A stretch of DNA of 64,000 nt. Origin: Branchiostoma floridae (Eukaryota; Chordata; Leptocardii; Amphioxiformes; Branchiostomatidae). The notes beneath the pieces are model-generated. The model was not told the DNA's origin, made no database searches, and saw nothing but the letters and a program-made list of their open reading frames with translations. Where the stretch lies: the NCBI RefSeq assembly GCF_000003815.2, contig NW_023365733.1, positions 1 to 64,000 of the forward strand. Reading direction: 5' to 3'. Made by a program: the position numbers and the translations under genes. The first letter of the stretch is position 1. Every line of letters begins with the position of its first letter. Below are positions 1-64,000 of this stretch, piece by piece.

Positions 1-743
1 TGTCTCCCAGAGCACCAGACTGGTTACTTAGTCTCAACCCCTAAAGTTAGCATAGACATTCTGTCAGTAACACTACCCTACTGATAAAGGTTGCTTGTTC
101 AAGTTTCATGTCTTGCAGTCCCCAGGAGCACATCTAAAATAATAAATAAAAAAGTAAAACCAAAGCAGTCCAGAATGCTTCATTTTAACTTAAGTGTCAT
201 CTGCAAAATCTTTTTGTTGGACATGCCTATATAGTAATATCTGATTTTGAAAAAAAAAAAAAAACTTTATAATGGGATATTCGTATATGCCATGTCTGTC
301 TTGATATTCCAAAAATGTTTGTTTCTTGGTTTCCTTTTTGTTGTTTGGTCATTAGGCTTTTACTGAATTATTAAAAAAATTACCACTTCAGAAAGTTGAT
401 AGTCAGAAGAAAAAATAGTTTTCCTTTCTAGGGGTATTAAATACTAAAATAGATAATTGAATACACATTCAAGATTTAAAATGGCCTGTATCCTGTAATG
501 TATGCAGCTTGGGATGACAGAATGTAGAAAGTAAACTACAGCCATTCAAGACAAAAGTACTGGGTCGTGCATGAGCAAACAAAAACCACTGAACACAAAC
601 GAAATGGGCAGAAATGAAGAAATGAACACACAGCAAAAAAGGAAAACAATACATTTGACAGTACACAGAAAAAATTGAAAACATCAAAACCAAAAGGAAA
701 CATAACAGAGGAGCCTTGCCTGATACACGTTTCTTCCTCTTAC
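1..743. other. Intron of XRN1, no exon seen
   Basis: AT-rich sequence after the donor at 743 on the minus strand. I see no further coding exon. There is a run of A at about 249-264. The next XRN1 exon should lie to the left of the window. Confidence 0.6.
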
Positions 744-3700
744 CGCCTTTAGACGGGAGCGACTGTCGCCCGTTCGCTCGCTGTGGCGTGGTGGACTTCC
801 TCGCTCCACTCTTCCGTCCTCTACCGGGCGCGCCTCCCGTCTTCCCTGCCAGCCAGTTGAGATCGCTGAAGATCTCCCGGAAGTGCTCACGATCGAAAGC
901 AGCCAGAGCTTCAAGAAACTTTTCAAACCTGTTGGGTTCCAAGAAATGATAACAATAAAGAAACACATGTCAGCTAATTTCTCATTTGCAAATCTGTCCA
1001 AATCACTTTTAAGTCCTTTGAAAATGATATAAAATGAAATAAAAACAATAAACACAAAGAAATAATCTTTCCAAGCTTCTGATTTTATACCATACCAATA
1101 CAAATCTGGTAATACACAGTGCCGTAAAGTAGGGCTAAAGTACGTCATTACTGCCATAGACTGAGTTGCCCTAAAGTACGTTCTTGCTGAGTTATTGGCT
1201 CTTAGATACCATACTTTGTAACTAGTTAGTGCCAATTGTAAACTATACAAGTCCTTACTAACCCAGCCACTTTAAGCAGCCTAGCTTTGGGATGTCTCCC
1301 ATAAATCATACAAATTTTATACAAAAAGGCCACCACAGTAGGCAGAAGGTTAATACAGTATACTTCTGGAGATTAAGTGCCCCTCCTTCATGGAGGTAGC
1401 CATCTAGTTAGTGCCAGTTGTAGACCATACAAGCCCTTATCAACCCAGCCACATTAGACAGCATAGCTTTAGGATGTTTCCCATAAATCAAAAAAATTTT
1501 ATACAAAAAGGCATTAGGCAGAAAGTTAGTACAGTATACCTCTGAAGGTTAAGTGTCCCTCCTTCATTGAGGTAACCATCCAGTGTGGGCATGACATTGA
1601 TGTAGGTCCGGTAGAGGAGAGGCAGTCCACTGTGGTGGATGTGGAGGTTGGGGAGGTGGGGGATGAAGTCATTCCCAACCAGGAAACCCATCAGGACCCA
1701 GTCATCGATGATTCTCTCAAGATCATAGCCAAACGACAACTTGTCCTAAAAAAAACACAAGTCTCTGATAAACATATCTTTAGAGTAGATATAATCCATA
1801 TAAGAAGCAGCATTTATCCCAACTCAAAGTCCAACGAAACACACACCACTGAGCTCCATTCTGAAATACTATTCAAAATATCTAAAAACAACAACAAAAA
1901 TTTGCTGTTCCATAACCAAGTATTGCTACGTTACACCCAGTACAATGTATTTACAGATTTGTGGATTGATCTAAAAGAAATGTTTTGATCAATACCATGT
2001 TTACACTTGTTGAAAGCAGATATCTTGATGATTCAGTTAATTGTTACAGTCCTGTATCCTACCAGGACTCTATCCTAGACATCTGTTTCATCACAGAAAC
2101 TGATGGTTTAAATTATGTGCTGTAGGGTACGTTGCAGGGCTCTAGCCAGCGTCCGTTTTTCCGTCAATTGGCGGAAATTTGCTGCGTGTGACGGAAAAAT
2201 TTTAAAACCAATCCGTCAACTTTGACGGACAAAAATTTGATAAAAGCACCTTGGTGGAAGCTACAGGCTGCTTGGGGACGCCGTCCACGGCCGTAAAAGC
2301 CACACACTGTTTGTTTTGCTATTGTTATGATTGTTGACAATGTGTGTCGGTGCCCTTTCGCATATGATAATCTCATTAAAACCATTACAAAACATTAAAA
2401 TTTTCAAGGTCTCAGTTCAGTCTCTCTAACTCCTGGAATAGTGTTTTCGCGACAATGGGAATTGGCTGACCGAAAAAAATGTCGAGCTGGCTAGAGCCCT
2501 GGTATGTTGAAAGGGAAGTCATATATTTGTAATACTTCAAGCAATAGTCAGGAATCTGAAACCTCACCTTTAACTCCTGGAACTCAAAATCCAGGTACTC
2601 CCTCATCAGGGACAGGTGAAGCAGGTGGAAGGTGATTTCTTCTGGGACTGAGATTCTACAAAGGACAGGTAGAAAAATCTTTAAAAAATGCCTACACATT
2701 TCAAGCATATGCACACCTATCATTAATGGCTTTAAGAACCAAGAGTTATAGTCATACCTTCACCAAATTATGGTAACCTTTAGTTTACAGCTGATTACAG
2801 TTTTCTCATTGATTATGGAAATATGGTCTTAGTGGTCTCTGCAACAAATCATCTTTATCAAATAACACATGTTATCCAAGGTATGCAAGACATGAAGTCT
2901 TTACCTTTTCTGAGACTTCTTTCCTCCAAACTTCACTTCCTCTCTCAGCAAGGAGAAATGTGGTTCATGAGAAGTTAGTCCTAACATGATCTGTCGAAAA
3001 CAAGAAAATGTGGCATTGGAATCAGTGTATAAGGTTCTTTACTTTAGACATGTGACTACATCAAAGTAACTACCTACGACACACACAATATGCATATTGT
3101 TTCTTTTCTTTCAAAAAAAGATATCATTTATGAGCCAGGATCATGCCCATTGAATGCTCATGTATGGCATTGTAATCAATGTATAAGGTTCTTTACTTTA
3201 GACATGTGCCTACATCAAAGTAACTACCTACGACACACACAATATGCATATTGTTTCTTTTCTTTCAAAAAAGGATATCATTTATGAGCCAGGATCATGC
3301 CCATTGAATGCTCATGTATGGCATTGTAATCAGTGTATAAGGTTCTTTACTTTAGACATGTGCCTACATCAAAGTAACTACCTACGACACACACAATATG
3401 CATATTGTTTCTTTTCTTTCAAAAAAGGATATCATTTATGAGCCAGGATCATGCCCATTGAATGCTCATGTATGGCATTGTAATCAGTGTATAAGGTTCT
3501 TTACTTTAGACATGTGACTACATCAAAGTAACTACCTACGACACACACAATATGCATATTGTTTCTTTTCTTTCAAAAAAGGATATCATTTATGAGCCAG
3601 GATCATGCCCATTGAATGCTCATGTATGGCATTGTAATCAGTGTATAAGGTTCTTTACTTTAGACATGTGCCTACATCAAAGTAACTACCTACGACACAC

Positions 3701-6700
3701 ACAATATGCATATTGTTTCTTTTCTTTCAAAAAAGGATATCATTTATGAGCCAGGATCATGCCCATTGAATGCTCATGTATGGCATTGTAATCAGTGTAT
3801 AAGGTTCTTTACTTTAGACATGTGCCTACATCAAAGTAACTACCTACGACACACACAAAATGCATATTGTTTCTTTTCTTTCAAAAAAGGATATCATTTA
3901 TGAGCCAGGATCATGCCCATTGAATGCTCATGTATGGCATTGTAATCAGTGTATAAGGTTCTTTACTTTAGACATGTGCCTACATCAAAGTAACTACCTA
4001 CTACACACACAATATGCATATTGTTTCTTTTCTTTCAAAAAAGGATATCATTTATGAGCCAGGATCATGCCCATTGAATGCTCATGTATGGCATTGTAAT
4101 CAGTGTATAAGGTTCTTTACTTTTGACATGTGACTACATCAAAGAAACTACCTACTACTCACACAATATGCATATTGTTTCTTTTCTTTCAAAAAAGCAA
4201 ATTATTTATGAGCCAGGATCATGCCCACTAAATGCTCCTGTGTACATAGTATACATAGTGGCAGTTTACCAGAAACAAACAAAACACACACTGACCAGAT
4301 CAGCGTCCAGGCCGTACAGACAGTGACGGGTGTTGGCATCGTACTCCGGCCGAGACTTCTCATAGCGGATGAACTCCATGATCTTGTGTTCACCCTCACC
4401 TGGAGACTGTTGGAGAGCAGAATGCATAATTATGTAATCTGTTACACCTGAAGAAATGTTTGTAATGCTAACATCACAAGATCTTTCCAGTAACTACTAG
4501 TATCTTCTTCAACACTGGCTTTTTCTATCAATTTGAAACCAAAAAAACTGTAATACATTTTTTGCTGTCCAAAGTAGCACACACATTTGTTGAACCTTGA
4601 AAAAAACTTTTAAAAATGAGCAGATCAGCAGACCAGGAACTTACTGGAGGACATCACTGCACTAGGAAATATTACCAAATTGAGCTTTGTGGGTGACTTG
4701 AGATGAATATGACAGACAAAGCTTCAAGAAATCTCATTGGTCACCATAATCACCTCATGACCAGACAGATAGACCCTGATGCCCTGCCACATCCTGTCAG
4801 TTGTGATCTTCTTGTTCACAAAGTACTTCAGCTGCTCGTTCAGGCGCACCATGAAATGAGTACCTGAAACATGTAGTGCAAAGTCAGAGGCCATCAGACA
4901 AAAATGTTTATTCTTGTTTTCTTCCGTTACCTGCAGCAGAACATAGAACATAAACCAGGTACATATAAACTAAAATACATATATAAGTCATGTATGGTGA
5001 GATTTTCCTTGTTCATGGTAGTCAATAATATCCACTACAGGTGGACAACATCCTGCCGTCAAACAATATCCAAAGGCCCACCTGTATTGGACAACACAAG
5101 TCATTGTCAAGCGGCAAGTGTTTCCTTGTACATGTGTGCCTTCTAGCAATTTATCTATGCCATGAACTGCAGATCATCTGACTATAAATAATGGACGCTG
5201 AGGTATATAACAAACCTATAAATTATAATCAGTATAAAACTACTAACCAGGAGTGATACAGTTGGAGTCGAATCTCTCCTCCGTGGGCAGAACCTCTCCC
5301 TTCTCCAGGGCCTTCTTCTGGCTTTCTTCAGCTTCACGAGCAGACCTGTTTTTTTCAAGGAAATTATTGGAAGTGTTGTGTTCACGATTCAAACTTTCAA
5401 ATCCCACATCTTTACGACCAACTTTCAAATCCCACATCTTTACGACTTAAAGCTTTAGTGTTACAAGCTAACTAAAGTTTATTTTTAGCACCAGTGTCAG
5501 ACAAGCTGGACATAAAAGTATATCTCCATTTAGTATTTTCATCTGCATCAGGGACTCATTTTCATTATGGCTGAGGAAATGCTTCAATAACCTGCTCTGC
5601 TTAAATATGACATTTATATTTTGTGTCATTGGGTAACAAATTAGGAACTTATTTGTATAATGAGAAACTTTATAGTAAAGGGAAACATCATTTCATTAAG
5701 GTATAAATCTGTAGAGCTCTAGTTACTGAATGAATTCAGTACACCAAGAGTCAGAGTCTCACCTAAACCTCCTGCCTCTCTGCTGGTTCATCTTAGCACG
5801 AGGAGCGACACCGTCAACTGCCATGAAGAAAACTTTCCTCGGCTTGATGATACGGAAAAGGAACTACAACAGAATAACAACAACAAATATAATCAGAATC
5901 AATCAGTAATTACCTCCTAGCTTTTACTTCCATTCAAGCCAAGATACATTAATAGATGTACATGTACATGCATTTTTATACTCCTACTTTAATACTATGG
6001 GGTGTCTGTGTGGCGCAACGGCTAGAGCGTTGGAATCAGAATCAGAAGGTCCTGAGTTCTAAACTCGCCATGCCCCTGCCCCCATGATGGTGGAGTGACG
6101 GCTAATCTGTCTAAAGGTGCCAAAAAACACCTACGGATTTGGTGTTGCCAGTGTGTCAACATCTGCACACTTGCCACTGAGACCCGTGAATTTTTTTTAT
6201 TTTTATTTTTTATACTCCTACTTAGCTGATTATGTGTTTGTAATGAGAGCCATTCCAACAAGTCTATTTTCATCCAAAGGAGGGACAGTTCCAGGAGAGG
6301 AAAATCTTTTTACAGACAATTACTAGTTGAAGTGATCTTGTTAAGTTTCAGAAATATGATTACGTCCATTGAACATAAACTAGTACTTTCTATATGATAA
6401 AAAGGATTTAAAATGTCCCAACATGAGCAAGGCATTGTTAGTCTCTTACACACCTCGATGTAGTGGAAAATGTCAGCAANNNNNNNNNNNNNNNNNNNNN
6501 NNNNNNNNNNNNNNNNNNNNNNNNNNNNNNNNNNNNNNNNNNNNNNNNNNNNNNNNNNNNNNNNNNNNNNNNNNNNNNNGGAACACTGGTGGATGATGCC
6601 GTTCATGTCCAAGTACAAGTTGTCAAACTCAGGAATCTGTGGACGAGAAAACACTTCTTTATATAATATTTCAAGTCTGTGTGATTCAATCATAATATTT

Positions 6701-7583
6701 TATATAGAATAATCATGCCAAACCAAACCCCCCATGTATGGTGACTTGTTCGTAGTAATGTAATCAAATGCTGATGTATTTTGGCCCAGGAATGTCTTTG
6801 TGTTGAAGAGAACCACTTTAAATTTTTATCTAACATTAAATATATGGCCTCCTGTCAATATTGACCATGGTAAAATCCTAATTGATATCGGCCCTACAGC
6901 GTCGACTGTGGCTAAACAGTCCTATACGAGAATGACAGTCTTTGCCACATACGACACATCTGTAAGCTGACTCAGGCCTTTGCAGAGCTCTTCTCGCAGG
7001 ATCCGTTTTTCTTCTGCCATGCACATCAGTTTGGTTTCTCCTGATTTTAGCTGCCTGGACAGTATCTAACGTTACACGAGTATCAAAGTATCAGAGTTTA
7101 AAGATTTGGCAGTTCAAATTGATGGGATATGACAACATATAACTTCAATCACTAGAATTCGAAGTCCTTCAACAATTTACCTTTTCTATTGTAAGATTCT
7201 GCAAATATTGCAGTAAAGTTTTCTAGCGATTAGTTTTGTGCATCTTAAACATGTTTCATAACTCGATAATTGCCTTCGATCCTTCCTTCTTTAGCACGGA
7301 ATTTTCAATGTTTTCATAATTCATGTTAAGGTTATAATTCAATAAGCATAAATTCCTACAGGCGACAAAAGACCTATCTGTAAAAAGCCATTCATATAAT
7401 TTCCTTACGTTATGCTGGAAAAATATAATTATTTATTTGCGTTATGCTAGTCGTAGAAACAAAAGATAATTTCATAACAATCCCAAATGTGATGTAACGC
7501 CGGCCTACCTGATTTTCCTTGACAACTTCACTGAGGCAGGGGTACCTCTCGCTGGTCCAGCGGTAAAACTTCGGTACTCCCAT
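744..7583 (-). CDS. XRN1: 5'-3' exoribonuclease 1 (XRN1), N-terminal half, 10 coding exons, partial
   Basis: Cytoplasmic 5'-3' exonuclease that degrades decapped, 5'-monophosphate RNA. Minus-strand exons: 7509-7583, 6454-6636 (holds a 100-N gap), 5763-5863, 5248-5345, 4754-4863, 4296-4406, 2905-2990, 2568-2655, 1540-1745 and 744-928. All have AG/GT borders and compatible phases. The start is fixed by MGVPKFYRW, the invariant XRN N-terminus, in a good context (AGGATGG). Nuclease motifs appear in order: [13 protein letters not shown] (Asp35), [49 protein letters not shown], then [12 protein letters not shown] and [11 protein letters not shown], so the metal-binding acidic residues are present. 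The last visible exon starts [16 protein letters not shown] and ends in a Lys/Arg/Gly-rich linker. The donor GTAAGA at 743 fits phase 1. The PAZ/Tudor, winged-helix, SH3-like and C-terminal parts lie beyond the left edge. XRN2 is less likely because the motifs match XRN1 closely. Confidence 0.95.
1222..1580. repeat. Tandem duplication (181-bp period) copying the end of an XRN1 exon
   Basis: Two diverged copies begin CTAGTTAGTGCC at 1222 and 1403. The right copy contains the true 3' end of the XRN1 exon (from 1540). The left copy at about 1359-1402 contains a degenerate version of the same exon end and donor, with GTATAC preserved. It is a local duplication lying in the intron downstream of the real donor. 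Confidence 0.8.
2135..2501. mobile_element. hAT-type MITE in an XRN1 intron
   Basis: Terminal inverted repeats CAGGGCTCTAGCCAGC (2135-2150) and its complement (2486-2501) are perfect over 16 bp. The flanking 8-mers GTACGTTG (2127-2134) and GTATGTTG (2502-2509) differ at one base, as expected for an aged 8-bp hAT target duplication. It is 367 bp long with no transposase frame, so it is non-autonomous. Confidence 0.85.
3011..4242. repeat. 154-bp tandem repeat, about 8 copies, in an XRN1 intron
   Basis: Units start TGGCATTG at 3011, 3165 and then every 154 bp, and are nearly identical in the middle of the array. The last unit (about 4088-4242) is the most diverged. The array begins 20 bp from the acceptor-side edge of the exon at 2905-2990 and stops about 50 bp before the exon at 4296. 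Repeated 65-codon frames inside it are by-products of the repeat. Confidence 0.95.
5973..6223 (+). mobile_element. tRNA-derived SINE with 17-bp target duplication
   Basis: A pol III A box (TGGCGCAACGG, 6011-6021) is followed by a B-box-like GAGTTCTAAACTC about 40 bp later, both on the plus strand. The body ends in a T-rich stretch near 6190-6206. The 17-mer TTTTTATACTCCTACTT occurs on both sides (5973-5989 and 6207-6223). It lies in an XRN1 intron, antisense to the gene. Assignment to a named SINE family needs comparison with other copies. Confidence 0.85.
6480..6579. other. Assembly gap (100 N) inside XRN1 exon 2
   Basis: Exactly 100 N, probably a placeholder. Exon 2 reads into it at IIHQCS and out of it at ADIFHYIE. 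The XRN1 family usually has about 18 residues between these points, whereas 100 N would give about 33. Confidence 0.95.
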
Positions 7584-8025
7584 CCTTCTAGCTTTGGCTT
7601 AAGAGTCGCAGCTATATTCTCCTCAAAATCTATGGCTTTTACCGAATCAGCGTACAATACCTCGGAGTAAAAATAGAAAATCTGTTGGAGAAAGGCGATT
7701 TTTCTATTTCAGAAAGCGGCCATGTTGAAAGTTTCGGCTCATTGTGTCAAAGCCCTTGTCATTGCTTAGCTGTAACCAATCAGAAAGCGCCTTAGAAACC
7801 CGTTTCGTGAATCAATTTTGGGCGATGACACTATCAAGTGGGGGTGTTTCAATTATCTCATATTACACACTAACTCTCACTCTCTCTTCCTTTCTCTCTC
7901 TTTCTCTCTCTCTCTCTCTCGTTCTGGTAAACACTTTTGCAGCAGGGATCTTCAACACTGTAATGCAAAATAGTCGATGCGCAAGAATAATGATTTGATC
8001 AACAAATGTCATACTTTGCGTTTTA
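7584..8025. promoter_or_regulatory. Upstream region of XRN1 with a pyrimidine repeat
   Basis: Sequence just 5' of the XRN1 start codon, which should hold its 5'UTR and promoter. No TATA-like element is obvious. A CT-rich simple repeat occupies about 7874-7921. No other coding region is seen. Confidence 0.35.
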
Positions 8026-8468
8026 GGAGGGTCTGCATGCCTTTTTCCGTTAAGCGTTACGAGCCATTTTAATTCACCGTTAATCGTTACCGACCCGCTC
8101 TAATTCAACGCTAATCGTTATCGGCATATTCTTCGTTAAGCGTTATTGGTCGTTTTAATTCAACGTTAATCGTTATTTGTTATCCCGAATTCACCGTTAA
8201 GCGTTACCAAGAAATTCTTCGTAATCCGTTATACAACCCTTGAAAATGCAGGAAATGGCGTTTCAAAGGGTCCAGATTTCAAAATTTCTTCGAGCCTCCC
8301 GGCCTTCGGCTCTGAACATGGTAAAATAGTATGTTGCGGAAGCGTCGCCCTCAAAACTTTATCACTCATACAAATTTCAGTGTCAAACATAGCTTAGTTT
8401 CGGGCAAACAGTTCTCCTAGAATGCAGAAAATGAGGTTTCTCCCGACCTCCATTGCGACGGCTTGCGC
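8026..8468 (+). repeat. CGTTAAGCGTTA repeat family, copy A
   Basis: At 8048-8230 the motif CGTTAAGCGTTA (or CGTTAATCGTTA) recurs roughly every 30-50 bp, separated by TTTTAATTC-like spacers. It is followed by AATGGCGTTTCAAAGGGTCC and a GC-rich tail that runs into a gap at 8469. The same order recurs, diverged, at 10801-11330, and parts recur inverted at 9876-10060 and 10700-10790, which identifies it as a dispersed repeat. No coding frame is seen. Confidence 0.7.
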
Positions 8469-8762
8469 NNNNNNNNNNNNNNNNNNNNNNNNNNNNNNNN
8501 NNNNNNNNNNNNNNNNNNNNNNNNNNNNNNNNNNNNNNNNNNNNNNNNNNNNNNNNNNNNNNNNNNNNNNNNNNNNNNNNNNNNNNNNNNNNNNNNNNNN
8601 NNNNNNNNNNNNNNNNNNNNNNNNNNNNNNNNNNNNNNNNNNNNNNNNNNNNNNNNNNNNNNNNNNNNNNNNNNNNNNNNNNNNNNNNNNNNNNNNNNNN
8701 NNNNNNNNNNNNNNNNNNNNNNNNNNNNNNNNNNNNNNNNNNNNNNNNNNNNNNNNNNNNNN
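8469..8762. other. Assembly gap (294 N)
   Basis: Run of N. The long frames that span it are artefacts of N translation. Confidence 0.99.
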
Positions 8763-8950
8763 AGAGAGGTGTATTTTGGGTCGGCCATGGGGGGAGGGGG
8801 GCACTAGTGCATGCGACGTCAATGAGGTAGTAGAGCACAGTATTCATTCGCGCCCCCTGGTCGATGGCGCAGAATGGAAAGTAGTACCAAGAAAATTCAT
8901 AAGGCAGGGTAAAAAAATCTACGTGAGAGACAGCCAGTTGTCAATTGTGC

Positions 8951-9128
8951 TACAGTAGAAGCCAGTTACTTGCACAACGGATTAACGCACAATTCTGTTA
9001 ATTGCATGGAATTCCAAAATCCCAAACCGGTGGGGTCCAGCTAAATAACTTCGCAATATTGCAACAGCCGGATAATTGCACGAAATTTACTGGCTAATAG
9101 GCCATGGAATTCAGTGGCTTCTACTGTA
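8951..9128. mobile_element. pogo/Tigger-like MITE
   Basis: TACAGTAGAAGCCA at 8951-8964 is matched by its exact complement at 9115-9128. The outer TA at each end fits a Tc1/mariner-superfamily target duplication, and CAGTAGAAGCC resembles pogo/Tigger termini. The element proper is 174 bp and non-coding. Confidence 0.75.
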
Positions 9129-9875
9129 CTAACATCGCGCACTGTAGATTCAAGCATATCATGGCAGTTGCTGTATGGTCGCTCAGGGATGGCAGTATAG
9201 TCGGAAGAGGTTTGATCACAGCGCCCAAAGCCACGGGTATGAATATAACACTCTTGCAACCTGTTTTGATTATTCAGGTTGCGGACGTGGAGAGGTCCGG
9301 CCCTTTCAGCATTTCTGGCTCTGTCACAAGACTGGTGCCGCACTGCTGAAGGCCTCCATGCAACAGACAACCTACGAGTGCTCCTAGCGGGTAGACTTTG
9401 AACTGCAGTCAATATCAGATCCATACATGTTCACCCCGACCAATCGAATGGGGATGTCTCTCACAAATGTGCACACTCCTCTAGACAAGGGGACACCCAT
9501 CGACTTTCAAGGGGATACTTCTCTTGAAATGGGGATGTCCTTCCCTTTATAAGGGGATGCTTCTCCGAAAATAGTATGTTTACCGGGCATAGGGGACGTC
9601 TCTCCGGCACCCCCGCCGGCCAGTGGAATCGGCCGCTAACCCGACAAATTGCTTCCTAGTTCATCTAAATCACAACATCCGGAATTTTCAACCTGCCAGT
9701 GCTCTGGACAAACCTCACAGCTCGCAAGGTAAGGATATCTTTTTATTGAAAATTGAAGCATGTAGAAGATGCAGCCGACCGCGCGGCAGACCATCACTTC
9801 TGTTCAATGTTTTAATGGCGGCGTATCGCACGTCCGGCAAGCACAACATCGAGTTTTAGCCTAAATGAGGGTCTG
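9129..9875. other. Non-coding stretch with a degenerate GGGGATGTCTCTC motif
   Basis: No supported gene. Between about 9450 and 9605 a GGGGATGTCTCTC-like motif recurs five or six times at irregular 30-40 bp spacing, which suggests an eroded tandem repeat. Confidence 0.4.
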
Positions 9876-10800
9876 CATGGGGGGGTCTTGGTAACGCTTA
9901 ACGGTGAATTCAGAAGGCCCGGTAACTGATTGATTGATTGATCTTATAGGGTAGTCCCTTCAGTCTAGATGACTGATTTCCAAGGGAGCCCTGAACGATT
10001 AACGGTAAATTCAGGAGGCCCGATAACGCTTAACGGTAAATTCATAAGGAGTTACAAAGCATAACAGTAACATTGACGTGCATTCCTATTCATACAACGC
10101 TAGAGTAGTTATATCAATGGGTGAAAATATCCGACTAATGACATTGTGAGAAGCAAAAGGTGCCCCATTATTACCCCAGAGGAATGACAGGGACAATGTC
10201 CATGGCATCTGTAAATTGACGGAGGCAGAGTTTCCGGCCCGCCACAGAGACGGCGGTAGCAAATTTCTTGGGGGGGGGGGGGGGGGGGTGAAATATTGTT
10301 TCCACACATGGAGCGCCCAAAGGGCCACCCATCCCAGGGGGGTCCGGGGGTATGCCCCCCCCGGGAAAATTTTAAAAACAAAACCCCCTTAAATTCTATT
10401 TCCCGGATTTTCAAAATTTGCCCACCCACTAAACTATGTTGATTTTGACATTTTCATCAAATTACACATGGTTATAGCTTTGGCCTCCACCCCCAGAGCC
10501 CCCGACATATTTCGAGCTCGGAAGGCACGAGACGTTGCAATATAAGTCCGGGGAAATTTTAAAATCTGGACCGTCTGAAACGCCATTTACTGAATTTTGA
10601 AGGACAGATATTGCTGTAAGACGAAGCTAAATTAAATTACATTTTATTACAGAGAAAAAGTTTTTTTGTGCGAAAACCCACGTCCTAACATATTTTGCCA
10701 TGTCGTCGTGAGCGCTAAAGGCGCAAGCCGTCGCAAGGGAGGTCCGGAGAAACTTCATTTTCTGCATTCTAGGAGTACTTTTTGCCCGAAACAAGCTAAG
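9876..10800 (-). repeat. CGTTAAGCGTTA repeat family, inverted segments plus G/C runs
   Basis: TAACGCTTAACGGT motifs at 9890-10045 are the reverse complement of the copy A array. About 10700-10790 (GCGCAAGCCGTCGCAAGG through TCTGCATTCTAGGAG) is the reverse complement of about 8398-8468. Between them are a G run (about 10270-10288) and a C-rich palindromic stretch (about 10330-10370). This is a mosaic of dispersed repeat pieces. Confidence 0.6.
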
Positions 10801-11330
10801 TTTGACTCTAAAATCTGTATGGGGGCCCCAAAGCCCTTTTCCGTAGAGCGTAATCGGCGGTTTTAATTCTACGTACTCCGTAGCGGGACCGTTCGAATTC
10901 AACGTAGAGCGTAATCGGTGCATTTTGCGTCGAGCGATATTGGCCCCTTTAATTTAACGTATTACGTAGAAGCTAACCGGATTTTACTGTAAAACGTAAT
11001 TCATATTAATTTTTCGTCAAGCGTAATCAAAGTTTCATTAAACTTAACTAGTCTACCGGCAAATTTTACCCGCGAAAATGCTGGAAATTGCATTTCAAAG
11101 GGTCCAGATTTCAAAATTTCGCCGGACATTCCTTGCTATGGCTCAACACAGGCACTGGACATGGTGAAAATATGTTGCGGGAGCGTCGTCCCCCAACTAG
11201 TAGAAATCTTTTTACCGACCTTAGCTTAGTTAAGAAGCAAAATTTGCCCCTTAAATGCAGGAAATGGCATTTCAGAGGGTCGAGATTTCAATTTTTCTCC
11301 GGGCGCCGGGCGGCCCTTGCCAAGGCTTGT
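10801..11330 (+). repeat. CGTTAAGCGTTA repeat family, copy B (diverged)
   Basis: It has the same layout as copy A: CGTAGAGCGTAATCGG units spaced by TTTTAATTC-like blocks (10840-11040), then GGAAATTGCATTTCAAAGGG and a GC-rich tail. The core motif has drifted from CGTTAAGCGTTA to CGTAGAGCGTAA. No gene is seen. Confidence 0.6.
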
Positions 11331-14079
11331 GCACCCCATACAAGTACCGTTTTCACTTACAAGAGGTTAACGGTGGTCACCGTGATGCAGTTAGAAGTGA
11401 GCTATGAGACGTCTCCTGTCTCCTGAGAGAGACCGGTAACCACTTACAAGTGGCTCAGAGAGACGAGTCTCCGTCTCTCCGTCTCCGTCCTGTACAATGA
11501 TACCACGCACAGATACTCGCGAGACTTCGTTGACGGTACGAGATTTAGGGGCTCGGAAATTTTCAGGTATCTGAACCCCGGATTGTTGCCTCGTTTGACG
11601 GCCAGCAGCTGATCAAGTCGACCGATTCCATGGCGAGGTAAGCACCTTTTACTGATCATTTTGAAGTTAATAATCACTGCAACCCTCACTCGTTTGCCTT
11701 GTGAGTTTTTTTTTGTGACAAAGTGTGCGCGCTTCGGCCAGGCGCGGGTGAAGGGGGAGGGGGGTGGTACACACCACCACCAGTAGAAAACAAAAACAAC
11801 AAAACAATAATATTGTACATGTGATTGTGCTGATCGCAAGAATAGCCCACTGCTTTTGTTACTGGCCTGTTATAACGTTAGCGGTCATTAAGCCCATGCA
11901 TTTACAGTATTCAAATCAATTCACCTCAAACATGTAGTAAGACCATGAGTCGGATATACGATCGTTTCGATTCAAATTATTATCTCGATTTTGAGCAGTT
12001 CACTTTCAGAATCAAAATCAACCTGAATATACCAGAGAAATTGACACTCGTGTAGCATGTGGCAAGATGCAGAAAGCGCTATAGAGTACAAATGTATGTG
12101 GCATGACCATGAGAACATTTCCAAATCATAATGTTTGTCTCCTTGTGTATCAATTGAATGAATGGTCACAGATACAACCTTTGTCATTTTATTATAATCC
12201 ACATATAGCTGAATTGTCTCCAAAGTTTCTTGTCTCTCTCAAGTGTCATTGCATTTTCCCAAGGGTAGTCAGCTGTTTTGGAAATGTCAGGAATCTCTTT
12301 GTACAAACTATAATTCTTTTTATGAATAATGCCTCAACATCTATGATATCCTCTGACAGACATGAGTGAAAAACAAATGAAATTGTTTTCCAGGTTGGAA
12401 TCCACCCTGAAGCCTATTGAAGACATACACGAGATCACAAGATGGCGGCAGAGTGACCTAGAATGGACCAATCCTGTTCGATCATGCTCTATTTTGAACA
12501 CCTCGGTCAAAAACAGCGCCTGTCGGACAGAACTGTTCGCTTCCACTATTTAGCTGATAATAACGACTGACTTCAGTTTAGCTTTTTTTCACCCTGACCT
12601 CCTCACAGACCGGGTTGAAAAAAAATGTGCTGACTTCTTTGTTGAAGGTCACATCCACTGAGTACAGTCATCTGAGGAGGGGGCTGATATAGTTGTGGTA
12701 AGGGCTTTAATTTCAATCAAAGTGGAAGCGGGAGGCCACGTATATCATTACCTTGTTTGTGAGCAGAAGTGTCTGGTTTCTGACATACAGTCAATGCACA
12801 TGAAAACCAGGGTACACCTATTTGTTACTGGGTTTCTACTGCGTTTGCTGCATGCATAACAGCGGCATGCTCATGATAAAAGCGAAATCAAGAAGAAAGC
12901 AGCTCAGGCACTTGTGGAGAGGGAGCTTGTACTATGCACCAACTAATGGGACACTTCTACAAAGTCTGCCAGTGCAGAGTCCCGTGTCTTATACATACCC
13001 TGCTCTACATGTGCATCCTGCCCACCAACAATGTAAAGCTAATTGCAGTGGCTCTCCCTCCCACAGTACCTATACATGGTGGGTTTAGTCTTCAACAAAG
13101 AATAGCATAGCATTTTTCTTTGGCCATTTCTGTTCAATGATGATGATTTCTGTTCAACTGGGTATTCGAATTAGAATAGGGGTTGCATCTTGTTCTATTT
13201 GTTCAATATGACGTTCGATCGGGATTTGTCCATGATGACTCCCTTGCGAAACTGAATGACCTCGACGTTGAGGAAAGAAAGCAATACATTTCAATAATAC
13301 AACGTGTGTCATGCCAAAGGTAATTTTATATCTAACTAAAGTAAAGGGACGTTATTACATTTATTGGTGTCAATAATCCTACATGTTCTGGAAATGTTTT
13401 GTAACATCTAGTACTTTGGAAAGGTTTTAGTAGCTTACTAATAGGAATGTTTTTTTTTATGAAGACAGATGCCATTTTGATATTAGTGTTGTTGAGATCT
13501 TTTAAAGCATGTATATGTCATATATACATCCTTTGATTCCTGTGTTTGTAGATATTTCCAAAGCATAGTAAGCATGCCTGTATATTATAGTCTTACTGTA
13601 TTTATAACTTCCAGTGCATACCGTATGCTTGGTAGTGTTGTTTATGTATTCAGGTGAGCTTTTAGAATACAGACATGAATGAACTGATGCATATGACTTT
13701 GGACAGGTGTTTGAGTAAGTGTACATGTGAATTTTCTCCTGGTAGGAAGCAGGAGATGGTGCTGTTTATGCAAGTCACACCTGTCTAGAATGATCAGACC
13801 ACTGGCTTTAGTTGTTCACACTGAAGAACCACATGCTTGTAGAAAAAGATGAAATTGTTAGAAATCTTTGGGCAAAATGGATTCGGATACAGTCGAATCC
13901 GGGCCCATATTTTGCCATATCCTTGAGGGATGCGATCAGATAAGGGCAGATGCGATTGGTTATGGATCTAAAATCTGACATTCGCCGGGTTCCGTACTTG
14001 TTTGGATATGGAAAAAATATGAAATACGTATCTTTTGCAGCTGCGATAGAGGTCATATCCTTGCTGTAAAATACACTTA
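11331..14079. other. No gene recognised
   Basis: Only short, unconvincing frames are present on both strands. I see no RNA gene and no clear terminal repeats. Confidence 0.5.
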
Positions 14080-14330
14080 AATGTCTGTAATTTTCCGTAT
14101 CCTAACCAACACGCAAATCCCCACATTTGCCTGCGAATGCGCAGATACGAAAGGATTTTCCACCTTCTTAACCGAATCAGAAATCTGAATCACCCTGTAT
14201 TTGCAATGTATTCGCAGATACGAAATTCAGAATTTTTGGATCCTAACCAAATTCAAAAGCAGTATCCCCCCACATTTGCAACGTGTATACAGATACAAAA
14301 TGGGGATTTTCCTGGATCTGAACCAAATGT
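14080..14330. repeat. Degenerate tandem repeat, about 75-bp period
   Basis: Three diverged units carry CCTAACC, CCCCACATTTGC, CGCAGATACGAAA and GGATTTTC-like blocks in the same order. No coding signal is seen. Confidence 0.5.
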
Positions 14331-14746
14331 TAACTGTGATTTGAATGCTGTCAGTGTAGAAACATGTATATGATACAATGTACCTAAGTGTGTTCATATA
14401 TAGGATAATATCAGACATGACTTCTTTCCTTGTTGACTATGATTTTAATGCTGGCAGTGTTATACTAGATAATCATTTGTACTTAAGTACATGATATTGT
14501 TAAAACACAACCTGTACATATTGACTGTGGCTAGGTTAAAAATGATATGCTGTCCCAAATGCATTTTATTACTTGTAAGAGCTGTGTGCAAAGTGCTTGT
14601 ATTGAGCCCTATTGTACATACATCTTTAATGAAAGATGTTAACAGCTGTTGACAATTCAATAAATAAAATTTCCTGTTATCCAGTCACTGGCCTCAGAAC
14701 TGCCTGTATTCGGTAGCAAAAAATTAACAATATTTTGATACCCCAA

Positions 14747-14781
14747 CATACATACATACATACATACATACATACATACAT
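14747..14781. repeat. (CATA)n microsatellite
   Basis: About nine uninterrupted CATA units. Confidence 0.95.
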
Positions 14782-15076
14782 AATCATACTCTATCAAGTT
14801 GTATCATTAACAAAGTTCCATTTCCAGCATGATCTATTATTCGTCAGGTAAGGTCCCTATCACTCCAGTCTCTGATTCAATGAAGTTCTTTAGTGAAAGG
14901 ACGGCCTCTTCTCATGTTTGCTTCTGGGACCAAAGTAGCAGTTTACCGGCTGGTTTGCAATGTCGAGTAACATGGCCAGCAAGGCTTTACCAACGTCACA
15001 ACGGATCTTTGTTTCCTGTGTGTTCCTGCCAATGTTTGTTGTATTCTCCCAGCAGAGGTTGAGTCTGGGATTCTAG

Positions 15077-15267
15077 TACTGTAAATGCAGGTGGTTTAAT
15101 GGTTTTTCGGGGTGGCCACTTCACCGCGAACTTAAAACCACCACGACCATTTTTCCATGGAAGTAAGAGACTATGGTGCGTGGTACAGCGAACTTAAAAC
15201 CACCGCAAAAAGTCCTTTTTCCCGCTACCTCGAAATTAAATCCCCGAACTTAAATACATTTACAGTA
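15077..15267. mobile_element. MITE with CTGTAAATG termini
   Basis: TACTGTAAATG (15077-15087) and CATTTACAGTA (15257-15267) are inverted repeats with terminal TA, consistent with a Tc1/mariner-type target duplication. Internal blocks AACTTAAAACCACC recur. About 190 bp and non-coding. It abuts the 145-bp satellite. Confidence 0.7.
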
Positions 15268-15272
15268 GTGGC

Positions 15273-15643
15273 TAAATTTGGTCCTCTGGGTCAAAATTAG
15301 ATATTGAAAACAATGTCCAATTTTCTTCAACATTATTTGGTGCGGAATGGTTCCCCGACATTATATATACAACTTATTTGTCGAAAAAGCTAAATTTGGT
15401 CTTCTGGGGCAAAATCTACATTTTTCGCAAAAAAAATATCGCGAACCAATGTCCGATTTTATTCAAACCAACATTATTGGGTGCGGAATGGATCCCTGAC
15501 ATAATGTATACAACTTATATGTCGAAAAAGCTAAATTTGGTCGTCTCAGCCAAAATATGCATTTTTCGCCAAAAAAATTAATATCGCGAAACGATGTCCG
15601 ATTTTATTCAAACCAACATTGTTGGGTGCGGAATGGATCCCTG
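15273..15643. repeat. 145-bp satellite array, left part
   Basis: Contains units with AAGCTAAATTTGGTC, TTTTCGC plus an A run, ATCGCGAAACGATGTCC and GGGTGCGGAATGGATCCCTGA. The left units are more diverged and slightly shorter. The array is broken at 15643 by a 2.1-kb insertion and resumes in phase at 17745. Confidence 0.9.
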
Positions 15644-17744
15644 CGGCTACTTCACAATCAAATGTACCCATTTTTTTTCTGACATGTTATCAGTTGATAG
15701 CAAAAGATACACAGCCTATAGCTGTTTTATAAATTCATTTCCCAAAACCTGGTACAACAAGGAACATGTCACAAAAAGAATTTTGTAAATCGGTCAATAT
15801 TTGGCGAAAATATTGACCAAAATATAACCTAAAAATGCCCAATTTTAAGCGTTATCGGGGACCATTCAGTTTTTACTAATCCTTAAACCTCTGATCTAAC
15901 AGAAAAATTGTAGTTGGTAGTTAGAAACCACTTGCTTTTGATATGCGGTGATGTGACTACTAGTGATTTTATGCTTTTTTTGAAGGACATGACCATTTTT
16001 TGGTTCCATAGGGACTATTTTTCCATTTTACCCACATGTTGACAGATTCCAATGTTATTTTAACTGGATATATCTATAGTCTGTAGCAGCTAATTGTTTG
16101 GTAATATTGGTGTTGTCTTTGTATGTAAAAGTAAGGTATTATGTGTGTATAAGGTCAGAAGTAGAATAAGATCAGTAGCACACTCGTATGACATATTATT
16201 TACAAGCAAAGTCCAGGATGTCATTTTCCGAAAAAAATCTGTAGCGTCCGTACCCCCTTTAATTTCTGTACTAAGTAAATCCCACAAGCTTGTGATTATG
16301 ACAGTTTAGAGGTCTCTATTACCACATACTAGAACACCCTTTAAACCATTGCTTTCCTGAAAACTCTGTCTAGTATAGCACCGTAAACATAAAAATGTAG
16401 CGTCCGTACCCCCTGTAGCGTCCGTACCCCCACCTGTAGCGTCCGTACCCCCATTTGAAGCTTTTCAGCAAAATGCTGTTAAATTTCTGTCCAACTGCTA
16501 CAATTCTGATTCATTACATTAATTACAGTTCTTACAGATATGATTAGTTAACTTTTTTCCCTAAAAATGTGACTTTTCAATGAATTTGAGCTGCATTTTT
16601 CTGAGATTTCCTCCACAAATCCACATTTGCTACACCCCCTCAGACTTCATAAATGGTTCATTCCAAAGCAGCCAAAGATGGATGTGAGATGATATTTGAT
16701 ATTCCCCATGAGTTTATCTGATATAAGAACACCAGTTTGGTAAATCTATATTATACAAGGCATAAATTAAACATAGTATTACATAGTATGTAATGTGTAG
16801 CGTCCGTACCCCCTGCACTATTGTTTCTCTTGTCCAAACTAATATGTACATAGCATGTATTCAACAAAGATGCAAGTATACATTGCTGGTTTGATGGCAT
16901 GGGAAGCACTGTGTTATATTCTTTTATGTAAACCATCATTTCTTTATCACAGATTCTGTAAAATCTTCCATTAGGCCTGTTATCAAAAAGTAGAGTACAG
17001 ATCCAACTGGGTGGAATCTCAACTGGCATATATATATTCTCATTTTCTTTGTTAAACTGCTGCAGTAGCATTAATGGATGCTTCAGTTAATAAATAGTTA
17101 ATGATTATTAGAAAATGGACATGTTTAGTGGGCTAATTCCATTGTTCACTACCAGTCTTTACTATAATTGTGTAGCGTCCGTACCCCCTTTGAAATGTTC
17201 ATTAATGGTCATATGAAAGATTCTATGTTATGTTATACACTATATCTGTTGTATTTTTATGTAGAAGCCCAATAAGGATAGATAACCACCAAAATTTAGC
17301 GACTATGGTGCCTGGATTAAGAATTATAGTATTTGATCTTTGCTTCAAGCCAAAATACCCGCATATCATTATAGCTGCTTTAGTAACAGATGACCAGAAA
17401 ATGACCTAACATAGTCATACTGCAACTTGAGTTGATTTTTTAGCATAGCAAATGCTAATTATACAAGAAGATAAGGATAAAACACCCATTTTCTGTTCTA
17501 ATGTTGAATATACAGTATGCTGCAGTTCCAGTAATTCTACAGTTGTAGCGTCCGTACCCCCTTAGTGATCCATTTATAAAAGCCCATGTGCCGAAGTTAT
17601 AAAAGCTTGTTGTGCGGAGATCCTTTAGGATAGTAAGCCCAAGGTGTGTACCTTTGAACTGCTAACAACAAAAAAACAATAAAATGGAGTTGAATTTTCA
17701 CCCCTAGTGACCCCCTTTTGGTACATTAGATTGTGAAGTAGCCG
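15644..17744. mobile_element. 2,101-bp inverted-repeat DNA element, family unknown, inserted in satellite
   Basis: The termini are inverted repeats starting CGGCTACTTCACAATC and matching at 24 of 25 bases (15644-15668 against 17720-17744). The flanking satellite is interrupted mid-unit and resumes in register with CTG present on both sides (15641-15643 and 17745-17747), so a 3-bp target duplication is likely. No transposase-like frame is seen, so it is non-autonomous. It carries seven identical 18-mers. TIR sequence and CTG duplication do not let me assign a superfamily. One base of ambiguity exists because the termini can also be read as GCGG/CCGC. Confidence 0.85.
16240..17561 (+). repeat. 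Seven identical copies of TGTAGCGTCCGTACCCCC
   Basis: The 18-mer starts at 16240, 16396, 16414, 16435, 16796, 17171 and 17544, always on the plus strand. Three copies are nearly adjacent. The last three intervals are 361, 375 and 373 bp, counting from 16435. The sequences between copies are unrelated by eye, so the motif itself seems to be preserved. All copies lie inside the 2.1-kb element. Confidence 0.95.
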
Positions 17745-19100
17745 CTGACATAATGTATACAACTTATATGTCGAAAAAGCTAAATTTGGTCTTCTCAGCC
17801 AAAATAAGCATTTTTCGCAAAAAAAATTAATATCGCGAAACGATGTCCAATTTTATTCAAACCAACATTGTTGGGTGCAGAATGGATCCCTGACATAATG
17901 TATACAACTTATATGTCGAAAAAGCTAAATTTGGTCTTCTCAGCCAAAATATGCATTTTTCGCCAAAAAAATTAATATCGCGAAACGATGTCCGATTTTA
18001 TTCAAACCAACATTGTTGGGTGCGGAATGGATCCCTGACATAATGTATACAACTTATATGTCGAAAAAGCTAAATTTGGTCTTCTCAGCCAAAATATGCA
18101 TTTTTCGCCAAAAAAATTAATATCGCGAAACGATGTCCGATTTTATTCAGACCAACATTGTTGGGTGCGGAATGGATCCCTAACATAATGTATACAACTT
18201 ATATGTCGAAAAAGCTAAATTTGGTCTTCTCAGCCAAAATATGCATTTTTCGCAAAAAAAATTAATATCGCGAAACGATGTCCGATTTTATTCAAACCAA
18301 CATTGTTGGGTGCGGAATGGATCCCTGACATAATGTATACAACTTATATGTCGAAAAAGCTAAATTTGGTCTTCTCAGCTAAAATAAGCATTTTTCGCAA
18401 AAAAAATTAATGTCGCGAAACGATGTCCAATTTTATTCAAACCAACATTGTTGGGTGCGGAATGGATCCCTGACATAATGTATACAACTTATATGTTGAA
18501 AAAGCTAAATTTGGTCTTCTCAGCCAAAATATGCATTTTTCGCCAAAAAAATTAATATCGCGAAACGATGTCCGATTTTATTCAGACCAACATTGTTGGG
18601 TGCGGAATGGATCCCTGACATAATGTATACAACTTATATGTCGAAAAAGCTAAATTTGGTCTTCTCAGCCAAAATATGCATTTTTCGCCAAAAAAATTAA
18701 TATCGCGAAACGATGTCCGATTTTATTCAGACCAACATTGTTGGGTGCGGAATGGATCCCTGACATAATNNNNNNNNNNNNNNNNNNNNNNNNNNNNNNN
18801 NNNNNNNNNNNNNNNNNNNNNNNNNNNNNNNNNNNNNNNNNNNNNNNNNNNNNNNNNNNNNNNNNNNNNCGATGTACGATTTTATTCAAAATAACATTAT
18901 TGGGTGCAGAATAGTTCCCCGACATCATATGTACAACTTATTTGTCAAAAAAGCTAAATTTGGTCTTCTGGGACAAAATCTGCATTATTCGCAAGAAAAT
19001 TAGATTTCATAAAACAATGTCCGATTTTCTTCAAACCAACCTTATTGGTTGCGGAATGGTTCCCTGACATAATGTACGCAACTTATTTGTCAAAAAAGCT
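17745..19100. repeat. 145-bp satellite array, right part
   Basis: TGACATAATG-type unit starts occur at 17746, 17891, 18036, 18181, 18326, 18471, 18616 and 18761, exactly 145 bp apart. After the gap at 18770 two more diverged units follow. No coding potential. Confidence 0.95.
18770..18869. other. Assembly gap (100 N) in the satellite
   Basis: Placeholder-sized gap. The satellite phase after it is about 14 bp off the 145-bp register, so the true length differs and units may be missing. Confidence 0.95.
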
Positions 19101-22100
19101 TAAGTTTGGAAGCAGCAGAACTGGCGCATGGCCTGTGACTCTTGTTGAACTTTTACTTTTGATCAAAACGCCTGAAGTAGCTGTAAATAGATAAATTTAA
19201 AAGTATGGACGTTAACGTCTAAAGGAAGAGACAATCTTGAGGTCACTATAGTGCTTCATGTAGTACTATAGAAGTTGGCAACAAAGGCCAGGAAAGGCTA
19301 GCAGTACTAGTAACAATATTAGGAAGCTCAAATCCATGGATCCCTTCATATGAGAAAGACTGACTTGAGGGTTAAAGCGTGAGGGTTAATGTGTTTAAAG
19401 AATGAGGTGATGAGGGTCAATATGACTCTCTTTTTACAACCTATGCAATAAATGCAAACTGCACAAGGAACCCCTGTATGTCTGGAACTCCCCGTTGTGG
19501 AATGGCAACTGCACAACTAGATTAAGAAATGTATAGAAAAGTGAAATATATGTATAGTATCACCGATGATACCTCACGTAGCGTCCTAACTGACCTAATA
19601 ATTCATGTCGATCTAAGCTGACCTAGATGTTAAATGTCGTTTACCATGTCTGTTCCTTGCAAATCAAATATATCAAACAGCAGTTTACATGACGACTTTG
19701 TACAAGCTTAAGCATGAACATTTCATTTAAATTTGAAAGAAACCCTATTCTATTACGTTCGTTGCAAGTGAGATATGAAATCGTTCCAGCCAACCCGCGT
19801 TCCACTAAGCTCAACATTGTCCGACGTACAAAGAAACGTATGTTTAGACGTACAAAAATCATGTATGTTAAAAATTTATGAAGGTGAAAAAGACAATTTA
19901 CCACATACGCCTGTTAGGACATTTTTGTGCTATTCTCACTTTCTTTCTGAGTGTCTGTACTCAATACTTTAGACGAAGATGTGAACTTTTATCTAAAAGT
20001 TGCGCCCGAAATATATGATTTATTCTCCGAAGTTCAAATGTTAGTAACTCGATGAACAATTAAGATTATCGCATAGGGATTCATACAGGGACTAAGAAAG
20101 CTTTCAGAATCTTGTAGAAAGAATTTGAGAAAAATCCATCGATTTCTGGGTGAGATATGAAAAACCAACATGTTCCACTCTCACGCAAGGCCGACCCGCG
20201 TGCCACCTGCTATCCAATTCTAGCGTGATTTAAACCGCATGCGACGGAAATCTCATTTTCTTCATAAATCATAAAGAGAGCGGAATTTTTCGATGCAATT
20301 TTCACAACATTAGGCCAATATCTCAATCTATCTGTTCCTCTTTTAGTTTTGCTGTACCATTAATCTGATTGAAGATATGAGTGTTACATATGTCTTCATT
20401 TTCGACCCCTACAAAAATGTTTACATCAAGTGGCGCTTATGGCAACTTTTCCCAACTTTTCTGAGTTTAAAAATCATTCATTCTACATAGATGATCTACA
20501 AAATGACTAAAACAGTCGTAATTTGATATTTCATTTTTTTACACAGTCATTTTAATGAGTTTTATTAGATATATTTACCAAAAAAACGATTTATCTATAT
20601 CCAAGCGGTAATTCTTATTACTGCAGGGCGCCACTGCGGCGAAAATTAATCGGCTTCTTTTGCTGATTGTAAAACCTTTTTTTTCGTCAATGATAGTATA
20701 CAAAAGTAGTCAAACCTCGTATTGTGGTATTTCATTCCTCCAGTAGTCTGCTCAGCGTGTTTGATTGAATGTACTTACAAACAACCGACAGTTATTAAAA
20801 CCTAGCGACTTTCCTCAGAACAGCAGGCATCAATGTGGAAAGCATTGAGGTCCATGGTAGTGTTTCAAGCCTTCTTGTTCAAATTAGCTTTCAGTTGAGT
20901 TGTGTGGTTTTCTGGATGCTTGCGGTCAATGTTAAAGGATATCAATAGCGTGTTTACTCTCAGTATATGTCATATGAATTTGAAATGAATCATTTTTGTT
21001 CTATAGGTGCAGAGCTTTCAAGTCAATTGTGCAATGGTAGGACTTGACAGTATCACTTAAAAAATTCAAAACTTCATGCTTTGGCTTTGTTTTCAATGAA
21101 TATTCTTACTATTGTAACTAACAATAGATTTTCTGGAAAGCTAAAAGAAACCATATAATTCTACTGTATCAACCTCTGGATGATTGCTGCTTATCTGTCC
21201 TATAAAACTGTAAAGAAGCAGATTTTATAATCAAACAGACTACAGTTTCTTTTCATAGTGACTTGACTGATGCAGAATATTTAAAATAAACAAAATAACC
21301 CGCATATAAAGAAAGAACTGTATACTGTACTTGAAATAGACACATCTTTAACACCATCTTTTACAACAGGATATGATCCTTTGTGTTTATTCCTCATATG
21401 TATAACAGTACATGTGAAAATAACTCAAACTCGTGGATCATATCTATGTAATAAACAGATATTAAAACATTCAGCAATCCAGATTATCCAGATTATTTTG
21501 TCATGAAATCAAAGGAGCATAAAAGCTTCTTAACCAACAATTTCATATTCTTGTCACCCTCATCAGTTATATGTATGTGGGTTAAATACATATGTGGGTT
21601 AAAAACAACACTGTAAAAGACTGGGATCATTCCAGTGTTACTGACAGCATAAAATTTTGTACATAAAGTAGTTCACATTGTACAAGTATGTACAAGATGC
21701 AAAATGGCTGCTTGCTAGCTTACCTTAATGATACTACTACATGTATTATATAAGACAAATGTCTAATTTCTAAATTGAACTTACAAATTTCTACTACAAT
21801 TTCAATACAAATATAGCTGTGATTTCACATGCATCTGTATTAGAGTCACTGTAATGTAACAAACTACAGGCATTGCAGAAAGGGTTTCTAAGTAAATTTC
21901 CACTAGCTATTTAATATTTTCATAGGCTCATAAATCAATTATCATTGCATTAGGACTTGGGCTGGTTCATAAATAACTCTTCCATGCAGGAACAGGTGCT
22001 CTAGTGCTTAGTCATACGGTTATTGTCCACTGTCACAACCATACAAGAACAATTGATCTAAGAACTAGGTTATAACAACAATACAGAAACATATCAGTTG

Positions 22101-22432
22101 TGATGAATATGTATGTATGTATGTATGTGTGTGTGAACATGAGGGATAAAGACACAGTTTTGTTATTTGAATGCTTAGTGTTATCATAAGTTTCTAAGCA
22201 AAAAAATGCATCTTTGTCTTGTCACCTGTTGACCAACATGGAGTATCAATTTCCCTTTGTAGATTTTCATACGTGTATGAGGTTTGACACGTCTGTGACT
22301 CATCACTCTTCAGAAACTGAGTCCAAGCAAGGTTAATATCTATCTCCTGTATCGATATAACCTCCTTGATCCTAGATGTCAACGCTCTCCACACAATCAC
22401 AGTACACCGCAATCATTTAAAAACACAGACAT
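19101..22432. other. No gene recognised
   Basis: AT-rich sequence with only short frames. A (TATG)n stretch lies near 22110-22130. I see no conserved protein, tRNA or terminal-repeat structure. Confidence 0.5.
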
Positions 22433-22562
22433 ACACACACACACACGCACGCATAAACATACATACATACACACACACACAATACCACTCCCCACACAAT
22501 CACACAGTGCACTCACCACAGTTATTGAAACACACACACAAACACACACAAACACGCACACA
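22433..22562. repeat. CA-rich simple repeat
   Basis: Interrupted (CA)n and CATA tracts. A frame rich in His and Thr here is a by-product. Confidence 0.9.
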
Positions 22563-25254
22563 ACTTAACAATCATTATGGATTTGCGGGTACTATGATTA
22601 TTTTACACATTTGTTTAAAAAAGTTAATATACCCGTTCTCACCCCATATGTGCTGTGAGAATAAAAGTGCCAAATATTTAATTTCATGAATAGCATCATC
22701 ATTGCACATCATCTCATCTGAATGCCCTATAGCAGAATTTGATACTAAAAATGTGCAAATATGTTTGATAAGTTATCGATCACATGTTAAATACCTTTTT
22801 TTATATACATTGCATGTAAAACTCAGGTTAATCAGCCTTATTTTGTTCACCTGTGTGAAGCAAGTGGTGGAGCAAACAGTGACCTCTTTAGTTTGTATGT
22901 AAAGAATATTTAGGTTCTGTTGGAAAGAGTTTTAACAAGTTGTACATGTAATTTGTATTTCATAGGTATGCAGTTTTTGCTTATAATGCACCAATCAATC
23001 ACCTGTCATAAGAAAGATGTCTTTTGGTTTTATCATGCATATGCATAAGTCACAATCATGTTTGTTGCCACCCCCTATGTTACTAGAATTTGGCTATATT
23101 AACAACAATCCATGATATCTGCATGAAAAATACTTCTTCATATCTATCTATTTCATTGAAAAGTATTTTTAAAACTATATACTGATACTGTGAGGGCAAT
23201 AATGGGGGTCAGAAATCTTCCCTCCCAACATCTGCTTGAACAATATTGATATATGGTATGGAGGTAGAATGAGAATGTGACCTTGGGGATTCATATTCAT
23301 TTTTTATCTGCTCTTCGAGATTTTTTTCTGGTCTTTACCAACTAAAAGTGTTTATTTTATGGTCCTAAGTCATAGCATCAAATTCAAATGAGCTGCAAAT
23401 GTACGGGCAAGGAGCGAGAAGATACATTTATGGTACATTTTATTTGGGGGATGAATGAATTGAATTGTAAAACAATTGTTTGAATAATTTTCATCCAAAA
23501 ATGTATATTTTGCACTCGTACAAGTAGCTCTTGTTCAAAGCCCGATGATCTCAAATTTGGTATTGGGACAGCCGTTAAATGTACACAAGAACAGAGCTTC
23601 TTGAATAGTCCAATTGCATCACAATAACATTGTGCTCATTCCTGACTTTTGTGTTGAGTAATAGTCTGCATTAGCATGGATGGTTTGGAAAAATCCATTT
23701 TAGGGTGAGGCATTTTGGAAGTATCTAATTCTGCAAGGGAGAATCTTCAGAGTAAGTTCATGTTCCAATGGAGTAGAAAAGCACGTGAGAGAAATTTAAG
23801 TGTAAATTGTGCTGCGTGGTGTAGGAATGTGGAATAGAGACTGTATGGTTTGGACTCAGAGGTTTTTATACAGATTCTGTGATGTCGGATCTATTCGTAT
23901 CGAGCAACTGCTTAACCTGTCTCGGTGCTTCACCATGCTATTGTTGCTGAGAAATTTTAACATACATGTAATTGCCCAAGACAGTAATGAGAGAAAAGAA
24001 AATCTGAATAAACAGCTGTCACAGTAACCCCCCTAGAGTCCATGCATACCCCAAAAGAAGTCTATTGCAAAAAGGAACTTATACCTATAGGTGAAACATT
24101 ATAATCTGTTGGGGGGGGGGGCATGTGAGAGAAATCCATGTGTAAACTGTGCTACATGGTGTAGGAATTGAGTTATCTGTATGTAGCAAAATTTATTGAT
24201 TTTAATTTCTCTGTTATTTAGCCAGGGTGTCCCCAAATTCTCAGTGGAAAACACTACTTTACAGTCCAGGGCCCTGGAATGAATTGGATGGTATGACTAC
24301 ACACAATTCAGAGTAGCTTCATAAGTCAGCTTTCAAAATCATACAGCAATAGCTCATGGTCTGACTCGATTTGACTCAGATACACAGAAGAACACAGTGT
24401 CTAAGCATGACCCAATTGTAAGTTTGGCGACAAAGTATTGCGTCATGGACATTCTCCTGTGCAGGGCATCCAGTAGGAAACCATGAGTGCTGACAAATAT
24501 GTCACTCCCTTTTGGGGTCTATAACCATGATGTAGATCTCCATTGGTGAGATCAGATGATTGTTCTGCTACCATTAATGCGAATCGATTATTTTGCAGAG
24601 TGGGAACACAGTACAAAAAGTATTCATCAGCATAAAGTGTATCATAAGATACTAAAACACCCAGAGATAAGACCATTTTTTTTCAAACGAGTTTGCTCAG
24701 TGTAAGGCCATCGACCACTGAACTATGCTCACTGTAGGCTGTGTAGCAGCATCTCTTCTCCCTAAGTTAGAAACATTGTGGAGCTAGTTTGACTCACTGA
24801 CTCAATAGGCGAAGCAGAGGTTACGAGTTGCTTGTGAAATTCCCTTCCCCATTCTAACCAGAATGGTTTGATCCACTCCCACCTGGAGTTATGTGTTTTG
24901 ACTAATTTGCTTCAGATGTTGAGATAACACATGTGTATAGTCGTTCTTGGTTTAGGGTGGGTACAGAAAATTAAGGTACAGGTATGGTTCAGGTCTAGAG
25001 GATCAGGTACAGGTCCGCACCTATCTGTGAAAACTAATGAATGGGCGACTCAAAACAGTGGTCCATTTTTGCAACGAAAGATTCTATTTGGACGTTCATA
25101 TGCATTTAAAAAAAAATTCTGTATGTCAACAACACTAACTGCCTCTGTTTTAGACCAAGTTTGACTGTAGAAGCTCGGTAAAAATGACTATCAACTCTCT
25201 ACTTCACTGTCGTTCTTTTCTTGGATCTGTAAGCCCCAAAACATGTGAACGTCT
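22563..25254. other. No gene recognised; one 340-bp-spaced direct repeat and a G run
   Basis: A block of about 50 bp starting GCACGTGAGAGAAAT (23781) recurs as GCATGTGAGAGAAAT (24121), both continuing to GTGGTGTAGGAAT-like or CATGGTGTAGGAATT-like ends. A run of G lies at about 24111-24120. No gene is supported. Confidence 0.5.
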
Positions 25255-25263
25255 GCCGATATA

Positions 25264-25567
25264 GGGTTCGCTTAAAAGGCTGGGCTGTCTACCAGGCCAG
25301 GCTACCTGGCCTGTCTACCTGGCCTGGCTATCACGTCAGGCTACTCAGATCCCCCCATTCATAGCCCCATCATATGGCACTCAGCCAAAATAGCTGATTG
25401 ACAGGCATAGTAATTGCTGATCTCCAACCCTGCTAGTGCCAGTGACCCAAGGTTGCCCTGTCCACCACTGGCTGGGCCCTTCGGGAATGTGTCTGGGAGG
25501 CCTTGCTTGCAGCATGTCAGGAACACAAGTACCAGCACTGTGTTTGTGTATGTTTGTGGGTGTGTAA

Positions 25568-25607
<40 letters not shown>

Positions 25608-26298
25608 ATGGGCTTGCCAGCAACAGAAATTTGTTTCTTTATTGAATATCTATCTTCTAGAACAGAAACTATCTCAGCTTGTGCAACAAGAAGGGAGAGC
25701 ATAAATCACTTGCTCACTGTAAAGCTAAACTTGTATTGACCAAGGGGGGTACTGTATAATTACATGTACCTCCTTGTTCTCTATGCTAGTATGCCATGTT
25801 GACATATACAATCTTAGTAGTCACATAGCATTTTTGAGGCTGTGGATTGTTATCCACTGTACAATTTTTGTGTCCAGGACAGAGCCCAATCCTCTCCTTC
25901 CACTGACAATAATCTCTCCAACCCCCTTGTACAAGTTGGAGTGGGGAAAGTACTGTTAACAGATATTGTGACATGTCAAAGGATTTGAACCCAGGACCTC
26001 TGTTTTCTAGGTCTAACACCCTAAAGCATTTACCGAACACAGTACTGGTACAGTACTTGAATGTGTTCCTGACAGCTGCAAGGAAGGCCTCCCAGGCACT
26101 TTCCGAAGGGTCCAGCCAGTGGACACTGGCAGGGTTGAAAATTAGCAATTACTATGCCTGTCAATCAGCTATTTTGGCTGAGTTCCACATGATGGGGGTA
26201 TGAATGGGGGGATCTGAGTAGCCTGACGTGATAGCCAGGCCAGGTAGACAGGCCAGGTAGCCTGGCCTGGTAGACAGCCCAGCCTTTTAAGCGAACCC
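25264..26298. mobile_element. Mutator-like (MULE-type) non-autonomous element with long TIRs
   Basis: The two ends are inverted repeats of roughly 270-300 bp, running inward from GGGTTCGCTTAAAAGGCTGG on the left and its complement on the right, through ATAGCTGATTGACAGGCATAGT and GGGAGGCCTTGCTTGCAGC-like blocks on the left. The 9-mer GCCGATATA flanks both sides exactly (25255-25263 and 26299-26307). Long TIRs plus a 9-bp target duplication are the signature of Mutator-like elements. The centre holds a (GT)n tract (25566-25604) and no transposase. Confidence 0.88.
25985..26045 (-). repeat. Possible tRNA-like SINE fragment inside the MULE
   Basis: On the minus strand the sequence reads GGTCCTGGGTTCAAATCC, close to a tRNA T-arm and B box, preceded by TTTAGGGTGTTAGACC that resembles a degenerate D-arm. 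It lacks a convincing acceptor stem, so it is not a functional tRNA call. Confidence 0.3.
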
Positions 26299-26320
26299 GC
26301 CGATATAATCTGTTCATTTC

Positions 26321-26440
26321 GAATCGGTCCAACATCCAGTCCACTGATTTTTCAGGTCTGTTTTTTCTGAATCGGTCCAACATCCGGTCCACTGATTTTT
26401 TCAGGTCTGTTTTTTCTGGACCGGTCTAACAAGCAAAAAA
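26321..26440. repeat. 48-bp tandem repeat, about 2.5 copies
   Basis: GAATCGGTCCAACATCC at 26321 recurs at 26369 and in part at 26418, each followed by CCACTGATTTTTCAGG-like sequence. No gene is seen. Confidence 0.8.
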
Positions 26441-28020
26441 CGTTATTTGTACCCACCCCTATTCTTGGTGAGTGAAAAGTAAGGTACCAAATTTTTCTTA
26501 TGGTGTTGTCCTGTTAGATCATAATGTTATTATGGTTTCTTGCAAATTCTTGCCCGACAGCTAATTGCAATTATTATTATTTGATTTACAATAATAGGTG
26601 AAGAACAATATAGCCATTGTGTCACCTCTAGTCTGAAAACATTAACTCTAAATTCTTTCTGGAGAACACATCGATGTTTCAAAGGTCTGAATTCGATCCC
26701 AGGGTCGGCTGGAAAGGTTCAAGTAAAAAGGGAATCCTGTGTTTGAGGAAGTGCCTAGAAGCCGTTAACAGCATTAGGGCTCCACATGGGGAATATAGGG
26801 ATACTTGAAAAGGAATTATGCTGATTTTACACATTTTCATTATGGCTTTCTAACGTGATTAAGCCGGTACCTTCCTAAATCACTCCATATATACGTACTT
26901 TGTCGTGCCCAAGTGAAAAGGCTCTGCATGGGGGGTACCAGGACTCCACTTAATACATGTAGTTTGTATTGCAAATAAGCTACATGTTGATGCTGATATG
27001 CTATCTCACAAACAGATGATTAGTTAAAATTATTANNNNNNNNNNNNNNNNNNNNNNNNNNNNNNNNNNNNNNNNNNNNNNNNNNNNNNNNNNNNNNNNN
27101 NNNNNNNNNNNNNNNNNNNNNNNNNNNNNNNNNNNNNNNNNNNNNNNNNNNNNNNNNNNNNNNNNNNNNNNNNNNNNNNNNNNNNNNNNNNNNNNNNNNN
27201 NNNNNNNNNNNNNNNNNNNNNNNNNNNNNNNNNNNNNNNNNNNNNNNNNNNNNNNNNNNNNNNNNNNNNNNNNNNNNNNNNNNNNNNNNNNNNNNNNNNN
27301 NNNNNNNNNNNNNNNNNNNNNNNNNNNNNNNNNNNNNNNNNNNNNNNNNNNNNNNNNNNNNNNNNNNNNNNNNNNNNNNNNNNNNNNNNNNNNNNNNNNN
27401 NNNNNNNNNNNNNNNNNNNNNNNNNNNNNNNNNNNNNNNNNNNNNNNNNNNNNNNNNNNNNNNNNNNNNNNNNNNNNNNNNNNNNNNNNNNNNNNNNNNN
27501 NNNNNNNNNNNNNNNNNNNNNNNNNNNNNNNNNNNNNNNNNNNNNNNNNNNNNNNNNNNNNNNNNNNNNNNNNNNNNNNNNNNNNNNNNNNNNNNNNNNN
27601 NNNNNNNNNNNNNNNNNNNNNNNNNNNNNNNNNNNNNNNNNNNNNNNNNNNNNNNNNNNNNNNNNNNNNNNNNNNNNNNNNNNNNNNNNNNNNNNNNNNN
27701 NNNNNNNNNNNNNNNNNNNNNNNNNNNNNNNNNNNNNNNNNNNNNNNNNNNNNNNNNNNNNNNNNNNNNNNNNNNNNNNNNNNNNNNNNNNNNNNNNNNN
27801 NNNNNNNNNNNNCGGGGTTATCTGGGGGTAACCAATGCAGACACAAGCGCCGTCAAAAGTAGTACAAACACGCGAAGCTTTTAGATGTTCGTATCTAACT
27901 ATCAACATTGTTTCTAGATTGTGATATACATATGTATTTGACCAGTGTCAGGATTACGATCATTGTTTTCTGTGATTTATTGGTTGGTATACAACTGACC
28001 CAGTTCAGCAGCGGAGGGAT
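26441..28020. other. Non-coding stretch with a 777-N gap (27036-27812)
   Basis: No gene is supported on either side of the gap. The long frames across it are N artefacts. Confidence 0.6.
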
Positions 28021-28035
28021 ATGGATGTACATGTA

Positions 28036-28160
28036 TATCAGAAAAGACAACCGCCGAACTTATCAGTTGGAGACGAAACGCGGCTCGAAGAGGTCATATA
28101 TCAGAAAGACAACCGCCGAACTTATCAGTTGGAGACGAAACGCGGCTCGAAGAGGTCATG
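28036..28160. repeat. 63-bp tandem duplication
   Basis: Two almost identical copies of a block containing GACAACCGCCGAACTTATCAG and ending CTCGAAGAGGTCAT. They differ by a one-base indel (AGAAAAG against AGAAAG), so the unit cannot keep one reading frame across both copies. Confidence 0.9.
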
Positions 28161-28359
28161 GCTTCGTAAGTACAGTCTAATTTTTTATTGTAGCCGTCCT
28201 GTACTATGATGGTGATATACCCACGTTTTAAGTTTCCATATACATGAAATACACCCAAGAAATTGAAGAATGTGTGAGTCCGGTCGATGCTGACATCTGT
28301 GATTGATTGTGTTGTTTACTTATTTGCGGACGGAACCTGTGTGATGGAAATAGCCCTAT

Positions 28360-28460
28360 CTATTCAAAGGATCATACAGCATGACAACAACTGGATAAAA
28401 AACGGATATTTACTTCCGGACGTTTCGAGTGACATCCATCACTCTTTTTCATCGTTTTAT
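28360..28460 (-). repeat. Possible Penelope-like terminal fragment
   Basis: On the minus strand a hairpin GAGTGATGGATGTCACTC is followed directly by GAAACGTCCGG. This resembles the hammerhead-like CTGATGA-stem-GAAAC-GTC arrangement known from Penelope-like element terminal repeats, but the first core base does not match. No reverse transcriptase is seen nearby. Confidence 0.3.
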
Positions 28461-28739
28461 TCGTTTTTCTTTTCCTTTTAGAAAGACACTATACTATTGG
28501 GCTAGCCCCTGACGAAACTTTTTTATATTAATAACGTTATATATAGATTATGGGAACTTGGTTGCCATGGGCTTTCTTTCGTCTGAGAAGGATAAATCTT
28601 CTGTCATATTTGTCAGTGTCTACTTGTATGTTGCTTCTGTATGTCCGTTGTAATATCGTATTGTTAGTTCATATTGATTTTTGATTTATTTTGGTTTATT
28701 TGTTTATGAGTGATTTGTTGCCCAAAGTCGGAGAAAGTG

Positions 28740-30370
28740 TCTCGTTTTCACAGAACGTTCGAAAACCGTTCCGTCACGCGTGGGCTCCATGTTGGATGAT
28801 AACCTGGATGAATAGAACACAGAACGGCGCTGTCAAAGTTGCTTGCGGCGGGTTCAAGTGTGCTGTTTTTTCTCCGAAATGCGAATCATTAAGTGACGTA
28901 GCCAAGGCTAGATATCGGGACAAAGTTGCAATAATCGGTTCTTGAACCATATGCTTAAAAAACGGCATTCAACATGGTGCCGGTGGTTGAATACCCGGGC
29001 ATCCGTTGGCCGCTAACCTGGGTGACTAACAGTTATAAGTTATATCGACTCTTTTCATAAAGGCGGAGGACTAGCTACCGATCCCCCACCAAACTTTATA
29101 CCTGCCCTGTTATCCAGCGTGCCTCACAAGGGGCAAGATTTGGCGCTTCCACGACCCTGACTCCGTGAGACAAGCAGATAGTGCGGCCCAGCGGGTCGTT
29201 AGGTTCGCGTGCGCCCGTCTTTTTTCCGTATTTTGTCAACACTAAGCATAATCATAACAATATTAAGCATAATCGGTGCTGCTGACGTTACTGCTCAGTC
29301 TTTCAGTCAGGTGCCAAACTGTATCTAGTGACAGCATGAGGTTACAGGAGCTCGGCCAAGAGAATATACACGCTCGCTCGTGTGACTGTCCGTTTAGGAT
29401 GCAGCCACACGAGTGAGCGTGTATATAAAGTCCGCACGAGGTCCGTACGCGTATTGACATTTTCTTTCATATGATCATACGAAGTCGTATGCACAATAGA
29501 CACCGATCATACGCATCTGAATGTTTTTTTGTCAGTTTAAGGTACGCGTACTGGGCCGTACTGAGAGAATGCCTGCCTCCTAAAACTAACACAAAACGAT
29601 TGAGATGCGTATGAGGGATGTATTGTGCCTATTCACACATGTAAGTTCCGTATTGACATGTTTTGTCTTAGGTAAAGTTTGCGACTAAAGTAATATTATC
29701 TTCGACCATCTACAATTGTGGGTCAAGAAAAAGAACTTCGTTACTCGTAAACTTTACCCAAACCAAAATGTCAATACTGAATTGAACACGTGCTGACTTG
29801 ATGTGCGCACAAGTGTGTGAACGAGACAGTCCAGTTTTAATGACCATCACCATCGGAACTTCACTGATTTGGGAGCAGTTTTTTGGTGAAAGGCGAGCAT
29901 AGACCGACTCCTAAAAATCACGGAGAATTTCTAAAAAAAAGTGTCTTGATTATCCATGGAATATACTCATTTACAGCTCGCTGACATTTTTGTGCGACAT
30001 GGCCTGTACGTCATTGACATACCTCGTGCCTCAGGAAACCAACATTCAGCCCGTTGAAAGAGTATTATGGCACAAACTACGCGCCGGCGCCCATGTTGGC
30101 GGGCCGCTAGAAGAGCTAAAAGTGCCTATAATGAGCGTTGTTAGATAGAAACGGCGAGAAGTCCGTGCCCCGTGTTCATGGAACTCGCATTTAGCACGGC
30201 AAACATCCAGCCCGTTTCTGAATAAAAACCTTCTTTCCTCGTACGGGTCCACCACGTGCACACACAGCCGTGTGGAGATCGAGCAGCTTATCATCCAACA
30301 TGGCCGATCGAACGTTCGAACGCAACTGTGACGTCAAGTGAAAACGATCTTATAGGTTCTGGAGACTAAA
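28740..30370. repeat. Left arm of a distant diverged inverted duplication
   Basis: Two blocks, about 28900-29060 and 30040-30365, recur in inverted orientation and reverse order at 34320-34475 and 33435-33770. Matching landmarks are GGACAAAGTTGCAATAA, GGTTGAATACCCGGGCATC, CCTGGGTGACTA and CATCCAACATGGC. No coding frame is supported. Confidence 0.65.
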
Positions 30371-32348
30371 TATTTGGGCAGATTGTGCAGACTGGACTAT
30401 TTGTAACTTGATTAGATGGATACCACAGCTTCTTTGTAAATATTTCATTTATTTTGTATCCCATTGTCAGAAACAGTTGAAAGTTTCAATGTTTTGTCCA
30501 TGTACAGGGTAGAAGTCAGATCAAACCGCCGTGGTCTCCAGGGCTCCATCGACTGCCTTGCTGATGGCAGGACTTAACCGGTCAGTGTGATGTGAGTGAG
30601 TGCGCCTGATGAAAGCGCAGACATAGGGGTGTAATCAGTGCAGACTTGTTGGAATATATCAATCAGCCAAGGTGATCAAGTTGAGATGAGTGTGTGTTTG
30701 TTCTCCTAAGAGCGACCGCTATTTTCAGTATCAGTGTATCCGTTAAGTATTTGAAACGGGCGATGTGATCTCTGTATTTTCTCTCGATCCCAACAGACTA
30801 ATGATACATACAGGACACGAGTGACAACGTCGAGGTGTTCCGCCACAACTTGCACAGGGACTCCTACCACGACGGGGAAAATCAGTCGAGTCCTTCCACT
30901 GCAAGTCGGTGAGACGAGATGCATCACTGGAGGAGCCGGAATAGACGTCCGCGTGCCTTATAAAGTCGGGAAGGAGGGGAGCCACACATCACCCAGAACA
31001 GCACCGTCGACATGAGGAAGACAACGAGAGGAGAGTGCCAGACCAGTAGCAGATCTAGAATAGCCAATCGATTGCGCTGCTACAACCATAGTGAACCTAA
31101 AACTAGTTAGAGAATTCACGGACTGGTTTTGAGGTGATTTATACCATTACTATGCATTTAGTGTACCGGGTATACATTGCAGTAGTAGTTGAGTGTGCAT
31201 GTAAATCAAAGAACCGCACATAAGGTTAACCTCAGCGACGACGGACCGAATCAAACCGGAGATGGATGTAGTTAAGGAGAGAACGGCCATAGAAATGTTC
31301 AGTACAATTATTCTGTATCCAACCTGTGACCGAAGTTAGCGGGGTCAGCATTATGTAGTAACGTCAAAACACTTTAACAGTGTCCCGTGCCAAGTGTACG
31401 GAAAACCTTGTCTCTGCGTCCTTCCTTTATTCTAGCTGTGCTAGTCATAGTCTTCAAAGCAGAATCTAAACAACTTGAAATCCATTGGTTTCATGACTTG
31501 TTTGAAATATGTGACTTATTAACCTTTCAGTTTTCACAATCAGGCTTTACTTAATATGTATCTATATAGCCGGTATAACCGCCCTTCGGCGTAACACACC
31601 AGCTTCAATTCCAAACGACAATTACCTGAAAGCACTTCACTTCATATTTTATAGATATCGACATAAAACTGTGGCATATTCGTCTTCATCATTTGCTTTG
31701 ACCTCGTGAAAGCATATCATCCCAAAGCTCAAAAGACGAAGGCGGAAGCTATTTTTCTAGCCTCAAAATCATCCTTTCTATAGCTCCAAACGACATCCAC
31801 TTAAAGCATTCCATTCCAAATTGTAAAAAGCACAAGCTTATATAAGAAATAAAAGCTGGGACATATTGCTCTTCATTATAGTATTCATAAGCATGCGAAA
31901 CATCGTAACAATCTGTAACAGTGTGTACTGCCTATGCCCCAAAACACTTATCTCCCCTATTGCTGCATAATATCGGGTAATTTGTTAGAAAATGTAATGT
32001 GCTATATAGTCATTCGGTCGGTCAAAAAGAGCCTAAACTAAACAATACTACACTACTTGTTGCCGCCCACTCAACAAAGCAATAAATTTTTAACAATTCA
32101 AAACATATCAGACTTGATAAGTGAAACGAGTATCTAACACATGAATTCCTGGTTTATAACATCGGTCACGTCATCGTATTATACGCCATACCCAAAGCAG
32201 ACTAAAGGTCACACACAAAAACAAATTCCCTAGGGAATACCCGTAGAAAAATACCCGTAGAAAAATTCCTCGCATGCCTGCGGAATTCCTAGAATTCCTG
32301 TCAAACGGTCGCACACTATAAACATTAGGCTCGCCCCTGAGGCGTCGC
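30371..32348. other. No gene recognised; weak 180-bp-spaced duplication near 31605-31905
   Basis: About 30500-31020 is relatively GC-rich but has only short conflicting frames. TCCAAACGACA at about 31608 and 31788 starts two diverged blocks of about 110 bp ending in CATATTCGTCTTCAT and CATATTGCTCTTCAT. Confidence 0.45.
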
Positions 32349-32646
32349 NNNNNNNNNNNNNNNNNNNNNNNNNNNNNNNNNNNNNNNNNNNNNNNNNNNN
32401 NNNNNNNNNNNNNNNNNNNNNNNNNNNNNNNNNNNNNNNNNNNNNNNNNNNNNNNNNNNNNNNNNNNNNNNNNNNNNNNNNNNNNNNNNNNNNNNNNNNN
32501 NNNNNNNNNNNNNNNNNNNNNNNNNNNNNNNNNNNNNNNNNNNNNNNNNNNNNNNNNNNNNNNNNNNNNNNNNNNNNNNNNNNNNNNNNNNNNNNNNNNN
32601 NNNNNNNNNNNNNNNNNNNNNNNNNNNNNNNNNNNNNNNNNNNNNN
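32349..32646. other. Assembly gap (298 N)
   Basis: Run of N immediately next to a MITE end at 32649. Confidence 0.99.
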
Positions 32647-32648
32647 AA

Positions 32649-33045
32649 TACACCTTTCTCACGCGGCGGCCATGATAGATCGAAAACGAGTTCAATGTGG
32701 CAAACAAAAGGCTGTCCATCATAATTAGCAGTTCGAACAATGGTAGCCTGCCAATTAGGAAATCGACCAACAAGTGAATGGCTGCAAATTCGTTAAAAAT
32801 TTGCATTATTATGTTGTTATTTTGCATCTCTTAAGGGACTATGGGGTCAGTCTACACTACTCTAAATTGCTACATCTTTCGGTGCATAACACTTCTTGTA
32901 GTATTTATTATTCTATCTTATATCATGAAAATTTGTGTGGTTTGGGGGAAAACTAACTGGGACCTGATTTTAGAAATAAGTTTTGTCTGCTTGCCTCATT
33001 GACCTCTTCTTCGATCTATCATGGCCGCCGCGTGAGAAAGGTGTA
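32649..33045. mobile_element. MITE with about 35-bp TIRs
   Basis: TACACCTTTCTCACGCGGCG at 32649 continues through GCCATGATAGATCGAA. Its complement ends at 33045, giving near-perfect inverted repeats of about 35 bp. TA at both ends would fit a TA target duplication around CACC...GGTG. The left flank is lost in the gap. About 393 bp and non-coding. Confidence 0.75.
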
Positions 33046-33434
33046 TAGGCAGTCTGACATCACGTACTAGATGTACTGAACAGTGTAGGACGGACTACGA
33101 ACACTTTAAGAAGTTTTCAGATTGAAGAGCCCATCTGCCTCCCATCCACCATCATCTGTCGACCTACTTGGGGTTATTTCTCTTGCTATTAAAGCGACCG
33201 CTATCGTCATGTCGATCATTCTGTAAGTTTAGTAGGGAAGGTCACAAGATGCTTTGACTTTGAACGTACATTTGGAAGGGCTGCCTACCTGTAGGGCTAA
33301 CTTCAGGAGGGCAATTTCCCAAAATACGAAATAACGGGGATTTGGGCGCTTGAGTTCGCCATACAGAAAGTGGTGTGCAGGCCGAGTTTAAAAGCACGGA
33401 ACATGACATTCCAAACATCATCATCATCACCTAA

Positions 33435-34475
33435 AAATCAGTCCAATAGATCGTTTTCATGTGATGTCACAGTCGCGTTCGAACGTTCGAACAGCCATGT
33501 TGGATGATAAGCTGCTCATCTCCACACTTCTGTGTGTTGTACGTGGTGGATCCGTAGGTGGAAAGAAGTTTTTTTTTATTATTATTTAGGAACGATCTGG
33601 ATGTTTGTTTTGCTAATTGCGAGTTCCATGAACACATGATACAGCCTACTTTCCGTTTCTATCTAACAACACTAGTTACAGTCCTTTTTGTAGCTCGACT
33701 GAATCACTCTTCTAGCGGCCCGCCAACATGGGCCCCGGTGCGGAGTTTGTTGATCTGTGATTAATTGTTGCAAATTTAGTCGATTATGTGCACATAATGA
33801 TGTGGTCTTTTAGAAAATAGCACTCTCCTCTGTAGGAAAATAGTCATTTTATGGAATATGGCGCATTTACATTTCATGCTTGTACATGATCACATACGTC
33901 AGCGGTTGAACTTTTACCTCAAGTCAAGTCAAGCGTAAAGACACCTTAACCGGTTAGACAACATCTACAGAGCGCGTGTGACACGGGCAGGTCAGAACTG
34001 CAAGCTTGAAGATCCCTAACGCTGTCGCCAACTCTGTCTCACAGGTGGGAATGTATTTACTGTACAAATTCTAGGTGAAGAAATGAAGGTTGTCTTCTGT
34101 CGCGCGCTGTGAACAGGGTTTGAAAAGCTTCATACCATGCACGTTACCACACATGATGCTTAGCTATTATTGTATAAAACATGTACCGACCAAACCTTAC
34201 CCTCAGGGAATTCTTCTGGTTTTCATAATGGCGATACGCTCGAATGTTTATCTTGTCGGGTCGGTAGCTAGTCGAGTCCTCCACGTGCAGCCTATATGAC
34301 AGGAGTGTACATAACGTTACATAGTCACCCAGGGTAGCGGTAACAGATGTCCGGGTATTCAACCATCGGCACCAGCGTTAGATCGTTGAATGCCTTTTCT
34401 CTTAAAGCATCTATATGGATCAAGACCTCTTATTGCAACTTTGTCCTGATATTTAGCTTTGGCTTAATGGTTCAC
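33435..34475. repeat. Right arm of the distant inverted duplication
   Basis: 33435-33770 matches the reverse complement of about 30040-30365 (both include GTTCGAACGTTCGAA or GAACGTTCGAAC and CATGTTGGATGATAAGCTGC). 34320-34475 matches the reverse complement of about 28900-29060. The arms are clearly diverged. Confidence 0.65.
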
Positions 34476-34710
34476 AGTACGGAGACAGTTCTAGTTTTTT
34501 TTACATTTTTGGTCAGGCAGATTTATTCTGTTGAATGTTACAAAGTATAACAAAAGCTGCTGGTTCGGGGATGAAACGGCACACTGGCAGCATTGCGGGT
34601 AATATATCAAAGTTAAATCCCCTGAGACTTTTAAACAAACAAAAAATTGACATGTAGAAAGCATGGTGTAGACAACAATTGTTAACATGTTTACGGGCCT
34701 ACATCTTTGA

Positions 34711-35130
<420 letters not shown>

Positions 35131-35526
35131 AGAGCTGCTGAGGGTACCGCAGGGTGGGAGGGGTGGTGGTTCTACACAGTGGAGAATCTTACAGCACTTA
35201 TTACAACAATCAATCCTGTAGCCAGAACTCTGCATGAAAGCCCCCCAACTAATCAGACTGTCCTCAACTATAAGTAGTGTTCTATGAACAAATTTACCTA
35301 GGTACCAGATCTTTACAGCAACGATTGACGGGATCACATCTGCGAAGGATCACATCTTGCGGAGAAGAAGCAAATACAATGTATATTTATTTTCTGTTCT
35401 TATTCTGGTATTTTCCACTAAAACTCTCGTTATATTCCTCGGCTGTATGTACATATTGTTACAAGATGTGCTAGATTTGTCACTATGTTAACTTGAAAAT
35501 ACAAAATCATATGTATATCAAGAAAG

Positions 35527-36636
35527 GGTCTCACTAAATACCGAAAACAACCGAAAACAACCGAAAACTACCGAAAACAACCGAAAACAACTTTCACTAA
35601 ATACCGAAAACAACTTTCACTAAATACCGAAAACAACCGAAAACAACTTTCACTAATTACCGAAAACAACCGAAAACAACTTTCACTAATTACCGAAAAC
35701 AACTCGACACAACCATAAACAACAGACAATCATTTCAGTGGGCTACTATCTAATAATTTTGACTTTATTTTGGACAGGAGTTAGGCTACGATGGATTTAT
35801 TTGTTGGATGACCCCTGTTATTAATACAATATTAGTAAAGTCAACTATCTCCTTTGCCTGTTCGAATATATTAATGTTCGCATTCAGATTCACGGACCGG
35901 ACCCTGTACGTTATAAACGGGGACTGCTTGGTCAACTCGCAAACTCATCAATGGATATCTAGATTACTTGGCATCTATTGTGTAACTCCAAGTAGAGGTA
36001 ACGGTAGGGGCGGGGTGTAGTATTGGCCACAACAAGAAATAGCAGTCACTGCTATCCCCCGACGAAATCTCTGCTTGGAAAATATGTTTGCTTATTAATT
36101 ACTGCTGGCAAATTCTGCTACCTATTTAGCTAATACTTTTTTTCTAGCAACCAAAACAATCTAGTATATTTCTTGCTCAATTATAACGCATTTCCGCTGC
36201 CATAACAAATCGATTTAAATGGAAAAACCGCAAACGTGTATTACCACAGAGGCCCCAGATTAAACTAAATTATCAAAATAAGGATTCTGCTCTACACCAT
36301 AAAACAGCGTGTGATCGATGGAAATGTGTTTTCACCGGCTGCATCCCCTTTGCTGAAAGAATCCTTCCTTCAGAATCACTCCATTCTCTCCCTCGGCCGT
36401 GGAGAAAATAATTCAAGGGATAGCAACCAGTAGATGAAGATAGAATAGACATTGATGTTGTTTACGACTTGTTTTCCGGCTTTTTTCGGGTTCTGATAGG
36501 TTGTTCATGATTGCTTGGATATTTTTTAGGTGACTTCGAGTTGTTTTCGGTATTTGTCGAGTTGTTTTCGGTTGTTTTCTGTATATTTCAAGTTGTTTTC
36601 GGTTGTTTTCGGTTGTTTTCGGTATTTAGTGAGACC
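35527..36636. mobile_element. 1.1-kb inverted-repeat element with CCGAAAACAA subrepeats
   Basis: The left end reads GGTCTCACTAAATACCGAAA and continues as repeated CCGAAAACAA units with interspersed TTTCACTAAATA or TTTCACTAATTA (to about 35720). The right end (about 36535-36636) is the reverse complement, ending AGTGAGACC. Terminal identity covers about 45 bp. The interior has no transposase frame. No clear target duplication is seen next to the termini. Confidence 0.8.
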
Positions 36637-37169
36637 GCAGTATAGTACGGTCGAAAACGTATTCATTTCGTTTAAAAAAAAAGATGAAAATGGATACGCG
36701 CGAGGATGTAATCCGTACGATTAAATCAACATGACCATAAAACAGAGGGCCAGCTCACTGAAATTCTGCAGCTCAAACTATTTGATTGAACAGTGCCATA
36801 TTGTCCTCGTCTGTCGAAAAGGAAATCGAAAAAAAAAAGACTTACCACCTATCCATGGGCTACACTTACAATGCTACAGGAAGGGGGTGTAAATTTAATT
36901 ACTTCTGTACCTAAACATGACTTTTTGGAGCTCAAATTCACTTTTTTTCTTTCTTTTGGGACTTCGTTATCAGCCTACATTTGAAATGTATATACGGAGT
37001 CATTCAAAGTATTTTCAGTTATTGGTGCGAACACATACATAATATAGAACCAAAAACAGTACCTCCGCCGAAGGTAAACATTCTCACCGGACCGGAGGTA
37101 ATAATACGTGACACGCCTGCTAAGCTTGTCTTTGTGTGGTTTGCCACGTCGCCAAGTGTTTCACATGTA
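36637..37169. other. No gene recognised
   Basis: AT-rich, with short frames only. Confidence 0.5.
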
Positions 37170-37840
37170 GGAATCATGTAACAGAATATCTTATGACACC
37201 GATAATAGCACATAATAACTGCGTGGTTAGTATTACTGGGAAGATTGAGCAAACAGTAACTGATTATCACCAAAGTGAAAACAAAAATTTCTCTGCCGTG
37301 CTAAACTTACAAATCTTGAAACAGAATATCTAATGACACTGATAATAGTACATAATGATTACGCGGTTAGTATTACTGGGAATATTGAACAAACAGCAAT
37401 TTATTATCACAAATATCTCTCTGCCGTGCTAAACGTACAAATCTTGTAACAGAATATCTTATGACACTGATAATAGTACAAAATAACTGTGCGGTTAGTA
37501 TTATTGTGAAGATTGTCAATGAGCAAACAGCAATTTATAATAACCTAAGTGAAAAAAAAAGATATTTTTGAAGTGCTTAAGTTACAAATCATGTAACAGA
37601 ATATCTTATGACACAGATAATAGTTCACAATATTTGCTTGGTAAGTATTGCTGTGAAGATCGGGCAAACAGCAATTAATTATTATCTAAGGAAAAAAATA
37701 TACACTCTATGCAGTGCGTATTTATCTTACAAACCTTGTAACACAATATCGTATGACAAGGATAGTAGTATTGCTGTGAAGATAAGGCAAACAGCAATTG
37801 ATTATCACCTATGTGAAAAAAAACAAGACCTTCTTGTCCT
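37170..37840. repeat. Degenerate tandem repeat, about 130-146-bp period, five units
   Basis: Units are marked by ACAGAATATCTTATGACAC (about 37180, 37320, 37448, 37594, 37740), each followed by GATAATAG, GGTTAGTATTACTG and GCAAACAGCAATT-like blocks. Spacing varies from 128 to 146 bp. Confidence 0.85.
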
Positions 37841-37861
37841 ACTTAGCTTCATCAATGACGT

Positions 37862-38170
37862 AAGAATGAATGAATGAATGAATGAATTTTATTGCTCAAC
37901 AACCACACAAGGTACTATGCATTGCAATCAATAACAATTGCTAGCAATACATAATATATTTTACTACGAGGCTACATACAAAACAACAACAGAATTTCTA
38001 TCGATAACAGCACAGTCATACATGTATGAGTGATCTGTTTTCGCATTGTTAATGTATAAATGAATTGACCTACGCAGGCGGATATATGAGTTGAACATGA
38101 TAGCAGTGTATGAAAAAAAATCGTTCTTTGTACCAGTAAGGGAGCATCTGTCACAACAAGAAAGAGCATC
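37862..38170 (-). mobile_element. Truncated LINE 3' end with (ATTC)n tail
   Basis: On the minus strand the sequence reads ...GTACCTTGTGTGGTTGTTGAGCAATAAAATTCATTCATTC, typical of a CR1-group LINE 3'UTR with a short microsatellite tail (tail at about 37865-37888 on the plus strand). A second copy of this 3' end occurs at 41400-41446 on the plus strand. The 5' extent is uncertain and no reverse transcriptase motif remains. Confidence 0.55.
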
Positions 38171-41100
38171 TTATGAGTGCAAGTATCAACCTAGAAAAGA
38201 TGCTGCAAGTAATGGATACAGTTGTCACTAAATATAGCGTACATGTATTAGATTCTAGTTACGGACTAATATCAGTCTCGTAATCTAACGCCGCATTTTT
38301 ATATGCATAAGGACGTATAGCACGCTCAGTCACTTAAATTGTATTAATACGATATACAAAACCGTGATGTTTCTAGACGTATTTGGTTAGAGGTTAGGGC
38401 TGGTTTTCGATTTCCCATTCATCATGATATAATTGGAAATTTGTAATCGAATATACGCTTTTTTTCATTGCCGGACCCCAAAATGTTATGAAACGCTAGA
38501 GTCCATTCCAAGACACTATGCGGATGTTTGTTGCCATTGTTTAGAGTTGATTTTAAAGTTTTGTAATTATATGTCTAGGACATGTGATACTTCAGAAATA
38601 TTTTTAACACTTCAGTTTCAACTTTATAAATATTTCCCTGGTCCTGTAAAACTTTGGAAATATTCATGGTGTGGAAGTGGATACTTCTATTGGTTTCTAA
38701 ATAATGATAACAGCGCTAGCATTCTACCATTATTTACCATTTTCTACCATTTTCTACCATTTTTTGACGACGCCTCAGGGGAGTCGTCAAGTGGTATATA
38801 TATTGCATTCAGTCTGCAAAAATTCTAGGAATTGCACAGACATTTCCACAGGAATGCAGTATGCTGGATATGCAAGCCCTCCCCCCCAAATCTGTTCCAG
38901 ATGTATCTCTGGTATGCAATGGTGGAATGTAGGTCACACTGGCTCCCTGGAGGAATTTGTCCTTTGAAACTAGACATTGAACTCTGCACAATGGATCATG
39001 TTGTCTTGGTTGTTATGTTATGTTATGAAGGATACATTTTCTTTTCTAGAGCTTGTTCAAGCCATAGGCCACAGGCAGACAGGAAATACTTCTGTAGTGC
39101 TCAGCTGTAGGTTTAGGTCACTGGCAGACCATTGTGCTGTACCGGGGATAGTACATTTCTGCTGGCTGTAGGTTCATGTTACAGGTGGGCTAGTATATTG
39201 TGCCAGGGATAGTGCGACAGGGAAGTTCCAGTCTATTTCTGATTTGAGCTGTATTGTTATACCCTCAATCGTCGTCATGGCAATAATACATTTTTATTGC
39301 CAGTCTTGTTGTAAATGGTTCGGTGGGCTGGGAAGATAGCAATTCACACATCCTTGGACCACAAAGGATCCACCAGTGCCCAGCAGTGAAATCTAAAAAT
39401 ATACAGATGCAACAATAGGGCTTACTTTTATGGGGGCAATAAGCTAATTTTACCATTTGGCCAGATTTACCATTTTTTGTAAATATTTGTAAATGTGAAA
39501 TAATCACAGACAGGTTTCACAATTATTCTAAATGAAGATATTTTTGTACAGCTACTTTCAAAATGTTTATAAAATATTCAAAGAAATTCAAATAAATGAG
39601 TATTTTCTTAGTCAATTGTTTGAAAATAATTTAATTATTGTGGCTCAGATATTCTTTTATTCAAAATAATTCAGACTAATTATAAGTATCACCAAAAAAC
39701 CCTCATGGCGTCTTGGAATGCACTCTAGGATGTTGTATTCTTTTCCCGACAGTTTTTGTTGAATTTACGGCATATATGTGCTCATTTTAAAGTTGCTTTG
39801 TACATTCTACAGTATGGTCAAATATTTTTTAGACGTCAATTAGCTAGAAAAGTGGAAAGAACATCCGTCTTAATCTTCTGCCTTAAGCGTTTGCTATGAA
39901 TAGACACATTAGCTTTATTTTGTGGCATCATCGAAAAATCAGAACACATCCTGTTTGCACGACTTCTCTCTCTGACATTTACCCACATTTGCTGCGATTC
40001 GACGCACAGCGACCTACTTTGAGTACACACAGAAGCTTGTATTACCATTATGCATCGTAACCAAGAAGATTATGTTTTTGTTGTCAAAACAAGTAAACTT
40101 CCCCATGGCGTAGCGCACGTATAACATTACAAGGTTTGTATTGTTCACAAAAACTTAACTCCGTTGGGCAGACGTCGCCGTTGATAGGTTCTTCACACTG
40201 AAACCGAATTAGCAAAAATAAAGCAGAACCAGCCGGTATGAAGTATTTGCAAACTTCGAGCCAAATTTGGAGCCATTCGGGTGAGAATTCCAAATAGACC
40301 TTAAATGCCCTTCTCACGAAAAGGAATGAGCCAAAATGCCGTAAGAAAGAAAAATTACTCTTGTACGTGAATTCGGAGTGTATTCTATGAAGTCTCACTG
40401 CATTCCAGATATTCTTTTGCTAAGCTTCCCCGCTTTCCCATTTTTGGTTACATTTTGCTCAATTTACCAGTAATACGGGTAGTATCAGAAGAACACTGCA
40501 GTTCAAGATTAGTTTTATAAGAGCAAGCTTTTCTCGGACTGAATTCGATCAACACCCTATTTTCAAGGTTGTAAAGATTACCCTTTCAAATTTTAAAAGA
40601 AAAATGGTTCTCCTCTAGATAATTTGACTGACAACAGTAATATCATAACAGTAATGTCACAACAGTAATGTCTAACAGTACATCTCAAGCTTAAATGTTA
40701 AGAAACAAAATGCTTCCACTTTTCACAAAATGCGTACACAATTCTAATCGCAAATTACTTGCAAACATAACTTGCATACTTCAACCTTCATTGAAGATGA
40801 AAATGAATAAAAAAAATAATAATACTATACAGTGAATTTCTTGTTTAATTGTATTCGTGCAGTATCCTTAGTATTCTTTTATTCCACTTCTACGTTAAAA
40901 CAACAAGTTAAAATAACACAGATGGAAGCTAATATTACGACTCACTTTATAATAAACCATACTGAACGCTCAGCAGAACGCCAAAAAAATTTCCTCTAAC
41001 TTTGTAGTCTGCACTTCAACTCATTTAATTACCGCTGTGCCAAATTTTGCACTTCCACACGCTCAACCATACTCTATTAGAGTGGCCTCACCAACCATAC

Positions 41101-41399
41101 TGTGCGCTTCAAGTCTTTCACAAAATTTGAACTTCTACCGGCATTTCATTATCACAATAATTTGAGTCTGCGTTGCCACTTTTTAAAACGAAGTTACTGT
41201 ATTTCTTGTACTATTTCCGCAAACTCCCCGCCATGGACTCCAGGCCCAAAGGTACCCGGGTAGAAAATGTGACGCCAGCTCTAATAAGAACCCACAGTAG
41301 GAGTTGAGGTCATTCCCTCTATGGTAAAATCATTACAGTTTTATGATAGCACCTGCTAATATTGTTGTATTAATGCCGTAGTTGCTATCGGTTGCCATA
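38171..41399. other. No gene recognised
   Basis: Contains three close TACCATTTTCTACCATTTT-like repeats at about 38725-38763. A 104-codon minus-strand frame at 40084-40398 shows no family I recognise. No RNA gene is seen. Confidence 0.45.
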
Positions 41400-41446
41400 C
41401 ATTGTACCTTGTGCGATTGTTGAGCAATAGATTTATTTATTCATTA
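41400..41446 (+). mobile_element. Second LINE 3' end fragment
   Basis: TTGTACCTTGTGCGATTGTTGAGCAATAGATTTATTTATTCATT matches the 3' end at 37880-37915 in opposite orientation. Only about 45 bp can be aligned by eye. Confidence 0.5.
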
Positions 41447-42242
41447 CAAGGTGACACGGGCAACAGCAAATGGCAGTCGCACAATATGATTCTCATTCAA
41501 CCCATGGTTGCAAAGTATAGTTGGTGTATCCAATAAAATAGTAACGGATGATAATTTATTACTCTTTAACTGAGCTAATTTTAGACCATGACTTGTGAGT
41601 GCAGGTAGCCGGGGAATAACCCAGCATGTCCGGCTGTGGTTTCTACGCAATCTTTAAAACGCCTGTTGACCCAAATGGCAAAGCGCTGGTTAAACTTTAA
41701 CAAGGAAACACAAAACGTTGTATTTTTTTTGTCAAAGCCGTGTGTTTTATATATAAGCTAGGAGCAACACATACGAACGGCATTACTAGTTGTGCAGTAC
41801 AGGTGCTTACATTTCTCCCTAGTCTAAACGTTTGAGCTGGAGGTAAGTTTAACTCTCATCCGCCAGAAATACTGTTGAAAACACAGCTGAAGCATTTGAC
41901 GATCCTCGTATTTTAAAGTTGAGTCGGGCGCAAGGAATAGCAGGGAACCACAGTTGATATAAGGATGCACTGCAGCCTTATGGTGTTGACTAAGAATCAA
42001 AGGTTTCTGGGTTTGATCATGAATACCTATCCTAAACTGTTCTTTTTTACTGTGGTACGCTTGTCGCAAGACCAATCAATGCGATTTGGCCAACCATTTT
42101 GCATAGTTTAGTAATTCTCCGTTGCTGGGGTTTAAAAGCCCGTTGTTGACATTGTTGTACTTAGAGGCCACGACCTTCTAAAAATGAGCATTTGTCGTGT
42201 GAATATTGACGTCCCTCATTTGCTTCAGAACAGAACAGAACA

Positions 42243-42440
42243 ATGTCGTCCTCACCGGGTCGTAGCAAGCTGCTTCCTCGGGGCAGGTCCACTCACAGCC
42301 CGACTAAAATAGCCTGGACCACCCGGTGCGACCACCTGCGTCCTCGGAGTAACATAGTGGGACGGCCTCGGAGCAGAACTAACAAAGCCAGACGCAAGAC
42401 GAGGACGACATCGGCGACATTGGAAACCGACAACATACCT
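42243..42440 (+). CDS. Candidate first exon of the sushi gene (basic, uncertain)
   Basis: A GC-rich island in AT-rich DNA with an open frame starting MSSSPGRSKLLPRGRSTHSP, rich in Arg, Ser and Thr. It precedes the sushi gene on the same strand and could encode the start of the cytoplasmic tail. No strong donor in a phase compatible with the exon at 46041 is evident; ATA|GTGGGA at about 42354 is the best phase-0 candidate and is weak. It may be unrelated. Confidence 0.25.
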
Positions 42441-42479
42441 GCACTACCAAAAATGCCTTTTCTTTCTTTCTTGTTTTTT

Positions 42480-43870
42480 CTTGTACAGAGACATTTTTGT
42501 CTTCATATAAGATTTTTTTCCTGACTATAAGAAAAAAAGATTTGTCCACGAATTAAGCAATTTTTTACTTACTGAATTTTCTTGAAGCAAGACTATATTT
42601 CTTACAGGTATCTCATAAAGTTTAACTAGAATGTTAGTCTTACAGTAAGATTGTTTTTATAAATGTTCTTATGCCTATGTTCTTTTACTAATTGTGTTCA
42701 ACAATCCTTTTCTCACATGAAGATCAGAAAGTCTTTTTGCCTAGAAACATTTTCTTACTTTGAAGATTGGTGCTCTTACAGCAAGAATGTCTTTCTTACT
42801 TCAAGAGCACAATTCTCGATGCCTAGACTTATTTTGAAATTCTTACTTTCAAGATTGGTGTTCTCACACCAAGAATTGAAATTCTTACTTTGAAAATTGG
42901 TGTTCTTACACCGAGAATACATTTCTTACCTCAAGAGCGCACTTCTTATTGCCTAGAAATATTTTCTTACTTCCAAGATTGATTTTCTCACACAAAAGAA
43001 AAAATTTCTCATATCAAGAGTAAAATTCTTTATTGCCTAGATACATTTCTTATTTCCAAGACTGCTATTCTTACAACAAGAATACCTTTCTTACTACAAT
43101 TCTAATTGCCTAGAATTTTTTTTTTCAAGATTGGCATTCTTAAAAACAAGATTAAATTTCTTATAACAAGAATAACTTTCTTACATCAAGAGCACAATTC
43201 TTATTGGCTAGAAATATTTTCTTACTTTTAAGATTGTGTTCTTATACCAAGATTAAATTTCTTATATCAAGAATAACTTTCTTACATCAAGACAACAATT
43301 CTTATTCCCTAGCAATATTTTCTTACTTTCAAGATTTTTGTTCTTATACCAAGATTAAATTTCTTATATTAAGAATAACTTTCTTACATCAAGACAACAA
43401 TTCTTATTGGCTAGTAATATATTCTTACTTTCAAGATTGGTGTTCTTATACCAAGACTAAATTTCTTACGGCAAGAGTAACTTTCTTACAACAAGAGCAC
43501 AATTCTTATTCCTAGAAATATTTTCTTACTTTCAAGATTGGTGGTCTTATACCAAGATTAAATTTCTTATATCAAGAATAGCTTTCTTACATCAAGAGCA
43601 CACTTCTTATTGCTAGAAATGTTTTCTTAATTGTTCTTACAACAAGAGTAACTTTCTTAAATCAAAAGCACACTTCTTATTTCCTAAAGATATTCTCTTA
43701 CATCTGAGATTAATATACTCTTATACACCAAGACCAAATTTCGTCACCTAGCCAACATATATGGTACTACTTTGCTGTGCTAATATTGAAGTTTTTGTAT
43801 TAGCAACATCTTGCTATCTTTAAGTTCAAGACTGAATTTCTTACCCCTACAAACATAGAAACCATTTCTT
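42480..43870. repeat. CAAGAAT/ATTCTTA-rich degenerate tandem repeat
   Basis: Blocks TTCTTACTTTCAAGATTGG, TGTTCTTATACCAAGATTAAA, TTCTTACATCAAGA and GCACAATTCTTATTGCCTAG recur in order, about every 105 bp in 43204-43515. The motif contains half-palindromes (TTCTT...AAGAA). Frames through it are repeat by-products. Confidence 0.8.
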
Positions 43871-45239
43871 AAAGTAAGATTGAGGTTCTTGTATCATGAA
43901 CTGGTCAATGTTGCTGTTTATACAGTTGTAAATATATTTCCAATCATACTCATTTCCATCAATAAGTTTCATACCAGATTTTGGGGCATTTTTTTCTATG
44001 CACCATTGTTTTAAAGATTGCAACATTACTGCAGATACCAACAGATTTATATATATGATGCTTGCTTATCAAAATCCATTTTCCTGATACTGAGCATATA
44101 CTAATAACTTAACTACCCTTCTAAAACAGTACCATTACTGCTGTAATGTTGTTGGTGATGGTATCATAATCATAATACATGTCACTTGTTCCTGTTGAAA
44201 GCTTTTCCAAAGTTGAGATGGGGGCATCCTCTTTGGTCCAACTGGTTTCCACGCCTAGAACACAGACAGTTTATGAACAATTCCCTATAAACAAAAAAAT
44301 GCCCCCCTCCCCCATAAGGTTTTTGGACATCAACATCTCTTTACTTTTCCTTCCTTAAAAATATCATACTTACGTCTTAGTGTTTTGGAGGAATTCATGC
44401 AAGTGTTCACTTCTACATTTTGCAATTACTGGTCGCCTTATCATGCATATGCAACCAAAGAAATGTGAAATTAAAATACTTTGAAAACCAAGATGGCTGA
44501 CGTACCTGAATAGATAATGTTCCAAGCTTGACTTCGGCTTTGGTTGCACTTAGGAGCTTACAAATGCAAGGCCACATTGTAAACAGGGTCCCAGGTGATG
44601 CAGGAAAGTGTCATAAAGAAATCTACCATATCTGAGCCCTGTATTTGTAAGATCTAGTGCACATCAGACAAATAAACCTGGAGAGGCAGTTTGCATGGAA
44701 CATTGGAAGCTGCAACTGTCTAGAATTTGAAATTTGCAGCAAAGGATGATGGGAGTAATTTCCCATGATCCTTAGCAAAATTGTTGTCTTATTACCAGAA
44801 AAATAAAGAATTAATTTCTTAAACTCTGATCTGATATTGAGAAAATAGACAAAAATTATGCTGGTTCCAACTAATTGTTCTTTACATCTTGATCGACACA
44901 TGGATTATGATAAACAGTGTCTGCCAAGAAGGTCAATGGAAAAATTTCTATATGTGCTAGTTTTTATTACATATTTTGATAAAAGCAACAATCAAGAACA
45001 TCCAAGAGTCTTATGCTAGTCAAAGCTTGTTCTGTAATTTCCTGTTTTGTTATTAGTATTCAGTCAAGTAAGTCAAGGACCATACTCTTGTACCTGAGTT
45101 CTTAATTACCTAGAATTAGAATAGATTATGCAAATCTTCCAGATTTCTAGAACACTCTTGTCGGTGAACGCTAACATGGCTAATGTTATGTGAGAAATAC
45201 TTTCTTCACTTACGAAAAAAGATGCGTTTATAAAAGTTT
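43871..45239. other. No gene recognised
   Basis: AT-rich sequence between two CAAGAA-rich blocks. No supported gene or RNA. Confidence 0.45.
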
Positions 45240-45810
45240 CTGGATACAAAAGACAAGAACATTCAAGATTAGTATTCCAGCAATTCCTTGCACTTTATCT
45301 TGTACTTAAATTATCTTGAATGTTCTTGTTTTTCTGAGCAGTATACCTGAGGAAATGTAAGAACGAAATTCTTGTTTTTTCTTGAACATTCCCCAAAAAG
45401 CAAGAATAGAGTTTCTCAATGTTTCTTGATATGTAAAACAAGAACATTCAAGACTTTTATTCCAGTAACTACTTGTTTTTATATCTTGATGTTCTTGTTT
45501 TTTTCTTACTATAAGAAAATCAAAAGGGGGTAGAGAAAAATTCTTGTACTTTCTTAAATATGGCAAGAATTTCAGTCTTCATACAAGAATACCAAGAATA
45601 TTTGACTTACATTTCTTGAAAATTCTAAGGGGAAAAAGTCTTTTTGAGAAATTATTTCTTAGCTTAAGAAAGGTAAGGACATTTCTCTTGTTATAAGAAT
45701 TTACAAGAAAATGGTCTTCGAATGATCTCTTTCTTTTTATCTTATTCATTCTTATTTCTTCTGGAAATTTCTTCATGCAAGCACTTGTGTCCACGAATTA
45801 AGTAAACTGT
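45240..45810. repeat. Second CAAGAA-rich block with a shared end
   Basis: AAGAACATTCAAGA, TCTTGAATGTTCTTG and related half-palindromes recur. The block ends GTCCACGAATTAAGTAA (about 45790), close to GTCCACGAATTAAGCAA at about 42545, giving a direct repeat about 3.2 kb apart. This could mark the edges of one composite element. Confidence 0.6.
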
Positions 45811-46040
45811 TACTAACCAAGACAAAACAAGACAAATATTTTTCGTAGTGTGTAATGAATGCAAGTTTTACCCATTTCTTGCATTAACAATTAAATATCT
45901 CCTATTTGTAATATCTTGCACCACATAGCATATGGTTTGCTTCCATATGTTAGCAGGCGAAGTCAGGTGAACTATGCAAGGCAGTGCCGTTCAATGCAAT
46001 TTGACGTTTACATTTACCTGGTACTTCTTCAATATCTTAG

Positions 46041-46745
46041 ATAGAAGAAACACCAGAATACATCAGTGAAAGTGACTATGAAGACATCAACAAAGAGTCG
46101 ACACGGTCTGAAGACTTTCAAGATGACCGGTACGTTATTGCATTTCCCCAGCTATGCTTTTCAATGTATGCACTTCAATGACCCTTATCTTTACCTCTTC
46201 AGATATAGTCGTTATTTATTTTCATCTACAACAAGATATCACAATACCACCAATACGCGCGAAATGATATTACTTTTACTTCTTTCCAGGCGTGTTGCCA
46301 TTGACGAGAAAAAAGAAAAACTCCTGTACGAAGAACCCGACGGAAATACATCAATGAAGTTAAAGGTGGAAACGGTACTGGATGTCGTCTTTATCTACCC
46401 TGCTATGACTTTCTGTACAATGTTTCTGGTCTTAATCTTAAGTCCCCAAAGATGTACATATATACATATGACGTTTGTATCTCCTGTACTATGTTTGATC
46501 TAATTTTTTTTAGGCTCCGCTGAAAAGACAGCCGAGTTGTGACTCTCTCTTCAGCGGGAAGCACCACAAGCCCGCCGCCGTATGGAGGCCGTACGGCCCG
46601 CCGCTGTACGGGTACGGCTCCGCCCTGAACCCGCCGCGCAGGAAAGGGTCGGACACGCTGGTCATCCTCGCCGCCATCTTCTACTGCCTGGCCGTTCTTA
46701 CTGCTGTGGTATTAGCTATCTTATTCAAGACCAACGTCCTGTCAG
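46041..46745 (+). CDS. Sushi gene: cytoplasmic and transmembrane exons
   Basis: Three exons (46041-46129, 46290-46374, 46514-46745) encode an acidic stretch (EETPEYISESDYEDINKES), a charged linker (VAIDEKKEKLLYEEPDG), a Pro/Tyr-rich basic part and the hydrophobic segment DTLVILAAIFYCLAVLTAVV followed by LAILFK. With no signal peptide seen before it and sushi domains after it, a type II (N-in) orientation is inferred. The acidic Tyr/Ser-rich tail could carry phosphorylation or endocytosis signals. Confidence 0.75.
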
Positions 46746-49700
46746 GTGAGTAGCGTACTAGGTAAATCTTCTTTCATTCTTTGTTGCCCGTTACCGCAGT
46801 AGCTGTTGTGCTCTTTCAAGCATTGTTCCTGACAAAAGTCGTGTCAAAGAGCGGACCTCTAATTTTCTTTGGCTAATGGTTGTACTGTTTTACCTTAATA
46901 TGGATTTTATGTATCCCAGTATTCCAATTCTGAGAACTTTGTATCATTTTGATGGTTTGACAGTCTACACTACCCCGGAGCCCGTGCCCGCCTGGGTTCA
47001 GCAGTTTTCCCCGGAGATGCAGAGGTGGTACCGGTTGGCGCTGGCCGGAGGGCGGGACGCATCGGAGATACAGCCTCCCGGCACCGTGCAGCAGCCGGCC
47101 CTGTCGCCACCTGTGGAAGAGTGTTAGTTACCTTTAAAAAAAGTCACTTCTGAGCTGAGGTCTCTTCAAGTGAATTATTCTAAATCAAAATAAATGTATA
47201 ACGAGTTAGAGGACATCCTTTAGCTACAAGACTAAGGAGTCCGCATACATTGACTTCTGTAATTTCGAAAAATCTAGAGGAAAAAACAAACATTGTTTTA
47301 ATGTCAAAAGTAATGCACAAAATTGGACATTTTCGCATTGGATACAACGTTACATTAAAAAATCCAAACACAACTGAGAAAGAACTTGCGAGTAGTCGAG
47401 TCAATTATAAAGAGACTTCTAGTACTGCATTTTTTTAAAATTATCCATGGTATTGCAACTTTGCTCACACAACACCTCAGAGGTCAATCTAGGTCATGGA
47501 ACCGCTTTACATTCAAGGCGTACGGATATCTGGAAATAAGGATTGGGCCCGAAAAAAATTACCGAAATTACACATTGCCCTAGTAGACGCATTTTAGCCA
47601 TGTCAGCATTTAATGCCATTTTGCTGCAGTTAATAATGAGACATGTTAACCTAAAACTAGACATTCGAGACCTTTTCGTCACTACGTTTTTACACTCACA
47701 ACTACGGAAGAACCCAGTGGTGTGTTAATTTTTGATGGTTTCCAATACTTCCTTTCAGTTTGCGGCAACACGTCCCTCCCCCAGTCGCTCCCAGACCTAC
47801 GTCACGGCAACTTCAGTTGCAACACCATCGCCTACTACAACATCCATGTGCGCATGTGCATCGCCAAGTGTCACGTGGGCTACCAGACCGACGACGCAGG
47901 CCTGTTGTTCTGCAACCGCGGAAGATGGGCGCCGATCCAGCCCGAAGTCGTGTCGACACTCGTCGGCGTCGGTCGGGCTGCCGACACCATGCCGAACACC
48001 GACCCTCGGGTGTTCGATTACCTCGGTATCCCCGACGAAATGTACGCGGACGTGGCTTATAACATTTTAGTAAAGTTAAAAGAAGTCCCCAACCTTTCTG
48101 TCGTAAATACATATCTAGACATGGTATCGGAGGACAACATCATCGATTTTGACATGATGCGGCAGTTGCTGATCTGGGTCGGTCCAAGTATCGAGGACAA
48201 GATTGCCAACCTGGACTTCCTTGAGGTTCTGTCTCATCTAGGTAAGGGGGCTAAAACCGGAAAACTATGTTTTGGAATATACAATGTAATAAAAATAACG
48301 CATATGAATCTACAGTACAATTAGACTGTCCAAATCAGCTTTATTGGCGATTATTTCATAACATAGCAATAAAATCTTACTTGATTTATTTTCATTTTGT
48401 CATTGTGACGCAAAGTAGTCCTAATTATTCATAATATATCATCAGGTCGGGTAAATGTCAGGCATGCCACCAATTGCAAGATTCTGTGACATTTTATGAT
48501 TTTTTCAATTCTACACGCTCCTAAATCATGTTTCCACTTCCCTGAGCTACATCTTGTAGACATGTGTACATCTTGTTTAATTTGATACTTATTCTTATGC
48601 ATGTGATACTTATTCTTTGCAGAAACGTTTGGGGCGACCAGGCATCCAGTGTGCAAAACCGTGGTCTGTGGAGGAGACTTTGGGGTACTTATATCTAACG
48701 TCGTATCTAATTTAAACAAAATGAATACAAAGGTAACACAAGTATTATGTAATTTAGATGCACTAAACATTATAAGGCCATATGGAAATCCATTCATGTT
48801 GCCCTTTCCAGTGCGGGTGTGCCTTTGAGGCCTGCGACAACTTTGACGTTTTACAAGAATACCTTTTAGAGGTTCCAGCCAATACAGTCGCACAATGACG
48901 TCATAATGACGGATATGTTGCGTTATAGTAACTTTTTTCAGATAGTTACTTTTACGTACACATCATTCTTAGAAGGCTGGTGGTCATACATAAGTTTAAG
49001 TCTCACAAGGGGATCTCAAAGACTCTTCTGGCCCGGTCTGAATAGGGTTAACAGAGTCTATTTATCAGAGCACAATATCTGCTAAACTAAAACGGAATAA
49101 GCCAAAACATTACCACCAGACGGAGTATTTATATATAAATACTAACAAATGTACATGTATAATGGGGAAGCCGTAAAAAACAAATCTTAGTTCGTTTGAA
49201 TGTAAGACTACTAACAAGTGTTTCCCTTATTCGCAAGAATTTAGCTCATGGCCAAGTCAATAGCAGCATAACCACGTACCAGTCAGAAGCCCGAGTAGTC
49301 TGTGAGCGAGGCTACCTGCCCCGGCACCCTGTATTGACCTGCACGGTTTCAGGACAATGGGACAAACCCGCACTGTGCGACCCAGGTAAGGTGCTGATGT
49401 GATTTTAGTTTACTTCCAATCTGCTTTTAAAATGTATGCAAATAACTTAATTGCATCATCTTATATGCCTAGACTGTTTCACAAGACGGGCTAACAGCGT
49501 TACTTATCAACGTTGGTTTGTATTGCAACATATCCTTTGTATACAAAGTGCTGCAGTACACAAACGGTCTCACAGCGCCACCTTTTAAAGTAAGTTGGTA
49601 TTGCAACTTCCAAATACAAAGTGCTCTGCTGGCTGATTGTGTGCGGGTATTTTTACCTTCGCCAAGATTCTTGGCAAGAAGGTTATGTTCTGGTCAGAAA

Positions 49701-52700
49701 CTTTTTGTGTGTCCCAGTATTTAGGTCAATTTCATATAACTTGGGCAGCTGTGGATGGAATGTCGCGATATTTGGTATTTAAGTAGCGGTTGCGTATAAC
49801 AAGGTTTTGTACGAAAATGGTACTGCTGGCGCATTCTGTCGTGAGTGCAGCTGGGTGAGTGTGTGTGTGTGTGTATTTGCGTACAAGATAACTTTTGACG
49901 CTGTGGATCGTTTTGCATCATATTTGGTAGCTATTTAGGGGTTTGGAAAATGACGGTAAAGTTCGATAGTGGGCGTCCTGGCGACAAGTTGCGGTACTGT
50001 AGCGGAGCGTCGAAGTTTGCGTTAAAGTTATCCTCAAGTGGCAGGTCTAGGATTTTTGGGTAGTGGATACTTCTTTGGGAAAGGAGTAAGTCTTGGCCCC
50101 CTGGTGGCTTGTTTTGAACTGCAGCGGGCAATTTTGTCGTTATCTTTGGAAGGTAGTAAGTCAAGGAGGGGTTGGTGGATTTCCATTATTTTTTGTATGC
50201 ACATACCTTAGGTGATGATTAAAATCCCGAAATGTATTGTATGCAACTCAGGGCTTCATTTACATGATTAATAGAAGAATGTGTAAATCCTGAAATCGAC
50301 CTCTTTTCCGGACACTCAGTGCTCACTGTCTAACAACATCTGTGCTCCAGACTTGTGTAGTTCATGACATATTTCTGTCAGCAAACATAGATGTTATCTT
50401 TGCAGACCCATTATTTATTTATTTTCACTTTGCAAGTGCCATGTTATTTGTTTGTGCACTATCTTGTTCAGGAAGAAGTGATTGATTGGAGGGGGTTTGT
50501 CCATTTTGATGTGAAGGGGTGTTTTTCTCCTTATTTTTGTTGTGCCTATCAGGGTTGGACAAGTTTTCTAAAATTCACTTGTCCTATTGGGCAAGTACAT
50601 AGAAAATTTACTTGCCCGAACCAATTTTCCACTTGCCCGAAATTTAATAAATGATTGTATTTTTACTTCAGTCGATGGAATTCTTGTTATTGGCTCTATT
50701 TTTCTGTATTGACCAATGCTTGATGCCATGACTGAAAAGTGGCAAGTATATCAAAATCTCACTCATTGAAAAATCTAAGACTAAGAGGGATAGGACATGC
50801 ACTTGCCCGACCATCACATTCAATTGCCCGGGACAATAGGGCTAGTGGACTTGTCCAACCCTGGCTTATGTATTTATGTTTGACGTATTTTTTCACAGAA
50901 CAAACGGCCTCGGCCTATGGCGGTAAAAAATATATAAAGCACATGAGACCATGGACGGAAAATGAAGTGTTTTTAGAGACAACAATATCAACGACTTTCA
51001 ATTTTAAAGTCTTATAAGAAACTGTGTTCTCATTGTATGCATTGTCCACACCTTTAGCAACCTGCAGCCCACCTGAGGACCCCCCGCACGGCTCGTACCT
51101 GTGCCAGGGCCACGTGTTTTTGGACAGCTGTGACGTCATCTGTAACGTGGGCTACTTACCGGAAACGGAAGACATCCTGGGCTGCAGCTGGACCGGAAAC
51201 TGGACCACCTTTCGCAGAGGAAACTTGACACACTTGAAAATTGCCGTATCAGCAGGTTTTGGAATAATACAAATTATATTCTCTTGCATCGGACTTTTGA
51301 TCCTAATAAAACGTATATGTGAATACGATTATATATTGAGATACGTCGATGAAGGTTAGAAATCATATAAGCCACTACGACAGGTAGTGGATGGTATCTG
51401 AAACGTCTAAACCGTATACAAATCATATCTTGTAACTACTAGCCGTATGCATTAAGATCATGCGTTTACTCGTTAAGCATGTTATGACTTCGACTCAACA
51501 CTTTTGTTTTTCTGATTGAAATGTTAAACTGTTTCTTTGACAGACGTCATCATCCCACAGACTCTGACTTGTGTCATCGCTGACTGTGGAAATATTTCAG
51601 TGAGTACCTCATATACCGTAATCTTCTGGTATATGGTGAATATGTTACGTATGTTTTTTTTGTATATGCCCAGGTCATGTTATCAAATCTATATACTCAA
51701 TTAAAACCAATGTCGGTAGAACCCAAATGTTGTACAATTTGAGTTTTGTTCTAACCAAAAACAAACAATCAGTATGAATTTTCAGCGACCTTCATCAGAT
51801 TTCAGATTATTCGCAGCACTGACTTTTCGGAAAACCGGAAGCGTGTTGCAGGAAGACGGAATCTACCAACGTCACGGTTTAAATATGGTTGATGGGCCCT
51901 GATATAGACTGCCTCCTTTACATCCCTCACAAAGTAGTCCTGCTCATCAGGATCCAAAACGGGCACCTTGTCGAGGGTACCCGTATATAAAATCATTCTT
52001 TATTCATATGGAAGAAAGAAAGTTACACAGAACCCAGGCCATGTTGGTCATGACTGGCCAAATATGCAGTGGGACACAGGACATAACATAAATAGTATTG
52101 CACAGTGTTGTTTGTCATTACTTTAAAATCATTATATTTCACAGCTGTCTCTATTTAACCCTCAAACACCCGAGTGGGGTCCATTTGGACCCCAGGCGTA
52201 CATTTTGAAGTGCCATTTGAACATTTTTGATCTGAAGAAAAAATCCTTCCGTGACTTTGTCAGTCAATATGTCTTATACCTTCTCCTAATTTTTTGCAAA
52301 GATTGGTACAATAATGTGGAAATTATAAAGAAAGTTCGTGTTCAGTCCCTCTGGGGTCCAAACGGACCCCAGCAAAAATGTGCAGTTTTTGAAACAAACT
52401 TTGGAGGCTAACTCCTTAACCACTTACAGTATGACTACCAAACTTTTAGACAATACTAAGAATGTAAACCTAAATCATCACAAAAAAATCTGTATCATCA
52501 ACATGTAATGTGACGACATTATGACGTCATTTGCCTATTCAGGGCGGCCATCTTGGATTTTGACCAATGACGTCATGAAATTAGCATAAATTATAAATTT
52601 TAAGTCATGAAAATTACATTGAATTTCATAGAATTTAATTGTTGTCAGAAAACAGGTGTAGTTTACCAAAAAAACCTTGTTTAAATTGAAATTGTCAAAT

Positions 52701-55700
52701 TTTGGCAAAAATATGCCTGTTAGAATATGGTTGCCATGGCAACCCCCAAAAATGATAAACTTACTTTATTGACCAAAAACTTTTGCAAACAATATTTCAT
52801 GATAAATTACCAAGTTTCGTAGCTTTAGCTTTAGCCGTTCATGAGTTATGCGAAATAAATGTTACTGAGGGCCTCAAAATTACCCTATCTGGTCGGAATA
52901 GGTTTAGTGCAAAACGTGGACCTTCTGAACTTTTGCATAAATTATAATAATGAGTTGGAATTAGCAACACCTTAACATCTCAGAATCTTCCTCTTACATT
53001 GACGAAACAATGTATATACAATGATCGCCGATAAGAAATGGTACTGAGATTTTATGAACAAAACATTTTGGGGTCCGTTTGGACCCCACTCGGTCATTTT
53101 AGTCGCAAAAAAAGGTCGGGTGCTTGAGGGTTAAAATCACAATATTTCGTTTTTCAGTCATCAAGATAATCCATATAGGTGCTTTACATTTCTCAGCCTT
53201 GTGGGTTACTACAATAGCGTTTCTGCCTCCCAATGCGGTTCGTGGCGTGTGTTCCAAATAGCATATGACGATAACATTGCAATGCGGCTTATATCCTTGA
53301 AGAGAGTCTTCGGTGTTTTAGCTTTAACTATTCTGAACAGTGTTCTAAGTCTGCTCTTGTTGTCTGGCGTGACAAGTCTCCTTGATCCGACCTCGAAGCA
53401 GGTTAGTGTAAAGGAAAAGCCTGCATTTCTCAGGTCAAATAGACTCGATATGGGTATTTTGTGACACTTTGGACGCAGTAGAATTAAGTGATGATTTCCT
53501 CACCTCCGCTATACACAGACGCCCACACACGGTGACGTCAACTGCACAGGTACGACGTACGGTGAGACGTGCCATCTCACCTGTCATGACGGCTACGAAC
53601 ATCTCAGTCATAATAACGTCACCTGCGACGTTGACCAAGTTACAGCTCAGGCATCCTGGAGTGGGGAACCAGAGTGTACCCCAGGTACATAGCATTTTTT
53701 GCTTAAAATATATTTGCCTCATACTTTTGGTTTAATGAGATGGGGTGTCATAACATTATGCCATGGTTAAGAGAGAAACTTTGTTTGAAAATATTAATAA
53801 AGCTGAAGCACTTGATATTAACTTTAAATTTCATAAAATCTTGTGCCATGAATCCGTTGATAGAAAATTCTATCTAACATAAAATACATAAAATTAGACA
53901 AATTGACGGATAACGTGTGCTATTTACATAACGTGACGTCACAAAGACAGAAACTCATTTACAAAGACTGGATTGTATCAGTCGAAAATATGGGTTGGTC
54001 CAATTTCCCGTGTTGTACATTACAGTTTAACTTTATTCAGAAGTCATTCAATCATTTTAACAGTAAGTTGCGGAGCCCCTCCCGAGTTCCCCAACACCGC
54101 CCTCCAGTGTACCAGCGGACACACCTACGGGAACACCTACCGAGTCACCTGTGCGGATGGGTACGAAGGAACTTACCTTCAGAACGTGACTTGTCACAGT
54201 ACCGGCAACTGGAGTCTACAGGCGGGAGGTAGGAACTTTCCTAATCAATCGCATTTAGTAACAGCAAACAAATATGCATAGTTCATACAATAAAAAACAG
54301 TATTGTTGTATAGCTAAATGAACTATTGCGCATCGTATACGTCTTTTTGCTTCAGAAAATTCTTAACGATATTCCTTTATGGATTCCAGCGCTCCAGCCA
54401 GTCGTGGGGGGACCGGATCTGTTCTGTCAGAGGAAGGACTGTGGCGATCTTTCTGTACGTACCTTAAAGCTCATAGAAATTCAGGCATAAAGAGCCAAAC
54501 ACAAGATCATTAGCTGTAATCCTGGCTATGGTGTTTACATATTCCATGCATCCATTCACGTATTTATTACCCTCTGAAAAATATTATTTGCAACATTTCT
54601 AATTATTGAAGTATCAAATAACGTCACTCAGAACAACAACAGAAATATCTTATAACCCACAGATCCCGGCCCACGGCAGCCTGACGTGTAGCGGAACGAA
54701 GTTCCAGGACTCCTGCCACCTGACGTGTGAGCCGGGCTACAAAGCTGCCGACGAGAGCGGCCACGTTCTCCACGGCCACTTCAACTACAGGTGCATGGCT
54801 AGTGGACAATGGAACAGCACGCCAAGGTAAAGATAAAGTAATATTTTCACATTTGTATGAAAAATATATTATTGGTTCATTTGTACATGTATGTTTTATT
54901 CAATGTACTTTCTATATAGCACATCGGAACTTAGGTGTACATACAGCCACCTGTTACGGTTACGTTAAATGTCTGTCTAGCTTTCGAGCCTTACGCTAAA
55001 GTTTACTGCACAACAAAAACGTTGTGAAAATCAAAAATCGTGAAAATTGTTTCTGAACCGTTCTGCAGATGTGTCCAGTCTGACTACTGCCAGCTCGGGC
55101 TGCACGACTGCCACCCTGAGCACGGGGTCTGCAGCATGACGGGTCACCAGGCCTTCAGCTGCCGCTGCCGGGTCGGGACGGTCGGGGACGGGAGAAACTG
55201 TACAAGGACATGTTGTCCGGATTTTCCTGTAACTTTAATTTAAAATTTAGGCGCCCTTCTACTTACACACACACACACATCCCCTCCCCTCCCCCATACA
55301 CACAACCAAAAATACGGTTTCACTTGACCAAAATGCTGAATAATTTGCAGTATCGTTAGATCCACCTTGTTTGTTTAGTAGAAATCTCCATTAGTTGAAT
55401 ACATCAAAACTATTCTTCCTAGAGTCTTCTACATGTAACCCAATAAAATGCAATGCAATAAATTACATATATACTCTCAGTCAGTCAATTAGCATGAATC
55501 TATAACATCATTTAACATATTATATCATACATTACAATGAATTACACATACAATGTCAATTATATTGATTAGCATAAATGTTGATGAGCATAAATCAATA
55601 ACATTATTATCATATCATATCATATCATACATGTACATAGATGGCCTAAGTTATCATATATTGCGTACCTTGCGTTTTGAATGAATGTTCCCCATCTTAG

Positions 55701-58700
55701 ATCTGTACACACCACCTTCATATTTGTCATACCCAATACGATGTCCTTGTAAACAGACTTGACCAACAGTTTTCTCCCACTGCCGCACCCTTACAGGTCC
55801 CTGAACCAGAGAATGGGTTCTTCTCGTGTTCTATCCCGACATCCTCTGCAGTGAACACCTGCCGACCAGCTACCACGATAGAATTGGAGTACGAAGTCGT
55901 CTGTGTGCTCCACTGTAACCCTGGTTACGATAGGCTGATCTATGCCGAGTACTCCTGTGGACATGACGGAAATTGGACCATTCCTTTCGATACAAGTATC
56001 AACGGGACTACACCTTGTTTAGGTACACGTAAACATCTTGCTTTCTCTCAAAGTTTGATATTGACTAGTCTGCCTACATTGACAGTTGTAAAAGTCAACA
56101 AATACAAATGTGTGATCATCATATACCAATAAAAGGTCGGGAACTTCTCTTACTAACTAGACTGATTAGATTGTTTTTATACCTCGCAGCTTTTGATATT
56201 TTTCTCATGTAGCATCATTGTCAAGTGACTCAAATTTCGACAAATACTGGAAGCTTTTGCAATATAATTTCTACATCTTTTGTTTAGTTATAGTGTACAC
56301 ATGTAGCACGACATATTGTTCTTATTTAATTTGAGGTGGTCAAAATCGTCGTATCGATGATTCTGTTATACTATTTTGTCAGCTCAGAGGACGAAAGTGT
56401 TTTTTTTTGTGCTACAGCTGCTGGTTCACAGTATAGTCACGTGGTATGAGGTGGTGTCCGTAGTTAGTTGAGTGGGCCATTCTCTCTCTCTCTCAAGGAT
56501 AGGGATGGGTCAGTTTCTATGTCTCTAGGTAGAGTGTTCCATTCTAAGATCGTGCGAGGAAAAGAGGACATTTCTCTATATCTGTTTTGCAGCAAAGGTT
56601 GACGTAACTTTGGTGTGGATGTCTTGTTTGTCCCCTTTGTATATTTGTTGTTAGGTACGTTTAGCAAAGTAACGGTGACGATTCCATGATACAGCTTGAA
56701 GAAGGTCGTGAGTCTGGCTTTCTTTCCAGCTCGTCGGTAGCGTCTCTAGCCCCGAGTCTTATCATATTCTAAACCTGACCATTGTATTTCAGCTGTGAAA
56801 TGTCCGGAACTGTCAAGCCCCTCGCACGGCAACATGACGTGCAACAGCGGCCAGGAATTCCGCTACCCGGAGGCCTGCAACTTCGTCTGTAACCGAGGCT
56901 ATAAACTGACGCACACAACCAGCCGTGTACGACATTGTCAGACTGATGCGACCTGGTCTGGTAACGACGCCGAATGTATTGGTATGTAGGGCGTCATATA
57001 CTCCCAGCCGTAATTAGTGTTAGAGTTAAAGTTTGAGAAATGCAAGATTCCAAGAAAATGCAGGATATTTCCTTTGGCCTTTAATTGGCCTTTTTTTCTA
57101 CTCGCACACAATGATATACCCTTAGGCTCGTCACTAAAGCGTCACCAAAATGAAATAAGATAAAGAAGATAAGATCGCCCGTGAGGCGTCTAAAAAAAGA
57201 AAATTTTCAAACACGTTACGTTGACTGAAGAGATGGATCAAGAGTGCCTACCACCACCACCCCACCCCCAAGTATGTAAACGAATTGACTTGTTCATAAA
57301 GATTTACGCTATCTGTTATGTTTACAGATCGCCAGGTATGTCTTATATTTTGTGGGGGCACAAAAAACATAAACTGAGTTTAGATTTGTTTTTTTCCGGT
57401 TGCAAGCACATAATTGGGCTGATGAGACAAGTTGTAAAGCAACTAACGTATCTGATGTTCGAATGGATAGTAGATTCCGTCTTTCTGATACCTTTGATTC
57501 ACTTCTGATGTCATGACAACATTCTACACCGCTATGTTTTAAGTACCTTCACCAAGTCTATTTCTAAGATAAGACCAACTATAAGAAAATAAGTCATTTA
57601 AGATCACATGGCAGTAAGAAGAAAAGGTAAACATTTCAAATTGCCCCCCTCCCCAGCGTATGCCAGCTGTGCAGCCCTGAAGGATGTTGGGTACACCACC
57701 TCTGGTAGTTACGTCATCGACCCAGACGGACCAGACTTCGGGGCGGAGCCCTTCTCTGTATATTGTGACTTTCCTAGAGGTAGGTAGATTAACCCTATCC
57801 AGACTGGGCTTTTTGGGCCTTCCCTGGACTGGGGGGGGGGGGGGTCATTCGACCCCTAAAAACTCACTAAGTTTGGTTGTTCTAGCACAAGCCGTTTGGG
57901 AGCTATAGGAGGTCAAAGTTGGCGCAGGCACATTTAGCCCCCCCCCCCCCCTCCAATCTGGATAGGGTTAAACAATGGCAACAGGTAAACTTTTCAACAA
58001 GCCGAATTCCTCAAAGATATACTCCCTTAAGAGGTCAAGGGATAATTTTACCAATAAGGTCTACGTCGCATTCCCTACCCGGGGCCCCGCCATTACTTGC
58101 CTGTAACACAGATTTGTGACTTCTCTGCTATTCAATTAAGTCTAATTCGAGAAGATAGGCTTAAATGCATATTTCAGAAATGCTTACAAATGGTTGCCAT
58201 ATGCTTGAAAATGAATGCTCTGATGTTTTTAAAAGAGATGGATCTAGAGTTTTTGTCGAATAGCAACGGAAGAGATTAGCAAGTACATTTAGAGTGTCTT
58301 TGTTTTCAAGCAAGAAGGTTTCATTGATAATGACGTGTTATCATCTTGATAAGACCGTCTTTCTTCAGGCAACGTTGACTAATGAAATCGCACATCTGGT
58401 CAGGTACCACGGTGATCAGCCATGACAGTGAGAGCCGCACCAGTGTAAGTCCTCGATGCAATCCAGCGGGGTGCTACAAAAGGAATAGAGTACTTTGGCC
58501 TGCCACAGGAGCGGACGGTTCTTGCGACGGACCAGTGTGACCTGGACGCGTTTCCCAGTCGTCTCATGCCCCGCATGCCGGCTGGTTAGGTCAAGTTTAA
58601 TTGTGGATAGTTTCCGAGACTGTGGAGACCACCTCGGTGTGTGAACTTTGTTTGTATGTCTGGACTTGTCTGAGATACGGACGTTTTTCAACCGCCGAAC

Positions 58701-61700
58701 CCCTCCATCAGTCTCCCCTCGGTCACGCGGGGCCCCCACCCCGCCTGGCTCACGCGTGGTAGGACCGGGCTGCGGTTTACCTCCGGATCGATCCACCAGA
58801 CCTTCGAGGACGCTTCTCTCGCTCAAAGTATTAGTCTCACAGGTCAGTGTCGCATTCTACACGTATTCTGCTTGGTTAATTTCAAGTCTTGATTCCACTG
58901 AAACCTGTAAAGTGTGTCGCCACCACCCCTTAAACTAAGGGTGGCATCTCCCAGCTGTCAAGGCAGGATCCCCTCCCCTTGTTAGTAGGGTGAGGCACGC
59001 GGACTCGGCTGTCAAGACCCCTCGTTAGCGGGGCGAAGCACGCGGACGCACGGTCAGGCTAGCCCCATCTGGGAGCGGTTTCTATAGTAACCGCCAAGTG
59101 TCTGGTTTTTCCCGCCAAACACTAAGTCTGAAGATGCCTACCGTGTCTAAATTCACCAGGCAGCGCAGCGTTAAGGTTACATTTCTCCAGGTCGAAGATG
59201 CCCAGTTTAGTGATGCCATTGAACTGTTGAAAAACATGGGGTAAACCCACTGACCGACATCGTGGGAATACAACGGAGAACAAGGGGAGTATGTGAGATC
59301 ACCTTCAAGTCCCAATCATCCCTCGCCAAAGTGAGCCCTCGACTTACCTCTGACAGTGCAGTTGATGTCGAGTTGTACGGCTCCGGGTTGACAGTGATAA
59401 CAGCCTTTGGCATACCTGTTGAAATGGATGATAACTTTATCCGCCATCGGCTCAGAGAGTTTGGTACTGTAGAGGACAGCCGTTTCCTTACCTATGCGAA
59501 CCAAGGTTTCCCTGAAATCCTGACCGGTACTAGGCAGTATCGTATGAAGATCACAAAGCACATCCCGAATTCTATCCGTATCGGCAGTGAACTTGTGACC
59601 TTTAGGTACAACGGACAGCCGAGGATCTGTCACCGCTGTGGTAGTGACGAGCATTTTGTCGCCGCTTGTACAGCCGTTAAGTGCACCCGCTGTTTTGAGA
59701 TTGGTCACTTAGCCACCGATTGTGACCAAGACATCAAATGTAACATCTGTGGAGGGGAAGGTCACTCTGCAAGGTCGTGCCAACTAAGCTTTGCAAACAG
59801 GCTGAACGTCACCACTAGCTGGACCAAGATCACCCCTACACAGCAGAACGACAAGAGTGTAAAGAAACCAGTTACACCTGGTGAAAACGAGTATACCAGT
59901 CAGAGTTCAGTACAGGACAACACACCGACAGTCCCTAAGGTGGTGGTGAGTACGGCTGAGCCCCAAAACGGAGTGGTGAGTACGCCTGAGCCCCCAAACG
60001 GAGTGGTGAGTACGCCTGAGTCCCCAAACGGGGTGGTGAGTACGCCTGAGTCCCAAGACGGGGGTAAAGAGCCGCCAGACGGTGAGACTGACATGGAGGA
60101 TGCAGAGGACTTGGTCACCAGCCAAACTAACGGCCTCCTTCTCAAATTAGACGACTCAGGGGATATCAGCGCCGAATACGAAACAGACGAAGAGAGTGTC
60201 AACAAACGACCTCTCCCTTCAAGCCAGAGCGACTCCGATGACTCGGACACCTCTGCAAGACGAACCGGAAAGGCAACTGGTAAAAAGATAAAGAAAGACG
60301 CAGATGCAAGTCCTAGCGAGTCTGATGACTCGGACACCTCTGCAAGACGAAACGGCAGGGCAGTTGAAAAAAAGTCTAAAAAAGATGCAGACGAGAAGGG
60401 GACAATTAAAACGCTCCCTTCTCCTGGTAAAGCCTTAGTGTCTTACAAGACCAAAGTTGTCCCTTCATCTTCCTTACGGAAGAAAGGTAGGAAGGGTCCT
60501 AAGTAACTGACATTATGTTCGACAATCCTTTGACAACGATTTGGTTATTTCTCCTCGTCGCTTTGTCATTGCGAACAGGTACAGACATTGTAACAACCGG
60601 ATCCACCTATTTTAACCCACCTATGGATCCCACACAACAAAATATCAGACACCCTGATACTGCTTCAGACATCACGGAACTGTTGCTGAACCCAAACTCG
60701 AAAAACTTACTGACCATGGTACATCTCAATGCTCGAAGTTTACTACCCAAAATTGAAGAACTCAGATCTTTGGTATCCACGATGAAGTTCAGTGTTCTAT
60801 GCGTAACTGAGACTTGGCTAAGTAGTGAAATTGTTGACCGTGATATCGAACTGGAAGGGTACCAGGTGTACCGCAAAGACAGGAACAGACATGGAGGTGG
60901 CGTCATGATGTATGTCAGTGATTCTCTGTACACGACAAGACGTGGTGATCTTGAGAATGACGAGATAGAATCTATCTGGTGTGATGTGACCAAAGCCAAT
61001 ACCAATCTCTTAATCAATTGTTCATATCGCCCGCCATCAGCAGATGACACATTCTTTGACCTATTCGAAACTCAGATTCAGAAAGCAACGGACCAAGCAC
61101 ATGCTGTTAAAGTGATCCTCGGAGATTTCAATGCAAAGAACAGCAACTGGCTTAACAGCAACACAACTGACAACCCGGGACGTCAACTTGACAACATTTT
61201 CATGAACCATGGTCTAGAACAGGTGCTTCACGAACCGACCCGTGGGAGGAACTTGTTGGACCTGATTGTGACCTCCCATCCAGTAATGTGTCACCAAACG
61301 GGCACCTTAGCTCCCCTTGGTGACTCTGATCATCTTGCAACAGCAACTGCGCTCAACCTAAAGGCAAACCACCACAGCGGAAAACGCCTCGTCTGGTTGT
61401 ATAGCAAGGCGAACATTGAAACCCTTCACCAACACATTGCAGCCGCCCCCTGGGATATCAACCACGTTTTTGACTCCATGGACGACATCTGGGATTCATG
61501 GTACAACATGTTCATTGCCATATGCAAACAACACATCCCTCACAAGTTTGTCTCTACCACTAGGACAGCAAAGCCCTGGATACATTCTAACAAAGAGATC
61601 AAAACAGCTATCCGTAGAAAACACCGCCTAAACTCCAGAGCGAAACGGATAAATACTGAGGTAACGTGGGCCACCTACAGAAGACAAAGAAATCTAGTGA

Positions 61701-64000
61701 CTGCACTCACAAGAAGGGCCGAGTCAGCTTACATTGAGGAACTCGTGAATGATGTGGAGACTGGCAACACCAGGCGATTCTTCACATATGCTAAATCTGC
61801 TCTGGGAAATACCTCAACGGGTATCCCAGCTCTTAAAGTCGGTTCAGCCATACTGGAGACTCCGGAAGAAAAGGCTAATGCCCTGAACAATTTCTTCATA
61901 AACCAGACTGATCTTCCCGCTAGGAATGACCCAGCTCCAACATTCCACCCGACAACTGTCCCGGGAACAGTCTTGGATTCTGTTCAGCTGTCAGTTGAGG
62001 AAGTACGACAACAACTAAGTTCTCTGAAAGTCGGAAAGTCATGTGGACCCGACGAAATATCCCCCAGGCTCTTACGTCTAGTAGCAGATCCGATCTCAGC
62101 TCCTCTAACCTGCCTGTATAACAAATCTCTCCAACTCGGGCAGGTACCTTCGGAATGGAAAAAAGCTAACGTAACCCCCATTCACAAAGCCGGTAGCCGC
62201 CACCTCTCAAACAACTACAGGCCTATATCACTACTGAGCGCAGTGTCAAAGGTTATGGAAACCCTGGTGAACAAGCGACTAATTGCCCATATAAATCCGA
62301 TACTGACTGACCACCAAAGCGGATTTAGACCACTTGACAACACCGCACTGCAGCTGTGCCGACTAATGGAGGAATGGACCGACGCCATGGATAGAGGACA
62401 AATTGTAGGCTGCGTATTTCTTGACCTCCGAAAGGCCTTTGACAAGGTCTGGCACGCAGGACTTCTTGCTAAATTAAAAGCATACGGGATTAATGGCCCC
62501 ATGCTCAACTGGTTCACCAGCTATCTCTCCGATAGACGACAACGTGTCGTCATTCAGGGAGTAGGCTCCGAATGGAAGTCCCCATTAGCCGGAGTGCCGC
62601 AAGGATCCGTCCTCGGACCGACACTTTTTATACTTTACATCAACGATCTGGCCACTAGCCTTACACAGTGTCAAACGAACCTATTTGCCGACGATACATC
62701 ACTGTCTTCTTGCCACCGCTCTATCGACAGCGTAGTCGCATCACTAAACAGTGAGTTGAGCTCTGTGTCTACCTGGCTTTCAAAATGGAAACTAGAGGCT
62801 AATATAGACAAGTGCAAAGTCATGTTTATTACGTCTCGCGCCCTTCCTCGATCGATTCCTCCTGTGATCCTAGGAGGAACTGTTTTACAGGTTGTCACCA
62901 GTCATAAACACCTAGGCGTCACTGTCACAAATACCCTGTCCTGGTCAACACACGTAGAGATCATCTCAACAAAGGCTAGGCGATCATCCGGACTACTATG
63001 TGCTCTACGGAAGAAGATTCCGAAGAATCTACTTCTCAGGCTATACACTATGATCACAAGACCAAGTCTAGAGTATGCTGACATTGTCTGGGCCGGCCTT
63101 ACCAAACGTGACCAAAAGATCCTGGAATCTGTCCAGTACCAAACCACCAGGATTATCAGTGGCCACTTCGGACTACCGTACCCTTCATACGAACGTCTCT
63201 ACTCCGAACTATCCCTACCGTCACTACAGTACCGACGCAAGTTCCACACGGCAGTAACCATGTACAAATTGTTGAATGGACGTTGCCCCCCACACCTGCA
63301 AAGTCTGCTTCCTCATGCACGAGCGTCTGCTATCGACTCCCGCTACCCCCTAAGAAACAGTGAACATTTGACTACTCCTGCATACAAGACTACACGATCT
63401 CAGAGAACATTTGTGAGCAGAGCAACTTCCCTCTGGAACTCTCTCCCCAGTAGTACCCGTACAGCTAGCACCATCAGCTCCTTCAAAAATAGACTGCGCA
63501 CGTCGCCTGATAACAAATACTCTGTAAACGCTTGATAAAGCATATCATAGTTTCCTAATAGTCATTGTATTACTGATAGTAGCTATTGATGGCAACAACT
63601 ACTGTTCCTACTGAACGATCTGCACTGTAGAACGTATACATTATAGCGTTCAAACGTGTTAATCGCTGACTAACTAGCCTTATATAGATAACCGAGTAAT
63701 ACCATTTGTATCATAGACTGACATTCTAGATCGTACGACTGCTAGTCAAGCTGTAAACACGGATCACCTCTGTAGTCAAAGTTACATGTATCGTTAATAC
63801 TGTTGTATATTGTATACTATTGTATAACGTATATTGTAATGTTACCAGGGCTAGCCCTTGATAATAGCCTCAGGCTAGTTGGGCAGCCCTGGCTGTATTT
63901 CTCATGATTATACAGCCGAATAAATCAAATCAAATCAAATCAAACTATCAGGCCACACTGGAGCAGCTCAGCGCCCTGGCCGCCGTGTCTATCTCCTGCA
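46041..64000 (+). CDS. Type II membrane protein with multiple sushi, EGF and fibrinogen-like domains, partial
   Basis: Predicted exons: 46041-46129, 46290-46374, 46514-46745, 46964-47122, 47759-48241, 48623-48684, 49238-49385, 50899-50922, 51058-51255 (or -51354), 51544-51599, 53519-53684, 54064-54228, 54390-54454, 54663-54826, 55069-55228, 55797-56022, 56793-56981, 57657-57779, 58404-about 58497, then after a LINE about 63946-64000. Phases join throughout. Order: acidic cytoplasmic segment, one transmembrane helix, stalk, helical region, about eight sushi domains with one EGF, then a fibrinogen-like/Caspr-like domain. Sushi and fibrinogen-like domains usually mediate adhesion, complement-like binding or carbohydrate recognition; the ligand is unknown. 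The start codon is not certain and the C-terminus lies beyond the window. I do not recognise a named orthologue. The last domain is interrupted by the LINE, so this allele may be damaged. Confidence 0.8.
46964..48241 (+). CDS. Sushi gene: stalk, first sushi-like domain and helical segment
   Basis: Exon 46964-47122 encodes a Pro-rich stalk (VYTTPEPVPAWVQQFSPEMQ). Exon 47759-48241 starts FCGNTSLPQSLPDLRHGNFS with IAKCHVGYQ and FCNRGRWAP, which is sushi-like. It then carries about 100 residues without Cys (DYLGIPDEMYADVAYNILVK, DFDMMRQLLIWVGPSIEDK) predicted helical and unlike sushi. The closing Cys is supplied by the next exon. The helical part is not a domain I recognise. Confidence 0.7.
48623..49385 (+). 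CDS. Sushi gene: split sushi domain 2
   Basis: Exon 48623-48684 ends VCKTVVCGGDFG and exon 49238-49385 continues NLAHGQVNSS, VVCERGYLPRHP, TCTVSGQWDKPALC. Together they make a complete sushi domain split by a phase-0 intron just after its first Cys. The CERGY and SGQW motifs are standard sushi marks. Confidence 0.8.
50550..50863. mobile_element. hAT-like MITE in a sushi-gene intron
   Basis: CAGGGTTGGACAAGT at the left end and ACTTGTCCAACCCTG at the right end are inverted repeats of hAT type. Internal ACTTGCCCGA motifs recur. The flanking 8-mers GTGCCTAT and GCTTATGT do not match well, so the target duplication is not confirmed. 314 bp. Confidence 0.7.
50899..51354 (+). CDS. Sushi gene: 24-nt exon and sushi domain 3
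   Basis: A tiny exon (50899-50922, EQTASAYG) fits the phases between flanking exons. Exon 51058 onward encodes TCSPPEDPPHGSYLCQGH, DSCDVICNVGYLPE, LGCSWTGNWTT. Two phase-1 donors are possible: GTTTTG at 51256 and GTTAGA at 51355. The longer form adds a hydrophobic segment (FGIIQIIFSCIGLLILI). The small exon is the less certain part. Confidence 0.65.
51544..53684 (+). CDS. Sushi gene: split sushi domain 4
   Basis: Exon 51544-51599 (LTCVIADCGNIS) and exon 53519-53684 (TPTHGDVNCTGTTYGETC, LTCHDGYEHL, SWSGEPEC) form one sushi domain split by a phase-0 intron after the first Cys. The intron between them holds a piggyBac-type MITE. Confidence 0.8.
52155..53134. mobile_element. piggyBac-type MITE with GGGGTCC hairpins
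   Basis: TTAA flanks both ends (52155-52158 and 53131-53134). The termini CCCTCAAACACCCGA and TCGGGTGCTTGAGGG are inverted repeats with one mismatch. Near both ends a GGGGTCC-(A/G)TTTGGACCCC palindrome occurs, with another at about 52349-52370. 972 bp between the TTAA sites, no transposase, so non-autonomous. Confidence 0.85.
54064..54228 (+). CDS. Sushi gene: unsplit sushi domain 5
   Basis: A single exon encodes VSCGAPPEFPNTALQCTSG, RVTCADGYEGTYLQNVTC and STGNWSLQAG. It is bounded by phase-1 introns. Its last Cys comes from the next exon (DLFCQRKDC). Confidence 0.85.
54390..54826 (+). CDS. Sushi gene: split sushi domain 6
   Basis: Exon 54390-54454 (LFCQRKDCGDLS) and exon 54663-54826 (IPAHGSLTCSGTKFQDSC, LTCEPGYKAADE, CMASGQWNSTPR) form a sushi domain split by a phase-0 intron. 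The phase-2 end joins the EGF exon. Confidence 0.85.
55069..55228 (+). CDS. Sushi gene: EGF-like exon
   Basis: It encodes SDYCQLGLHDCHPEHGVCSM, then FSCRCRVGTVGDGRNC, the six-Cys EGF pattern. It lacks an obvious DxxE calcium-binding start. It ends RTCCPDFP, which supplies the first Cys of the next sushi domain before a phase-0 intron. Confidence 0.85.
55256..55640. repeat. Simple-sequence-rich intron
   Basis: (CA)n at about 55262-55280, then AT-rich sequence with CATAT and AGCATAAAT repeats up to 55640. No exon is seen in this part. Confidence 0.6.
55797..56022 (+). CDS. Sushi gene: sushi domain 7
   Basis: It encodes VPEPENGFFSCSIPTSS, VVCVLHCNPGYDRL, YSCGHDGNWT and TPCLG. It is a sushi domain whose first Cys lies in the preceding EGF exon. 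A phase-1 end follows at 56022. Confidence 0.85.
56793..56981 (+). CDS. Sushi gene: unsplit sushi domain 8
   Basis: A single exon with phase-1 borders encodes VKCPELSSPSHGNMTCNSG, NFVCNRGYKLTH and CQTDATWSGNDAECIG, a complete sushi domain. Confidence 0.9.
57657..58497 (+). CDS. Sushi gene: fibrinogen-like/Caspr-like domain, first two exons
   Basis: Exon 57657-57779 encodes SCAALKDVGYTTSGSYVIDP and EPFSVYCDFPRG, the start of a fibrinogen-related domain. Exon 58404 onward encodes TTVISHDSESRTSVSPRC and then NPAGCYKRNRVL, resembling the region of contactin-associated proteins that ends in a YxAxxEQL block. The reading breaks at about 58498 where the LINE begins. Its continuation YQATLEQLSALAAVSISC is found only after the LINE. 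Confidence 0.75.
57789..57971. mobile_element. Small piggyBac-type MITE
   Basis: TTAA at 57789-57792 and 57968-57971 surround CCCTATCCAGACTGG and CCAATCTGGATAGGG, an imperfect inverted repeat. It carries long G (about 57829-57842) and C (about 57940-57951) runs. 175 bp, in the intron between the two fibrinogen-like exons. Confidence 0.75.
59134..60506 (+). CDS. LINE ORF1: gag-like protein with three CCHC knuckles, frameshifted near its start
   Basis: Nucleic-acid-binding protein of the retrotransposon particle. The main frame runs to a stop at 60504-60506. Three CX2CX4HX4C knuckles follow one another: CHRCGSDEHFVAAC, CTRCFEIGHLATDC, CNICGGEGHSARSC (about 59627-59785). The natural start is probably the ATG at 59134, whose frame encodes MPTVSKFTRQRSVKV and then stops at 59242 after ATGGGG. 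The main frame takes over from there, so one base seems to be missing, most likely in the G run 59238-59241. The C-terminal part is low-complexity, with four 30-bp repeats (VVSTPEPPNG-like, 59942-60061) and a duplicated SDDSDTSARR block. Gag-type knuckles fit Jockey/I-like elements better than classical CR1 ORF1. Confidence 0.88.
60515..63535 (+). CDS. LINE ORF2: APE endonuclease plus reverse transcriptase, intact (1006 aa)
   Basis: Nicks target DNA and reverse-transcribes the element RNA from the nick. Endonuclease motifs: LNARSLLPKIEEL (about residue 71), VTETWLS, ILGDFNAKNSNW (Gly203-Asn206) and LGDSDHL (Asp272, His273). Reverse transcriptase motifs: KVGKSCGPDEISP, NNYRPISLLSAVSKVMETL, HQSGFRPLDNTALQL, VFLDLRKAFDKVWH, GVPQGSVLGPTLFILYINDL and the catalytic FADD (Asp726, Asp727). 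A C-terminal domain ends with TFVSRATSLWNSLPSSTR, common in Jockey/CR1-group elements. It starts eight bases after the ORF1 stop, so translation by reinitiation is likely. No stop or frameshift is seen. Confidence 0.95.
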   Translation: MFDNPLTTIWLFLLVALSLRTGTDIVTTGSTYFNPPMDPTQQNIRHPDTASDITELLLNPNSKNLLTMVHLNARSLLPKIEELRSLVSTMKFSVLCVTETWLSSEIVDRDIELEGYQVYRKDRNRHGGGVMMYVSDSLYTTRRGDLENDEIESIWCDVTKANTNLLINCSYRPPSADDTFFDLFETQIQKATDQAHAVKVILGDFNAKNSNWLNSNTTDNPGRQLDNIFMNHGLEQVLHEPTRGRNLLDLIVTSHPVMCHQTGTLAPLGDSDHLATATALNLKANHHSGKRLVWLYSKANIETLHQHIAAAPWDINHVFDSMDDIWDSWYNMFIAICKQHIPHKFVSTTRTAKPWIHSNKEIKTAIRRKHRLNSRAKRINTEVTWATYRRQRNLVTALTRRAESAYIEELVNDVETGNTRRFFTYAKSALGNTSTGIPALKVGSAILETPEEKANALNNFFINQTDLPARNDPAPTFHPTTVPGTVLDSVQLSVEEVRQQLSSLKVGKSCGPDEISPRLLRLVADPISAPLTCLYNKSLQLGQVPSEWKKANVTPIHKAGSRHLSNNYRPISLLSAVSKVMETLVNKRLIAHINPILTDHQSGFRPLDNTALQLCRLMEEWTDAMDRGQIVGCVFLDLRKAFDKVWHAGLLAKLKAYGINGPMLNWFTSYLSDRRQRVVIQGVGSEWKSPLAGVPQGSVLGPTLFILYINDLATSLTQCQTNLFADDTSLSSCHRSIDSVVASLNSELSSVSTWLSKWKLEANIDKCKVMFITSRALPRSIPPVILGGTVLQVVTSHKHLGVTVTNTLSWSTHVEIISTKARRSSGLLCALRKKIPKNLLLRLYTMITRPSLEYADIVWAGLTKRDQKILESVQYQTTRIISGHFGLPYPSYERLYSELSLPSLQYRRKFHTAVTMYKLLNGRCPPHLQSLLPHARASAIDSRYPLRNSEHLTTPAYKTTRSQRTFVSRATSLWNSLPSSTRTASTISSFKNRLRTSPDNKYSVNA
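63845..63944 (+). other. LINE 3' end: nested hairpins and (AAATC)n tail
   Basis: CCAGGGCT (63845-63852) pairs with AGCCCTGG (63885-63892). Inside them, TAGCCT (63865-63870) pairs with AGGCTA (63872-63877). AGGGCTAGCCCT (63847-63858) is itself a perfect palindrome. The tail of about five AAATC units follows. Such 3' structures are used by the reverse transcriptase to recognise its own RNA in related elements. Confidence 0.7.
63946..64000 (+). CDS. Sushi gene: continuation of the interrupted fibrinogen-like exon
   Basis: It reads YQATLEQLSALAAVSISC, matching the (Y)xAxLEQLxAL block of Caspr-type fibrinogen-like domains, directly after the LINE tail. It runs off the window edge. A CAG at 63949-63951 could also act as a splice acceptor. 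Confidence 0.7.

Follow-up and report, generated by a model that had tools for sequence, protein, structure and literature searches.

The host gene and its split exon

The stretch of DNA analysed here (the window) comprises bases 1-64000 of C175, a contig of 157,448 bases from Branchiostoma floridae, and was compared with a genome of 513 Mb in 431 contigs. Its right end contains the final exons of a modular gene, the structure of which was drawn from paralogous loci on contigs C5 and C8 and from a second, inverted copy on C175 itself (142-154 kb, hereafter C175b). Exon E1 (57657..57779, forward strand, YASCAALKDVG...CDFPR) matches the paralogous exons on C5, C8 and C175b; its left edge was inferred from an acceptor at 57656, and it ends in phase 1 at the donor GAG|GTAGGT at 57780. 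The next exon, E2, is found in two parts on the same strand. The certain part of the left half (58404..58485; TTVISHDSESRTSVSPRCNPAGCYKR) is delimited by DNA matches to three paralogs (87, 84 and 81% identity) that end at 58484-58485. The right half (63945..64000, continuing to C175:64014) reads YQATLEQLSAL..., in agreement with the original prediction, which had the host frame resuming with these residues after the tail of an intervening LINE. This half ends in phase 0 with a weak donor of its own, ACG|GTGTTT at 64015. E3 starts at 64717, also in phase 0, and E4, at 65023, closes the gene with a stop after EGMNH. E1, E3 and E4, which surround the split exon, are open frames, and both halves of E2 fit a single exon.

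With the two halves joined, the domain is identified as COLFI (PF01410) with a Pfam E-value of 4.7e-6 and a score of 26.5 bits against the gathering score of 26.2; the C8 paralog scores 29.3 bits and the C5 paralog 23.1, the latter under the cut-off of 26.2. The earlier label of a fibrinogen-like domain accordingly gives way to COLFI, a Pfam search with the joined domain having detected no Fibrinogen_C match at E<=0.1; a PDB search with the same domain yielded no match at E<=0.001. Upstream of this domain are sushi-type exons (16.5 bits, under the cut-off of 20.7) and others that, as a tentative label of our own, we call EGF-type. The dN/dS values obtained by the NG86 method against three paralogs are 0.44-0.51 (E4 of C175b left out), which indicates that the gene family is under constraint; for the right half of E2 compared with C5 the ratio exceeds 1, a value resting on eight differences only. 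The regions 44000-65300 and 142000-157448 of C175 align as inverted pieces with approximately 70-88% DNA identity, and this pattern suggests that the gene in the window and C175b are the products of an old inverted duplication. Elsewhere in the window, tandem arrays with units of 154 bp and 145 bp (97-98% matches) occupy positions 3011-4241 and 17745-18769, respectively.

A LINE within a coding exon

The sequence that separates the two halves of E2 (58498..63944, 5447 bp, with the 5' edge placed to within a few bases) lies on the same strand as the host gene. It contains an ORF2 of 1010 codons from stop to stop (60503..63535, +), for which Pfam identifies an endonuclease (PF03372, E-value 2.6e-16) and a reverse transcriptase (PF00078, E-value 2.5e-38), and the open part of an ORF1 (59223..60506, +) that matches zf-CCHC in two stretches and includes three CCHC knuckles recognizable by eye; upstream of this open part, ORF1 is broken by a frameshift. 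Comparison of the element with itself (E<=1e-10) gives only an internal repeat of 85 bp and no terminal repeats, and none of the 13 inverted pairs of 14 or more nucleotides joins its ends. Copies are dispersed over several contigs, some with later 5' starts. The element, with its endonuclease and reverse transcriptase in ORF2, variable 5' ends and no LTRs, is a non-LTR retrotransposon (LINE). Its tail, AATAAATCAAATCAAATCAAATCAAA, ends at 63944, a (TCAAA)n tail being present in other copies as well, and no RNase H domain was detected in the LINE by Pfam at E<=0.1. A tandem-repeat 3' tail in place of poly(A), a zinc-knuckle ORF1 and the lack of RNase H are marks of the CR1/L2 group, and by its layout (a 3' tail of short tandem repeats, a zinc-knuckle ORF1 and no RNase H) the LINE is CR1/L2-like. 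In the copies on C15 (L037) and C286 (L036), ORF1 is a frame of 492 codons and both long frames are open, which suggests recent activity of the family.

Read in the sense direction, the LINE has a single AATAAA (63919..63924). Just before this signal and the (TCAAA)n tail, two hairpins (63847-63890 and 63891-63917, +) are predicted; the computed fold of 63830-63944 has an energy of -36.4 kcal/mol (z -3.93), which is equalled by none of 200 shuffled sequences, and the hairpins are possibly an element recognized by the reverse transcriptase. Within ORF1, a 30-bp tandem repeat in four copies (59943-60061) includes a donor-like GTGAGT in each copy.

The junctions were delineated by genome searches. 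The left-junction search gives 10 matches, namely the window itself, three host paralogs that end at 58484-58485 and the 5' ends of six LINE copies that begin at 58499-58567; alignments of long copies set the 5' edge of the LINE at approximately 58499. At the right junction, among the best 40 of 1141 candidates, the 39 besides the window stop between 63922 and 63948, in the vicinity of the LINE tail. Given where the paralog and LINE matches end at the two junctions, the flanks are host sequence, and they enclose a dispersed repeat whose limits, give or take a few bases, are 58498 and 63944. The LINE is separated from the last base matched by paralogs by 12 bases (58486..58497, +, reading NRVL) that match no paralog well: the C5 paralog has the same length with unlike sequence, and at this place C175b, C8, C17, C9 and C11 each have two codons fewer than the window. 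When 58497 is joined to 63945, the resulting frame is open (KRNRVLCYQATL) and fits host codons. These 12 bases may thus be either lineage-specific host codons or junction filler, and the previously proposed host end at about 58497 holds for the open reading, which extends that far, but not for the homology to the paralogs, which stops at 58485. On the other side, C175b has the host sequence GGTCAACTATC where the window has (TCAAA)nCTATC, so that microhomology may have led to an overlap between the LINE tail and host bases. Inspection by eye of the window LINE and of five other long copies revealed no target-site duplication.

A six-frame search of the genome with the joined exon, in which 21 candidates were scored, reveals 8 matches at E<=0.001, which correspond to the two halves in the window and to exons of C5, C175b, C8, C17, C9 and C11. 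All six of the latter, which come from the same genome, continue across the site as a single open frame free of stops, and none of them contains an older intron at this position. The uninterrupted state of all six paralogs marks this as an insertion rather than an old intron, and the insertion of a LINE into one coding exon, as originally proposed, is real; the intron without a LINE that would have contradicted this proposal is absent from the six paralogs.

In the comparison with five other long copies, 20 substitutions in 5163 comparable columns (0.39%) are private to the LINE in the window, as are five indel columns; the window LINE diverges by 0.92-1.27% from four of these copies and by 2.27% from the fifth. 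PMC12500494 gives an amphioxus heterozygosity of 3.2-4.2%. On the assumption that mutation in the LINE resembles that elsewhere in the genome, a private divergence of 0.39% set against this range implies that the insertion is more recent than the split of a typical allele pair, and the insertion probably still segregates. The second haplotype with an empty exon, which was suggested for comparison at the outset, was not recovered from the assembly: with the exon as the query, the best host match is a paralog (87%), and with a query of 1.9 kb of host DNA from downstream the top host match among the best 40 of 401 candidates is likewise a paralog (88%). The intact frames of the two exon halves were considered as a sign of rescue and rejected as such because the insertion is too young; at 0.39% divergence, the expected number of mutations in 164 bases is below one, so that intact halves are uninformative in this respect.

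Splice sites and the fate of the transcript

The interpretation that we favor, and for which our confidence is fairly high, is that a young LINE resides in exon 2, that the full-length product of this allele is lost and that any rescue would most readily proceed from the Val-Ser GTAAGT to the acceptor at 64716. In this reading, exon 2, which encodes part of the C-terminal COLFI-type domain of a modular gene with sushi and EGF modules, received a nearly full-length CR1/L2-like LINE in one allele or lineage of the lancelet that was sequenced, target-primed reverse transcription being the presumed mechanism. Most transcripts of this allele would then either meet the first in-frame stop on reading from E2 into the LINE (TGA, 58538..58540, +) or end at the poly(A) signal of the LINE, and in both cases the full-length product would be lost. 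Loss of the product of this allele is the most likely outcome and the default expectation, whereas in-frame splice rescue of this copy is possible; its likeliest route would join the pre-existing Val-Ser GTAAGT to the acceptor of E3 at 64716, in preference to the CAG at 63951.

Splice sites were scored with human-type weights, so that the scores are rough, and ranked among all scored sites of the window (3718 GTs and 3472 AGs). The donor-like GTAAGT that encodes Val-Ser (58445..58450, +, phase 0) scores 2.7, a value reached by 86 of the 3718 GTs (top 2.3%), and the donor of E2 itself at 64015 scores -0.9. The same motif is found as GTAAGT in the C5 paralog, where this alternative donor, with its GT at about C5:2377192, scores 5.5 and the natural one -0.2, and as GTGAGT in C175b, which implies that the donor predates the LINE and was neither made nor selected by the insertion. 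By chance, GTRAGT occurs in random stretches of 94 bases in 725 of 20000 draws from the window and in 1788 of 20000 draws from LINE coding sequence. Joining the donor at 58445 to the acceptor at 63951, 63915 or 64716 keeps the frame in all three cases.

Rescue by joining 58444 to 64717 would use the natural E3 acceptor and yield a shorter domain, possibly as an isoform older than the LINE. As exon 2 ends in phase 0, the product stays in frame; the acceptor at 64716 scores 5.2 (reached by 36 of 3472 AGs), and the donor motif is common to two close paralogs, surpassing the natural donor in C5. This acceptor is a better rescue candidate than that at 63951 given that the frame is kept and no new acceptor is needed. 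However, this join would remove a conserved part of the domain, 123 bases out of the 164 in exon 2, and the poly(A) signal of the LINE is located between donor and acceptor; that this rescue operates appears rather unlikely. A broader version, in which the older in-frame donor (Val-Ser GTRAGT) yields an isoform with exon 2 shortened and spliced to exon 3, would mean that the gene was pre-adapted to a LINE landing in the latter half of this exon, and that the element was intron-like from its landing and segregates almost neutrally. We hold this to be quite unlikely.

The original prediction had the LINE and about 20 host residues removed as a new intron by splicing of 58444 to 63952. The underlying observations are accurate: GTAAGT at 58445-58450 and CAG at 63949-63951 are both present, the AGT|GCC joint is in frame, and the host sequence dropped amounts to 60 bases, or exactly 20 codons. 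The donor, as noted, is in the top 2.3% of GTs. The acceptor (63949..63951, +) scores -3.4, which is reached by 1318 of 3472 AGs, and is preceded by (TCAAA)n, an A-rich lead with few pyrimidines. The natural exon-2 acceptors are low too (-1.9 in the window and -3.6 in C5, the latter as low as this CAG; -3.6 to 1.2 across the family, with donors from -0.9 to 4.3, compared to 2.7/-3.4 for the candidate pair), so that the low score leaves 63951 possible. Nevertheless, the donor is older than the insertion and the two cysteines of RCNPAGC would disappear, making this route very unlikely. The part of the earlier interpretation that stands is the LINE in a coding exon; the new intron created by splice rescue is a conjecture, the donor being pre-existing and the acceptor weak and common.

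An acceptor inside the LINE, the in-frame CAG at 63913..63915 (+), would allow joining of 58444 to 63916 with the addition of ten codons from the LINE tail. It scores 3.6 (109 of 3472 AGs are as good) and the frame is open through PNKSNQIKSNYQ, but the AG is located within the stem of the second predicted stable hairpin and AATAAA begins at 63919, three bases past the acceptor, so that this route is highly improbable. Highly doubtful, too, is an assembly artefact, that is, a chimeric assembly across a 5.4-kb repeat whose copies reach 99% identity: long near-identical LINE copies do exist elsewhere in the genome and C175 is small, with gaps elsewhere, but the flanks are complementary parts of one exon in the order E1...E3-E4, which makes a chance join hardly likely, and C175 32647-114684 is free of N runs of 20 or longer.

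Skipping of E2 was rejected as a means of rescue: E1, ending in phase 1, does not fit the phase-0 start of E3, so that the frame shifts and an early stop follows. SOS-type excision was rejected as well, given that the SOS splicing pathway requires inverted repeats and the LINE has no terminal ones.

Relation to other exonic transposons

Removal of exonic transposons by splicing has been encountered before. In 1990, Fridell reportedly found that the retrotransposon 412 in an exon of the Drosophila vermilion gene is spliced from the precursor RNA. The lancelet locus is similar in that a retroelement lies within a coding exon and could be removed by splicing; it differs in that the element is a LINE and that removal, found in vermilion, exists here only on paper. 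Rushforth and Anderson (in 1996) are said to have described the splicing of Tc1 from mutant pre-mRNAs in C. elegans, and Giroux (in 1994) a maize Ds that makes an intron. There, too, a transposon located in an exon is removed by splicing, but Tc1 and Ds are DNA transposons for which splicing was reportedly found in RNA, whereas removal of the lancelet LINE is a prediction from DNA. These fly, worm and maize reports are cited in PMC2586383, and a spliced exonic transposon is not new in kind.

PMC2586383 also outlines the intronization hypothesis, under which a stop-bearing exonic segment is removed in frame via latent splice sites. Rescue of the lancelet exon would likewise consist of in-frame removal of a stop-bearing exonic segment by latent sites; however, the hypothesis concerns native exon sequence, and here the segment is an inserted LINE. 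In SOS splicing, as outlined in PMC13247085, DNA transposons are removed from animal mRNAs. Removal at the RNA level would heal the exon in both situations, but SOS splicing concerns DNA transposons and the lancelet element is a LINE without terminal inverted repeats.

A limited literature search retrieved no report of this lancelet insertion. If the LINE is spliced, the locus would represent an intron gain caught near birth, with a nearly full-length mobile element still recognizable. With the very high allelic diversity of this animal, empty and filled alleles could be compared.
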